From NCBI GenBank assembly GCA_009380005.1, contig WHSQ01000029.1, positions 1 to 38,792 of the forward strand: 38,792 bases of DNA, given 5' to 3'. Made by a program: the position numbers and the translations under genes. The DNA comes from Actinomycetota bacterium (GTDB lineage: Bacteria; Actinomycetota; CADDZG01; WHSQ01). Below the pieces are notes generated by a model. It saw nothing but the letters and a program-made list of their open reading frames with translations. It was not told the DNA's origin and did no database searches. The first letter of the stretch is position 1; each line of letters begins with the position of its first letter. Positions 1 through 38,792 of this stretch are shown here, in pieces.

Positions 1-55
1 TCGTATCGCAGGATGGCCGACTTCTTCGCGACATAGATCTGACCGTTCGCCATGG
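1..55. repeat. Terminal direct repeat, left copy
   Basis: These 55 bases are identical to the last 55 bases of the window (38738-38792). The length is that of a common assembly k-mer, so I read it as the overlap of a circular assembly and not a biological terminal repeat. It contains the first codon of the small head gene at 38503-38790, whose ribosome-binding site (GAGGAG) lies at about 61-66 on the other side of the join. Confidence 0.9.
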
Positions 56-96
56 TGATCTCCTCGTTTCTCCGCAGCATTGAGAGGGGATGGATG

Positions 97-127
97 CTGC
101 CGGAACCCCGGTTTGGGGTTCCGGCAG
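97..127 (-). terminator. Strong hairpin after the major capsid gene
   Basis: A perfect 13-bp stem (97-109 with 115-127) and a 5-base loop lie 11 bp past the capsid stop codon, before the next head gene. There is no U-run, which is usual for actinobacterial hairpin terminators. It probably causes partial termination or protects the 3' end of the capsid mRNA, since the connector and tail genes beyond it must still be expressed. Confidence 0.7.
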
Positions 128-137
128 CCATCTCCGA

Positions 138-1577
138 CTAGACGGAGGCCTCGAGGACGCGGAACGCGTTGTCGACGAGGATCTTCGAGCTGTTCCGCCA
201 CACAGCGACGACCGCCCGCTGACCCGTCCAGCGACCGTTTGTTCCGACGATGTGCGGGTTCACCTCCACGGTCATACCGAGGCGGTCCACGATCAGGAAC
301 TGGGAAAAGTCCCCGAACAGCAGATACCGGGAACCAGCCGTGGCCGTGTCGGACGACATAGCCGACGCCTCATGCGCCGGGTAGCCGATCAGCTCCGGCG
401 GCTGGCCAGCGGCCAGACGCACCCACAGGTCACCACCGTCAGTGGCGCTACCCAACTGCCGGACCGCGTTGTACACCGACTTGTTCGCGAGGAATCGGGC
501 ACGTCCGCGGAACCGCGGCGGCAGTGCCTCCTCCAAGGCATACAGGTCGTCTGACGCGAATGACGTGCTGGCGGCGACCTCACTGGACGCTGCCAGGGTT
601 GCCACCACGCCGGACGGGTTGTTGCCCGTGCCATCGCCGGTGACAAACGCCGTGTCTTCCTCTTCCGACTTCGCGTCGGCGAGGAGTCGGGAGATTTCCG
701 ACCGCAGCTGCGGCCAGTCCTGGTCCAACTCGACAGAGAACCGGACATCGGCGATGACCCGCGTCGGGGTAACCTCCGGCTGAGCGATCGTGAACCCGTT
801 GTCGTCGGCCTCGTCCTCCTCTGCCGAACGGGAAACCGTGATGCCGCTGGAGGTGACACCCTGCCACGTTTTCGACGTGATCTGCTCGACTCGGGAGATC
901 TGCCGCAGCGGCGATACCGATCCGTCGCTGGTCAAGATCACCGTCGGGTCGAGCTGGAACGGCACCGCGAAACCACCCTCGGTGTCGGTGCCGACCTGCA
1001 TCGCGGCCCGCGACTCCTCACTGGACAGCATGTGCTGGCCACCCAGCACGATCTTGCCGAACGCCCGGTCGTACACCGGGTTTCCGGTCGCCAGGATGCG
1101 CTTGGCCAGTGTGCCGTGCTTGTCGTCGACACGCTCAAGCAGCTGCTCGACATGCTCGGCGACCTTGGCGCGGCTACCCGCCGGACCGGGGAACGCCGCC
1201 CGTTCGATGGCCCGCTTCGCGTTGTCGTGGAGTTGGTCGCGGTGGTCGTCCTCCGACCGAGCCTCGGCACGAATCCGAGTCAGGTCGTAGATCTCCTCGC
1301 CGCGCTTGCGGACGAACGTTGGCGGCTCCGTCGAAGCGCGCTCGGTCGCGCCCGGAACGCCGGACAGCTTCCGCAGCCGCTCCTTGCGCCGCTTCAGCTC
1401 GGCGACGGTGGACTCATGCTCGTCACGCTCGGCGTTGAGCCGGTTCCACTCATCGCGGGCCTCGTCGTCCATGCGGGAGTTCGCGAACTCCTCGTCGAGT
1501 TCGGCGACCCGCGCGTCGATTTCGGTGATCCGCTCTTCGCGGTCTTCGATGGAGCGTGGCTCCATTACGTCAGCCAT
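138..1577 (-). CDS. Major capsid protein, HK97 fold
   Basis: A 479-residue protein that forms the icosahedral shell. Residues 1-80 are highly charged and helical, as in the scaffold-like delta domain of HK97-type capsid proteins that the prohead protease removes. From about residue 180 the chain reads as the phage capsid family, with FAVPFQLDPTV early, a GDGTGNNPSG loop and a VVAVWRNSSKILVDNAF end. The frame stays open upstream to 1868, but the start at 1577 is chosen because AAGGAG lies just before it and the upstream residues overlap the protease gene. It follows portal and protease in the usual HK97 order. Strong expression is expected, and a large hairpin follows the stop codon. Confidence 0.93.
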   Translation of the reverse strand: MADVMEPRSIEDREERITEIDARVAELDEEFANSRMDDEARDEWNRLNAERDEHESTVAELKRRKERLRKLSGVPGATERASTEPPTFVRKRGEEIYDLTRIRAEARSEDDHRDQLHDNAKRAIERAAFPGPAGSRAKVAEHVEQLLERVDDKHGTLAKRILATGNPVYDRAFGKIVLGGQHMLSSEESRAAMQVGTDTEGGFAVPFQLDPTVILTSDGSVSPLRQISRVEQITSKTWQGVTSSGITVSRSAEEDEADDNGFTIAQPEVTPTRVIADVRFSVELDQDWPQLRSEISRLLADAKSEEEDTAFVTGDGTGNNPSGVVATLAASSEVAASTSFASDDLYALEEALPPRFRGRARFLANKSVYNAVRQLGSATDGGDLWVRLAAGQPPELIGYPAHEASAMSSDTATAGSRYLLFGDFSQFLIVDRLGMTVEVNPHIVGTNGRWTGQRAVVAVWRNSSKILVDNAFRVLEASV

Positions 1578-1590
1578 TTCGGCTTTCTCC

Positions 1591-2424
1591 TTACAGAATG
1601 TCTTTCTCGGCTGCCGGGAGGTACCAGTCGGCGGCCTCCCCGGGGTAGACCGAGTGGCTGACGGCCGGCTCGGTTTTCGGTGGTTCACCCGAGGTGCGCT
1701 CGGCGGCCTCGGGAACGTCTTCGGTGGTGGACGGCTCCGGTTCACTGTCCGCGTCGTCGTCGCCCGGCTCTTCGTCGACGGTGCGCACCAGCTCGTGCAC
1801 GAGCGCTGCCTGCTGTGCGGGGTCCAGCTGCGCGAGCAGCGACCGGACGCCCACGCTCGTCGAGTCATAGGCGGGAAACACCACGGGACCGAGCTCGAAC
1901 AGCTCGACCTCTTTGATCGTCCGCACCAGCGGGCCGCGGTCCCCGGCGCCGTCCCAGAGCAGTTCGAGCAACTCCTCGCCCTGCAGCTTCTTGCCGTCCT
2001 TGTCGCGCCACTCGTCCTGGATGACCCGGAACCGGAAACTCATCCCATCGATGGCGCCGGCCTCGATCGCCTGCCGGATCGGCTCGACGACGCCATTTTC
2101 GAACAGTCGGGCCGACACGAACAGGCCACGCTGGTCCTCTTTGATGTCCTGGATCGCGCCGATCGGGAGCGAACCGGTCCGGGTGTCGCGGCCGTGGTCG
2201 AATTGCAGCACCGGCGTCCGCTCGGACAGCGTCTTACTGAACGCGCCGCGACCGATCTGCTCGTCGAACGAGCCCTCCCACGAGTCGATGCTGGTCGGCT
2301 CGTTGAACACGGCCGCGTAGCCCTCCAGGGTGCGCCCGTCGCCGACTGGATCGCTGGCGCGGAACTCCACGGCGCGATAGCACAGCTTCGGCGGCTTCAA
2401 CCGGGTGTGCATCGTGGCTGTCAT
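1591..2424 (-). CDS. HK97-family prohead protease (peptidase U35)
   Basis: A 277-residue serine protease that matures the prohead by cutting the capsid delta domain. The family pattern is clear: an N-terminal strand region with RTLEGYAAVFNEP, the likely catalytic His77 in LQFDHGRD, the likely Ser129 in DGMSFRF, and a later GPVVFPAYDST segment. The last 80 residues are acidic and proline-rich, a low-complexity tail that may be cut off during self-processing or act in scaffolding. The start overlaps the portal stop by ATGA, so translation is probably coupled. Only 13 bp separate it from the capsid start. Confidence 0.93.
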   Translation of the reverse strand: MTATMHTRLKPPKLCYRAVEFRASDPVGDGRTLEGYAAVFNEPTSIDSWEGSFDEQIGRGAFSKTLSERTPVLQFDHGRDTRTGSLPIGAIQDIKEDQRGLFVSARLFENGVVEPIRQAIEAGAIDGMSFRFRVIQDEWRDKDGKKLQGEELLELLWDGAGDRGPLVRTIKEVELFELGPVVFPAYDSTSVGVRSLLAQLDPAQQAALVHELVRTVDEEPGDDDADSEPEPSTTEDVPEAAERTSGEPPKTEPAVSHSVYPGEAADWYLPAAEKDIL

Positions 2425-3812
2425 TCCTGATTACCTCCGAGCAGCGCTTGACGAGCGCCCTCCTGGTCACCGTTTTCGTTCGGCGTGGTCTCCGTCGGTT
2501 GCGCAGACCCCGGCGGCTGTAGCTGGACCGAGAACACGCCGGAGTGGATGAGCAGCGACCAGTCCTGGTTCAGTACGGCCGCCTTCACCGACTCACCGTC
2601 ATAGCCGGCGTCGAGCAGCGTCCGGATCGTGTTCGCTTCCTTGTTCTGAATCTCCGCGGCGTCGATTTCATCCATTCGCAGGAATGGGATGCCCCGGGTC
2701 GAAAACCACAGGTGCGCGCCGTTGGGTGGGTCGAGGATCGTCTCCAGAGACGAGGACGCGTTCTCCCACAGGTGCTGCATGGTGCCGTCACCGAACCTGC
2801 GGCGAGCGGCAGTGAAGTTCCCGGCGTTCAACGCCGACCCCTGCAACCCTTCGGAGAAACCCACCCAGGACGGCGGGACACCGGCGGCCGCCGCGAGACG
2901 CGATTCGGCCTTGCCCTGCGTTATCGCGAAGTCGAGCTCTTTGAAGTCCTTACCCAGGGGAACCGCGTCAGCACCGCCGCCGAGGTACAGCGTTCGGTAC
3001 GCGTTCCGGGCGCCCTCGTGATCCTCCTCGAACAGCTCCCGGAAGTCCCTAATCTGCTGCGTGGTAATCCGCGGGTCGAACTTGATCGCCAGGTTCGGCG
3101 TCGCCGCATTGCGCAGGAACGCCCGCTTGTGCTCGGTCTGCAAGTTGTCGCCCTGCAAATCCCGGAACACCGGCGTCACCCACGACATCCCAATGTATGA
3201 CATGTCCGGGTCGGGGACCGGTGCATAGTGCGCGACCTCTTCTGGGCCGAGCTCGACCATCCGACCCTGCGGCGGCTTGTAGACATAGCCGAGCAGATCC
3301 AGGTCCGCGGCCTCCGATGGATGGTCGGCGTCCTCCTGCGATCCGAGCACGATGTACATCCAGTCCGGGCGGAGCCGAACCAGCCGATCCCCCGACCGGA
3401 CGCTGCGCAGCCGGCGCGTGTAGGAGTTTCCCGCCGTCGTGACGTCCATCTCCATCCGCGCCAACAGATCCGCCGTCGTCGCACCCGGCCACGGACGCTC
3501 CAGCAGTTCCAACTCCCGTGTGCCGAACAGCTCCGTCACCTCGCCGCGACGGAGCTGCGTCCACTGGAACCGCACCTGCGAAAACACCTGCAGCCGCGCC
3601 AGCATCAACGCGAACACCGGCCCGTTCGTCTTGACTGCGGATGCGACTGAGTTGGTGATCGTTTCCTCGTCCAGCGCCGACATGGACGTTCGCAAGGCCC
3701 CGAACTCCTGCGCGTGGAGGAACGCCTCGACCCAGTCCTGCGTGCTGCCGCGCGTCTCCAGCCGATGGCGGCCGCGTTCGCGTTCGGGGAAAAGTCGGGA
3801 CCAGAAGCCCAT
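2421..3812 (-). CDS. Portal protein, HK97 family
   Basis: A 463-residue protein forming the dodecameric portal at one capsid vertex through which DNA is packaged and ejected. Family features include the central ITTQQIRDFRELFEEDHEG stretch, a PLGKDFKEL segment and the LAAAAGVPPSWVGF motif near residue 315, typical of this portal family. The C-terminus is low-complexity (proline, glutamine and glycine). The start codon directly follows the terminase stop (TAG then ATG), and the stop overlaps the protease start. The order TerS, TerL, portal, protease, capsid is the standard head module. Confidence 0.93.
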   Translation of the reverse strand: MGFWSRLFPERERGRHRLETRGSTQDWVEAFLHAQEFGALRTSMSALDEETITNSVASAVKTNGPVFALMLARLQVFSQVRFQWTQLRRGEVTELFGTRELELLERPWPGATTADLLARMEMDVTTAGNSYTRRLRSVRSGDRLVRLRPDWMYIVLGSQEDADHPSEAADLDLLGYVYKPPQGRMVELGPEEVAHYAPVPDPDMSYIGMSWVTPVFRDLQGDNLQTEHKRAFLRNAATPNLAIKFDPRITTQQIRDFRELFEEDHEGARNAYRTLYLGGGADAVPLGKDFKELDFAITQGKAESRLAAAAGVPPSWVGFSEGLQGSALNAGNFTAARRRFGDGTMQHLWENASSSLETILDPPNGAHLWFSTRGIPFLRMDEIDAAEIQNKEANTIRTLLDAGYDGESVKAAVLNQDWSLLIHSGVFSVQLQPPGSAQPTETTPNENGDQEGARQALLGGNQE

Positions 3813-5279
3813 CTATCCTCCCCTTGATGCGAACGGTGTGAGAGTGCTTGGTTTCCGCCAGGCCAGCGATGCCGCCATGAGTGGGGTTACATCGTTAGCT
3901 GAGGTCTTCCGGGACCACACGAATCGGTCTCCTACGGGTTTCTTCGTCGCCCCGGTCATTGCGTCGTAGAACGGATCGCCCGGCTCGGCTATCGCCCGGA
4001 ATCTCACCGTTGCCTCGACGATCGCGTCGAACATGTCCTCGCACGACTGGACGACAGTGTTTGAGTCGAGTGCATCGCAGTCGTCGAGCAAGTCCTCGAG
4101 CACGCCGGCCGGTCCCTTGGCGTCGATAGCCACGCTCACGCCGTGTTTTCCGGTCAGTGCGTTAGCCCGCTCGACAGCCCACCGCACACCGGGTCCGTGC
4201 GCGACCAGCTCGCACGCGCCACCGGCCGTCGCGGCGACGATCGCGGCGGACGAGCGATCCTCGGCGACCTCGAGGGCGAACCGCTCGACCTTGTCGCCAT
4301 CCGCCGCGGTCGGGCTGAACACCCGCGCCATCACATCGACCGCGAACAGCAGGTCCGAGCTCGACGTCGGAATGTTCCCGTACGCCCGCGCGAACTCGGC
4401 CGCGTCCAATCCCTGCCGCTCAGACTCGACGACCGCCAGCGTCACAGTGTGCCGCCAGCCGCCATCGTCGACACCGCACCGGCACGGCGGGTCCGGGCAC
4501 AGCGCCGGCATAAACCCGAAGTACGACTCCAGATCGTCGGGGTTCCAGTTGTCCGGCGCCGAGAACTCGACGTAGGCGACGCCGCGGCCGGAGTCGGCCT
4601 CGACCGCCTTACGGCCCGCCCGGACCTTCCGATTCAGCACGAGACTGCGGTCCGTGCCCGCGGTCGAGCAGACCAGGATCTGCGCGTCCCCGATCGTGAC
4701 CATCGCAGGGCGTATCCCCTGCTCGCGCCGGTCGTCGACGTCGTGCCAGATCTCGTCCAGAACTGCCTGGTGCAGCGTCTTGGAGTGGCCGGCCGTCGCC
4801 GACGTCGACAGCAGCCGGATCAGCGACCCCGTTCGCCATGAGATCGACTCGTTGCCCATGCCGCGGTTCATTTGCCGCGTCAGCTTGTGAAGCTTCGACG
4901 ACTCGATCAGTGGATAGATCTCGTCCAGCCACTTATCACGGGCGTCCTTGCCCGTCTGCGCGGTGAACACCGACCGCTGCGGATGCCGCCACCGAGGTGA
5001 TAGACAGCGATGAATCTGCCACGACAGGAACAGCGTCGTCTTTCCCGACTGGCGCGGGACCGTCACGACTACCTCGCGGTACGCCGGCCCGCCGGTATCC
5101 GGGTCAATCTCGCAACCGATGTCAGCGACCATCCGCTGCCACGGCATAAACGGCTGCCCCAAGCCAGCCGCGACCTTCGTAAGCTCCGGACCGAAAGTCT
5201 CCCGCTCAAGACGGCGGCGAGTCACCCACTTGGGCGAACAGATCCTTAATGGCGTCATCGACGGAAGCGTTAGAGTCAT
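3813..5279 (-). CDS. Terminase large subunit
   Basis: A 488-residue ATP-driven DNA packaging motor and nuclease. The ATPase domain has a Walker A motif VPRQSGKTT (residues 75-82) and a Walker B motif AVLDEIWHD with Asp175-Glu176. The C-terminal half should be the RNase H-like nuclease, with candidate acidic residues in LLFAVDVM and VAIDAKG. The chosen ATG lies 73 bp inside the small-subunit gene and has GGAG ten bases upstream. A second in-frame ATG is at 5258. The heavy overlap with the small subunit suggests coupled translation. Confidence 0.95.
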   Translation of the reverse strand: MTLTLPSMTPLRICSPKWVTRRRLERETFGPELTKVAAGLGQPFMPWQRMVADIGCEIDPDTGGPAYREVVVTVPRQSGKTTLFLSWQIHRCLSPRWRHPQRSVFTAQTGKDARDKWLDEIYPLIESSKLHKLTRQMNRGMGNESISWRTGSLIRLLSTSATAGHSKTLHQAVLDEIWHDVDDRREQGIRPAMVTIGDAQILVCSTAGTDRSLVLNRKVRAGRKAVEADSGRGVAYVEFSAPDNWNPDDLESYFGFMPALCPDPPCRCGVDDGGWRHTVTLAVVESERQGLDAAEFARAYGNIPTSSSDLLFAVDVMARVFSPTAADGDKVERFALEVAEDRSSAAIVAATAGGACELVAHGPGVRWAVERANALTGKHGVSVAIDAKGPAGVLEDLLDDCDALDSNTVVQSCEDMFDAIVEATVRFRAIAEPGDPFYDAMTGATKKPVGDRFVWSRKTSANDVTPLMAASLAWRKPSTLTPFASRGG

Positions 5280-5463
5280 CCGCCGTCAACTCCTTAACCG
5301 CCTCCCGGTACTGCTGCCACAACCGCGCATTCGACGGATTCTCATCAAGGGCACTCGCCATTGAGATCGCAGCCTGCATCCTCGCCGCGTCGATATCCCG
5401 AATGCGGTCCTGCTCATGCAGCACCTCGAGCGTGCGCAGGAGCGCACCCACGTTCGTTGACAT
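5206..5463 (-). CDS. Probable terminase small subunit
   Basis: An 85-residue, mostly helical, acidic protein directly before the large terminase and overlapping it. Position, size and predicted helical content fit the short small subunits that recognise the packaging site in HK97-like actinophages. I see no obvious DNA-binding motif, so the call rests mainly on gene order. Its ATG follows immediately after the stop of the HNH gene. An alternative is a terminase accessory protein with the HNH protein as partner. Confidence 0.65.
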   Translation of the reverse strand: MSTNVGALLRTLEVLHEQDRIRDIDAARMQAAISMASALDENPSNARLWQQYREAVKELTADDSNASVDDAIKDLFAQVGDSPPS

Positions 5464-5715
5464 TCACCACTCCCGAGACGAGTCCGCCAACCGGCGCCGA
5501 TGCCGACGGCCCCGATTGCATGACACGCACGAGGCCCGGAGGTTCTCCGGATCACACAAGGCGCCGCCTCTGTTGCGAGGCAGGATGTGATCCAAATCTG
5601 CGGCCGCTCTCGAACAGTGCGGTCCTCGGATCTGACACCGAAAGCCGTCCCGCTCGAAGATGATCTTCCGCAACTTCTCCCGCACCGAATGCGGCACCGA
5701 CGACCACGAGTCCAT
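5464..5715 (-). CDS. HNH endonuclease (terminase-associated)
   Basis: An 83-residue HNH nuclease with the pattern RDGFRCQIRG, LDHILPRNRGG, then N and a CVSC pair. The metal-binding DH and Cys pairs are complete. HNH proteins beside terminase are known in several long-tailed phages to help cut DNA at cos sites, which fits the immediate contact with the terminase genes. The ATG at 5715 is chosen because GGAG lies seven bases upstream. A TTG two codons earlier is possible. Confidence 0.88.
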   Translation of the reverse strand: MDSWSSVPHSVREKLRKIIFERDGFRCQIRGPHCSRAAADLDHILPRNRGGALCDPENLRASCVSCNRGRRHRRRLADSSREW

Positions 5716-5923
5716 GATCAACTCCGGGGGTTTGGCGCCGTATGTAAAAGCAGTGAGTGGGGTCGCCCGGCCGCTACACCAACCCGTGTTGACCCCGCCC
5801 CTCCCCCGCCCGCTCGCGCTGGCTGGCTCTGTGCACCACGCTCGCGGCTCGGCGTCGCTGGCCGGTGGTCCGGGTGACCGCTGACGCGCAACGAAGCTCT
5901 GAGCGGCTAGCAGCGCGTGGGGG
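5716..5923. other. Non-coding gap between the two HNH genes; candidate packaging (cos) region
   Basis: About 208 bp without a credible gene on either strand. It is rich in C-runs and G-runs (for example CCCCGCCCCTCCCCCGCCC near 5793). In HK97-like genomes the cos site normally lies just upstream of the HNH and terminase genes, so this is one of two candidate positions. No cohesive end can be read directly from the sequence. Confidence 0.35.
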
Positions 5924-6217
5924 TCACCACTGCCGGGAGGTGGGTAGCCGGGGGGTGCGGGGCCGCGGTCTGGCCTTCGCGCCTTCGCTGCTGTTGCAGC
6001 TGCGATGAGCGGCGCGAAGGTTGGCCCGATCGTTTGCTAGCCACGGTGCTTTTGAAAGCGGCACCCGGTGGTCAACTGTGAACCCGTCCCTGTGATTCGG
6101 GGGCAGGTTGTAGTCGATGGGCTTACCGCAGATCGAACAGGGCAGTCCGAGTGATCGGAGCTCGGCGGTGAGCCTGCGCCATGGTCTACCTTGCCGGCCG
6201 GGTCCTCCGTTGACCAT
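5924..6217 (-). CDS. Second HNH endonuclease
   Basis: A 97-residue protein with a CSICGKPI zinc knuckle, TVDHRVPLSKAPW and NLRAAHRSCNSSEG, a full HNH domain. The last 20 residues are basic and proline/arginine-rich. The start at 6217 has AAGGTAGGGG upstream; the frame is open further upstream but through repeats and a hairpin. Two adjacent HNH proteins, one on each side of a gap before terminase, could be one packaging nuclease plus one homing-type or nicking enzyme. The similarity between the two is limited to the HNH core. Confidence 0.85.
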   Translation of the reverse strand: MVNGGPGRQGRPWRRLTAELRSLGLPCSICGKPIDYNLPPNHRDGFTVDHRVPLSKAPWLANDRANLRAAHRSCNSSEGAKARPRPRTPRLPTSRQW

Positions 6218-6233
6218 GGCCCCTACCTTTGCG

Positions 6234-6320
6234 AGGTACCCACCTTGATTTGTGGGGGCCTGTCTAATTTGATACCCACCCTGTTTGCGCGGGGGTGCCC
6301 TGATTTGTGGGGGTGGGGTT
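6234..6320. repeat. Short degenerate repeats upstream of the second HNH gene
   Basis: Three related units follow each other: ACCCACCTTGATTTGTGGGG, then ACCCACCCTGTTTGCGCGGG, then CCTGATTTGTGGGGGTGGGG. The core GATTTGTGGGGG occurs exactly twice. The whole 6218-6392 stretch has no gene. Repeats of this kind beside terminase-linked nucleases may be protein-binding sites (packaging site or regulator). Confidence 0.5.
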
Positions 6321-6350
6321 TGTGTTGACGGTGCCCCTTGAAATGCGAAT

Positions 6351-6369
6351 GCCCCCGGTTGTCGGGGGC
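6351..6369 (-). terminator. Hairpin after the HTH gene
   Basis: A 7-bp GC stem (351-357 with 363-369) with a 5-base loop lies 24 bp past the stop of the leftward HTH gene. The sequence beyond it on the minus strand is moderately AT-rich. It would separate the early leftward transcript from the late head operon, so a late promoter may lie in 5716-6350. Confidence 0.55.
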
Positions 6370-6392
6370 TGTGCCGATAGATCTCCAGCGCA

Positions 6393-6593
6393 TCAAACTG
6401 TAGCGGACACCATGTCAAGAACTCCAGAGCGGTGGATCGCTCGGCGTGTCCTAGCCGTGTCGACGTCGTCGAGGTGGACGAGGAGTCGTCGGTCGGTGCC
6501 GTGGTTTCTGAGGACACCTGATCGTACCCATCGGCGGATGGTGCGTTCGGTGACGCCTGCCGCGTGGGCGGCGGTGGCGCTGTCGAGGATCAC
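6393..6593 (-). CDS. Small HTH DNA-binding protein (MerR/excisionase-like)
   Basis: A 66-residue protein with AAHAAGVTERTIRRWVRSGVL, the helix-turn-helix of the excisionase and MerR-like superfamily, followed by a wing (DRRLLVHLDDVD). It is the last gene before the late region, so it could be a late regulator or a recombination directionality factor. The GTG at 6593 overlaps the preceding stop (GTGA). The open frame extends upstream, but only into the neighbouring gene. Confidence 0.75.
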   Translation of the reverse strand: MILDSATAAHAAGVTERTIRRWVRSGVLRNHGTDRRLLVHLDDVDTARTRRAIHRSGVLDMVSATV

Positions 6594-6751
6594 GGATTCA
6601 CCCACCGGAACCGACTGCACCCGCACGGCTCGTAAGTCGTTACGACGCTATCCGTGACCAGGTAGCCAGCTAGGTCCATGTGTTGCTCGGCCGGCTCGTT
6701 GGTTGCGCCGGTCACATCGGCACCGCAGTGGGGACACTTCGGATCGGTCAT
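6590..6751 (-). CDS. Small zinc-finger-like protein
   Basis: A 53-residue protein of unknown function. It starts with KCPHCG and has CGC near the C-terminus, so four cysteines could bind one zinc ion. The start overlaps the upstream stop (TGATG) and its stop overlaps the HTH gene. Probably a phage zinc-ribbon accessory protein. Confidence 0.65.
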   Translation of the reverse strand: MTDPKCPHCGADVTGATNEPAEQHMDLAGYLVTDSVVTTYEPCGCSRFRWVNP

Positions 6752-7374
6752 CACGCCTCCAGTTTACGGTCGAGGATTCGTTTCCCTGCACGCCGCCACT
6801 GCCACGTCTCCCAGCGGGTGTCGCATTCGATGCAGGCCATGTAGGCGGGTTGCTGTTCGGGGATGATGGCGCGCACCCAGCCGGGGCAGTAGCCGGTTTC
6901 GGCTAGCTGTGGGCAGGGTCCGACGGTGATGGTTGCCCGGTTGGGTGGTGCGTCGATGGCGCGTTGGCAGCGGTCGGTGATGGCGCCGAGCTCGTCGAAG
7001 AACTCACCGCCGTAGCGCTGGCCGCGGAACCAGTCGATGTGGCCTCGCAGCCAGGGTGCGAGGGTGGCTGGTTGTTCGTCGGCGGGTTGCAGGTGCTCGG
7101 TTTCGTGGATGACGAGCAGGGTCCACGAGGTGAGGGTGTGGCGTAGCGCTCCGGCGATGATGGACACGTCCCAGTCGATGGGTAGCGGTTGGCCGTTGGT
7201 GCCGGTGATGAAGTCACGGAACTGTGGCCCGAATCCGGTCTGTCGGGTGACGGCGCGGTCAAGTTCGGTGGCTAGGTCGGGGATGCGGTCGAGGTGGCGT
7301 TTGGCGTCGTTGGTGCACCTCGAGCACACGTATCCGTCGGCGACGGGCCGGCCGCACTGGCATGTCTGGGTCAT
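6751..7374 (-). CDS. Conserved actinophage protein with zinc-binding ends
   Basis: A 207-residue protein of unknown function. The N-terminus has CQCGRPVADGYVCSRC (four cysteines) and the C-terminus has ACIECDTRW, so it may bind zinc at both ends. Between them is a helical region with LDRAVTRQTGFG and HIDWFRGQRYGGEFFDELG. I recall similar proteins (N-terminal Cys pairs, then a DLDxxxxRQ stretch) in many actinophages and actinobacterial prophages, without a known role. ATGA overlap with the upstream gene. Confidence 0.8.
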   Translation of the reverse strand: MTQTCQCGRPVADGYVCSRCTNDAKRHLDRIPDLATELDRAVTRQTGFGPQFRDFITGTNGQPLPIDWDVSIIAGALRHTLTSWTLLVIHETEHLQPADEQPATLAPWLRGHIDWFRGQRYGGEFFDELGAITDRCQRAIDAPPNRATITVGPCPQLAETGYCPGWVRAIIPEQQPAYMACIECDTRWETWQWRRAGKRILDRKLEA

Positions 7375-7598
7375 CGGTGCCGCTTTTCGGGTGGCCAGAG
7401 CACATAGTCGGCGCGGGTCTTCGGCGGGGGGAACGCTTGGATTAGTGGCAGTAGCGTCCGTTTGACTGTGTCACCCACGCCAGCGAACGCGTGGCGAATG
7501 GCCGTGAGCTCGCGTATCAGCTTCGCTCGCCGCTGTAGCCGTATGGTTTCGAGGTCGAACGCGAGCCAGTGCGCGAGCGTGTCGTATCGGTCGGTCAC
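7371..7598 (-). CDS. Small helical protein, unknown
   Basis: A 75-residue basic, helical protein (ETIRLQRRAKLIRELTAIRH). The GTG start overlaps the stop of the preceding gene and the stop overlaps the next start. No family recognised; support comes from the tight overlaps at both ends. Confidence 0.6.
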   Translation of the reverse strand: MTDRYDTLAHWLAFDLETIRLQRRAKLIRELTAIRHAFAGVGDTVKRTLLPLIQAFPPPKTRADYVLWPPEKRHR

Positions 7599-7834
7599 TA
7601 GTCCTCCTTGAATGTCTTTCCGCAGATCCCGCAGTTGCGGAGGATGACGGGGTCGCGGCGGGCAAACCAGCGCATCTCCACCTGCTCAACCCGATCGTCG
7701 GGGTGGTCGCAGGCGGCCTGCCGCCGTCTGGTTTCAGCGACGTGGTAGCAGCTGCCGCAGTGGTTGGGGTACTCGCCGACGGGTCGGATGGTGCCGTGTT
7801 CGAGGTCGCGGATGTACGCCGGGTCGACAGTCAT
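7598..7834 (-). CDS. Cysteine-rich small protein, unknown
   Basis: A 78-residue protein with CGSCYHVAE, then a Cys-Asp-His and a C-terminal RNCGICGKTF. The six cysteines and nearby histidines suggest one or two zinc-binding knuckles. The ATG overlaps the previous stop (ATGA), with GGAGACCCC upstream, one of the start-associated repeats of this region. Confidence 0.65.
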   Translation of the reverse strand: MTVDPAYIRDLEHGTIRPVGEYPNHCGSCYHVAETRRRQAACDHPDDRVEQVEMRWFARRDPVILRNCGICGKTFKED

Positions 7835-8082
7835 GGGGTCTCCTTGGCGGGGGTCATGTTTCCGTCGCGGTCGTAGTCGCGCCATGTCACCTCGCCGGCG
7901 AACCGGTACTGCGCGTGTTGGCAGTCGACGCAGACTCTCGTCTGATGCGGCGGGGTTTGGCTCCCCCAGCCAACCCAGGCGGGATGTCCATCGGGATAAT
8001 CCCAGCGGTGGTCAGCCATGGTCCGTCTCCTCGGTGGGCCGAGCGGTGGCCATTCGGCGCCGGTCGATTGCAGTTCAGCCAT
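7831..8082 (-). CDS. Small zinc-knuckle protein with two possible starts
   Basis: An 83-residue protein, or 62 residues from the second start. The body has HQTRVCVDCQHAQY, a Cys pair likely to bind metal, and DWxY-type aromatic residues. Two in-frame ATG codons, at 8082 and 8019, each carry a copy of the same start-associated motif (AAGGAGACCGACCATGGCTGA and a close variant). Either both forms are made or the first 21 codons come from insertion of an extra start copy. Confidence 0.65.
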   Translation of the reverse strand: MAELQSTGAEWPPLGPPRRRTMADHRWDYPDGHPAWVGWGSQTPPHQTRVCVDCQHAQYRFAGEVTWRDYDRDGNMTPAKETP

Positions 8083-8098
8083 GGTCGGTCTCCTTGAG
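8075..8098 (-). repeat. Start-associated repeat, copy at 8075-8098 (identical copy at 8841-8864)
   Basis: A 24-bp sequence containing a ribosome-binding site and ATG (minus strand core AAGGAGACCGACCATGGCTG) occurs exactly at 8075-8098 and 8841-8864. Variants are at about 8013-8034, 8994-9013, 9191-9207 and 7832-7845. All lie at gene starts. They resemble in principle the start-associated sequences described in some mycobacteriophages, though the sequence is different. Confidence 0.75.
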
Positions 8099-8377
8099 CA
8101 TTTCTCGCATGGCTTCCGCGCCGGTGCTGATGTCGGCGAGACAGCACCACGCCCGGTGGTATGGCTGGTCGCTGAGGCCGTGTGAGCCGACGTTGACGCA
8201 GTAGGTGCCGCGGTCGGTCTCGCTGACCCGGATTCGTAGTCCGGTGTCGTGGGCGACGACGGCGGCGTTCCAGGCGAGTTTGGTGGGCTCGTCCCAGTCG
8301 TCTTCGCATGGCGGTTCGATGTGGCTGCCGGTGTCGGTGTGGACGCGGACGACGTCGGGGAGGGTCAGCTTGATCAC
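8075..8377 (-). CDS. Small protein, unknown
   Basis: A 100-residue protein of unknown function. It has DDWDEPTKLAWNAAVVAHDTG and a paired WCC. The GTG start overlaps the upstream stop (GTGA). The last residues, LKETDHG, are encoded by the start-associated repeat of the next gene and are nearly the same as the ends of two other proteins in this block. Confidence 0.65.
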   Translation of the reverse strand: MIKLTLPDVVRVHTDTGSHIEPPCEDDWDEPTKLAWNAAVVAHDTGLRIRVSETDRGTYCVNVGSHGLSDQPYHRAWCCLADISTGAEAMREMLKETDHG

Positions 8378-8595
8378 GGGGTCTCCTCGGTCTTGAGTCG
8401 TGCGTGTCGTACGCCGATGCGGTGTGGGCAGTACTCGCCGATGACGTATTGGGTTTCGATGGCAGCTCTGGCGGCGGGGTTGGTGAGGAGTTTGTCTTCG
8501 ACGTGGATTTCGGGGTCTGCGCGTTCCCAGATGACGGCGTCGCCGACGGTGGTTCGGACGACGAGCGCTTCGCCGGTGATGGGGCAGGCGGTCAT
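8374..8595 (-). CDS. Small protein with N-terminal CPITG
   Basis: A 73-residue protein of unknown role. It begins MTACPITGEALVVRTTVG and has a single later Cys-Pro-His. The ATG at 8595 is preferred over upstream codons because the sequence becomes protein-like there and it lies 10 bp after the previous gene. No family recognised. Confidence 0.6.
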   Translation of the reverse strand: MTACPITGEALVVRTTVGDAVIWERADPEIHVEDKLLTNPAARAAIETQYVIGEYCPHRIGVRHARLKTEETP

Positions 8596-8605
8596 GGGGC
8601 GGTCC

Positions 8606-8848
8606 TCAGCATTCGAAGAGCAGGTGGCGGCGGGTGTCGGGCGCGTCGGGGCAGGGTGCGCCGTTGGGTGTGCCGTCGCGGAATGGTTCGTTGACGATGG
8701 TCCACGGGTTGCGGATGCCGGTGGGGTGGACGGCGTTGATGCGTTCGGTGGCCTGTTCATCGGTGAGGCTGGTGCATGCGCTGGCCATGCCGAGGCCGTG
8801 GGCATAGACGGCGAGTTCTTGCTCGGTGATGCGTTGTTGCTCAGCCAT
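8606..8848 (-). CDS. Small protein, unknown
   Basis: An 80-residue protein with a helical N-terminal half (MAEQQRITEQELAVYAHGLG) and a C-terminus with two cysteines. It starts within a perfect copy of the 24-bp start-associated repeat (8841-8864). This gives it an excellent ribosome-binding site (AAGGAGA, eight bases from ATG). Function unknown. Confidence 0.65.
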   Translation of the reverse strand: MAEQQRITEQELAVYAHGLGMASACTSLTDEQATERINAVHPTGIRNPWTIVNEPFRDGTPNGAPCPDAPDTRRHLLFEC

Positions 8849-8874
8849 GGTCGGTCTCCTTGAGTGCTTCTTGG

Positions 8875-8997
8875 CTACAGCCAGCGGCCGACGTGCGGGT
8901 GGTGGTCTTGTTTCCCGCGGCAGCCGCGTGTGTGGATGTTGAGCCAGCAGAGCGGACGGGTCAGGTGATATCCGAGCCAGTCGAGCAGGTCATCCAT
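8875..8997 (-). CDS. Very small aromatic-rich protein
   Basis: A 40-residue protein (MDDLLDWLGYHLTRPLCWLN at the start) with two cysteines and several histidines. The ATG overlaps the end of the upstream gene and has a start-associated repeat. Size and position suggest a true phage small protein; the function is unknown. Confidence 0.5.
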   Translation of the reverse strand: MDDLLDWLGYHLTRPLCWLNIHTRGCRGKQDHHPHVGRWL

Positions 8998-9193
8998 GGT
9001 CGTTCTCCTTGAGTGCGGCGGTGGGTGGCTTCGTGGCGTACGCGATGGCGTCGGCCCAGTCATCGAAGTGCCATCCGCCGGCGAAGAAGTACCACTCGCC
9101 CGGCCGGGCAGCCTGCCACAGCCACTCGCCAGTGAGCGGGAACCGGTGTCGTCGTACGCGCGCCTTGCCGACATGTTGAGTTGCTCCGGTCAT
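8990..9193 (-). CDS. Small aromatic protein, unknown
   Basis: A 67-residue protein with GEWLWQAARPGEWYFFAGGW, a strongly aromatic strand-like core, then WADAIAYA. It ends LKENDHG, coded by the start repeat of the next gene. ATGA overlap with the upstream gene. Unknown function; the fold could be a small beta protein. Confidence 0.65.
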   Translation of the reverse strand: MTGATQHVGKARVRRHRFPLTGEWLWQAARPGEWYFFAGGWHFDDWADAIAYATKPPTAALKENDHG

Positions 9194-9567
9194 TCGGTCT
9201 CCTTGAGTGCGGCGCGTGCGGCGGCGTAGTCGGTGACGCCGGGTGTGTCCGCGTCGGGTGGGACGGGTTCGAGCTGTTCGCAGGGCTGGTCGGGGCCGTG
9301 GACGAACCGGCAGCGGCGGCAGAACGGGTCGGGTGTCGAGGTGGCGCGGTTGGTGGTGGCGGCGGTCCACCAGGGTCCGGCTTCGAGGACACGTTTCGGG
9401 GTTTTCGTTTCGGGGTCGCAGGCGATGTAGGCCATGGCGATGGCGGTGTCGCGGTAGCCGCGGGCCCTGAGGTTGTCGTCGATGAAGGTGCGGATGCTGC
9501 GGAGCGGCCAGTCCGGTCGGAGCGCGTTGGTGGCGGCGGCGATGCGGTCTCGTTCGGTTTCGTTCAT
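9190..9567 (-). CDS. Conserved actinophage protein of the replication region
   Basis: A 125-residue protein with two parts. The N-terminal helical part is ITERD-like with ALRPDWPLRSIRTFIDDNL and YRDTAIAMAYIACDPETKTP. A short zinc-knuckle-like segment, FCRRCRFVHGPDQPC, follows. I recognise the first part as a common protein of Streptomyces and Gordonia phages, always near replication genes, with no assigned role. ATGA overlap with the preceding short frame. Confidence 0.75.
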   Translation of the reverse strand: MNETERDRIAAATNALRPDWPLRSIRTFIDDNLRARGYRDTAIAMAYIACDPETKTPKRVLEAGPWWTAATTNRATSTPDPFCRRCRFVHGPDQPCEQLEPVPPDADTPGVTDYAAARAALKETE

Positions 9568-9752
9568 GATCCAAGTCCAAGTCTTCGCGTTGGGACCGAA
9601 ACTTGGTTTTGGACCTCAGCCATTCTTTTATTGGGTGGGGTTGGGTGGGCATTGCCGGAGGACATGTGTGCCGGCATATCCGGCGGCAATGCGTCCGGTA
9701 AAGCCAACGGGAATGCCGCAGGGAATGCCGTCGGGAATGCCGGCGGCATCAT
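9564..9752 (-). CDS. Coupled short frame; displaced C-terminus of the replication initiator?
   Basis: A 62-codon frame whose ATG overlaps the initiator stop (AAATGATG) and whose stop overlaps the next start (ATGA). It is low-complexity at first (PAFPTAFPAAFP, coded by the 12-bp repeats) and then reads NKRMAEVQNQVSVP. Initiator proteins of this type often have a low-complexity repeat followed by a polar tail. This could therefore be the rest of the initiator in a shifted frame, reached by frameshifting or re-initiation, or lost by a mutation in the repeat. Confidence 0.5.
   Translation of the reverse strand: MMPPAFPTAFPAAFPLALPDALPPDMPAHMSSGNAHPTPPNKRMAEVQNQVSVPTRRLGLGS
9685..9744. repeat. 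Five 12-bp iteron-like repeats; candidate replication origin
   Basis: Five successive 12-bp units lie in phase. The last three share an exact GGGAATGCCG core; the first two are degenerate (GGCAATGCGTCC, GGTAAAGCCAAC). They sit at the 3' end of the replication initiator gene. A relatively AT-rich stretch (CATTCTTTTATT, about 9621-9632) lies 50 bp away. Iterons inside the initiator gene next to an AT-rich region are the layout of the lambda origin. Confidence 0.5.
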
Positions 9753-10081
9753 TTGTCCCATCGTTTCCGTGCGCGTTTCCGCTGCCGTTCTGCCGCCTCC
9801 TCGACCTGGACGCGTGACTTGTTCCACTGCAGATAGTCGTGGACCTCGTAGCAGTGAAGCACCTCGTGATGCAGCCACACACCCCGTGTGACCAGCTCGT
9901 TTACCGCTGAGCGCCGGAATCGTCGGACCAGCCTCGGCACTTCGTCGGCATCGATAAGGCCGTCGGTCAAGTGACGGTTGCAGTAGCAGATGGCGGATAC
10001 GTTGAGCCGGAATGCGGCGTCTGACAGCCCCGTGATCTTGGGGTGGTCGGGCATCTTGTCGTCCAGGTTTACCCACGGCAC
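9749..10081 (-). CDS. Replication initiator / replisome organiser (DnaD-like N-terminus)
   Basis: A 110-residue protein starting MPWVNLDDKMPDHPKITGLS, the conserved opening of actinophage replication initiator proteins. A winged-helix region follows (RRFRRSAVNELVTRGVW) and then YEVHDYLQWNKSR and a basic end. Related proteins are usually longer. Here a stop occurs just before the 12-bp repeats, with a coupled frame beyond. The GTG start at 10081 overlaps the upstream gene. Likely role: binding the origin and recruiting the host helicase loader or helicase. Confidence 0.75.
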   Translation of the reverse strand: MPWVNLDDKMPDHPKITGLSDAAFRLNVSAICYCNRHLTDGLIDADEVPRLVRRFRRSAVNELVTRGVWLHHEVLHCYEVHDYLQWNKSRVQVEEAAERQRKRARKRWDK

Positions 10082-10266
10082 GATTCACCTTCAATCTCGT
10101 CGTCGGGGACAGCGATTTTGAGCTCGTTTCGAGGCGGAACGACGTCGGGAATGGTGGTCACGGAATGGTAACTTTGCCTTTCTGTGACCATGTTTCTGTA
10201 CTCGGGGATGGGCTGGCCGAACCGTTCGGCGAGCAGGGCCCGGCACAGTTCCTCGTACGGGGTCAC
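10069..10266 (-). CDS. Small acidic protein, unknown
   Basis: A 65-residue protein beginning MTPYEELCRALLAERFG. The GTG start overlaps the preceding stop (GTGA) and the end overlaps the initiator start. No family recognised; kept because of the continuous overlap chain. Confidence 0.55.
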   Translation of the reverse strand: MTPYEELCRALLAERFGQPIPEYRNMVTERQSYHSVTTIPDVVPPRNELKIAVPDDEIEGESCRG

Positions 10267-10400
10267 GGCTCGAGCTCCAGTTCGTCGGCGATGGCTTTGG
10301 CGGCTTCGTCGATACCTTCGACCCAGGCATCGCCGGATCGGGTGACGGGGTAGACGTGGTCGGCGATGATCTGCTCGATGCGGTGCGTGAGGTCGCTCAT
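10263..10400 (-). CDS. Very small helical protein
   Basis: A 45-residue acidic, amphipathic protein (IEQIIADHVYPVT, then EAAKAIADELELEP). ATGA overlap at its start and GTGA overlap at its end. Function unknown. The codon pattern and overlaps make it a likely real gene. Confidence 0.55.
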   Translation of the reverse strand: MSDLTHRIEQIIADHVYPVTRSGDAWVEGIDEAAKAIADELELEP

Positions 10401-10582
10401 GGTCGGAGCCTGTCTTCGAGGACGCCGGTGAGGGCTTCGACCGCTTGGACGAGGGCGAGGGTGGCGTACAGCTGGCCGAGTTGCACAGCCCGCGCAGAGT
10501 CGCCAGCGTCTTCTTGCGTGAACCAGTTGATGCCTTCGGCGATCTGCTCGGCGGGGCCGAAGTAGTCGGTTCGATCAGCCAT
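10397..10582 (-). CDS. Small conserved phage protein
   Basis: A 61-residue protein with YFGPAEQIAEGINWF and HATLAL-type helix LGQLYATLALVQAVEAL. It resembles small helical proteins seen beside recombination genes in streptomycete phages. The ATG at 10582 overlaps the end of the ERF gene. Role unknown. Confidence 0.65.
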   Translation of the reverse strand: MADRTDYFGPAEQIAEGINWFTQEDAGDSARAVQLGQLYATLALVQAVEALTGVLEDRLRP

Positions 10583-11360
10583 CGGTGTTCCAGCCTTCCT
10601 CGGTCGTGGGGTCGTACTCGTCTGCCGGCTTGGTGGCGGCGATCTCGCGTTCGAGCTGGTCAATCACCCGGGACGCCTCGTCTTTGGTGAGTTCCTTGCT
10701 GGAGGCGACTTCGCGACCGATGACGTCCTCGTAGTAGGCGAGGCCTGCGTCTCGGTCGGTGATGCCGTATTCCTTGAGGTTGATTTGCAGCTTGCTCAGT
10801 TGAGCCGGCCTGATGGGCTCGACCTCGGGTTCGGTTGGCAGCGGCGGCGGCGCGGATGGTGAACGCTGGGTCCGCTGCGCGGTCTTCTTCGCTGCCGGCT
10901 TGGCCGCCTGGCCGGCGTTGGCTCGTTGCGCGGTGCCCCGTCCGCTGTCGTCCAGCCGGGATTCGTCGTCTTCGTCGGCCGCGATGCCGACGAGCGCGGC
11001 GAGGCAGTAGCGGCGGGAGTATGTGATGCGGCCGCCGATCATCTGGATGCCGCCTTCACCGGAGATGGGGAACTCGCCGGTGAGTCGTTCGCCGGACTCA
11101 TGCAGCAGGTGATATCGCAGGCACATTTTTCCGTCGGTGCCGGCGCCGGGCATGGCGGCGAACGCTAACCCGTGTTTGGCGAGTAGCGGCATGATCGCCT
11201 TGGTCAGGTTGGCGAGCGTGACGTAGGAGTACGAATAGGTGCCACCGCTTTTCTGCTGTACTTCGACGGTCCGGTCCCGTTCAAGTTCGGGCAGTTCCGC
11301 TTGGACTTTGGCCAGCGCGGCGGCGAGCGCGGGCACCGGCGCGGCGGTGGTGTCGCTCAT
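10575..11360 (-). CDS. erf: ERF-family single-strand annealing recombinase
   Basis: A 261-residue protein that anneals complementary single strands in phage recombination. The N-terminal 130 residues carry the ERF pattern, with YSYVTLANLTKAIMPLLAKHGL, a ISGEGGIQMIGGRITYSRRYCL segment and ALVGIAADEDDE. Then comes an alanine/proline linker and a C-terminal helical part. It overlaps its partner exonuclease by ATGA, so the pair is made together. Lambda Exo/Beta and P22 Erf systems are the functional parallels. Confidence 0.88.
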   Translation of the reverse strand: MSDTTAAPVPALAAALAKVQAELPELERDRTVEVQQKSGGTYSYSYVTLANLTKAIMPLLAKHGLAFAAMPGAGTDGKMCLRYHLLHESGERLTGEFPISGEGGIQMIGGRITYSRRYCLAALVGIAADEDDESRLDDSGRGTAQRANAGQAAKPAAKKTAQRTQRSPSAPPPLPTEPEVEPIRPAQLSKLQINLKEYGITDRDAGLAYYEDVIGREVASSKELTKDEASRVIDQLEREIAATKPADEYDPTTEEGWNTDG

Positions 11361-12175
11361 GTGTCCTCCCGGACGAGTCGGTAGGTGCTGGCGTAGGGGG
11401 GCTCGATTGGTTCTCCGACAAGTTCCCGTGAGGTCTGGTCGAACTGTGCGACCTGCTGCACGTACAGGAATTGGCGATGCTGCAGCGGGGTCACTTCGAG
11501 CGGGATGAGGCTGTAGCCGTCCGTGCGGACATGTACGGCGCCGCACATGTCGACTTCGGGGATCTCGTACTCGTTGCCGTCGTCGTCGACCCACATGTCG
11601 GCGTACCGGTATCCGGCGAGCTGGAGGGCCGTTTCGCCGAATATGCCTGACCGGTTAGTTTTCAAGTCAAGCAAGGCTGTAATACGGTTGCGCTGTTCCG
11701 GGTCAGGTTCGGGGTCGTCGGGGTTGAGCAGGTCGGCGATGAGGTCGAACGTTCCGCAGTAGTTGTGCGTCGCGCTATGGACGGTCTTCTCGACGAGGAT
11801 GGGTCGGACGTCGAACTCGTCGAGGAACCGGGTGTAGGACTGGACGTGACCGGCGATCTCGTCGGGGACTGTGACGCGTTCCCCGTGGACGAGTTTCTCG
11901 GCAAGGTTGTGGACCTTGGTGCCTTGTTTCGCGGCGGCATCCTTGACGGCATACCGGGCACCCTGCAACGTCTTCAGTCGCACCGACGGGGTTAGTTCGG
12001 CGAGTTCGTCCCAGCGGTCAATTGCGGCTTCGGCGGTGGCGTTGGCGGCCCAGTTGATGAGTGCCTTTTTGGGTAGCCCACCGTCGGTGATGGTGGTGAC
12101 GCCGGGCACCCGGTCACCGGTTTCGGTGTCGACGTACCAGTGGTTTTTGCCGCGGTCGACGCGCTTGATTGTCAT
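11357..12175 (-). CDS. RecB/Cas4-type PD-(D/E)XK exonuclease
   Basis: A 272-residue nuclease. All parts of the RecB-like active site are visible: GTKVHN (His89), Glu129 in LVEK, CGTFDLIA (Asp144), LLDLKT (Asp170, Lys172) and LQLAGYR (Gln185, Tyr189). Together with the ERF protein it should form a resection-annealing pair used for genome circularisation, repair and exchange with other phages. I see no iron-sulphur cysteine cluster of Cas4, so the RecB-family exonuclease name fits better. Confidence 0.88.
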   Translation of the reverse strand: MTIKRVDRGKNHWYVDTETGDRVPGVTTITDGGLPKKALINWAANATAEAAIDRWDELAELTPSVRLKTLQGARYAVKDAAAKQGTKVHNLAEKLVHGERVTVPDEIAGHVQSYTRFLDEFDVRPILVEKTVHSATHNYCGTFDLIADLLNPDDPEPDPEQRNRITALLDLKTNRSGIFGETALQLAGYRYADMWVDDDGNEYEIPEVDMCGAVHVRTDGYSLIPLEVTPLQHRQFLYVQQVAQFDQTSRELVGEPIEPPYASTYRLVREDT

Positions 12176-12306
12176 CGGTTGGCCTCCCGGCGTGTGGTTT
12201 TGGCGCGTGCGGCGACTTTGGTGGCGGCGGGCCACCAGTCTTCGCCGCGTTCGTAGAGTTGGTTGGCGGCTTCGACGAGGGCGGCGTGCAGCTCGGCGGG
12301 CGTCAC
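12172..12306 (-). CDS. Very small basic protein
   Basis: A 44-residue protein (ELHAALVEAANQLYERGEDWW then a lysine/arginine-rich end). GTGA overlap at the start and ATGA overlap at the end. Short proteins with EDWWP are familiar beside phage recombination genes, but the role is unknown. Confidence 0.6.
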   Translation of the reverse strand: MTPAELHAALVEAANQLYERGEDWWPAATKVAARAKTTRREANR

Positions 12307-12467
12307 GAGACCTCCCCGATCGGTTCGAGTAGCTCGACGGGTGTGAAGTCCGCGCATGTCACGCACAGCAGGTAGGTTGCGGCGCCTCCGTGTGCGTTGG
12401 GTTCGCGTCCGCGGCGGGTGGCGGGTTCGGACCGGCAGACGGCGCAGGGTGTGCCGAGCGGGATCAC
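12303..12467 (-). CDS. Small zinc-ribbon protein
   Basis: A 54-residue protein with two Cys pairs, PCAVC (Cys8, Cys11) and CVTC (Cys35, Cys38), spaced as a zinc ribbon. The GTG start overlaps the methyltransferase stop. Its end overlaps the next gene. Possibly DNA- or protein-binding; unknown. Confidence 0.65.
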   Translation of the reverse strand: MIPLGTPCAVCRSEPATRRGREPNAHGGAATYLLCVTCADFTPVELLEPIGEVS

Positions 12468-13324
12468 GCGCCCACCTGCTTTCGATCGGCGGCGAGGATC
12501 AGCCGGCCGACGCGCTCGGCGACCTGCGGCACTACGGCGTTTCCGATGGCTCTAAGTCGGTCCACCCGGCCGGGAATCCCATTAGCCACTCGACCCACGT
12601 CGGGTTCAGTTGCCCACCAATTGCTGAGGGTTCCCTCGCCGCTATCGCGTTCTCGAGGTTCTGCGGTTCGCCGTCCGGGCGTCGCCATACCTTGAAGTTG
12701 CGGCTCTCGCCGTTCTGCGCCCGCGGCGTTGGCCACATCGTGCGAGCCGACACGGCCTCGACGAGGTTCCCGCCCTCGCGGCCCTTCCTTGGTGTCACCC
12801 GGCCGGCGTGGCTCCCATCCGTCGCCGCAGGGGTCGGCCACCGCGATGATGAATACCCGCTCACGGAGGTGCGGGGCTCCAACGCTGGCAGCTGATACGC
12901 AACGCCACTCCGTGTCATACCCGATCTCGGCCAGCTCGCTGAGTACGTCGCCCATTCCTCGAATAAGGAGCCCTGGCACGTTTTCCATGAGCGCGTAGCG
13001 GGGTCGTAGTTCGCGAATGACGTCGGCCATCGCGGGCCAGAGCCAGCGTTCGTCGTCTTGGGCGAGGCGGCGGCCGGCTTGGCTGACGGGCTGGCAGGGG
13101 AATCCTCCGGCGATGAGATCGACAGTTGGCCGGGTATCTCCCCCGTCTCGCCACCAAGCGACAGCTGTTCGTACGTCATCGTGGCGTGGTACCTCCGGCC
13201 AGTGTTTGGTGAGGACGGCTCGGCAGAACGGGTCTAGCTCGACCTGCCCGACGACAGTCATCCCGGCCCGTTCGAGGCCCAATTCCAGGCCGCCTATTCC
13301 CGAGAACAGCGAGAGCACGTTCAC
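12464..13324 (-). CDS. dcm: DNA (cytosine-5) methyltransferase
   Basis: A 286-residue C5-cytosine methyltransferase, probably protecting phage DNA from host restriction. Motif I is FSGIGGLELG; motif IV GGFPCQPVSQAG has the catalytic Cys77; motif VI is ENVPGLL (residues 114-120); motif VIII contains RERVFIIA (about residue 155); and motif X is AIGNAVVPQVAE near residue 262. The target-recognition region (170-235) is arginine/glycine-rich and less conserved. The GTG start overlaps the resolvase stop. A long second frame lies inside this gene (12532-13179). No partner restriction enzyme is seen. Confidence 0.93.
   Translation of the reverse strand: MNVLSLFSGIGGLELGLERAGMTVVGQVELDPFCRAVLTKHWPEVPRHDDVRTAVAWWRDGGDTRPTVDLIAGGFPCQPVSQAGRRLAQDDERWLWPAMADVIRELRPRYALMENVPGLLIRGMGDVLSELAEIGYDTEWRCVSAASVGAPHLRERVFIIAVADPCGDGWEPRRPGDTKEGPRGREPRRGRVGSHDVANAAGAERREPQLQGMATPGRRTAEPRERDSGEGTLSNWWATEPDVGRVANGIPGRVDRLRAIGNAVVPQVAERVGRLILAADRKQVGA
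12532..13179 (-). CDS. Overprinted frame inside dcm, protein-like
   Basis: A 215-codon ATG frame lying wholly within dcm, in the +1 frame on the same strand. Its product has features that look selected: YDPATRSWKTCQGSLFEEW, WPRSGMTRSGVAYQLP, two WPTP motifs (residues about 113 and 149) and a final LNPTWVEWLMGFPAGWTDLE. I recall this motif order from proteins deposited from other phages and metagenomes. GGAGG lies 12 bases before the ATG. Either it is a real overlapping gene, or the family in databases is itself an unexpressed mirror of conserved dcm codons. Confidence 0.45.
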   Translation of the reverse strand: MTYEQLSLGGETGEIPGQLSISSPEDSPASPSAKPAAASPKTTNAGSGPRWPTSFANYDPATRSWKTCQGSLFEEWATYSASWPRSGMTRSGVAYQLPALEPRTSVSGYSSSRWPTPAATDGSHAGRVTPRKGREGGNLVEAVSARTMWPTPRAQNGESRNFKVWRRPDGEPQNLENAIAAREPSAIGGQLNPTWVEWLMGFPAGWTDLEPSETP

Positions 13325-13809
13325 GCGACCACCGCCTCGGCTGTGTCGGCGACGTAGACGGCCACTGCGTACGCAGCCCACACGTCGGCGCGGAAGCCGT
13401 AGAACCATCCGGGCGCGGCCTTGGTTCCCTTGCCGCTGTTCCGTACGCCCGAAGCGAACCGATCGACGAGAGCCTGCCGAATGTTGGTGTCCTTCGCTTT
13501 CGCCGAGCCGCAGTGGTGGAGTTTGATGTCTCGGCGGTATACCAACTGCGGTCGGGCGGTCGGGATGCAATGATCGTTGTGCTGAAGGAATCGACCGACC
13601 CACACACAGGTCTCGAAGACGTCCTTTCCGACGGCCATTCCGTAGCTCGCGACCATCTCTATCGCGAGGTGGCGGAACGAGTTCTCCTCGATAACATCGA
13701 GCACCCGTTCGTTGGCGTCTTTGCCGAATGCGAGGGGCCGTCGAGTGTCCGCGTCGATGACGCACCAGCCGGACTCGGTGTTGCCGGGGTCTATGGCGAG
13801 CAGGCTCAT
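13321..13809 (-). CDS. RuvC-like Holliday junction resolvase
   Basis: A 162-residue RNase H-fold nuclease. The opening MSLLAIDPGNTESGW gives Asp7; LAIEMVASYG gives Glu51; and a C-terminal FRADVWAAYAVA gives Asp142, so the acidic metal site looks complete. KAKDTNIRQALVDRF is also typical of the family. It would resolve branched DNA before packaging. ATGA overlap at the start, GTGA overlap with dcm at the end. Confidence 0.85.
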   Translation of the reverse strand: MSLLAIDPGNTESGWCVIDADTRRPLAFGKDANERVLDVIEENSFRHLAIEMVASYGMAVGKDVFETCVWVGRFLQHNDHCIPTARPQLVYRRDIKLHHCGSAKAKDTNIRQALVDRFASGVRNSGKGTKAAPGWFYGFRADVWAAYAVAVYVADTAEAVVA

Positions 13810-14174
13810 GCGTCACCGCCGTCGAGGTATCGCCATTCGATGCGAGTCACGTGGTCGTCAGGCTGCATGCCTTGCGCCTCGGTGAAGTAGCGGCGGATGA
13901 ACTCGGCCGGGTCCATGCCGGGAAAACCCTCGAACGCAAGTTCCATGCGCCCACCGGGGCCATGCAGCCAGCGCAGCGGCTCGCGGCTGACCATCGTCAC
14001 CTCAACCTCGGCGAGCCTCACTAGCGGCTCGCCGGGCTTGCGGCCCATGACTTTGCGGCATAGCGTCAGCCGGTCGCCGGCCTTGAGGAACGTCCAGCCC
14101 TTCCGGCGTGTGACGGTCTTGCGCCGCTCAACGACGGCCTGCTCGGTGAACGTGACGGACATTAACCTAGGCAT
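13806..14174 (-). CDS. ASCH-like domain protein
   Basis: A 122-residue protein with SVTFTEQAVVERRKTVTRRK, GWTFLKAGDRLTLCRKVMG, then FPGMDPAEFIRRYF and VTRIEWRYL. This is a well-known actinophage protein of the ASCH/PUA-like fold, which is thought to bind RNA or modified bases. The role in phages is not established. ATG at 14174 is used; ATG at 14162 (MSVTF) is equally likely and is the start used by relatives I recall. Confidence 0.75.
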   Translation of the reverse strand: MPRLMSVTFTEQAVVERRKTVTRRKGWTFLKAGDRLTLCRKVMGRKPGEPLVRLAEVEVTMVSREPLRWLHGPGGRMELAFEGFPGMDPAEFIRRYFTEAQGMQPDDHVTRIEWRYLDGGDA

Positions 14175-14511
14175 CGGTGCCGGCCTCCCCGTCGAGTGCG
14201 CGGACCGTGGCGCACGGCCAGGTGAAGCAGCAGTGCTTGCAGTCCCCGTCGGGGCTTTCGACGTGCAGTTCCCGCACCGCGTCGAGCTTGGCGCTGGCGT
14301 CGAGATGTTTCCTGGCTAGTTGGCCGCGTATCCGGTCCTGTGACTCCTCACGGCTCCGGAATTCGGCGACGAGGTCGCGGAGCCGTTCGTTTTCGGCGAG
14401 CAGTGCCGCAATGTCGGCGGGCGCGTGAGCGCGGAGGTCGACAGCACGCCACGGGTTTTCGGCTGCGGCTTGCAGGCGGGCACGGATCGCCGCCGTGTCG
14501 ACGTCAGCCAT
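14167..14511 (-). CDS. Ead/Ea22-like small phage protein
   Basis: A 114-residue protein with AIRARLQAAAENPWRAVD, DIAALLAENERLRDLVAEF (coiled coil) and a C-terminal CKHCCFTWPC. The RLxAA..PW opening followed by a coiled coil is shared with the Ead/Ea22 family common in phage early regions, of unknown role. The Cys/His cluster at the end may bind zinc. AAAGGGA lies before the ATG. Confidence 0.7.
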   Translation of the reverse strand: MADVDTAAIRARLQAAAENPWRAVDLRAHAPADIAALLAENERLRDLVAEFRSREESQDRIRGQLARKHLDASAKLDAVRELHVESPDGDCKHCCFTWPCATVRALDGEAGTDA

Positions 14512-14623
14512 GGCGCTTGTCCCTTTGGCCCTTGATAACGAGTTGCACGGTGCCCGTTCCGTACCGCTGGACGCTGTCGACGTAGCACGCCCCGGTTGCG
14601 GTGACGCGAATTCCCCTAGCCAT
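14504..14623 (-). CDS. Very small basic protein
   Basis: A 39-residue protein (MARGIRVTATGACYVDSVQR start), with overlaps at both ends. Strand-like and basic. Function unknown; support is the close packing with its neighbours. Confidence 0.5.
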   Translation of the reverse strand: MARGIRVTATGACYVDSVQRYGTGTVQLVIKGQRDKRHG

Positions 14624-14858
14624 CGGTGCTGCCTCCGTCCTGCTTCAGCGCGTCGAGGTATTCCACGGACCATGTCGGGTGAAGGGTGTAGATGCGGCTT
14701 GGGTCGCTGTCGAAGCGAACGCGCAGGTATTGGTCCTTGGCGCCGACGATGGTTCCTTCGCCGGGCTGGCCTATGAGTTCGCCGCCGTACGTGTAGAGGA
14801 TTCGGCCGCCGCGTTTCGCGGGAACCTTGTAGTAGTCCCGGATGTACTGCATGCTCAT
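14616..14858 (-). CDS. Small beta-rich protein (KOW/SH3-like?)
   Basis: An 80-residue protein with YKVPAKRGGRILYTYGGELI, GTIVGAKDQYLRVRFDSDP and YTLHPTWSVEYLD. The alternation and GTI..G..YLRVRFD pattern suggests a small SH3-like barrel. It ends in LKQDGGSTDG, nearly the same tag as an internal segment of the upstream protein. ATGA overlap at the start. Confidence 0.65.
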   Translation of the reverse strand: MSMQYIRDYYKVPAKRGGRILYTYGGELIGQPGEGTIVGAKDQYLRVRFDSDPSRIYTLHPTWSVEYLDALKQDGGSTDG

Positions 14859-15652
14859 TCGCCGCCCCCGTCCTGCTCGACGCATTTCTCGTGGTGCTCG
14901 CTGGACTCAAGACCGGCGAAGCACCGAGCACAGAACTGCTCGGCGTCCTCGTCCAATCGATCGCCGCCCCCGTCCTGCTTCAGCGCGTCCACAACGGCGC
15001 GGGCGACCTGCTCCTGCTCGCAGACCAGCGGGACTATGACGTCTCCGTCTTCCCATCGGGCGGAGCCGACTGCCCGCGCGATCCGTTCGACCAGCTCGGG
15101 GTCGTCGAGCGGGACGGGTGAGCAGTGCCGGCACGGCAACGCCCGGCCGCACCCCTCGCAGGTGAACGACGACGGCTCGTCGCCCCGGTCGGCCTCGTTG
15201 CGGCCGGCTAGGCGGCCTTCCTCGAAGGCGATCTTCCATAGGTCGCCGTCCCGCTTTAGCCGTTCCTTTAGCGTCTCGCGGGGAATGACGTACTCGCCGG
15301 GTTCGCTGTCGCCTCGCACGTTCGGCTCGCCCTCGCCCTGCACGGGCTCGCCGTCCCGGTCGGCGGCTTCGGCAGCGGCGAGCGCGGCAGCCATCGCCTC
15401 GGGGTGTGCCCGATAGTCATTGAACAAGTCGAACTCGTCGTACGCCTCGCAAGCCGCCTCGATAGCGTCGCCGGTCGGCTTGCGGACGATCGCGTAGCCG
15501 GCGGCGTCGAGCGCGTCAAGCACTAGCCCAGACAGGGTGTCCGGGTGACCCCAAACCGACTCGCCGTCAATGAAGTGGGTAACTACGCCGCCGATGGATT
15601 CGTCAACCGGAATCGCACTCGTCACGACCTCGCGCGGGGTCTGCTCGGTCAT
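14855..15652 (-). CDS. Mosaic hypothetical protein with zinc-binding cysteines
   Basis: A 265-residue protein of unknown function from the ATG at 15652; a GTG one codon upstream is possible. Parts: a strand/helix N-terminus with DALDAAGYAIVRK; an acidic helical middle; FTCEGCGRALPCRHC (four cysteines); then VDALKQDGGGDRLDED; and a last CARCFAGLESSEHHEKC. The DALKQDGG tag recurs at the end of the next gene. This suggests the protein was built by joining cassettes that each end with this tag. Confidence 0.65.
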   Translation of the reverse strand: MTEQTPREVVTSAIPVDESIGGVVTHFIDGESVWGHPDTLSGLVLDALDAAGYAIVRKPTGDAIEAACEAYDEFDLFNDYRAHPEAMAAALAAAEAADRDGEPVQGEGEPNVRGDSEPGEYVIPRETLKERLKRDGDLWKIAFEEGRLAGRNEADRGDEPSSFTCEGCGRALPCRHCSPVPLDDPELVERIARAVGSARWEDGDVIVPLVCEQEQVARAVVDALKQDGGGDRLDEDAEQFCARCFAGLESSEHHEKCVEQDGGGE

Positions 15653-15744
15653 CACTTGCCGCCCTTCAGGAGCTTCTTCAAGCCCTCCTTTTGGGCCTTC
15701 GACAACTTCCCGCCGTCGACGGAATCGTTCTTCTTGTCAGCCAT
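15652..15744 (-). CDS. 30-residue lysine-rich peptide
   Basis: A 30-residue peptide (MADKKNDSVDGGKLSKAQKE then KKLLKGGK). The ribosome-binding site AGGAGGGG, four bases from the ATG, is among the strongest in the window. The stop overlaps the next start. The charge suggests nucleic-acid or membrane binding; unknown. Confidence 0.6.
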   Translation of the reverse strand: MADKKNDSVDGGKLSKAQKEGLKKLLKGGK

Positions 15745-16084
15745 TTCCCCTCCTGATCCTTCGCATGATGAGCAGCGATATCGCCGCGGATGTCTTGTGC
15801 CGGTTGGTTTCGACGATCGCCTCGATAGCGGCGCCGAGGCCTTTCTCGGCGGTGACGAGGTAGCCCCACACTTGAAGGTGCTCGATGACCTCATGCGAGA
15901 TGGTCGGGTGCAGGGTGGGTTCGGGTTCGGGGCCGAACAGCATGCGTCTCACCACGCTGATCACCGCCGTCCGGCGACGTTTGGCGCCGCACAATACGAG
16001 CAACGGTTCCAAATGTTGTGCTTTCGGTGCTCCCCGGGACGTGGCGGCCCGGGCCTGTGGTTTCCATCCGGCGACGACGGACAT
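15737..16084 (-). CDS. Small protein, unknown
   Basis: A 115-residue protein. The first 50 residues are basic; the remainder reads PTLHPTISHEVIEHLQVWGYLVTAEKGLGA then a helix ending in RRIRRG. The C-terminal two thirds look well folded. No family recognised. It lies 15 bp after the small membrane-protein cluster. Confidence 0.55.
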   Translation of the reverse strand: MSVVAGWKPQARAATSRGAPKAQHLEPLLVLCGAKRRRTAVISVVRRMLFGPEPEPTLHPTISHEVIEHLQVWGYLVTAEKGLGAAIEAIVETNRHKTSAAISLLIMRRIRRGNG

Positions 16085-16099
16085 TGCTTCGTCGACTTG

Positions 16100-16321
16100 C
16101 TAGCCACGGCGACGCACCACCCTCCGAACCGCCACCGCGACAGCGACACGCAGGTTGAAGAAGAACGCGCGCAGCATCGGCGCCGCGTCGTCGGCGTGGA
16201 CGAAGAACATTCCGGCGATAGCCGCCAGCGCGGTCGCACCGAAGATGACGGCGATCCAAATGAGCGCCTTCAAATCGCCGGATATGACGGCGAAGATTTC
16301 CATAACCAGCACCTTGGTCAT
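16100..16321 (-). CDS. Small membrane protein
   Basis: A 73-residue protein with one clear transmembrane segment, LIWIAVIFGATALAAIAGMF (residues 20-39), and a basic C-terminus. ATGA overlap with the preceding gene. It belongs to a set of three short membrane proteins in a row. Possible roles include superinfection exclusion or host membrane control. Confidence 0.6.
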   Translation of the reverse strand: MTKVLVMEIFAVISGDLKALIWIAVIFGATALAAIAGMFFVHADDAAPMLRAFFFNLRVAVAVAVRRVVRRRG

Positions 16322-16479
16322 CGTCGCCGCCTCTCTTTGTCGTCGGTGAACTCGGCCCAGGTGAGCAGCGATTCCCGACGAATTTGGCGGCGGACAGCCA
16401 CGACCCCGACAGCGGTGAGAATTAGGCCAAGGGTGATGAGCAGATGCAGCCCGTTGAAATGTGCGAGGTATTCCCACAC
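16318..16479 (-). CDS. Small membrane protein
   Basis: A 53-residue protein: aromatic N-terminus (MWEYLAHFNG), transmembrane segment LLITLGLILTAVGVVAV (13-29), then a charged tail. The GTG directly follows the previous stop codon. Function unknown. Confidence 0.55.
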   Translation of the reverse strand: MWEYLAHFNGLHLLITLGLILTAVGVVAVRRQIRRESLLTWAEFTDDKERRRR

Positions 16480-16566
16480 CTAGACCACCCCCGCCCGATG
16501 TAGCGCGCCGAGGAGTACGCCGGCGAGCAGCGCGAGCACAAGCCAGTTGCGGCGACGGGGCATCAT
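16480..16566 (-). CDS. 28-residue membrane peptide
   Basis: A 28-residue peptide: MMPRRRNW then a hydrophobic run LVLALLAGVLLGAL. The ATG overlaps the upstream stop (TCATGATG). Too short to assign, but the positive-inside pattern and the gene overlap are those of a real single-pass peptide. Confidence 0.45.
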   Translation of the reverse strand: MMPRRRNWLVLALLAGVLLGALHRAGVV

Positions 16567-16739
16567 GACGGCACCGCCTCGAGTAGCCAGCCGTTGACGT
16601 GCGCAGCCCGCTTCGCGTCCAGATCCCACGCGAACACATAGCCGTCAGGTTCGACCTCAAGGATCTGCAACTCGTGATGGTCGCGGCGCCGCCAGACATG
16701 CTGGCCCGGTTCGAGCTTCCTCATCTCAGCTTCGGTCAT
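16563..16739 (-). CDS. Small beta-type protein
   Basis: A 58-residue protein (LEPGQHVWRRRDHHELQILE, then GYVFAWDLDAKRAAHVNGWL). The short strands suggest a small barrel. ATGA overlaps at both ends. Role unknown. Confidence 0.55.
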   Translation of the reverse strand: MTEAEMRKLEPGQHVWRRRDHHELQILEVEPDGYVFAWDLDAKRAAHVNGWLLEAVPS

Positions 16740-17014
16740 GACGACACCGGCTCACTGGCGCGGCGGCGCAGCTCGGCGAGCAGTTCGGCGAACATCTGGT
16801 CCTGCGCGTCGAGCAACCCCAATGCCCATTGCAGTTCCTTGTACTGCTCCGGTTCGAGCACCACGGCGCCGGTTTCGTCGCGGCAGTGGTTGTCGATGTC
16901 CTCGACGAGTGCGCGGAGTCGGTGTCGCACGAAGTCGGCTTGCTCCCCGCCTGTCCGGAGCGCCCGCAGCGCCGTCACATATTCGCTGCGGGCGTCTTCG
17001 CGAAGCTTTCCCAT
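16736..17014 (-). CDS. Helical early protein, unknown
   Basis: A 92-residue, highly charged, helical protein (YVTALRALRTGGEQADFVRH, ALGLLDAQDQMFAELLAELRR). It is the first gene after the 200-bp hairpin region of the leftward early operon, so its expression may depend on read-through there. No family recognised. Confidence 0.6.
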   Translation of the reverse strand: MGKLREDARSEYVTALRALRTGGEQADFVRHRLRALVEDIDNHCRDETGAVVLEPEQYKELQWALGLLDAQDQMFAELLAELRRRASEPVSS

Positions 17015-17039
17015 TGCTGTAACCTCGGTTTCGGTAGTT

Positions 17040-17129
17040 GGCCCCGCTTATCCCTGACTCGGTTGGCGGGGCCGCTGCTTTTCTGGAGTTTTGGGTGGGG
17101 CGCCGGCCAGGGGCTGGAACCGGCGCCCC
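17040..17129 (-). terminator. Two hairpins in the early leftward leader (17040-17073 and 17097-17129)
   Basis: The 207-bp gap 17015-17221 has no gene but two GC stems: GGCCCCGC (17040-17047) with 17066-17073, and GGGGCGCCGG (17097-17106) with 17120-17129. They lie between the regulatory genes and the rest of the early operon. They may terminate the first transcript and make the long early operon dependent on antitermination or on a second promoter in the gap. Confidence 0.5.
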
Positions 17130-17221
17130 GTTTCCCCGGTGGGGGTCCGGGGTTTGGAGCCGGCCGGGTCCGGGGAGACGGCCAACGGGGGTAAGCGCTC
17201 GACCCGTGACCCGGCCGACAT

Positions 17222-17422
17222 CTAGGGTTTTCGCTCGCCGGTGAGCCATTCCTCGAGGTGTTCGCGGAGGATGACGCCGCGCTTGAGGCGTTTCCCGTTG
17301 ACTTCGGGGAAGGTTTCGCGGAGATCGCCGGAGCGGACGGCGGCGTCGATGATGTCTTTGCTGAAGCCGGACGCGTCGGCGGCTTGGCGGCGGTTGTAGG
17401 CGAGCTGGTCGAGGGCGGTCAC
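17222..17422 (-). CDS. Small HTH protein (excisionase-like)
   Basis: A 66-residue protein with YNRRQAADASGFSKDIIDAA, an HTH of the excisionase-like family, then RSGDLRETFPEVNGKRLKRG (wing) and HLEEWL. Such proteins near the switch of actinophages are candidate recombination directionality factors or regulators. The GTG start overlaps the previous stop (GTGA). It competes with the HTH protein at 6393-6593 for the Xis role; this one is closer to the integrase and switch. Confidence 0.72.
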   Translation of the reverse strand: MTALDQLAYNRRQAADASGFSKDIIDAAVRSGDLRETFPEVNGKRLKRGVILREHLEEWLTGERKP

Positions 17423-17562
17423 TTCTTCTTGCCCCCCTTGCCGGTGTCGCCTTGTGGTGCGCGGGCGATCTGCGTTCCGCATTTGGGGCAGCGCAGCCAG
17501 CCGTCGCCGCGGTTGACGTAGTTCGTGTCGTGCGGTGGGCATCGCTTGACGAACGCACTCAT
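17419..17562 (-). CDS. 47-residue zinc-knuckle protein
   Basis: A small protein with RCPPHD near the start and RCPKCG at residues 24-29, followed by a glycine/lysine-rich tail. Three Cys and one His could bind zinc. It overlaps both neighbours (ATGA and GTGA). It may accompany the HTH proteins in control of the switch; role unknown. Confidence 0.6.
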   Translation of the reverse strand: MSAFVKRCPPHDTNYVNRGDGWLRCPKCGTQIARAPQGDTGKGGKKK

Positions 17563-17783
17563 CAGGCCACCTCCTCGGCTTGAACGAGGTCAGCCGGTGT
17601 GATGCCGAGCGCGGCGGCGAGGGCTCGAAGGGTGGACATGTTCGCTCGCCGGACCTGGCCGAGTTCGATGCGCCGCACTGTTCGTTGGTTCACCTTGGCG
17701 AGATGGGCGAGTTCGGTTCGTGAGAGGCCCGCCTTGATCCGGTGTGCGCGGAGGCTTGTGCCGACGGCGCTGATCTGTGTCAC
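17562..17783 (-). CDS. Cro-like XRE-family regulator
   Basis: A 73-residue XRE-type HTH protein (GTSLRAHRIKAGLSRTELAH, KVNQRTVRRIELGQ, LRALAAALGI). First gene of the leftward early operon, opposite the repressor, so it probably acts like Cro. An upstream in-frame GTG at 17792 lies inside the predicted -10 box. The GTG at 17783 sits exactly seven bases after the -10 hexamer, so a leaderless start there is preferred. Confidence 0.82.
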   Translation of the reverse strand: MTQISAVGTSLRAHRIKAGLSRTELAHLAKVNQRTVRRIELGQVRRANMSTLRALAAALGITPADLVQAEEVA

Positions 17784-17819
17784 GTCGGACACGTTAGGAC
17801 ACTAAAGGCCGATTGACAA
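17784..17819 (-). promoter_or_regulatory. Leftward early promoter, leaderless type
   Basis: On the minus strand: -35 TTGTCA (17819-17814), 17-bp spacer, -10 TAACGT (17796-17791), seven bases GTCCGAC, then GTG at 17783. The transcription start would coincide with the start codon. Two GGACAC sites (17787-17792, 17797-17802) overlap the -10 and start region and are likely operators. Confidence 0.65.
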
Positions 17820-17900
17820 GCCGACAGAGGCAGTTAAATGCCAACTACTTCCCGTAACATCGGCCGGGTGGAGGTTACTCTCTGCCATAAACGCAGGTCA

Positions 17901-17942
17901 GGACACTAGCCACGTGTCCGTTCGTGACCTAAAGTGTCCGGC
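17901..17942 (+). promoter_or_regulatory. Repressor promoter and operators, leaderless type
   Basis: The -10 TAAAGT (17930-17935) is followed by seven bases GTCCGGC and then GTG at 17943, the mirror image of the leftward promoter. The -35 region is weak. Operator-like sites GGACAC (17901-17906), GTGTCC (17914-17919) and GTGTCC (17934-17939) cover the promoter; the first two form an inverted pair. Weak -35 boxes are common where a repressor controls its own gene. Confidence 0.6.
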
Positions 17943-18311
17943 GTGAGTAACTGGCAAGCCCTTGTGGACCACGTCCGCGCCGAGATGGCACGACGCGGAT
18001 GGTCACGCAAAGACCTGGCGGTCGCGGCAGATGTGTCTCTGCGAACCCTCAACAGGTTCTTCAATGGCGAAGGTAAGCACGAGCGGCAGACCGATACGAT
18101 CCCGAAGATTGGGACTGCGCTGGGGTGGAAGCCGGGAACGGCGCGGCTGATCCTCTCCGGGGAAAGCCCGGACGGCACGGGATCTCGGGACGACTCTGAC
18201 CGTGAGGCGGCAGATATCCTCGCCAGGATCATGAAGCTCGACTCGTACCACCGGCGGCGGATCGCGTTGCGACTGGCGGTCGAGGAGCTGTCGTCCGACG
18301 ACGAAGAGTAA
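17943..18311 (+). CDS. Immunity repressor, XRE family
   Basis: A 122-residue protein with an N-terminal HTH (VRAEMARRGWSRKDLAVAAD, VSLRTLNRFFNGEG) and a helical, acidic C-terminal part (LARIMKLDSYHRRRIALRLA). No autoprotease domain is present, so induction is probably not by RecA-driven self-cleavage. It is the only plus-strand regulator and faces the Cro-like gene, hence the repressor call. GTG at 17943 is chosen on the promoter geometry; GTG at 17934 is inside the -10 box. Confidence 0.8.
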   Translation: MSNWQALVDHVRAEMARRGWSRKDLAVAADVSLRTLNRFFNGEGKHERQTDTIPKIGTALGWKPGTARLILSGESPDGTGSRDDSDREAADILARIMKLDSYHRRRIALRLAVEELSSDDEE

Positions 18312-18519
18312 CGGCACCTCGGCATTTCGGACAGATACCGTCACGGTGCGAGTCGATCAGTTACAACGCGGTAACGCCTTAACCAAGCCGTTACATTCGC
18401 TGACGAACCGACGTTACCTGTTCACACATCGTCGCATCCACCCAAAGAGACGCCTCCCCCGCTCGAACGGCCCGAGTCGGAGGAGACGCCACTATTCACA
18501 ACGAAAGGGCCGAATTTCA
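18312..18519 (+). other. Gap after the repressor, with GTTAC sites and a weak hairpin
   Basis: About 208 bp without a gene. GTTAC-type sites occur at 18360, 18370 (inverted), 18390 and 18413, perhaps regulatory. An imperfect hairpin (CCTCC at 18453-18457 with GGAGG at 18479-18483, plus an inner CTCG/CGAG pair) could be a weak terminator. Nothing else is evident. Confidence 0.35.
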
Positions 18520-18675
18520 GTGACGGAGGGAAGCCAGCGCGCCACGAAGTGGATTCAATACAGCGCCGCGGGCCTGACATCGGTCAGTATCGCCGCGTTT
18601 GTGTACCGGTTCTATCGTCAGTCCGCCGAGGCGGACGAGCTGATCCGCCGCGCCTTGGACGCCGGCAATCACTAA
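18520..18675 (+). CDS. Small membrane protein beside the integrase
   Basis: A 51-residue protein from GTG 18520 with one hydrophobic segment (YSAAGLTSVSIAAFVYRFY) and a charged C-terminus. It lies in the immunity block and ends 13 bp from the converging integrase gene. If expressed in the prophage it might act in superinfection exclusion. The start is uncertain: AAAGG lies upstream, but further away than usual. Confidence 0.5.
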   Translation: MTEGSQRATKWIQYSAAGLTSVSIAAFVYRFYRQSAEADELIRRALDAGNH

Positions 18676-18688
18676 CAGATGCCTCGCC

Positions 18689-19960
18689 TTACTCAATGGT
18701 GGTGAGCTCGGCCGGCTCGACACCGAGGGCCCGGCCGAGCTTGATCGCCGCGGCGCGTGCGGCGCGCACATCGGCATGCTGATAGGCGCGTGCGGCGGCA
18801 ACCGTGGAATGCCCGACGAGCTGCATGATCAGATTCTCGCGGACGCCGAGCGACAGCAACGTTGTGGCACACGTATGCCGGGCCGAGTGGAGCCGCACAC
18901 GGGGAAGGCCGCAGGCGTCGAGCAGGGTGATCCACGCGTCGTAGTCGGCGCGCAGGTCGATCGGCCGATGCCCATCACGAGTCCACACGAGGTCGTGCAC
19001 GCCGGGTGTCACCCGTTCCTTGCGTTCCTTCAGCTTGTGGACCAGGGACGGCACCAACGGAATGATGTGGACCGCGGCCTTAGGGCGGGTCAGGCACAGC
19101 GCGCCATTGAGTTCGGTGTACTCGAAGTCGGGTTTGGTGACGTCCAACACCCGATCGGGGCAGTTCCCGGCGAACCTCCGGCCGCAGGGCTCGCCATTGT
19201 CGTCGGTGCAGCCGTGGCGGTAGCCGAGCCGCTGCAGCTGCCAGGCGATGTCCGCGACCCCGTTGTCCAGGTCGACGTGGGACCAGCGCAGGCCCAGACA
19301 CTCGCCCTGACGCTGGCCGGTGAGCAGCGCGAACGCCCACCTCGAGCCGAGCGGGTCATCGATGACACGCTCAAGGACGATGGCGGCCTGCTCGCCGTCG
19401 AGGAAGTCGACCTCGGCCTTGCCCTTGCCGGGCCGGTCGACGAGCTTCGCGGGGTTGCCGGGCAGCCCGTAGATCCGGCGGGCGTCGTCGAGGGCGCGGG
19501 AGAGCACCGCGTGGATGCGTAGCACGGTGGACTCGGCGAGCGTGCCGCCGCCGCGGGCGGCCTTCTTGGCGCGCAGTGTCTTGTGCCAGGCGAGGATGTG
19601 CGCGGGCTGGAGCTTGTCGAGCTTGTGATGGCCGAGGTGGGGTGTGATGTGTTCGGTGATCAGTGACCGGTTGGCTGTGATCGTCTTCGGCCGGTTCCGG
19701 TTGGCGGCGATGTCGTCGAGCCACGTGTCGAGCCACTTCTCTAGCGTGGGAATGTTGGTAGAGATGGTGCCGGTGGCGTCCAGCTGCTTCCGAACGGCCT
19801 TGAGCTTCTCGACCGCGTCGGCCTTGGTCTTACCGACCACGATCTTGCGTCTACGTTTCCGGTTCTCCCAGCCGAGCTCGACGGAACCAACCCAGTACCC
19901 GTCGGTCTTGCGCTGGTAGACGCCCCCGGTTCCGGCATCACGCCGCTTGCCTCTTGCCAT
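18689..19960 (-). CDS. int: Tyrosine integrase
   Basis: A 423-residue tyrosine recombinase for insertion into the host tRNA-Thr gene. An N-terminal arm-binding region (GGVYQRKTDGYWVGSVELG) is followed by a SAM-like core-binding domain (residues 70-165) and the catalytic domain. Catalytic residues are Arg217 (GQRQGE), His358 and Arg361 (HSARH), His384 (VGHS) and nucleophile Tyr393. Residues 251-275 have four cysteines, an insertion seen in other actinophage integrases. ATG 19960 is chosen for GGAGG eight bases upstream; the gene starts about 50 bp from the first arm-type repeat. Confidence 0.95.
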   Translation of the reverse strand: MARGKRRDAGTGGVYQRKTDGYWVGSVELGWENRKRRRKIVVGKTKADAVEKLKAVRKQLDATGTISTNIPTLEKWLDTWLDDIAANRNRPKTITANRSLITEHITPHLGHHKLDKLQPAHILAWHKTLRAKKAARGGGTLAESTVLRIHAVLSRALDDARRIYGLPGNPAKLVDRPGKGKAEVDFLDGEQAAIVLERVIDDPLGSRWAFALLTGQRQGECLGLRWSHVDLDNGVADIAWQLQRLGYRHGCTDDNGEPCGRRFAGNCPDRVLDVTKPDFEYTELNGALCLTRPKAAVHIIPLVPSLVHKLKERKERVTPGVHDLVWTRDGHRPIDLRADYDAWITLLDACGLPRVRLHSARHTCATTLLSLGVRENLIMQLVGHSTVAAARAYQHADVRAARAAAIKLGRALGVEPAELTTIE

Positions 19961-20010
19961 CCCGGCATCCTCCATACTTGACAGCCTACTCATTCGTGGC
20001 TATCGTATGC

Positions 20011-20212
20011 CACGTTGATAGCCATGGTGTACCACGGTAGGCCATGTAACAAGAGAAGAGGGAAGGCGCTGACCTGCGCTAACGGAGCCGCGTCGGGGAT
20101 TCGAACCCCGGACCTATTCATTACGAGTGAATGGGTCAAGCCGCTCCACAAGTCGCTGACCTGCCGCGTTGCCTAGGGCAACACCGGTTTGATAGCCACG
20201 TTGATAGCCACG
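20011..20212. other. attP region with arm-type repeats
   Basis: A 15-bp sequence, CCACGTTGATAGCCA, occurs exactly at 20011-20025 and 20196-20210. The core GATAGCCA is also found at 20191-20198, and the inverted CGTGGCTATC at 19996-20005. These repeats flank the tRNA-derived core on both sides and fit arm sites for the integrase N-terminal domain. An 11-bp direct repeat CGCTGACCTGC (20067-20077 and 20154-20164) also brackets the core. Confidence 0.75.
20084..20132 (-). other. attP: attP core: 3' part of a tRNA-Thr(CGU) gene
   Basis: Read on the minus strand this is the anticodon stem-loop (stem ATTCA/TGAAT, loop CTCGTAA, anticodon CGU), variable loop AGGTC, T-arm CGGGG-TTCGAAT-CCCCG, acceptor strand ACGCGGC and discriminator T. 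The 5' half of a tRNA is missing, since no GCCGCGT or D-arm precedes it, so this is not a functional tRNA. Integration here would restore the 3' end of the host gene. Confidence 0.85.
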
Positions 20213-20247
20213 GTCAAGTCTTCCCGTAACCGGGAGGGAACCCGATC

Positions 20248-20700
20248 ATGTCTCAGCCATTCACCCCCACGCCGCCACCGTTCGAGCCGCAGCACACCGC
20301 ACCGAAGCGTCGCCGCTGGCCGTGGATCGCCGCCATCGTCGTCGCCGGCGGAATCGGCTTCGGAGCCGGCTCCGGTGGCGAGGACGCACCAGCCGCCAGC
20401 GTCACCCCACCGGTCCCCGCGGAAACTGTCACCGCCGAACCGGAGGTCATCACCGAAACCGAGACCATCGAAGTCGCACCGCAGGCGTGCCTTGACGCGA
20501 TCGACTACGGCGAGCAGGGATTTGGGATCGCCGCTGACTACGCGCAGGCGACCGTTGACGCGTTCTACGCTGCGGCAGAGTTCGACGTCGACGGCATCAC
20601 CGCTGCTCGCCTCGACATGGAGGACGCAACCGAGCGGATGTCGCCGGTCGCAGACAACTGGAACGCCGCCAAGGCCGAGTGCCGCGGCTCGGTCCAATGA
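20248..20700 (+). CDS. Membrane-anchored exported protein
   Basis: A 150-residue protein: proline-rich start, basic PKRRRWPW, transmembrane segment (IAAIVVAGGIGFGAGSG, about 27-43), a threonine/glutamate-rich stalk (TVTAEPEVITETETIE), then a helical outer domain with two cysteines (CLDAID.., AECRG). Similar short anchored proteins occur beside att sites in actinobacterial prophages. GGGAGGG precedes the ATG. First gene of the plus-strand cassette; the stop overlaps the protease start. Confidence 0.75.
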   Translation: MSQPFTPTPPPFEPQHTAPKRRRWPWIAAIVVAGGIGFGAGSGGEDAPAASVTPPVPAETVTAEPEVITETETIEVAPQACLDAIDYGEQGFGIAADYAQATVDAFYAAAEFDVDGITAARLDMEDATERMSPVADNWNAAKAECRGSVQ

Positions 20701-21326
20701 TCCGCAGGCTAATCGCGACCGTCGTGGCCGCGCTGGTCGCCGCCACCGTGTACGCCGGTACCGCACCTGCCGCGCACGCCGACTATGTCGGGGTTCGGTT
20801 CGAGGACGGCGGCGGGATCATCTGCGTGTCCACGTTGAAGATCGACAACAAGCGGGTGAAGCGGGCCGTCGTCGAGGCCGCAGCGCGGTGGGATGCCGCG
20901 ACGAAACTGCGGGTGGTTGCCAAATACAACTGCGTGAAGGCCGGCTATCGGTATCGGGTGCAAGTCGATGACCGCAGGTTCGGCACAACCGGGTGGGCGG
21001 GCAAGACCAGCTACGGGACCAAGTCGTGGTCGAAGGTTGCGACCGGCGGTGGGTGGACGGTCAACGGGTGGACCTACACGGTGCGAACCGCCAAGGTCAT
21101 GCTGAACACCAGCTATCTCGCCGGCTATACGGATCATTCGATTACACACGTCGCCGCGCATGAGTTGGGCCACGCGTTCGGCTTAGATCATGTGACTCAC
21201 ACTTGTGAGTCGATTCTTGCGAAGCGGGCCGGCTGCAGCGGCTATGACTACCGGGCCGGCACCTGGTGGGATCGCGTCGGCAACGACAACCATCCCGGCA
21301 TCAACCGGCTGTACGCGAAGGGGTGA
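20697..21326 (+). CDS. Secreted matrixin-type zinc metalloprotease
   Basis: A 209-residue protein with a signal peptide (LIATVVAALVAATVYAGTAPAAHA, cleaved after AHA) and the metzincin motif HELGHAFGLDH: His155, Glu156, His159, His165. The usual Met-turn methionine after the motif is not obvious (SILAKRAG instead of SIM), which is unusual. Four cysteines could form disulphides. The ATG overlaps the previous stop. It should act outside the cell, on host surface or environmental proteins, and is a good candidate for a lysogenic-conversion gene. Confidence 0.82.
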   Translation: MIRRLIATVVAALVAATVYAGTAPAAHADYVGVRFEDGGGIICVSTLKIDNKRVKRAVVEAAARWDAATKLRVVAKYNCVKAGYRYRVQVDDRRFGTTGWAGKTSYGTKSWSKVATGGGWTVNGWTYTVRTAKVMLNTSYLAGYTDHSITHVAAHELGHAFGLDHVTHTCESILAKRAGCSGYDYRAGTWWDRVGNDNHPGINRLYAKG

Positions 21327-21328
21327 GC

Positions 21329-21523
21329 ATGAGCACCGTCGACCCGTACGATCCCGAGCCGCACATCCGTCGGCACAACGAGGCGTCGGCGCGGCTGCTG
21401 GTCGCGCTCGACCCGCAGACTGAGGCCGAGCAGAAGTTGGTCACCTTTCTGATGACGAACTGGGACACGTCGACGTTGACCATGATCGCGGCGATGGTCG
21501 AGCGGCGCATCAAGTCTGCGTAG
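21329..21523 (+). CDS. Small helical protein, unknown
   Basis: A 64-residue protein (PHIRRHNEASARLLVALDPQ, TLTMIAAMVERRIKSA). No signal peptide. It follows the metalloprotease by 2 bp with AAGGGG before the ATG. It may be an intracellular partner of the cassette, but no family is recognised. Confidence 0.6.
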   Translation: MSTVDPYDPEPHIRRHNEASARLLVALDPQTEAEQKLVTFLMTNWDTSTLTMIAAMVERRIKSA

Positions 21524-21656
21524 TGAGCACGGTTTGCACCGTATTCGCCTAGTCAATTGGCGTCATCTTCGACGAGAACCGCAACCGCTCGCACGGGCGG
21601 TAGCGATACCCAAACGGCGCTGCCCATCGGGGGGAGCGCGGAACGAAAGGAAACAC

Positions 21657-22292
21657 ATGTCCGAGAAGGGCAAGCACGCACTGCGCGAGAAATTCGCGGG
21701 GTTTCGGAAGCGTACCAAGGTTGCCATTGTGGCGGCGCTGGTTCTGCCGCTGGTGGCCGCGGGGGCGGTCACGGCGAACGCGATAACGACCGAACAGCAG
21801 GGGGGCGGAACGAACCTGTCCTCATGGTTCGACGTCTGTGTCAGCCCCAACGGCAAGGACGTCCGCTTCATTCTGCAGAGCGGCACCTGCGGCGGGGGCA
21901 GCATCCACTACCGGTGGCCGGGCTCGGAGAACAAGCTGTTCGATGCGGTCGGCGAGGACGGCCAAGACGGTGACGATGGGGCGCCGGGTGCCGATGGCGT
22001 GTCCGGCTACGAGGTCGTCGCCAACGAGGTGACGTGGGAGGCCAACTCGACCGGCAACGTCACGACGGCTACCTGCCCGGACGGTAAAGTCGCGGTTGGT
22101 GGCGGCTTCGACTCTGACGACGCCGACGCACCTGTGGCGTTGAAGGGCTCCGGCTTCACCGGCGTGACCGAGATCAGTGAGGATGTCTGGGGAGCGACCG
22201 GCTGGGAGGTCCGGGGCGACGGCCAGGATACTAACCACCAGCTCGCGGCGTGGGTGTCCTGCGCGGCGGTTGCCGACAGCGCCACGGAGTAA
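21657..22292 (+). CDS. Exported protein with a short collagen-like stretch
   Basis: A 211-residue protein: basic start, hydrophobic export segment (VAIVAALVLPLVAAGAVTANA), a domain with paired cysteines (VCVSPNG, SGTCGGG), a short GEDGQDGDDGAPGADG repeat, then a domain with ATCPDGKVAVGGGFDS and AAWVSCA. The last domain resembles small secreted domains found in actinobacteria and phage tail proteins. GAAAGGA precedes the ATG. Strong hairpins follow it. The collagen motif is also found in the tail-region protein at 28944. Confidence 0.72.
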   Translation: MSEKGKHALREKFAGFRKRTKVAIVAALVLPLVAAGAVTANAITTEQQGGGTNLSSWFDVCVSPNGKDVRFILQSGTCGGGSIHYRWPGSENKLFDAVGEDGQDGDDGAPGADGVSGYEVVANEVTWEANSTGNVTTATCPDGKVAVGGGFDSDDADAPVALKGSGFTGVTEISEDVWGATGWEVRGDGQDTNHQLAAWVSCAAVADSATE

Positions 22293-22299
22293 CCAGATC

Positions 22300-22474
22300 C
22301 CTCGGCGGGGGTGGGTTCCCTCCCGGCCCCCGCCGAGGCCACAACCTGCGGGAGGGCAGCAGTCCCCTCGGTGGGCAGGCACACGGCAGCGTGTTCCCCC
22401 CGGAACGCCGGTCCCGCCCACCGAGGCCAAACAAAATGGCGGCCCCGGCCGGTGCGCAAACACCGGCCGGGGCC
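22300..22474 (+). terminator. Three tandem hairpins
   Basis: Stem 1: 22300-22311 with 22327-22338 (12 bp). Stem 2: 22366-22375 with 22417-22426 (10 bp). Stem 3: 22441-22454 with 22461-22474 (14 bp, 6-base loop). All are perfect and unrelated in sequence. Stem 3 is a strong intrinsic-type terminator. The gap 22293-22507 has no gene. Three in a row suggests tight insulation or a structured RNA. Confidence 0.7.
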
Positions 22475-22507
22475 TAGGCACCGATCCTGTCACGGAGGAC
22501 CGACACC

Positions 22508-22711
22508 ATGTATCACATTCTGCTGGAACTGCCGGGTGAGCCGCAGCCGAACCAGCCACTACTGCTTGAGGAAACCCTCGATCTCGGCCGCTGGCGCGTC
22601 ACAGATTCCCGGCTCGGACTGGAGCTCGGCGTCGGCTATGCCGTCAGGCTCGGCGCGGCCAGCATCGAGCGGTCCGACGTCAAGACCACGCTCGAACGCA
22701 TCGACCAGTAG
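22508..22711 (+). CDS. Small protein, unknown
   Basis: A 67-residue strand-rich protein (MYHILLELPGEPQPNQPLLL, DSRLGLELGVGYAVRLG). It has its own ribosome-binding site (GGAGG) and sits between two terminators, so it is probably a single-gene transcript. A promoter within 22475-22507 would be required. Function unknown. Confidence 0.6.
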   Translation: MYHILLELPGEPQPNQPLLLEETLDLGRWRVTDSRLGLELGVGYAVRLGAASIERSDVKTTLERIDQ

Positions 22712-22712
22712 C

Positions 22713-22745
22713 GAACGGCCCGGTGACATCGCCACCGGGCCGTTC
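22713..22745 (+). terminator. Intrinsic-type hairpin
   Basis: A 13-bp stem (GAACGGCCCGGTG at 22713-22725 with 22733-22745) and a 7-base loop lie 1 bp after the stop codon of the preceding gene. A clear terminator for that gene. Confidence 0.8.
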
Positions 22746-22785
22746 TACACTGCCAACTCAACCCAACCGAAGAGGTGACAAGCGG

Positions 22786-23124
22786 ATGCCGAGTTTACAC
22801 AACGACTTCTTAGACGACTACTCGCCGGCCGACTGCCCTGTGCAATGGTGCGATCGTGGCACTGTCGAGCACGACCGGTCACATCAAGGCGTGATCTGGT
22901 CGGCCGTCCGGATGCCGCCGCCGTGGCGTGGCCGGTCGATCATGACCGCGCAGGCTGTCCTTGCCGGGTTCGATGAGGAGACGTACGAGCTCGGGCTGAC
23001 GCTCATCAGCGAGACGCTTGCGCAGATGTCGGTTGTGCTGGAGTGGGAGCAGGTCGAGCAGTTGCGCGACGCGCTGACATCCGCGATGGAACAGCGATCT
23101 GAACTGGCCGCGAAGGACGGGTAA
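22786..23124 (+). CDS. Small protein, unknown
   Basis: A 112-residue protein: DFLDDYSPADCPVQWCDRGT (two cysteines) and HDRSH at the N-terminus, then an acidic helical C-terminal half (LTLISETLAQMSVVLEWEQV). The N-terminus may hold a small metal site. The stop overlaps the next start (TAATG). No known family. Confidence 0.6.
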   Translation: MPSLHNDFLDDYSPADCPVQWCDRGTVEHDRSHQGVIWSAVRMPPPWRGRSIMTAQAVLAGFDEETYELGLTLISETLAQMSVVLEWEQVEQLRDALTSAMEQRSELAAKDG

Positions 23125-23321
23125 TGATGCTCAAGCTAATCATCGACGTGTTCCGCGAGCTCCATCCCGCCCAGATCGCTACTCGCATCAACCGATGGGT
23201 CGCTCGCCAACACTCACCGATCGACATCGACGGCGCTCCGGTATGCCCACGCTGCCGCGAGGACTACCCGTGCGACGAGCTGGTGCGGATCGTTGATCGG
23301 GCAGAGACGCGACAGCCATGA
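23124..23321 (+). CDS. Small protein with CPRC
   Basis: A 65-residue protein: a basic helical front (RELHPAQIATRINRWVARQH), then PVCPRCREDYPCDEL, a probable zinc site. Last gene of the plus cassette, directly before the convergent terminator. Function unknown. Confidence 0.6.
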   Translation: MMLKLIIDVFRELHPAQIATRINRWVARQHSPIDIDGAPVCPRCREDYPCDELVRIVDRAETRQP

Positions 23322-23337
23322 CATAGACACAGCAAAG

Positions 23338-23383
23338 CAGCGGCCCCGCACCTGTCCGAGGAATCTCGGGTGCGGGGCCGCTG
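23338..23383. terminator. Bidirectional terminator between converging operons
   Basis: A 14-bp stem (23338-23351 with 23370-23383) is topped by an inner 5-bp stem (CCGAG/CTCGG). The plus cassette ends at 23321 and the leftward late operon ends at 23439, so one structure serves both. It lacks U-runs, as usual in this group. Confidence 0.85.
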
Positions 23384-23438
23384 TATGTTCCGGGCCACCT
23401 CTCGGGGTCAGCTATGCCCGAAGCCCGGAAGAGGGGGG

Positions 23439-23669
23439 TTACAGGGTGATCTGTGTGCGTGGACGTTCTCCGCTCCCGTCGCGGACCCAGACGGTGACTA
23501 CGCCGCGCGGGACCATGTCGAACTTGGCCCAGATGACTCGCTTGCCGCCGATCGTGTCCCGTCCGGCGGGCAGCCAAGCCGTGATGGGTTGTTTCCCATC
23601 GCCAATCGCGAGGTAGATGGTGGCGAGGTCATCTGACCTGTGCGCGTACGGGATGATGACTTTACGCAT
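23439..23669 (-). CDS. Small strand-rich protein (tail region)
   Basis: A 76-residue protein with AIGDGKQPITAWLPAGRDTI and GVVTVWVRDGSG. Last gene of the late leftward operon, just after the tail-spike gene and its small neighbour. Possibly a minor tail component or chaperone for the tail spike. The ATG lies 5 bp after the previous stop; no strong ribosome site. Confidence 0.6.
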   Translation of the reverse strand: MRKVIIPYAHRSDDLATIYLAIGDGKQPITAWLPAGRDTIGGKRVIWAKFDMVPRGVVTVWVRDGSGERPRTQITL

Positions 23670-23674
23670 GGGCG

Positions 23675-24007
23675 TCACGCGATCGTCAGCGTGGTTGGGG
23701 CGATGAGGACGACCTGTTCGATCGTTGATGTCAGTCGCGCCCATGGTTGGTAGTCGTCCGGGACCAGTTCGAGCCCGCCAGTGCCGAACGACCCAATCAG
23801 CCGCGCGAGGTAGTAGTCGCCGGTGACGCCGGTGGACTGTGCCTCGGCCCACAACTCGTGGGCGGCGTTGACGAGAATGGCCGCCGACCATTCAGCCGTG
23901 GGGCGTGTACCGAAAGGCAGAAACGCCACCTCGGCCCCGCCGGACGGTTCGTCCCCGGCCACACCAAGAAATACATATTCAGTACTTTCCCTCTGGATGT
24001 CGACCAC
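23675..24007 (-). CDS. Small protein following the tail spike
   Basis: A 110-residue protein with YVFLGVAGDEPSGGAEVAFL, YYLARLIGSFGTGG and a hydrophobic end. Position and compact beta character suggest a tail-associated protein, as often found after the tail-fibre gene in actinophages. GTG start at 24007 has GGAG upstream and lies 2 bp after the preceding stop. Confidence 0.65.
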   Translation of the reverse strand: MVDIQRESTEYVFLGVAGDEPSGGAEVAFLPFGTRPTAEWSAAILVNAAHELWAEAQSTGVTGDYYLARLIGSFGTGGLELVPDDYQPWARLTSTIEQVVLIAPTTLTIA

Positions 24008-24009
24008 GT

Positions 24010-27000
24010 CTAGACTCCGATTCCGGTGATGCGTCGAGCGGTGCCGACGCCGGTCAACTCTTCTCGATCTCCCATGCCCGGTCCGGACAGCACCGGCCTG
24101 GCCGCAACACCGACGGTGACGGATGGGGGCGCCGTACCTACACCATCGACGGCCCATGCCGTCCCCACACCCGTCACGTCGTAGACCGTCCCCGCGCCGG
24201 CCAGCTCTACATCATCCCGCGCCACCCCGACCCCGGTCAGATCGACCGTGATCCCGGCGAGGCTTTCGGCCAGCAGCGTCGGGGGCAGCAACGCCAACGC
24301 CAGCGTGAGTGGCTCGGCCGTGGTCTCCATCGCATGCGTCACGACCGGCAAGCCGAGGTCCAGGGCGAGGGTGAATCCCTCCGCCGTAGTCGTGCTGTCC
24401 ATCCCGCCGGTCGCCTGGTCGTACGCCAGCATGAACGCCAACGGTTCAGCCGTAGTCGCCAGCTGTGCCGCCGCCGCAGGCGGGTTGAACCCTACGGGTG
24501 TGGCGAAGTTGCCGGCGGTGGTGGTGCTGTCCTGGCGGACGGTCGGCGCGGAGTAGGCAACCCCGACCACGAATGGTTGCGCGGTGGTCTCATGCGCGGT
24601 ACCGGTGTCCTCGGCCGGGCGCAGCGAGAGCGTCCAGGTGATCACGTTGGCGGTCGACGTGAGACCGGTCCAGTCCGGTGGGGTGACGACCGACCCGGCG
24701 AGTCTCGGTGTTGCTAGACCGTCGTCGGCGAACGCCACCATGGTGCCGCCGCCGCCCGCGCTGGAGATCCCACCGGTGTCCGCCCGTTCGACGTACGGGC
24801 TCGCGATCGTGGCGTTACTAGACGCGTCGGTGACCCGCTCGGAGTAGATCGTGGCGATCACGCAGTCATCGAACCCGGTGGTCACCGCCGGACAGTTGTG
24901 CACCGTGGTACCGGTCGCGTTGTGCACCGCGAAGTCATCCAACGGAGCCGTCGCGTGGAGTCCTCGATAGACCGTCAAGGTGGCGGACTGTTTGGTGATG
25001 CCGGACAGCTCGATCGTGACGGTTCCGGACTCGGTGCCGTCACAGATCCGCTCGCAGACGGCCATCCGGTGCGAGCCGGAGTCCCCGTCGAACGTGGAGA
25101 CCAAGGTGAACCCGGCCGGCAGGACATGCGTCTGGGTGATTGAGAACACCCACGACAGCACCGCGTAGTCGCCGGCTTGAACCCCGGCCGGCCACGGCAC
25201 GGTGTGCGAGATCAGCCCACCACCACCACCGACGTCGCCCCCGTGATATGTCGGTGCCACAGGTCCCTCCGGTTCGTCCGGGACACCGGCCACGTCGATG
25301 TCGCCGACGCGGGTGTCCTGGATCATCGCGTTGTAGCCGGCGAATCGAAGACCGGTCGGGTCGGCCGTGATGAAGTTGTTGTTGTCGGTGTTGTAGTAGA
25401 CCAACCCGCGGACATCGTTGTCGACGCACGATTCGAGCACCTCGGCGAAGTGGGCCGTCCAGTCGGGGGTGGGGGTCGCGTCGTCCTTGGTGCCGCATTC
25501 CCCGATCGCGATCGGCTTGACCGGCCGCCCCCATTCGGTGAACAGCCGGTTCGCTGAGTAGCCCACGTCGAAGTCGAACGTGTTGTAGGTGGTTCCGCCG
25601 ATCCACGGGGTGTATTGATCCATGCCGATCAGGTCGATCACCGAGTCGGTTCCGGTCCACCAGTCCGCGGCGGCCGGTACCCCCGCGCCGCTCAACGTTC
25701 CTTTCCAGTCGGGGTCCCATTTCCATGCCCCGCCGCGCACGGCCTCGCCGCCCCGGAACGACCAGGACACCATCCAGACCGGGAATACCCACGCCACGTT
25801 GGTGACGCCGGCAACCCGCATGAACCCCGCGATGTAGCGGGCGGCGGCCCGAAACTCCGCGGCTGCGGCGTCGGATTCGAAGTTGTCTTCGGGCTCGTGG
25901 TAGAAGCCGAGCCACAGCGGCGAAGGTGCGCGGGCAATCGCGTTGTTCGCCTGCGTGGTCAGCGTCGCGTCCGCGCTGCCGGCCACGATCTGCGCGTTAG
26001 TAAAGTTCGTGAACTTCGATGTGTGGAACGGGATGCGGTCCACGGTCAGATCGTCGTCGATCTGCGTCCAGTCCCAGCCGTTGCCGTTGCTGGAGTAGCT
26101 ACGCGACAACACGTGCCGGCGCCCGGTCTCGATGTCGATCCAGTCGACCCCGGACGGGACACCCCCGGAGCCGGTGTACACGGTGCAGCCGGACAGCAAC
26201 ACCCCCGCGCCGGGGTCACCCGGGAACGCGGCCACGTGGGTGCTGGCCGGCTCGAAGTCGAGCGCCAGTTGGAACTGGTCGGCGTCGGCCGCAGTGTTCA
26301 CCCCGGCGATCGGTTCCGCGTACGTCACCGCGATCGCGAACGGTTCGGCGATGGTCGCGGTGGCCAACGACGCGGCCGGGCTGCCGAGATCGGGGGCCAC
26401 CGCGAAAGGGCCAACGGTCGTAGTGCTGGCCTTGCTCGCCGCCGGCGCGGCGTACACCAGAGTCGACGTGAGCGGTTCAGCCGTGGTGGTGCTTGCTTTG
26501 CTGGCTGCCGGTGCGGTGTACCCGAGATTCAGGGTGAACGGCTCAGCCGTGGTCTCGTGTGCGGTGCCACCGCCCCCGGTCTCCTGCACCAACGCGTGGT
26601 ACAAGTTGCCGACGCAGGTGACGTTGGTTGACAGGCTGCCGGGGGTAACCGAGAACGCGCCCGACCACGGCCGGTACGAGCAGCTCGCCGAGATCTGCCG
26701 CAACTGCGCGTTGTTACCGGCGTTCGTGGATGCGTCACCGTTGGCGGGTTCGGTCCAGTTGGTGGGCGGGGTCGTGTCGATTGCCGTCGAACCGTTCGCC
26801 GTCGCGGTCATCAACTCGATCAGTACCGACATCACACCGGAGATCGATGCCGTCTTCACCGGTGGGGTTGACGTCGTATCGGTAGTCGTGTCGATCGTCT
26901 TCGCGATCGCGCCGTCGAAGGACAGCGTCCCGCCGGAGTCGGGCTGAATCGCGATCATGCACCACGCCCACTTGCCGGTGTCAGCCATCGAAACCGAGGG

Positions 27001-27249
27001 CGCGGTATCGCCGGCCTGCATCACCCGTGAGAACAGACCGCCGGCCTGACCGGAGGAGTCGCCGGAGTTGGCATCGCTGCTCTCCTGCGTCCACCCACTA
27101 GGAATGTTCAGCGCGCTGGCGCCGGTATTTCGGCAACCGGCGACCAAGAGGATTAGATCGCCGGGCTGCCACCCGATCGGCAGGGTCGTCGCGACGCTGC
27201 CGACTTGGGCATTGGAGAACCCGGACGACGCCGCCCGCAGGTCGGGCAT
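24010..27249 (-). CDS. Large tail spike/fibre with glycoside-hydrolase domain
   Basis: A 1079-residue protein. Residues 1-230 and about 650-850 are two related beta domains (PGDLILLVAGC and AGDYAVLSWVF). After each comes a series of about 30-residue repeats with TTAEPF or TTAEPL (about 235-340 and 855-985). Residues about 345-640 form a TIM-barrel hydrolase of GH26-like type, with acid/base Glu452 in FYHEPED and nucleophile Glu584 in IGECGT. The end is a TGVGTA-type repeat. It probably binds and cuts a cell-wall or capsule polysaccharide during adsorption. The family number is tentative. Confidence 0.82.
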   Translation of the reverse strand: MPDLRAASSGFSNAQVGSVATTLPIGWQPGDLILLVAGCRNTGASALNIPSGWTQESSDANSGDSSGQAGGLFSRVMQAGDTAPSVSMADTGKWAWCMIAIQPDSGGTLSFDGAIAKTIDTTTDTTSTPPVKTASISGVMSVLIELMTATANGSTAIDTTPPTNWTEPANGDASTNAGNNAQLRQISASCSYRPWSGAFSVTPGSLSTNVTCVGNLYHALVQETGGGGTAHETTAEPFTLNLGYTAPAASKASTTTAEPLTSTLVYAAPAASKASTTTVGPFAVAPDLGSPAASLATATIAEPFAIAVTYAEPIAGVNTAADADQFQLALDFEPASTHVAAFPGDPGAGVLLSGCTVYTGSGGVPSGVDWIDIETGRRHVLSRSYSSNGNGWDWTQIDDDLTVDRIPFHTSKFTNFTNAQIVAGSADATLTTQANNAIARAPSPLWLGFYHEPEDNFESDAAAAEFRAAARYIAGFMRVAGVTNVAWVFPVWMVSWSFRGGEAVRGGAWKWDPDWKGTLSGAGVPAAADWWTGTDSVIDLIGMDQYTPWIGGTTYNTFDFDVGYSANRLFTEWGRPVKPIAIGECGTKDDATPTPDWTAHFAEVLESCVDNDVRGLVYYNTDNNNFITADPTGLRFAGYNAMIQDTRVGDIDVAGVPDEPEGPVAPTYHGGDVGGGGGLISHTVPWPAGVQAGDYAVLSWVFSITQTHVLPAGFTLVSTFDGDSGSHRMAVCERICDGTESGTVTIELSGITKQSATLTVYRGLHATAPLDDFAVHNATGTTVHNCPAVTTGFDDCVIATIYSERVTDASSNATIASPYVERADTGGISSAGGGGTMVAFADDGLATPRLAGSVVTPPDWTGLTSTANVITWTLSLRPAEDTGTAHETTAQPFVVGVAYSAPTVRQDSTTTAGNFATPVGFNPPAAAAQLATTAEPLAFMLAYDQATGGMDSTTTAEGFTLALDLGLPVVTHAMETTAEPLTLALALLPPTLLAESLAGITVDLTGVGVARDDVELAGAGTVYDVTGVGTAWAVDGVGTAPPSVTVGVAARPVLSGPGMGDREELTGVGTARRITGIGV

Positions 27250-27258
27250 CAGGCGGTC

Positions 27259-27609
27259 TTACGCCGTGATCGGTGCGGACGTAATCGTCAGCGTGTCGGT
27301 ACCAGACATCTGCTTGGAGACCGTCAACGCCACCGAACCGAGCCATACAGATCCGGCCGATCCCCAGAACCCGAGGTGCGTGACGGTCTGGACCGTGCCA
27401 CCGGCATCGAACACCACCGCCGCGGTCAGGTCATCGATGCCGGTCGCGGCGCCGGTGGAGTAGCTGGGTACCTGTTTGGCGTACGCGCCACCGGTCAGTT
27501 CCCCGGAAAGCCCGTCCGCGCCACCATCGTTGGTGTGCAGGGATTGGTGACTGACCGCCGCGCCGACCGCATCGGCCGCGATGTTGCGTGCGGCAACTGT
27601 TACCGCCAT
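27259..27609 (-). CDS. Small minor tail protein
   Basis: A 116-residue protein rich in Ala, Gly, Ser and Thr (MAVTVAARNIAADAVGAAVS, GFWGSAGSVWLGSVALTVS). Such small beta proteins (with LSLHT..G..G) are common next to tail fibres in actinophages. It precedes the tail spike by 9 bp and may form its base or be a decoration protein. Confidence 0.65.
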   Translation of the reverse strand: MAVTVAARNIAADAVGAAVSHQSLHTNDGGADGLSGELTGGAYAKQVPSYSTGAATGIDDLTAAVVFDAGGTVQTVTHLGFWGSAGSVWLGSVALTVSKQMSGTDTLTITSAPITA

Positions 27610-27624
27610 AGGAGTCTTCCCTTT

Positions 27625-27771
27625 CTAGGACGCGAGACCGACGACGCTGATGACCAGCGCGACACCAAATGCGATAGCGGCCAGGCCGTGGCAGACGCGG
27701 CCGGCTTGACCGCCGATGAATGTCCCCAGCGCGAACACGAACAGGCCCGCCAATGCGAATGCTTGGATCAT
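27625..27771 (-). CDS. Second small membrane protein of the lysis module
   Basis: A 48-residue protein with two hydrophobic segments (FALAGLFVFALGTFIGG and LAAIAFGVALVISVVGLA) and a short hinge with Cys-His. It starts 1 bp after the holin stop codon. Two-membrane-segment proteins paired with a holin often act as a second holin or an antiholin. No family known to me. Confidence 0.6.
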   Translation of the reverse strand: MIQAFALAGLFVFALGTFIGGQAGRVCHGLAAIAFGVALVISVVGLAS

Positions 27772-27772
27772 G

Positions 27773-28003
27773 TCAGCCCACCGATCCGGTACTGGGAAGC
27801 TGAGGTTCTGCCGGCTCGGCGGGGGTCGCCTTCGACCGGGCGAACTCGGTTCCGAATCCGACGCCTGCCACCGCCACGCCCACCGCGATCCACATGGACG
27901 CCTGCGCGTCCGACAGCACGCCGTAGCCGACGAGCAGCGCCATCAGCGGGCCCATCAGCCCGTACAGCCACAGCCGTACCGGCTCCGTCTTGCTCCAGCT
28001 CAT
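27773..28003 (-). CDS. Holin
   Basis: A 76-residue protein with two transmembrane segments (LWLYGLMGPLMALLVGYG, about 12-28, and ASMWIAVGVAVAGVGFG, about 35-51) and a charged, proline-rich tail. It lies directly after the peptidase gene. The ATG at 28003 has GAGGAGGG upstream. Predicted to form the membrane lesion that ends infection. Confidence 0.75.
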   Translation of the reverse strand: MSWSKTEPVRLWLYGLMGPLMALLVGYGVLSDAQASMWIAVGVAVAGVGFGTEFARSKATPAEPAEPQLPSTGSVG

Positions 28004-28016
28004 AACGTGTCCCTCC

Positions 28017-28934
28017 TCAGCCTTGTGGCTCATCAACGACCGGTGGCTCATCGTCGATCGCCGCGCGCAGGTCCGCGATTGCTTGTTGCAGCTCGGCTGC
28101 CTCAGCGGAGTCGATCGCCGCCCGTTCGAGTTCGGCCTTGGCGAGCTTCTCCACGGCCTCGGCGACCGCATAGGCCTTATTGCGGAGGTCGCGAGCGAAC
28201 CAGGGCCAGTTGCGTCCACCCTGCGCATCGAGATGGGCTACACCGGTGGGGAACTTGGTGTTCAAAGTTCGCCCGGCGATCCGATCAACCTTGTCCTCGA
28301 TCGCCTTGGCGACGGCCGGGCCGAGCTTGTCGTCCAACGAGCGGTCCACAACGGTCTTGAGTGTGTTCTCATCGGCCATGTCAAACCAATCCTTCGGAGG
28401 CTCGGGTGGTGGAATCTGCTTGTCGAGCAGAATGGCGAGGATGCCCTTGACGGCATCCCAGTTCTCGACCCACACGCGGTGGAATGAGATGTGGATGTGC
28501 CACAGATGGGAATCGTCGGAGGTTGCCGGACCGGAGCTGCCATCACTAGACCGGTGCAGCGTGTAGCCCTCGACGTCCCAGTCCAAGTCAGCGTTCCCGT
28601 AGAACTCCCGGACGACTGCACCGCCCCGATAGAACAATCGCGGGTCGCGGGTCTGGAACGCGGTCAGCAGCCGCTTCGAATACTTGGCGATGATCCTGAA
28701 GTCGCCGCCGCGGGCGGTGTTGAACGTGATGTCCAGTGCGGCAGCCTTGTCGTCGGGACCACGCTGATCGGCGGGCATCCGGATCGAGTAGTCACCCGGC
28801 CGGTCTCGCTTATGGTTGGCACGCGTGTTGTGATAGCCCGACTTGTTGGCGAAGATGCCACCGAACACGGCATCGGGCTCGACTGCCTCGAACTCCTGCC
28901 AGAGTCGACGCAAGGCGCTCGGCTCAGCGGACAT
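28017..28934 (-). CDS. Endolysin with M15-type peptidase domain
   Basis: A 305-residue protein that probably cleaves peptidoglycan peptide bonds. The N-terminal half has the D,D- or L,D-peptidase zinc pattern: SGYHNTRANH (His35), AALDITF (Asp68) and HLWHIHISF (His146, His148). The C-terminal half (180-305) is helical with LDDKLGPAVAKAIEDKVDRI and is probably a binding or regulatory region. No amidase or glycosidase domain is present. The holin gene follows at once. Confidence 0.82.
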   Translation of the reverse strand: MSAEPSALRRLWQEFEAVEPDAVFGGIFANKSGYHNTRANHKRDRPGDYSIRMPADQRGPDDKAAALDITFNTARGGDFRIIAKYSKRLLTAFQTRDPRLFYRGGAVVREFYGNADLDWDVEGYTLHRSSDGSSGPATSDDSHLWHIHISFHRVWVENWDAVKGILAILLDKQIPPPEPPKDWFDMADENTLKTVVDRSLDDKLGPAVAKAIEDKVDRIAGRTLNTKFPTGVAHLDAQGGRNWPWFARDLRNKAYAVAEAVEKLAKAELERAAIDSAEAAELQQAIADLRAAIDDEPPVVDEPQG

Positions 28935-28943
28935 GGCGGGCTC

Positions 28944-29678
28944 CTAACGCATTCGGCAGATCATCGGGTTGATGGGGATGCGGTCGGGGTCGCCTCGGGT
29001 GTAGGTGACGACGAGGTCGCAGGATTCGGTGCCGTCGCCCTCGATGTCCACGGCGGTGATGCCGCGGCCATCAGCCCCGTCACTACCGTCAGCTCCATCG
29101 CTTCCGGCTGGCCCCTGCTCACCCTGCGGGCCGACCGGTCCGGCAGGCCCCTGCGGCCCGGTGCTTCCCGGCTCACCCTGCGGCCCCGGCTCTCCCGGAC
29201 TTCCAGCGACACCCGGCTCACCCTGCGGCCCTTGCTCACCTTGCGGTCCGGCCGGGCCGGACTCGCCCGGTGGCGGTGTCTCCCCCGCCTCGCCCCGGAT
29301 ACCACGCGGCCCCGGCGCACCGGCAGGACCCCGCGGCCCCTCATCACCACGCTCACCGGTAAACCCGCGTGGCCCACGCTCACCCTCAGCACCCAGCTCG
29401 CCGCGTGGGCCGGGCGGACCGGCGACCGGCTGCGCGGGCTCAACCTCCACGGCCCGCGCCTGCCGGCACAACTCGCCCAACTCCCGCGCCGTAGCCCCCT
29501 GCCGGTCACACGCCGCGATGATCTGCGTCGCCAACCCGGCCGCGTTGTCCTGCGACACCCGCACCTGCTCATCGGCCATCCACCGGTCGACGAGCAGCCA
29601 GCCGATACCGAGCACCAGCAGCGCCAACAGAATGTAGGCGAGCCGGTCGGCGGCGAACGCCCTATGTGCCTTGATCAT
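28944..29678 (-). CDS. Membrane-anchored collagen-like protein
   Basis: A 244-residue protein: a transmembrane segment ([19 protein letters not shown], about 13-31), a helical neck with two cysteines, and then about 40 Gly-X-Y triplets (residues 87-205). A C-terminal beta domain follows with [20 protein letters not shown]. Collagen-like phage proteins usually form trimeric fibre shafts. An anchored version between the tail genes and the lysis genes is unusual and could be a surface fibre or a lysis-related spanning protein. It overlaps the previous gene by 17 bp. Confidence 0.75.
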
Positions 29679-30039
29679 CGGCCATCCCCTCGACCCGGCG
29701 TCTCCACGCGGCAGCGGTGTCCTCGGCCTTCCATCGGGCCTGCCGCTCCACCTCCAGGTCGTTGCGAAGCTTGTCGATCTCGGTCCTCAGTGCCGTGTTC
29801 TGCTTGTCATGTGCCTCACGCAGATCCGTGATCTGGGCTCGCAGATCCGCTTCAAGCTTCTCGTGCCGGGCGATCAGCGACCCGATCTGTTTGTCGTGGG
29901 ACTCCCGAAGCTCAGTGATCTGGGTGGTGTACTGCGATCGGTCCGCCCCGCCCTGTCGCACGAAATGAACAATCAACCAGGCGAGCAGGCCGAACACGCC
30001 AGCGGACGGGATGAGCGTCGACAGCTCTGGTAACTCCAC
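29662..30039 (-). CDS. Membrane protein with coiled coil
   Basis: A 125-residue protein: one transmembrane segment ([17 protein letters not shown], 13-29), then a long heptad-rich coiled coil with two copies of a LRE(S/A)HDKQ unit. This topology recalls spanin-like or holin-associated proteins of lysis modules. The next gene encodes the collagen-like membrane protein, with which it may cooperate. No family recognised. Confidence 0.65.
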
Positions 30040-30051
30040 ACGCAGGGACCC

Positions 30052-30558
30052 CTAACCGACTCGAACGAACCAGCAGCGGGACGCCGACGAGAAGGTCGTA
30101 CCGGCGGCGTCCGCCGCGTTCTGCGCGAACCGGAGCGTCGCGGAGGAGTCGGCAGTTCCGGCGGTGATGATGCCTTCCTCCATATACAGCGTGTTCGTTG
30201 CCGCATACAGACCCACCGAAGTGGCCGCGGTTTCGCGGCGGGTGGACATGTTGGTCGCGTTCCCGGAACCGCCGGACGAGGTCGATCCGGGGCCCTGCCC
30301 GTACCGATCCACGCCGCCCCCGCTCGCCGGTGCCGTCCAATCGAACTTGATGTTCCCGGCGCCGCCGGAATACGCGGCCCACAGGCTGTACCGGTAGCGG
30401 GCGTTCGCCACGACCGGAATTACGATTCCCGTGTTGACGAACGTGGTCGAGTTGGTGACCGTCTGGTTCGAACTCGGCGTCACCTCGTCCCAGATCATCT
30501 CCGCCAGCAATTGGGAGGTGATCCGCATCCCGGAGAACCAGTTCGGGTATTTCGCCAT
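30052..30558 (-). CDS. Minor tail protein
   Basis: A 168-residue protein opening with YPNWFSGMRITSQLLAEMI, known from many actinophage minor tail proteins. A beta-rich body follows (VANARYRYSLWAAYSGGAGN, TLRFAQNAADA). It lies just after the tail-hub gene and is probably part of the tail tip. Confidence 0.78.
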   Translation of the reverse strand: MAKYPNWFSGMRITSQLLAEMIWDEVTPSSNQTVTNSTTFVNTGIVIPVVANARYRYSLWAAYSGGAGNIKFDWTAPASGGGVDRYGQGPGSTSSGGSGNATNMSTRRETAATSVGLYAATNTLYMEEGIITAGTADSSATLRFAQNAADAAGTTFSSASRCWFVRVG

Positions 30559-30567
30559 CGATTCTCC

Positions 30568-33186
30568 CTAGAGTGGGGCGATCGCCGGATAGCGGAGCCG
30601 GACGTCCGTGAATGCGGCGTGGGATTTCTCAACCCCGTTGACGGCGCGGAGAACGGTGAACGTCTGCGGTGAGGTGGCGCCGCTGACTCCGGTGACGGTC
30701 ATCGCCTCACCGCCGGTCAAGATGTCGAATGGGAACTCGGCGGAGTCAGTGACCCACACCGGACCATCGGTAGTTTGGACGCTGACCGTGTCCTGCGCGA
30801 GCGTGAGCCGCGCCTCGTCGAGGTATGCCCAGTCGAACGCGGACGGGCTGTTTTCGAGCCGGAACCGGAACCTCGCCTTCGTCTTACCTACCGGGCAGGT
30901 CGCGGTGTAGGTGACCAGCGTCCACAGGTCCGGCGGGATATCGACGAGCGGGCCGAAGTCGGTGGACGCGGTCCCGTCGTGCCAGGTGACGAATAGGCGG
31001 CAGTCGTCCCAGCCATCCGGCACATAGACCCACGCCGACAGGGTGTACGACAGGCCGGCCACCACATCGGCCGCGGATGCAAGTGGAACCTCTGCGACCG
31101 CTGCCGGCGAGACCCCGTCGGGGGTTAGTTTCAGCGATGCGACTCCTCGGTACGACTCCTCGGTGGACCGTTCGATGGTTCCTTGCAATGCCTGCCAATG
31201 GTTGGCGTCCAATTCGAACGTCGGGTTGAGATTCAGTTCCGGGTTCGGTTCGGCGACGGCACCGGCAGTGCGTGATCCGGCGGTGTCGGCACGGCTATAC
31301 GGCCACGGTCCTATAGCCGTGCCACCGGTGCTGGTGGCCGTCAGTGCCGTATTCCACGGCGACGCCGGGCCGCAATTCAGCTCGACAGACCACGTGTGAC
31401 CGTCGATCCGCTCCGTCCATCCGTGGAAGAGGACATCGACGTCGATTCCGGGGAGTTGTGAGATGCCGTGGTCGACGGTCAGACGTGACGCCAGCTCGGC
31501 CCGTAGTGCAAGCCATGGCTCGACCAGCTCTGAATGGCGAGTCAACTCCAGGTCGATGCGGGGCCACCGCATTTCGTCGACGGTGCCCAAATGCACCAGC
31601 CACGATGCGACGTCAGCCAGTGACTCATTCAATGCCACATTGAGCGTTGCCGTCGACTCGTACCGCCCGAACTTGACGATATGGTCATGGTCGGATGCCC
31701 GCGCCGAGGAGCCGGTCTCCCGGGAAACGGTGACGTCGTTGACCATGAGCTGGTCATCGTCGATCGGTTCGGGCGCGGCGGCCAGATGGCCATTAGCAAC
31801 GGACAGTTTCATTGCCGGGTTCTGGTTGTACAGGTTGCCGCGGTTGCGGTAGGCCAGCCCGAACGCGTCGGGCGCCTCATAGAGGACGCCACCGTCGGCG
31901 GCCTCGCATTCCCGGATCAGGTCGAGGATGGTCGCCGGCCGCTGCGGTCCCATCCGGATCTCTGTAGACCCGACGCCTAGAACGTCTACGAAGATGTCTT
32001 CCTCGTCGGCGAGGCGAAGGATACGGTCGCCGGCACGTTCGCCCTGCCACGCGCCGAGCGCGGCGGCCGTGCCGGCGAAGATCGACGTGTCATTGGAGAA
32101 GACGATATGACCGAACGCGATGTCTTGACCGAGACGGTTGTAGTTGATGACCACATTGCTGACGTAGCCGAGCGTCTTGTTCGCGACGGTGCCGCTGATC
32201 TGGGACGCCGACGTCGACCCGTCCGGGTTGATCTTGACGACCAACAGCACCCAGTCAAGGTCCGGGGCGTCGCGGGTGATCTCCAGCGACATCGAGAACT
32301 GTGTGCCGGTGACTTCGAAGGCGGCCGCGGAGTTCTCCAGCTCAACCCCGTCATCGTCGCTCACCCGTAACCGCAGCACGCCACCGGAATTGTTCTCGTA
32401 GAACACGGCCCACCGGGGGGCTCCACCGCTGGACGGGAATCCGAGGAGCTGCGTCTGATCGGTCGCGCCAGCGGCGGGGATGTTGTAGAAACAGCGGATC
32501 AGGATCTCGCCGGCCTGCGTGTAGTTCGGCACCGGGCCCACGTATCGGGCGCCATTCATCGTCGGCAGTGGCTCCGATGCTGGCCATTCATCGAACGCGC
32601 CCAAGTTCGGTGTGCCCGTGATAACCATCGGAGAAACCCCGGCGATCGCCGACGACAGCCGGGTCCCGCCGGCCGGGTCCTGACATGTCCAGTACGCGAC
32701 CGGGTCCGGCCTAGAGGCTTTCACAATCTCCCGGTAGATCGCCGACTTCGGCGACGGCTGACCCTGCGACATGCGGCGCAGCACACCGTTCGCGCGCATC
32801 GACACCACCGCATCGAGACCAGTCAGGTCCCAACGTGGCGGCCATTCGGTAACGAACCCCGTGTACAGGGAGACGAGCGTCCCGAGCCCGTCGACGTCCC
32901 ATGCCACCGTGATCGGGGTATTCTGCGCCAGATCCGGGAAGTAGGCGCCCATGGGGTTACGTGGGCTGAAACGACCGTCGGAGTTGTCGACAGTCAGACT
33001 CAACTCGGACGGGTCAACCTCGGTGGCCTCGTCCGGGCGGCCGGCGCTGATCGTGATCGCTTCCCGGTACCGGACATATTCGGTGATGTCCTCCCACAGA
33101 TCCGGGAAGCCGGTGCCCGGATCGGGGTCCGCGGGTGTGCCGGTCGGACAAATCCACACCGACAGGCGTTCCCTCGGCAGTGCCAT
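30568..33186 (-). CDS. Tail hub/tip protein with carbohydrate-binding domain
   Basis: An 872-residue minor tail protein. The N-terminus has WEDITEYVRYREAITISAGR and DPSELSLTVDNSDGRFSPRN, characteristic of distal tail/hub proteins that join the tube to the tip. A middle region (200-370) looks like a lectin-type beta sandwich (AGEILIRCFYNIPAAG). Residues about 645-800 match a carbohydrate-binding module (NPTFELDANHW, YTLSAWVYVPDGW, DWAYLDEARL). ATGA overlap with the tape measure. It likely has a structural role and first contact with cell-wall sugars. Confidence 0.85.
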   Translation of the reverse strand: MALPRERLSVWICPTGTPADPDPGTGFPDLWEDITEYVRYREAITISAGRPDEATEVDPSELSLTVDNSDGRFSPRNPMGAYFPDLAQNTPITVAWDVDGLGTLVSLYTGFVTEWPPRWDLTGLDAVVSMRANGVLRRMSQGQPSPKSAIYREIVKASRPDPVAYWTCQDPAGGTRLSSAIAGVSPMVITGTPNLGAFDEWPASEPLPTMNGARYVGPVPNYTQAGEILIRCFYNIPAAGATDQTQLLGFPSSGGAPRWAVFYENNSGGVLRLRVSDDDGVELENSAAAFEVTGTQFSMSLEITRDAPDLDWVLLVVKINPDGSTSASQISGTVANKTLGYVSNVVINYNRLGQDIAFGHIVFSNDTSIFAGTAAALGAWQGERAGDRILRLADEEDIFVDVLGVGSTEIRMGPQRPATILDLIRECEAADGGVLYEAPDAFGLAYRNRGNLYNQNPAMKLSVANGHLAAAPEPIDDDQLMVNDVTVSRETGSSARASDHDHIVKFGRYESTATLNVALNESLADVASWLVHLGTVDEMRWPRIDLELTRHSELVEPWLALRAELASRLTVDHGISQLPGIDVDVLFHGWTERIDGHTWSVELNCGPASPWNTALTATSTGGTAIGPWPYSRADTAGSRTAGAVAEPNPELNLNPTFELDANHWQALQGTIERSTEESYRGVASLKLTPDGVSPAAVAEVPLASAADVVAGLSYTLSAWVYVPDGWDDCRLFVTWHDGTASTDFGPLVDIPPDLWTLVTYTATCPVGKTKARFRFRLENSPSAFDWAYLDEARLTLAQDTVSVQTTDGPVWVTDSAEFPFDILTGGEAMTVTGVSGATSPQTFTVLRAVNGVEKSHAAFTDVRLRYPAIAPL

Positions 33187-35870
33187 CAGATGCTACCCAC
33201 GGTGCGGTTGGCTTTGCGGAGCGCCTGAACCAGCCACCGCTCGAGTTCCCGCTCCGACCCGACCGGCCCGTGGATGTGGACGTGGATATCCCCGCCGCCT
33301 TGCCTGCCGCGCCTCTGGCCTAGCGGGACTACATCCACGCGTTCCGGGCCGCGCTCCCCGACACCGATGAGTGTCGGCTGGCGGAAGATCCCGCCGTCCA
33401 GCCCGGCACCGTACCAGTGCGGATTCTTCGAGTTCCAGAAGTTCAACGCCGCCATCGGCGAGCCGTACCGGTCGCGGATGTACTTCATGCCCCACCGGAT
33501 CTGTGTCGCCGGGTTCGTCCAGTAGTCGGCGCCCTCACTCGCCATCTTCGACGCCGGCAGCGATTGAGGAATGCCGTGCGCGCCCGAGCTCGGGTTGTGG
33601 GCGAGCGGGTTCCAGCCGGACTCGTTGTGCCACAACGTCTTCAGCGCCGGCCACTGGCTGCTCGACCATCCGAACGCGGACAGCAGCGCCTTGGCGTAAG
33701 ACTGAGCGCCTCCCGAGGCCGAGGTATTGCCCCCGAGGCCGCCGAGGATGCCGGAGCCCTGGAACTGGCCCGTCGCCTTGGTTATCTCATCCAGCGTGAT
33801 GTGACCCTTGTCGACCAGCCAGTTAAGCGCCCGGTTCGCCTGATCGGTTACTCCACCGAAGACCTTCTTTACAAAGCCTCCGGCGTTGCCCTTGACCAAG
33901 CCCTTGACCAGACCGCGGATCATCTGGAAGCCGAAGTCGGCGAAGACTGTGGACGGCGAGTTGATGCCGAAGAGGCTCTTCACACCACGGACGATCGGGC
34001 TCCACACGTTGTCCCGGAGCCAGTTCTTGATCCCGGACATGGCTTCTACGACGCCGTTCCTCAACCCGCGAATGAGCTTCTTGCCGGCGTCCAGTAGTCG
34101 GCGGGGAGCGGATTCCTTAAACTCGTTGATCTTGCGGCCGATGCCGACGAACGCGTCGAAGATCTTCTCCTTGACACGGTTCCATGCCCGACCGACCGCC
34201 TCCCGGATCGCGACCCACGCCCGCGCCAACGTCCGCTTGACGCTGTCGATCCGGTCACGAACGGTCCTGCGGATGGAGTCCCAGGCGCCGCTGATTGCCT
34301 CCCGGACTCGCCGCCATGCCGAAGTCACCGCGCCACGGATCGCGACCCATGCCCGCGCCAGATTCCGCTTTATGTCATCGATCCGCTGCCCGACCAGACG
34401 CTTGATGGCATCCCAGACCTTGGACAGGACCTTCTTGATGCCCTCCCAGGCCCGCCCCGTGAATGCCTTTATCCACGCCCACGCCGCGCCGAGGACCTTC
34501 TTGATGACCTTCAGCGCGCCGGTGATCAGCGCCTTGATGGCCTGCCACACGCCGGAGACGATCTGCTTGATCCCGGCCCAGGCGCCTTTCCAGTCGCCCT
34601 TGATGACGGCAAGAATCGTCTTGACGACTCCGGCGACCGCCTTGAGCACGCCACCGATGACCTTGAAGATCGTCCCGAAGACGGTCTTAATAACCGGCAG
34701 CACGAACGGGCCGAACTTCTTCCACGCCCGCTTGACGATGTCCAGCACCGTGACGACGATCGTCTTGATCGAAGTCATCGCCGACTTGATATCCGGTGCC
34801 GCCTTCTTGAACGCGCCAACGACGGTCTCCACGATGTCCGACACGATCGGGAACACCGTCTTGGCCAGCCGCTTTACGATGTCGGAGATCGACTCGAACG
34901 CGTTCATCACCAGCGGCGCGGCCTGCTTGCCGAGCTCGAGCAGTCGGCTGATGAAGTCCTTTAGGCTGCTGCCGCCACCACCGGAGAACGTGGCGAAGAA
35001 CCCCTTGACCGCGCCGGCTATAGCCTTGAACGTCGGCCCGAGTTTCTTGCCCAGGGTGTCCGCGAACTTGAGGATGGCGGGCATCGCCTTGTCTGCGAAC
35101 CAGGTGGCGAGCTTGTCGACGACCGGAACGAGCTTGAGCCCGATCTGCTCGGTGATCTGGGAGAACGCGACCTTCATCTTGTCGGTGCCGTTGGCGGTCG
35201 CCTTCGCGGTCCCGCCGACCTGGGTCTCGATCTCCTTCAAGATCATGGCCTGGGCTTTGCCGACCTGGCCGGCCTCGACCATGCCGGCGATCTGCTTCTC
35301 TTGCGCCTCGGTGAACTGAATACCGTTCCGCCGAAGCGCAGACAGGCCCTTGATGGGGTCGTTCATCGCCTTGCCGAGCTGCACCGCCTGCTGCTGCGCG
35401 GGACCGAACCCGGCCGCCTCCAGGTCGATCGCGGCCTGCATCGTCCGGTCGAACGCGCCGCCGGTCTGGTCCGCGGTCTTGGCCAACTCCTTGAACGTCA
35501 GGAGCTTCGCCTGAGTCTCCTTGATGGCGTTCTGATCGACACCCGTCTGCAGGGCAGTCTTCTCCGCCAGCTTCACTAATCGACCAGCTACATCGTCGGC
35601 GCCCTTCCCGAACAGACCCATCGACTTGGTGATCTGCTCGATCCTGGCGTTCGACGTGCCCGCCCGCTCCCCGGCTTCGACCAGCTTCTTCCCGACGACG
35701 ATCGCACCGGCCGCTAGGGCAGCGGTAGCGACCGCCGCGACCTTGGCCGCCTTGCCGACGGCCCGGCCGATCTTCTTCCCCATGCCGTCGGAATTGCCGG
35801 CAATCTTGTCGAACGTGCGGGATGCCTTGTCCCTGGCGAAGATTGAGAAGGCGACGTCAGTGCTGGCCAC
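33186..35870 (-). CDS. Tape measure protein with lytic transglycosylase domain
   Basis: An 894-residue protein that sets tail length and helps DNA entry. N-terminal coiled region with a hydrophobic segment (KVAAVATAALAAGAIVVG); central hydrophobic and amphipathic stretches; residues about 500-610 repeat an AW..I(R/K)..V..AW..V unit several times. Residues 735-820 hold a transglycosylase-like domain with Glu750 in HNESGWNP and GAHGIPQSLP, able to open peptidoglycan locally. The GTG start at 35870 has GAGGGAGGG upstream and overlaps the chaperone frame. Confidence 0.93.
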   Translation of the reverse strand: MASTDVAFSIFARDKASRTFDKIAGNSDGMGKKIGRAVGKAAKVAAVATAALAAGAIVVGKKLVEAGERAGTSNARIEQITKSMGLFGKGADDVAGRLVKLAEKTALQTGVDQNAIKETQAKLLTFKELAKTADQTGGAFDRTMQAAIDLEAAGFGPAQQQAVQLGKAMNDPIKGLSALRRNGIQFTEAQEKQIAGMVEAGQVGKAQAMILKEIETQVGGTAKATANGTDKMKVAFSQITEQIGLKLVPVVDKLATWFADKAMPAILKFADTLGKKLGPTFKAIAGAVKGFFATFSGGGGSSLKDFISRLLELGKQAAPLVMNAFESISDIVKRLAKTVFPIVSDIVETVVGAFKKAAPDIKSAMTSIKTIVVTVLDIVKRAWKKFGPFVLPVIKTVFGTIFKVIGGVLKAVAGVVKTILAVIKGDWKGAWAGIKQIVSGVWQAIKALITGALKVIKKVLGAAWAWIKAFTGRAWEGIKKVLSKVWDAIKRLVGQRIDDIKRNLARAWVAIRGAVTSAWRRVREAISGAWDSIRRTVRDRIDSVKRTLARAWVAIREAVGRAWNRVKEKIFDAFVGIGRKINEFKESAPRRLLDAGKKLIRGLRNGVVEAMSGIKNWLRDNVWSPIVRGVKSLFGINSPSTVFADFGFQMIRGLVKGLVKGNAGGFVKKVFGGVTDQANRALNWLVDKGHITLDEITKATGQFQGSGILGGLGGNTSASGGAQSYAKALLSAFGWSSSQWPALKTLWHNESGWNPLAHNPSSGAHGIPQSLPASKMASEGADYWTNPATQIRWGMKYIRDRYGSPMAALNFWNSKNPHWYGAGLDGGIFRQPTLIGVGERGPERVDVVPLGQRRGRQGGGDIHVHIHGPVGSERELERWLVQALRKANRTVGSI

Positions 35871-36260
35871 GTTCGCCCTCCCTCTGTTTGTTCAGCACGT
35901 CGACATAGGTTTCGATAATGTCCTCATCAAGACTGGCGAGATCAGCGAAGGGGATTCCGGTGGCTACGCTCAGCTCGACGATTCGTCGGGTTGTGGTGCC
36001 GGCCCGGTAGGGTCCTCCGCCTCGTCCTCGGCGTCCTCGATTTCCTCGATGAGCTCGAGGAAGGCGTCGAAGTCGTTCTCTTCCCTGCCGAACTTCTGCA
36101 GTGCTTGCCACGTCATGTAGTAGGTGGATGCGACTTTGTTCCGCTCCGACAGTCCGCCGTCGCGCTTGAAGTGCTTCTCGGCGGCCATGAAGATGGGCGG
36201 GAGGATCGTCACCACTTCCTCGCGACCGTCGAGGTAGGTGACCTTCATTCGCAGCGCCAT
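35857..36260 (-). CDS. Tail assembly chaperone, frameshift product (G-T)
   Basis: The frame following the short chaperone encodes ELSVATGIPFADLASLDEDI and VDVLNKQREGERGQH, a typical T part, with no start of its own. It is in the -1 frame and would yield about 134 residues. I found no canonical slippery heptamer. The best candidate is CCCT (forward 36009-36012), where a proline tRNA on CCT can re-pair with CCC. A CTG overlapping the stop could allow re-initiation instead. Confidence 0.6.
35970..36260 (-). CDS. Tail assembly chaperone, short form (G)
   Basis: A 96-residue protein (VTYLDGREEVVTILPPIFMA, YYMTWQALQKFGREENDFD, acidic end) situated directly before the tape measure. Size, position and pattern agree with the gpG-like chaperone that coats the tape measure during tail assembly. 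Its 5' leader has three tandem ribosome-site-like repeats. Confidence 0.85.
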   Translation of the reverse strand: MALRMKVTYLDGREEVVTILPPIFMAAEKHFKRDGGLSERNKVASTYYMTWQALQKFGREENDFDAFLELIEEIEDAEDEAEDPTGPAPQPDESSS

Positions 36261-36262
36261 GA

Positions 36263-36289
36263 TTCCTAACCTTCCTAACCTTCCTAACC
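36263..36289 (-). repeat. Three perfect 9-bp repeats containing ribosome-binding sites
   Basis: TTCCTAACC is repeated three times without a gap. On the minus strand this reads GGTTAGGAA three times and ends two bases before the ATG of the chaperone. Each copy holds an AGGA element, so copy number may tune initiation. Confidence 0.8.
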
Positions 36290-36301
36290 CTTTGAATGTG
36301 G

Positions 36302-36337
36302 CAGCGGGAGCGGCCGGTTAGGTAACCGCCCCCGCTG
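36302..36337 (-). terminator. Hairpin before the tail chaperones
   Basis: A 12-bp stem with one mismatch (36302-36313 with 36326-36337) lies 3 bp past the stop of the preceding tail gene. It separates the major tail module from the chaperones and may reduce read-through. Confidence 0.55.
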
Positions 36338-36340
36338 GTC

Positions 36341-36811
36341 TTAGACGGAGCGGACGATCTTCTCCGCAACTTCTTCGAACACCTTGAGAAGTTCCTCGCG
36401 GACCTCGTCGACGTTGTCGCGCAGCGGCTTGTCCCAGACACCCGGCCGCATGCCGGCGGTCTGGGTGACCCAGGGCGGGCGGCCGTATACGGGGTGTCGC
36501 AGCTGGCCCTTGTTCAGCGCCGCCAACTGTCGGGCCTTCCCGCGCCGGGACTTTGCCTTGCCGACCAACGTCACCGACGGGGACGAGCCCATACGCCGAC
36601 GCGTCGACGTCTTCAACGATGACGCGAACTCGCCGGCAAATCCGGACGGCAGGAACTGCGGCGCCGACCTTATGACCGACGCGGTCAGCGGCTTGACGGC
36701 ACGGGCCACACCGACGAAGAACTCGCGGCGAATATCCTTCGGCGCCGCACGCAACGCCGGCCCGATCTTCGCCAGCTCCTCCGTGCCGGTGACAACCAGA
36801 TCAGAGGGCAT
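36341..36811 (-). CDS. Tail protein, HK97 gp10-like
   Basis: A 156-residue protein with ELAKIGPALRAAPKDIRREF, SSLKTSTRRRMG, HPVYGRPPWVTQTAGMRPGV and VREELLKVFEEVAEKIV. The H-P-Y-G then P..W pattern and the helical ends recall the HK97 gp10 / tail-completion family. Here it follows the major tail gene, where relatives usually precede it. Probably a neck or tail-completion component. Confidence 0.7.
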   Translation of the reverse strand: MPSDLVVTGTEELAKIGPALRAAPKDIRREFFVGVARAVKPLTASVIRSAPQFLPSGFAGEFASSLKTSTRRRMGSSPSVTLVGKAKSRRGKARQLAALNKGQLRHPVYGRPPWVTQTAGMRPGVWDKPLRDNVDEVREELLKVFEEVAEKIVRSV

Positions 36812-36817
36812 GTCGAA

Positions 36818-37306
36818 TCAGACCGCCGCCGGAATCTCGACGTTCTCGGCTGGCTCCGACGTGATCGTGAACTGGACGCGGATCTGCGACGGGTCCGAAC
36901 GTGCCCGCAGCTTCGGCACCGCCGACACCCGGACCGGGAACACGTCCATCAGCTGGGTCTCGACGTCGCCCTCGTCCATGATCACAATGAACCCGTTGTC
37001 GTCGCGGGACAGCAACGCCCGAATGTCGGCCGACGTCTGGTCCGCGTAGGTGAGCAGGGCCGAGTCGTCGGCGGTGATCATGCCGGGGATCTTCGACGCG
37101 AACCGGGAACCGAAGTCCGGGGTCTCCAACGTCTCCGACACGACCTCGAAGCCCTCGATCTCGGCAACCTCGCCGGACAGATCCGTGCCGGCATCCAACT
37201 CGATCCGCGTCGGAGCGGACTTGTCGCTGATCGTCTCGACCCAGTAGATGACCGTGGTACCCGGCCGGAAATACCGACTCGTCGACGCCATGGGGGTAGC
37301 AGCCAT
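36818..37306 (-). CDS. Major tail protein
   Basis: A 162-residue tail tube subunit. The pattern VYWVETISDKSAPTRIELDA, SETLETPDFGSRFASKIPG, ADQTSADIRALLSRDDNGFI, MDVFPVRVSAVPKLR and FTITSEPAENV is shared with major tail proteins of streptomycete and related phages. GAGGAG precedes the ATG. Strong expression is expected. A terminator-like hairpin lies just upstream, inside the preceding small gene. Confidence 0.85.
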   Translation of the reverse strand: MAATPMASTSRYFRPGTTVIYWVETISDKSAPTRIELDAGTDLSGEVAEIEGFEVVSETLETPDFGSRFASKIPGMITADDSALLTYADQTSADIRALLSRDDNGFIVIMDEGDVETQLMDVFPVRVSAVPKLRARSDPSQIRVQFTITSEPAENVEIPAAV

Positions 37307-37309
37307 GAG

Positions 37310-37483
37310 CTACTCCTCGCTTTCGGTGTGTTCGGGAAATGAAAAAGCCTCCGAAGATTCGGAGGCTTCGACTGGTTCGGTTTCCGGCTGTTTGACTTCC
37401 CAGCCCTGGTCCTTGTATCGCTCTACAGCCCGGTCCGGGACGAGCCGTTCACCCGCCACCGGGTGGGTCATGCGCACCAACAT
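37310..37483 (-). CDS. 57-residue head-tail protein
   Basis: A small acidic protein with MTHPVAGERLVPDRAVERYK and GWEV near the start. Short proteins of this pattern are common in actinophage head modules. AAGGAGG lies before the ATG, which overlaps the previous stop (ATGA). The C-terminal codons form the stem of a terminator-like hairpin. Confidence 0.65.
   Translation of the reverse strand: MLVRMTHPVAGERLVPDRAVERYKDQGWEVKQPETEPVEASESSEAFSFPEHTESEE
37342..37366 (-). terminator. Intrinsic terminator inside the 57-residue gene
   Basis: The stem GCCTCCGAA (37347-37355) pairs with TTCGGAGGC (37358-37366), and on the minus strand it is followed by five Us. It is the only classic stem plus U-run in the late region. 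It lies in the coding sequence 36 bp upstream of the major tail start. Confidence 0.7.
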
Positions 37484-37902
37484 CAGATGGCCTCCTTCAC
37501 CATGCAGCGGAGAATGAACTGCCCGCCGTAGTAGCCGATCAGCCCGACGTCTTCGAGACCGAGCGGCCGAAACGACTGGATCTCGGCGTCCTCGGCGGCG
37601 CCGTTCAATGTGCGGTCACCTTGGATCGCCGCCGGAATCGACTTCGCTCCGGTCAGGGCCGCGTATTCGGCGAGCGCCATCTGCCCAGTCCGGTCCAACG
37701 CCGCCGAAACGAGGACGGTGATGGATGGCTCGAGCAGATACTTGCCGCGGCCGTACGCCTGCTGGTAGTCGGTGATCGCGGGGACTCCGACGATCGCGGC
37801 CGGTGGGTTGATCTGATCCGGGCTGATCGCTGACGCCCGCAGTCCCTCAATCGTGGCCAGCCGGGTTTCAATACCCAGCATGACGGCCTGAATGGCGGCC
37901 AT
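37483..37902 (-). CDS. Tail terminator or completion protein (probable)
   Basis: A 139-residue protein with VMLGIETRLATIEGLRA, NPPAAIVGVPAITDYQQAYG, SITVLVSAALDRTGQM and an acidic middle. The pattern of predicted helix, strand and PPAA..P fits tail terminator/minor tail proteins between connector and major tail gene. The stop overlaps the 57-residue gene. Confidence 0.65.
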   Translation of the reverse strand: MAAIQAVMLGIETRLATIEGLRASAISPDQINPPAAIVGVPAITDYQQAYGRGKYLLEPSITVLVSAALDRTGQMALAEYAALTGAKSIPAAIQGDRTLNGAAEDAEIQSFRPLGLEDVGLIGYYGGQFILRCMVKEAI

Positions 37903-38516
37903 CAGAGCACCGACAGCGGATCGCGAATGTACGGTGCGAGCTTGTTCATGGCGACCGGGTTATCCCGGATTCGCACCGCGCCGAACTCGCCGTACCCCGC
38001 GACCCCGAACGGGGCATCCTTCAACTTGAAAGTCTCGGCCGCCACGATCAGGCACGCCTGTTTGATCGGCGACGGGACAGTAGCCCACCCCCACCGGGCA
38101 GTCACCCGGACGGTTGCGCGCCGGCCGTCGAGCGGGAAGCGGTGAGAGTTGACGGCACGGATCTTCCAGAACGGCCAGCCGTTCTCGCCGTCAACGATCC
38201 CGTTCAGCGGCTCCAACTGGAAATCGGTCGCAGCCCAGGCGGTCGGGAACGTGCCATCGTCGGTGTCGTCGGTCTCAACGACAAGCCCGGCCTCCGTGTG
38301 GAAATCATCAGGCCGGACAAGGTCCAGCTTGCTCGGCTCGTAGACCCGCGCCGAGGCGGTGCCGGCGTCGTTGAACTGACGATGGCAGATCTTCTCGATG
38401 CCACGGGACGTCGAGTTAAGCGCGTCGGTCAGCTCGTCGTCGTCAACGATGTCGTTGATGGGACCCAGATACGACTTCAGCTGCTCCAACGTCGCATAAA
38501 CATCACCCAGCGCCAT
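37902..38516 (-). CDS. Head-tail connector (gp6-like)
   Basis: A 204-residue protein with LGDVYATLEQLKSYLGPIND, DDELTDALNSTSRGIEKICHR and a C-terminal VKQAC-type helix (IKQACLIVAAETFKLKDAP). This is the gp6-like adaptor that attaches to the portal. The ATG at 38516 overlaps the preceding gene by 14 bp; the upstream extension is basic and not protein-like. Confidence 0.8.
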   Translation of the reverse strand: MALGDVYATLEQLKSYLGPINDIVDDDELTDALNSTSRGIEKICHRQFNDAGTASARVYEPSKLDLVRPDDFHTEAGLVVETDDTDDGTFPTAWAATDFQLEPLNGIVDGENGWPFWKIRAVNSHRFPLDGRRATVRVTARWGWATVPSPIKQACLIVAAETFKLKDAPFGVAGYGEFGAVRIRDNPVAMNKLAPYIRDPLSVL

Positions 38517-38790
38517 CGCCGGACGACTCCTCGCGGATGATGTTGCCCTCGTCGTCGCGTGGCAGCTTCGGACGACCGACACTGCGTTTCCGGCCCGGCT
38601 CAGCCGTCATGTCTTCGACTACGGCCTCGTGGTCGTAGACGACAGCCAGCGGACGGAATAGATCCTCGTGGCCGTCCATGATCGGATGCCCCGACCTGAC
38701 CGTGGTGACGTCCTTCTTCACGACGATGCGGCGGCCCTCGTATCGCAGGATGGCCGACTTCTTCGCGACATAGATCTGACCGTTCGCCAT
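38503..38790 (-). CDS. Small head protein, unknown (spans the circle join)
   Basis: A 95-residue protein (GQIYVAKKSAILRYEGRRIV, HEDLFRPLAVVYDHEAVVED, basic GRKRSVGRPK, acidic end). It lies between capsid and connector once the circle is closed. It may be a minor head or connector-associated protein. GAGGAG is found seven bases before its ATG on the joined sequence. Confidence 0.7.
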   Translation of the reverse strand: MANGQIYVAKKSAILRYEGRRIVVKKDVTTVRSGHPIMDGHEDLFRPLAVVYDHEAVVEDMTAEPGRKRSVGRPKLPRDDEGNIIREESSGDGAG

Positions 38791-38792
38791 GG
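38738..38792. repeat. Terminal direct repeat, right copy
   Basis: Identical to bases 1-55. See the left copy: it most likely represents the overlap of a circular or circularly permuted assembly. Confidence 0.9.

Follow-up and report, generated by a model that had tools for sequence, protein, structure and literature searches.

Does the cytosine methyltransferase (dcm) gene of this phage region carry a second gene within its own coding sequence, and if so, what might the second product do? The window, by which we mean the whole stretch of 38,792 nucleotides analysed here, comes from a 3.8-Mb draft genome and is a temperate-phage region with minus-strand capsid, portal, terminase, integrase and ERF recombinase genes. 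The original prediction drew attention to an ATG-started frame of 215 codons on the same strand as dcm and +1 to it, and left two readings, either a long-standing overlap of two genes or a database family created by codon conservation in dcm; it proposed no function for the product. The frame is exactly as claimed, and every motif quoted for its product is present (Table 1). We refer to the products of the dcm and +1 frames as alpha and beta, respectively. The gene just upstream of dcm (13321-13809, minus strand) encodes a product (MSLLAIDPGNTESGWCVID...) that we take to resemble a RuvC-type resolvase, and a Pfam search with this product gave no match. The stop codon of this gene and the GTG start of dcm overlap, an arrangement that suggests translational coupling.

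Table 1. Components of the nested gene pair and their positions in the window.
Feature	Coordinates	Strand	Description	Basis or remarks
Alpha (dcm frame)	12464-13324	minus	286 aa, GTG start, VNVLSLFSGIGG...GNAVVPQ; C5-methyltransferase motifs I-VIII and X	Pfam PF00145, E=5.9e-41, residues 2-162; confident AlphaFold core; M.HhaI structural match, E=1.9e-15
Beta (+1 frame of dcm)	12532-13179	minus	215 aa, ATG start, entirely within alpha	phrog_1008, E=6.2e-35; stop depletion; similarity above the dcm-forced level
GGAGG, candidate beta ribosome-binding site	13192-13196	minus	12 nt upstream of ATG	
Alpha motif IV, catalytic PCQ	13091-13099	minus	P76, C77 and Q78	Invariant in alignment
Beta N-domain (FANYDPATRSWKT...WPRSGMTRSGVAYQLP...)	12844-13017	minus	Residues 55-112	Overlaps alpha motifs V-VIII
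Beta WPTP repeats, proposed target-recognition region	12616-12840	minus	Residues 114-188	
Beta motif IX (GQLNPTWVEWLMGFPAGWT)	12559-12615	minus	Residues 189-207	HHalign, 97.4% to single-chain motif IX
Alpha residues 171-250	12575-12814	minus	Predicted disordered, without recognition domain	Apparent shadow of beta
Alpha motif X core (GNAV)	12533-12544	minus	Begins confident C-terminal helix	G261 and N262 invariant

For the window gene alone, the +1 frame stays open in 0.275% of synonymous dcm resamplings, with 5.2 stops expected, the codon resampling taking no account of codon-pair effects. Eighty viral loci were gathered by the dcm protein only, so that there was no selection on the alternative frame, and beta lies in the +1 frame of all 80. 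When these relatives were clustered below 80% identity, the +1 frame was open in each of the 74 clusters (2.1 expected) and the +2 frame in none; frequent stops in relatives, which the original prediction had named as evidence against a gene, are thus not seen. Because the first region had been set by the alternative-frame match, the stop test was repeated on a neutral region defined by dcm landmarks only, from after PCQ to before motif X. Across 73 loci the +1 frame of this region contains 4 stops versus 298 expected, whereas the +2 control has 683 versus 660 expected, and the +1 frame of 24 ordinary chromosomal dcm genes shows no depletion (101 stops, 107 expected). The open frame is therefore not explained by high GC or by dcm codon content.

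Similarity was examined with a beta profile built from nine alternative-frame proteins, test loci being left out. Real alternative frames score a mean of 152.5 bits against 48.0 for synonymous shuffles (74 loci), and the real frame outscores all 40 shuffles at 73 of the 74. With its own sequence out of the profile, the window product scores 193.5 bits; its 500 shuffles average 47.5 and reach at most 85.9. Of the beta similarity, no more than roughly one third appears to be forced by dcm codons, so the suspicion that the resemblance was dcm-forced holds for that part (48 of 152 bits) and fails for the remainder. All 118 alternative proteins of relatives, together with window beta, match phrog_1008, which on this evidence is a real protein family and not an artefact.

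Substitution rates were calculated at the four-fold sites of each frame over eight regions, using up to 24 disjoint closer pairs. Taking these regions in order (motifs I-III, outside the overlap; around PCQ; IV to VI; around ENV; around VIII; VIII to IX; motif IX; past the alternative stop), divergence is 0.295, 0.394, 0.239, 0.127, 0.195, 0.096, 0.052 and 0.206 in the dcm frame, and 0.060, 0.050, 0.148, 0.111, 0.111, 0.336, 0.201 and 0.120 in the alternative frame; some contigs carry two locus ids in the pair sets, and the values are therefore rates and not exact tests. A wider set of 97 pairs agrees, with dcm four-fold divergence of 0.082 at motif IX versus 0.473 in motifs I-III. These patterns indicate that the dcm frame codes up to motif VIII, that the V-VIII interval is shared, and that the alternative frame is then the main coding frame as far as motif IX. 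The codon-position pattern likewise flips in the C-terminal third, where constraint falls on the alternative frame. Checking both frames, as the original prediction advised, thus reveals constraint beyond that of dcm. It also shows that the string EPDVGRVANGIPGRVDR, which had been read as dcm motif IX, was assigned to the wrong frame; it is apparently in large part a shadow of the alternative LNPTWVEWLMGFPAGWTDL.

By every sequence test the 215-codon frame behaves as a protein-coding gene, the second frame being stop-free and conserved beyond what the first forces. Could the conservation and the phrog_1008 family still be artefacts of conserved dcm codons, with no gene in the alternative frame? 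The dcm-forced third of the profile score is what such an explanation would require, as is the beta stretch opposite motif IV, which has no constraint of its own. However, the stop depletion with its clean controls, the scores above all shuffles and the switch of periodicity to the alternative frame exclude it, and beta domains also occur in frame within single-chain enzymes (see below); we consider an artefact to have virtually no chance of being correct. Of the two readings originally offered, the gene pair is thus strongly supported and the artefact is rejected.

What, then, does each product hold? In alpha, the PCQ and EN of motifs I-VIII are invariant, as is the GN of motif X. Alignments of alpha profiles with M.HhaI and with single-chain relatives end near motif VIII, and the best structural match, M.HhaI, spans 169 columns. 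The AlphaFold model is mostly above 90 over residues 1-160 and confident again at the motif X helix; at about residues 171-250 the pLDDT is about 40-63 per ten-residue block, mostly below 50 and near 45 between about residues 180 and 250, and no folded recognition domain was found in this model between motifs VIII and X. Motif IX is carried by beta and not by the alpha chain, and the same appears to hold for the recognition region. The large chain thus has the catalytic motifs and a second, small one has motif IX, as in a two-polypeptide methyltransferase.

Beta is laid out as an N-domain (SWKT...WPRSGMTRSG..YQLP), followed by xPTP repeats, of which most relatives have one to four, and then LNPxWVEWLMGFPxGWT. 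When 118 nested proteins were combined into a profile (HMMER), about 33 single-chain phage enzymes matched it over the repeats and motif IX, these parts sharing a chain with the catalytic domain and lying in frame between motifs VIII and X; the matches that carry the repeats into single-chain enzymes have modest scores, and the confident HHalign link is to motif IX only. In a C5-methyltransferase the stretch between VIII and X is by position the target-recognition region plus motif IX, and we infer that the WPTP repeats themselves read DNA. The DNA encoding these repeats is read by alpha as a predicted disordered linker. The N-domain matches the +1 proteins of actinophages (HHalign, 99.8%, the alignment starting at residue 55 and extending into the repeats), and gave no match in Pfam or PDB families; a PDB sequence search with the beta profile gave no match at E<=1. 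Modelled alone, beta gives a poor structure (pLDDT 62.5), with which a structure search returned no useful match; this is expected of a partner-dependent protein, yet proves nothing. A ribosome-binding site with an alternative-frame start is present in 47 of 74 relatives versus 11.6 expected, providing indirect support for beta translation. In the window the 12 nt between GGAGG and the ATG are a long spacing, so the exact beta start is uncertain.

Three architectures were recognised. In the one represented by the window, alpha has motifs I-VIII and X, and a nested beta has the N-domain, repeats and motif IX; it occurs in 80 of the 80 loci checked, from phages of many hosts, plasmids and many phyla, including an archaeal MAG. 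In split-type loci (phages Eesa, Maverick, WalterMcMickey, Wildflower, PrincessTrina and Jumbo) frame 0 ends after motif VIII and a +1 gene encodes the N-domain, repeats, IX and X. In the single-chain type (Seagreen, MelBins, prophiT46-2 and PFR1) motifs I-VIII, repeats, IX and X are all in frame 0, and the +1 frame still codes for the N-domain over motifs V-VIII. Counts of split against single-chain loci are approximate, and several single-chain enzymes that the pattern missed are among 12 actinophage loci first scored as split but lacking IX. In the split and single-chain types together, the +1 N-domain is present in 80 of 80 actinophage-type loci and scores above every shuffle in each. This constancy is our least expected result, and a recognition role alone does not explain the N-domain.

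From these searches, the nested arrangement is present in hundreds of phage and prophage genes and is seldom annotated. In loci L001-L250, the best alternative matches are all located +1 to a dcm, which answers the original question of where homologues reside. As for homologues outside dcm, split-type genes run past the dcm frame, and one apparently stand-alone ORF was seen: on a Paenibacillus bovis plasmid, a nested pair is followed directly by another ORF (L261:2345-2812) that encodes WPTP and motif IX (VINPAWIECMMGFPEGW), has no dcm-like frame underlying it and may be a stand-alone beta-like recognition unit. Plasmid and E. coli searches gave further nested pairs, and EcoHK31I was not among their matches. 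Three E. coli prophage dcm genes (L374:2881-3627, L375:2978-3649 and L376:2931-3866) each contain a nested +1 frame for a more distantly related beta (GQLNPALSLWLMGFPPEW or a similar sequence); these betas are absent from the RefSeq table and may be convenient for bench tests. Two loci (L071 and L087) contain tandem dcm-like genes, each with its own +1 beta-like match, and in two others (L125 and L160) the catalytic and beta parts are fused or broken across frames, reflecting either real indels or assembly errors. Gordonia phage Hans has a LAGLIDADG endonuclease gene (L255:529-984) in an insert within dcm, the dcm frame being open throughout; an out-of-frame HNH insertion in phage ShiLan is comparable (PMC11855218).

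At the sequence level it is established that both frames are coding, which motifs each contains, and that the two always occur together in the sampled loci. The nested genes very probably specify one split cytosine-5 DNA methyltransferase with alpha and beta as its subunits, the two polypeptides being made by reading a single stretch of DNA in two frames. Alpha would supply the motif X helix and, with motifs I-VIII, the core for SAM binding and catalysis. Beta, presumably made by internal initiation inside the alpha message, would contribute its N-domain, the WPTP repeats as target-recognition region, and motif IX. The two would assemble, with beta providing the DNA-recognition lobe, and the complex would methylate a specific site on phage DNA, probably protecting it against host restriction.

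Two-polypeptide C5-methyltransferases have been described previously, and one of them, M.EcoHK31I, is also said to have its small ORF inside the large one, in another frame. M.EcoHK31I recognises YGGCCR (Lee, Kam and Shaw 1995, cited in PMC3404938), and is described in PMC3404938 as having motifs I-VIII and X on its large chain and only motif IX on its small chain, with the recognition domain predicted in alpha. As so described, its motif distribution is that of the window's alpha and beta. The recognition domain, by these accounts, differs in location, being predicted on the large subunit of M.EcoHK31I and apparently on the small one in the window, and M.EcoHK31I belongs to a restriction-modification system, whereas the gene of the window sits among phage genes. 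M.AquI (CYCGRG; cited in PMC3404938) is, from that description, like the window in having catalytic motifs I-VIII on one chain and the recognition region with IX on the other, and unlike it in that the window has motif X on alpha and beta wholly nested in alpha; M.AquI as presented there is approached most closely by the split type of actinophages, whose small chain carries both IX and X. Fragment complementation has been reported for split C5-methyltransferases (PMC3404938). The single-chain actinophage enzymes have the same order of I-VIII, xPTP repeats, EWMMGxPxGW motif IX and X, but with repeats, IX and X in the dcm frame, while the +1 frame keeps the N-domain protein with some repeats. 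Paenibacillus phage Shelly gp56 ('g55 internal gene') and phrog_1008 represent the same family, +1 nested in dcm, and their database labels are only 'DNA methyltransferase' or 'hypothetical protein', with no subunit role. None of the papers covered by our literature search describes this nested family in phages.

Programmed frameshifting would offer a different route to a complete enzyme, in which translation shifts out of the dcm frame beyond motif VIII, covers the repeats and IX in +1, and shifts back for X, producing one long methyltransferase. It gives the canonical order of VIII, recognition region, IX and X, like that of the single-chain relatives. However, two shifts are required, the N-domain over V-VIII would go unread yet is conserved, internal start signals are enriched, and split-type phages have two separately annotated genes; we therefore judge frameshifting to be highly unlikely. 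A further question is whether beta merely shares DNA with dcm and acts independently, for example as a DNA-binding regulator or counter-defence factor. The N-domain's lack of a Pfam or PDB family match is compatible with such a role, as is the persistence of its nested frame in loci that have recognition region, IX and X all in frame 0. Independence does not account for an alpha that is without a recognition domain, nor for the location of every best beta match among the first 250 loci in the +1 frame of a dcm, and split-type beta also has motif X, which is integral to the enzyme. We regard an independent beta as very unlikely, and retain the split methyltransferase as the best explanation. 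Somewhat more speculatively, and with rather less than even confidence, we suggest that the N-domain protein may be the obligatory partner of a clade of phage C5-methyltransferases, the overlap being an ancient, locked tie between partner and enzyme, with the repeats, IX and X shifting frames by indels.

As annotated, the 'dcm' genes of this class, which is common in phages and prophages, appear to be incomplete, with the part that should choose the site located in a usually unannotated overlapping frame. An annotated gene cloned alone would probably yield an inactive enzyme, and specificity predicted from the dcm frame would rest on shadow sequence. The locus also provides an unusually well replicated same-strand overlap, spanning many phyla and including natural variants that shift the same domains between frames. 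Beyond the known split enzymes, it adds the scale of the arrangement, a recognition region apparently on beta, and an N-domain that persists beside single-chain enzymes.
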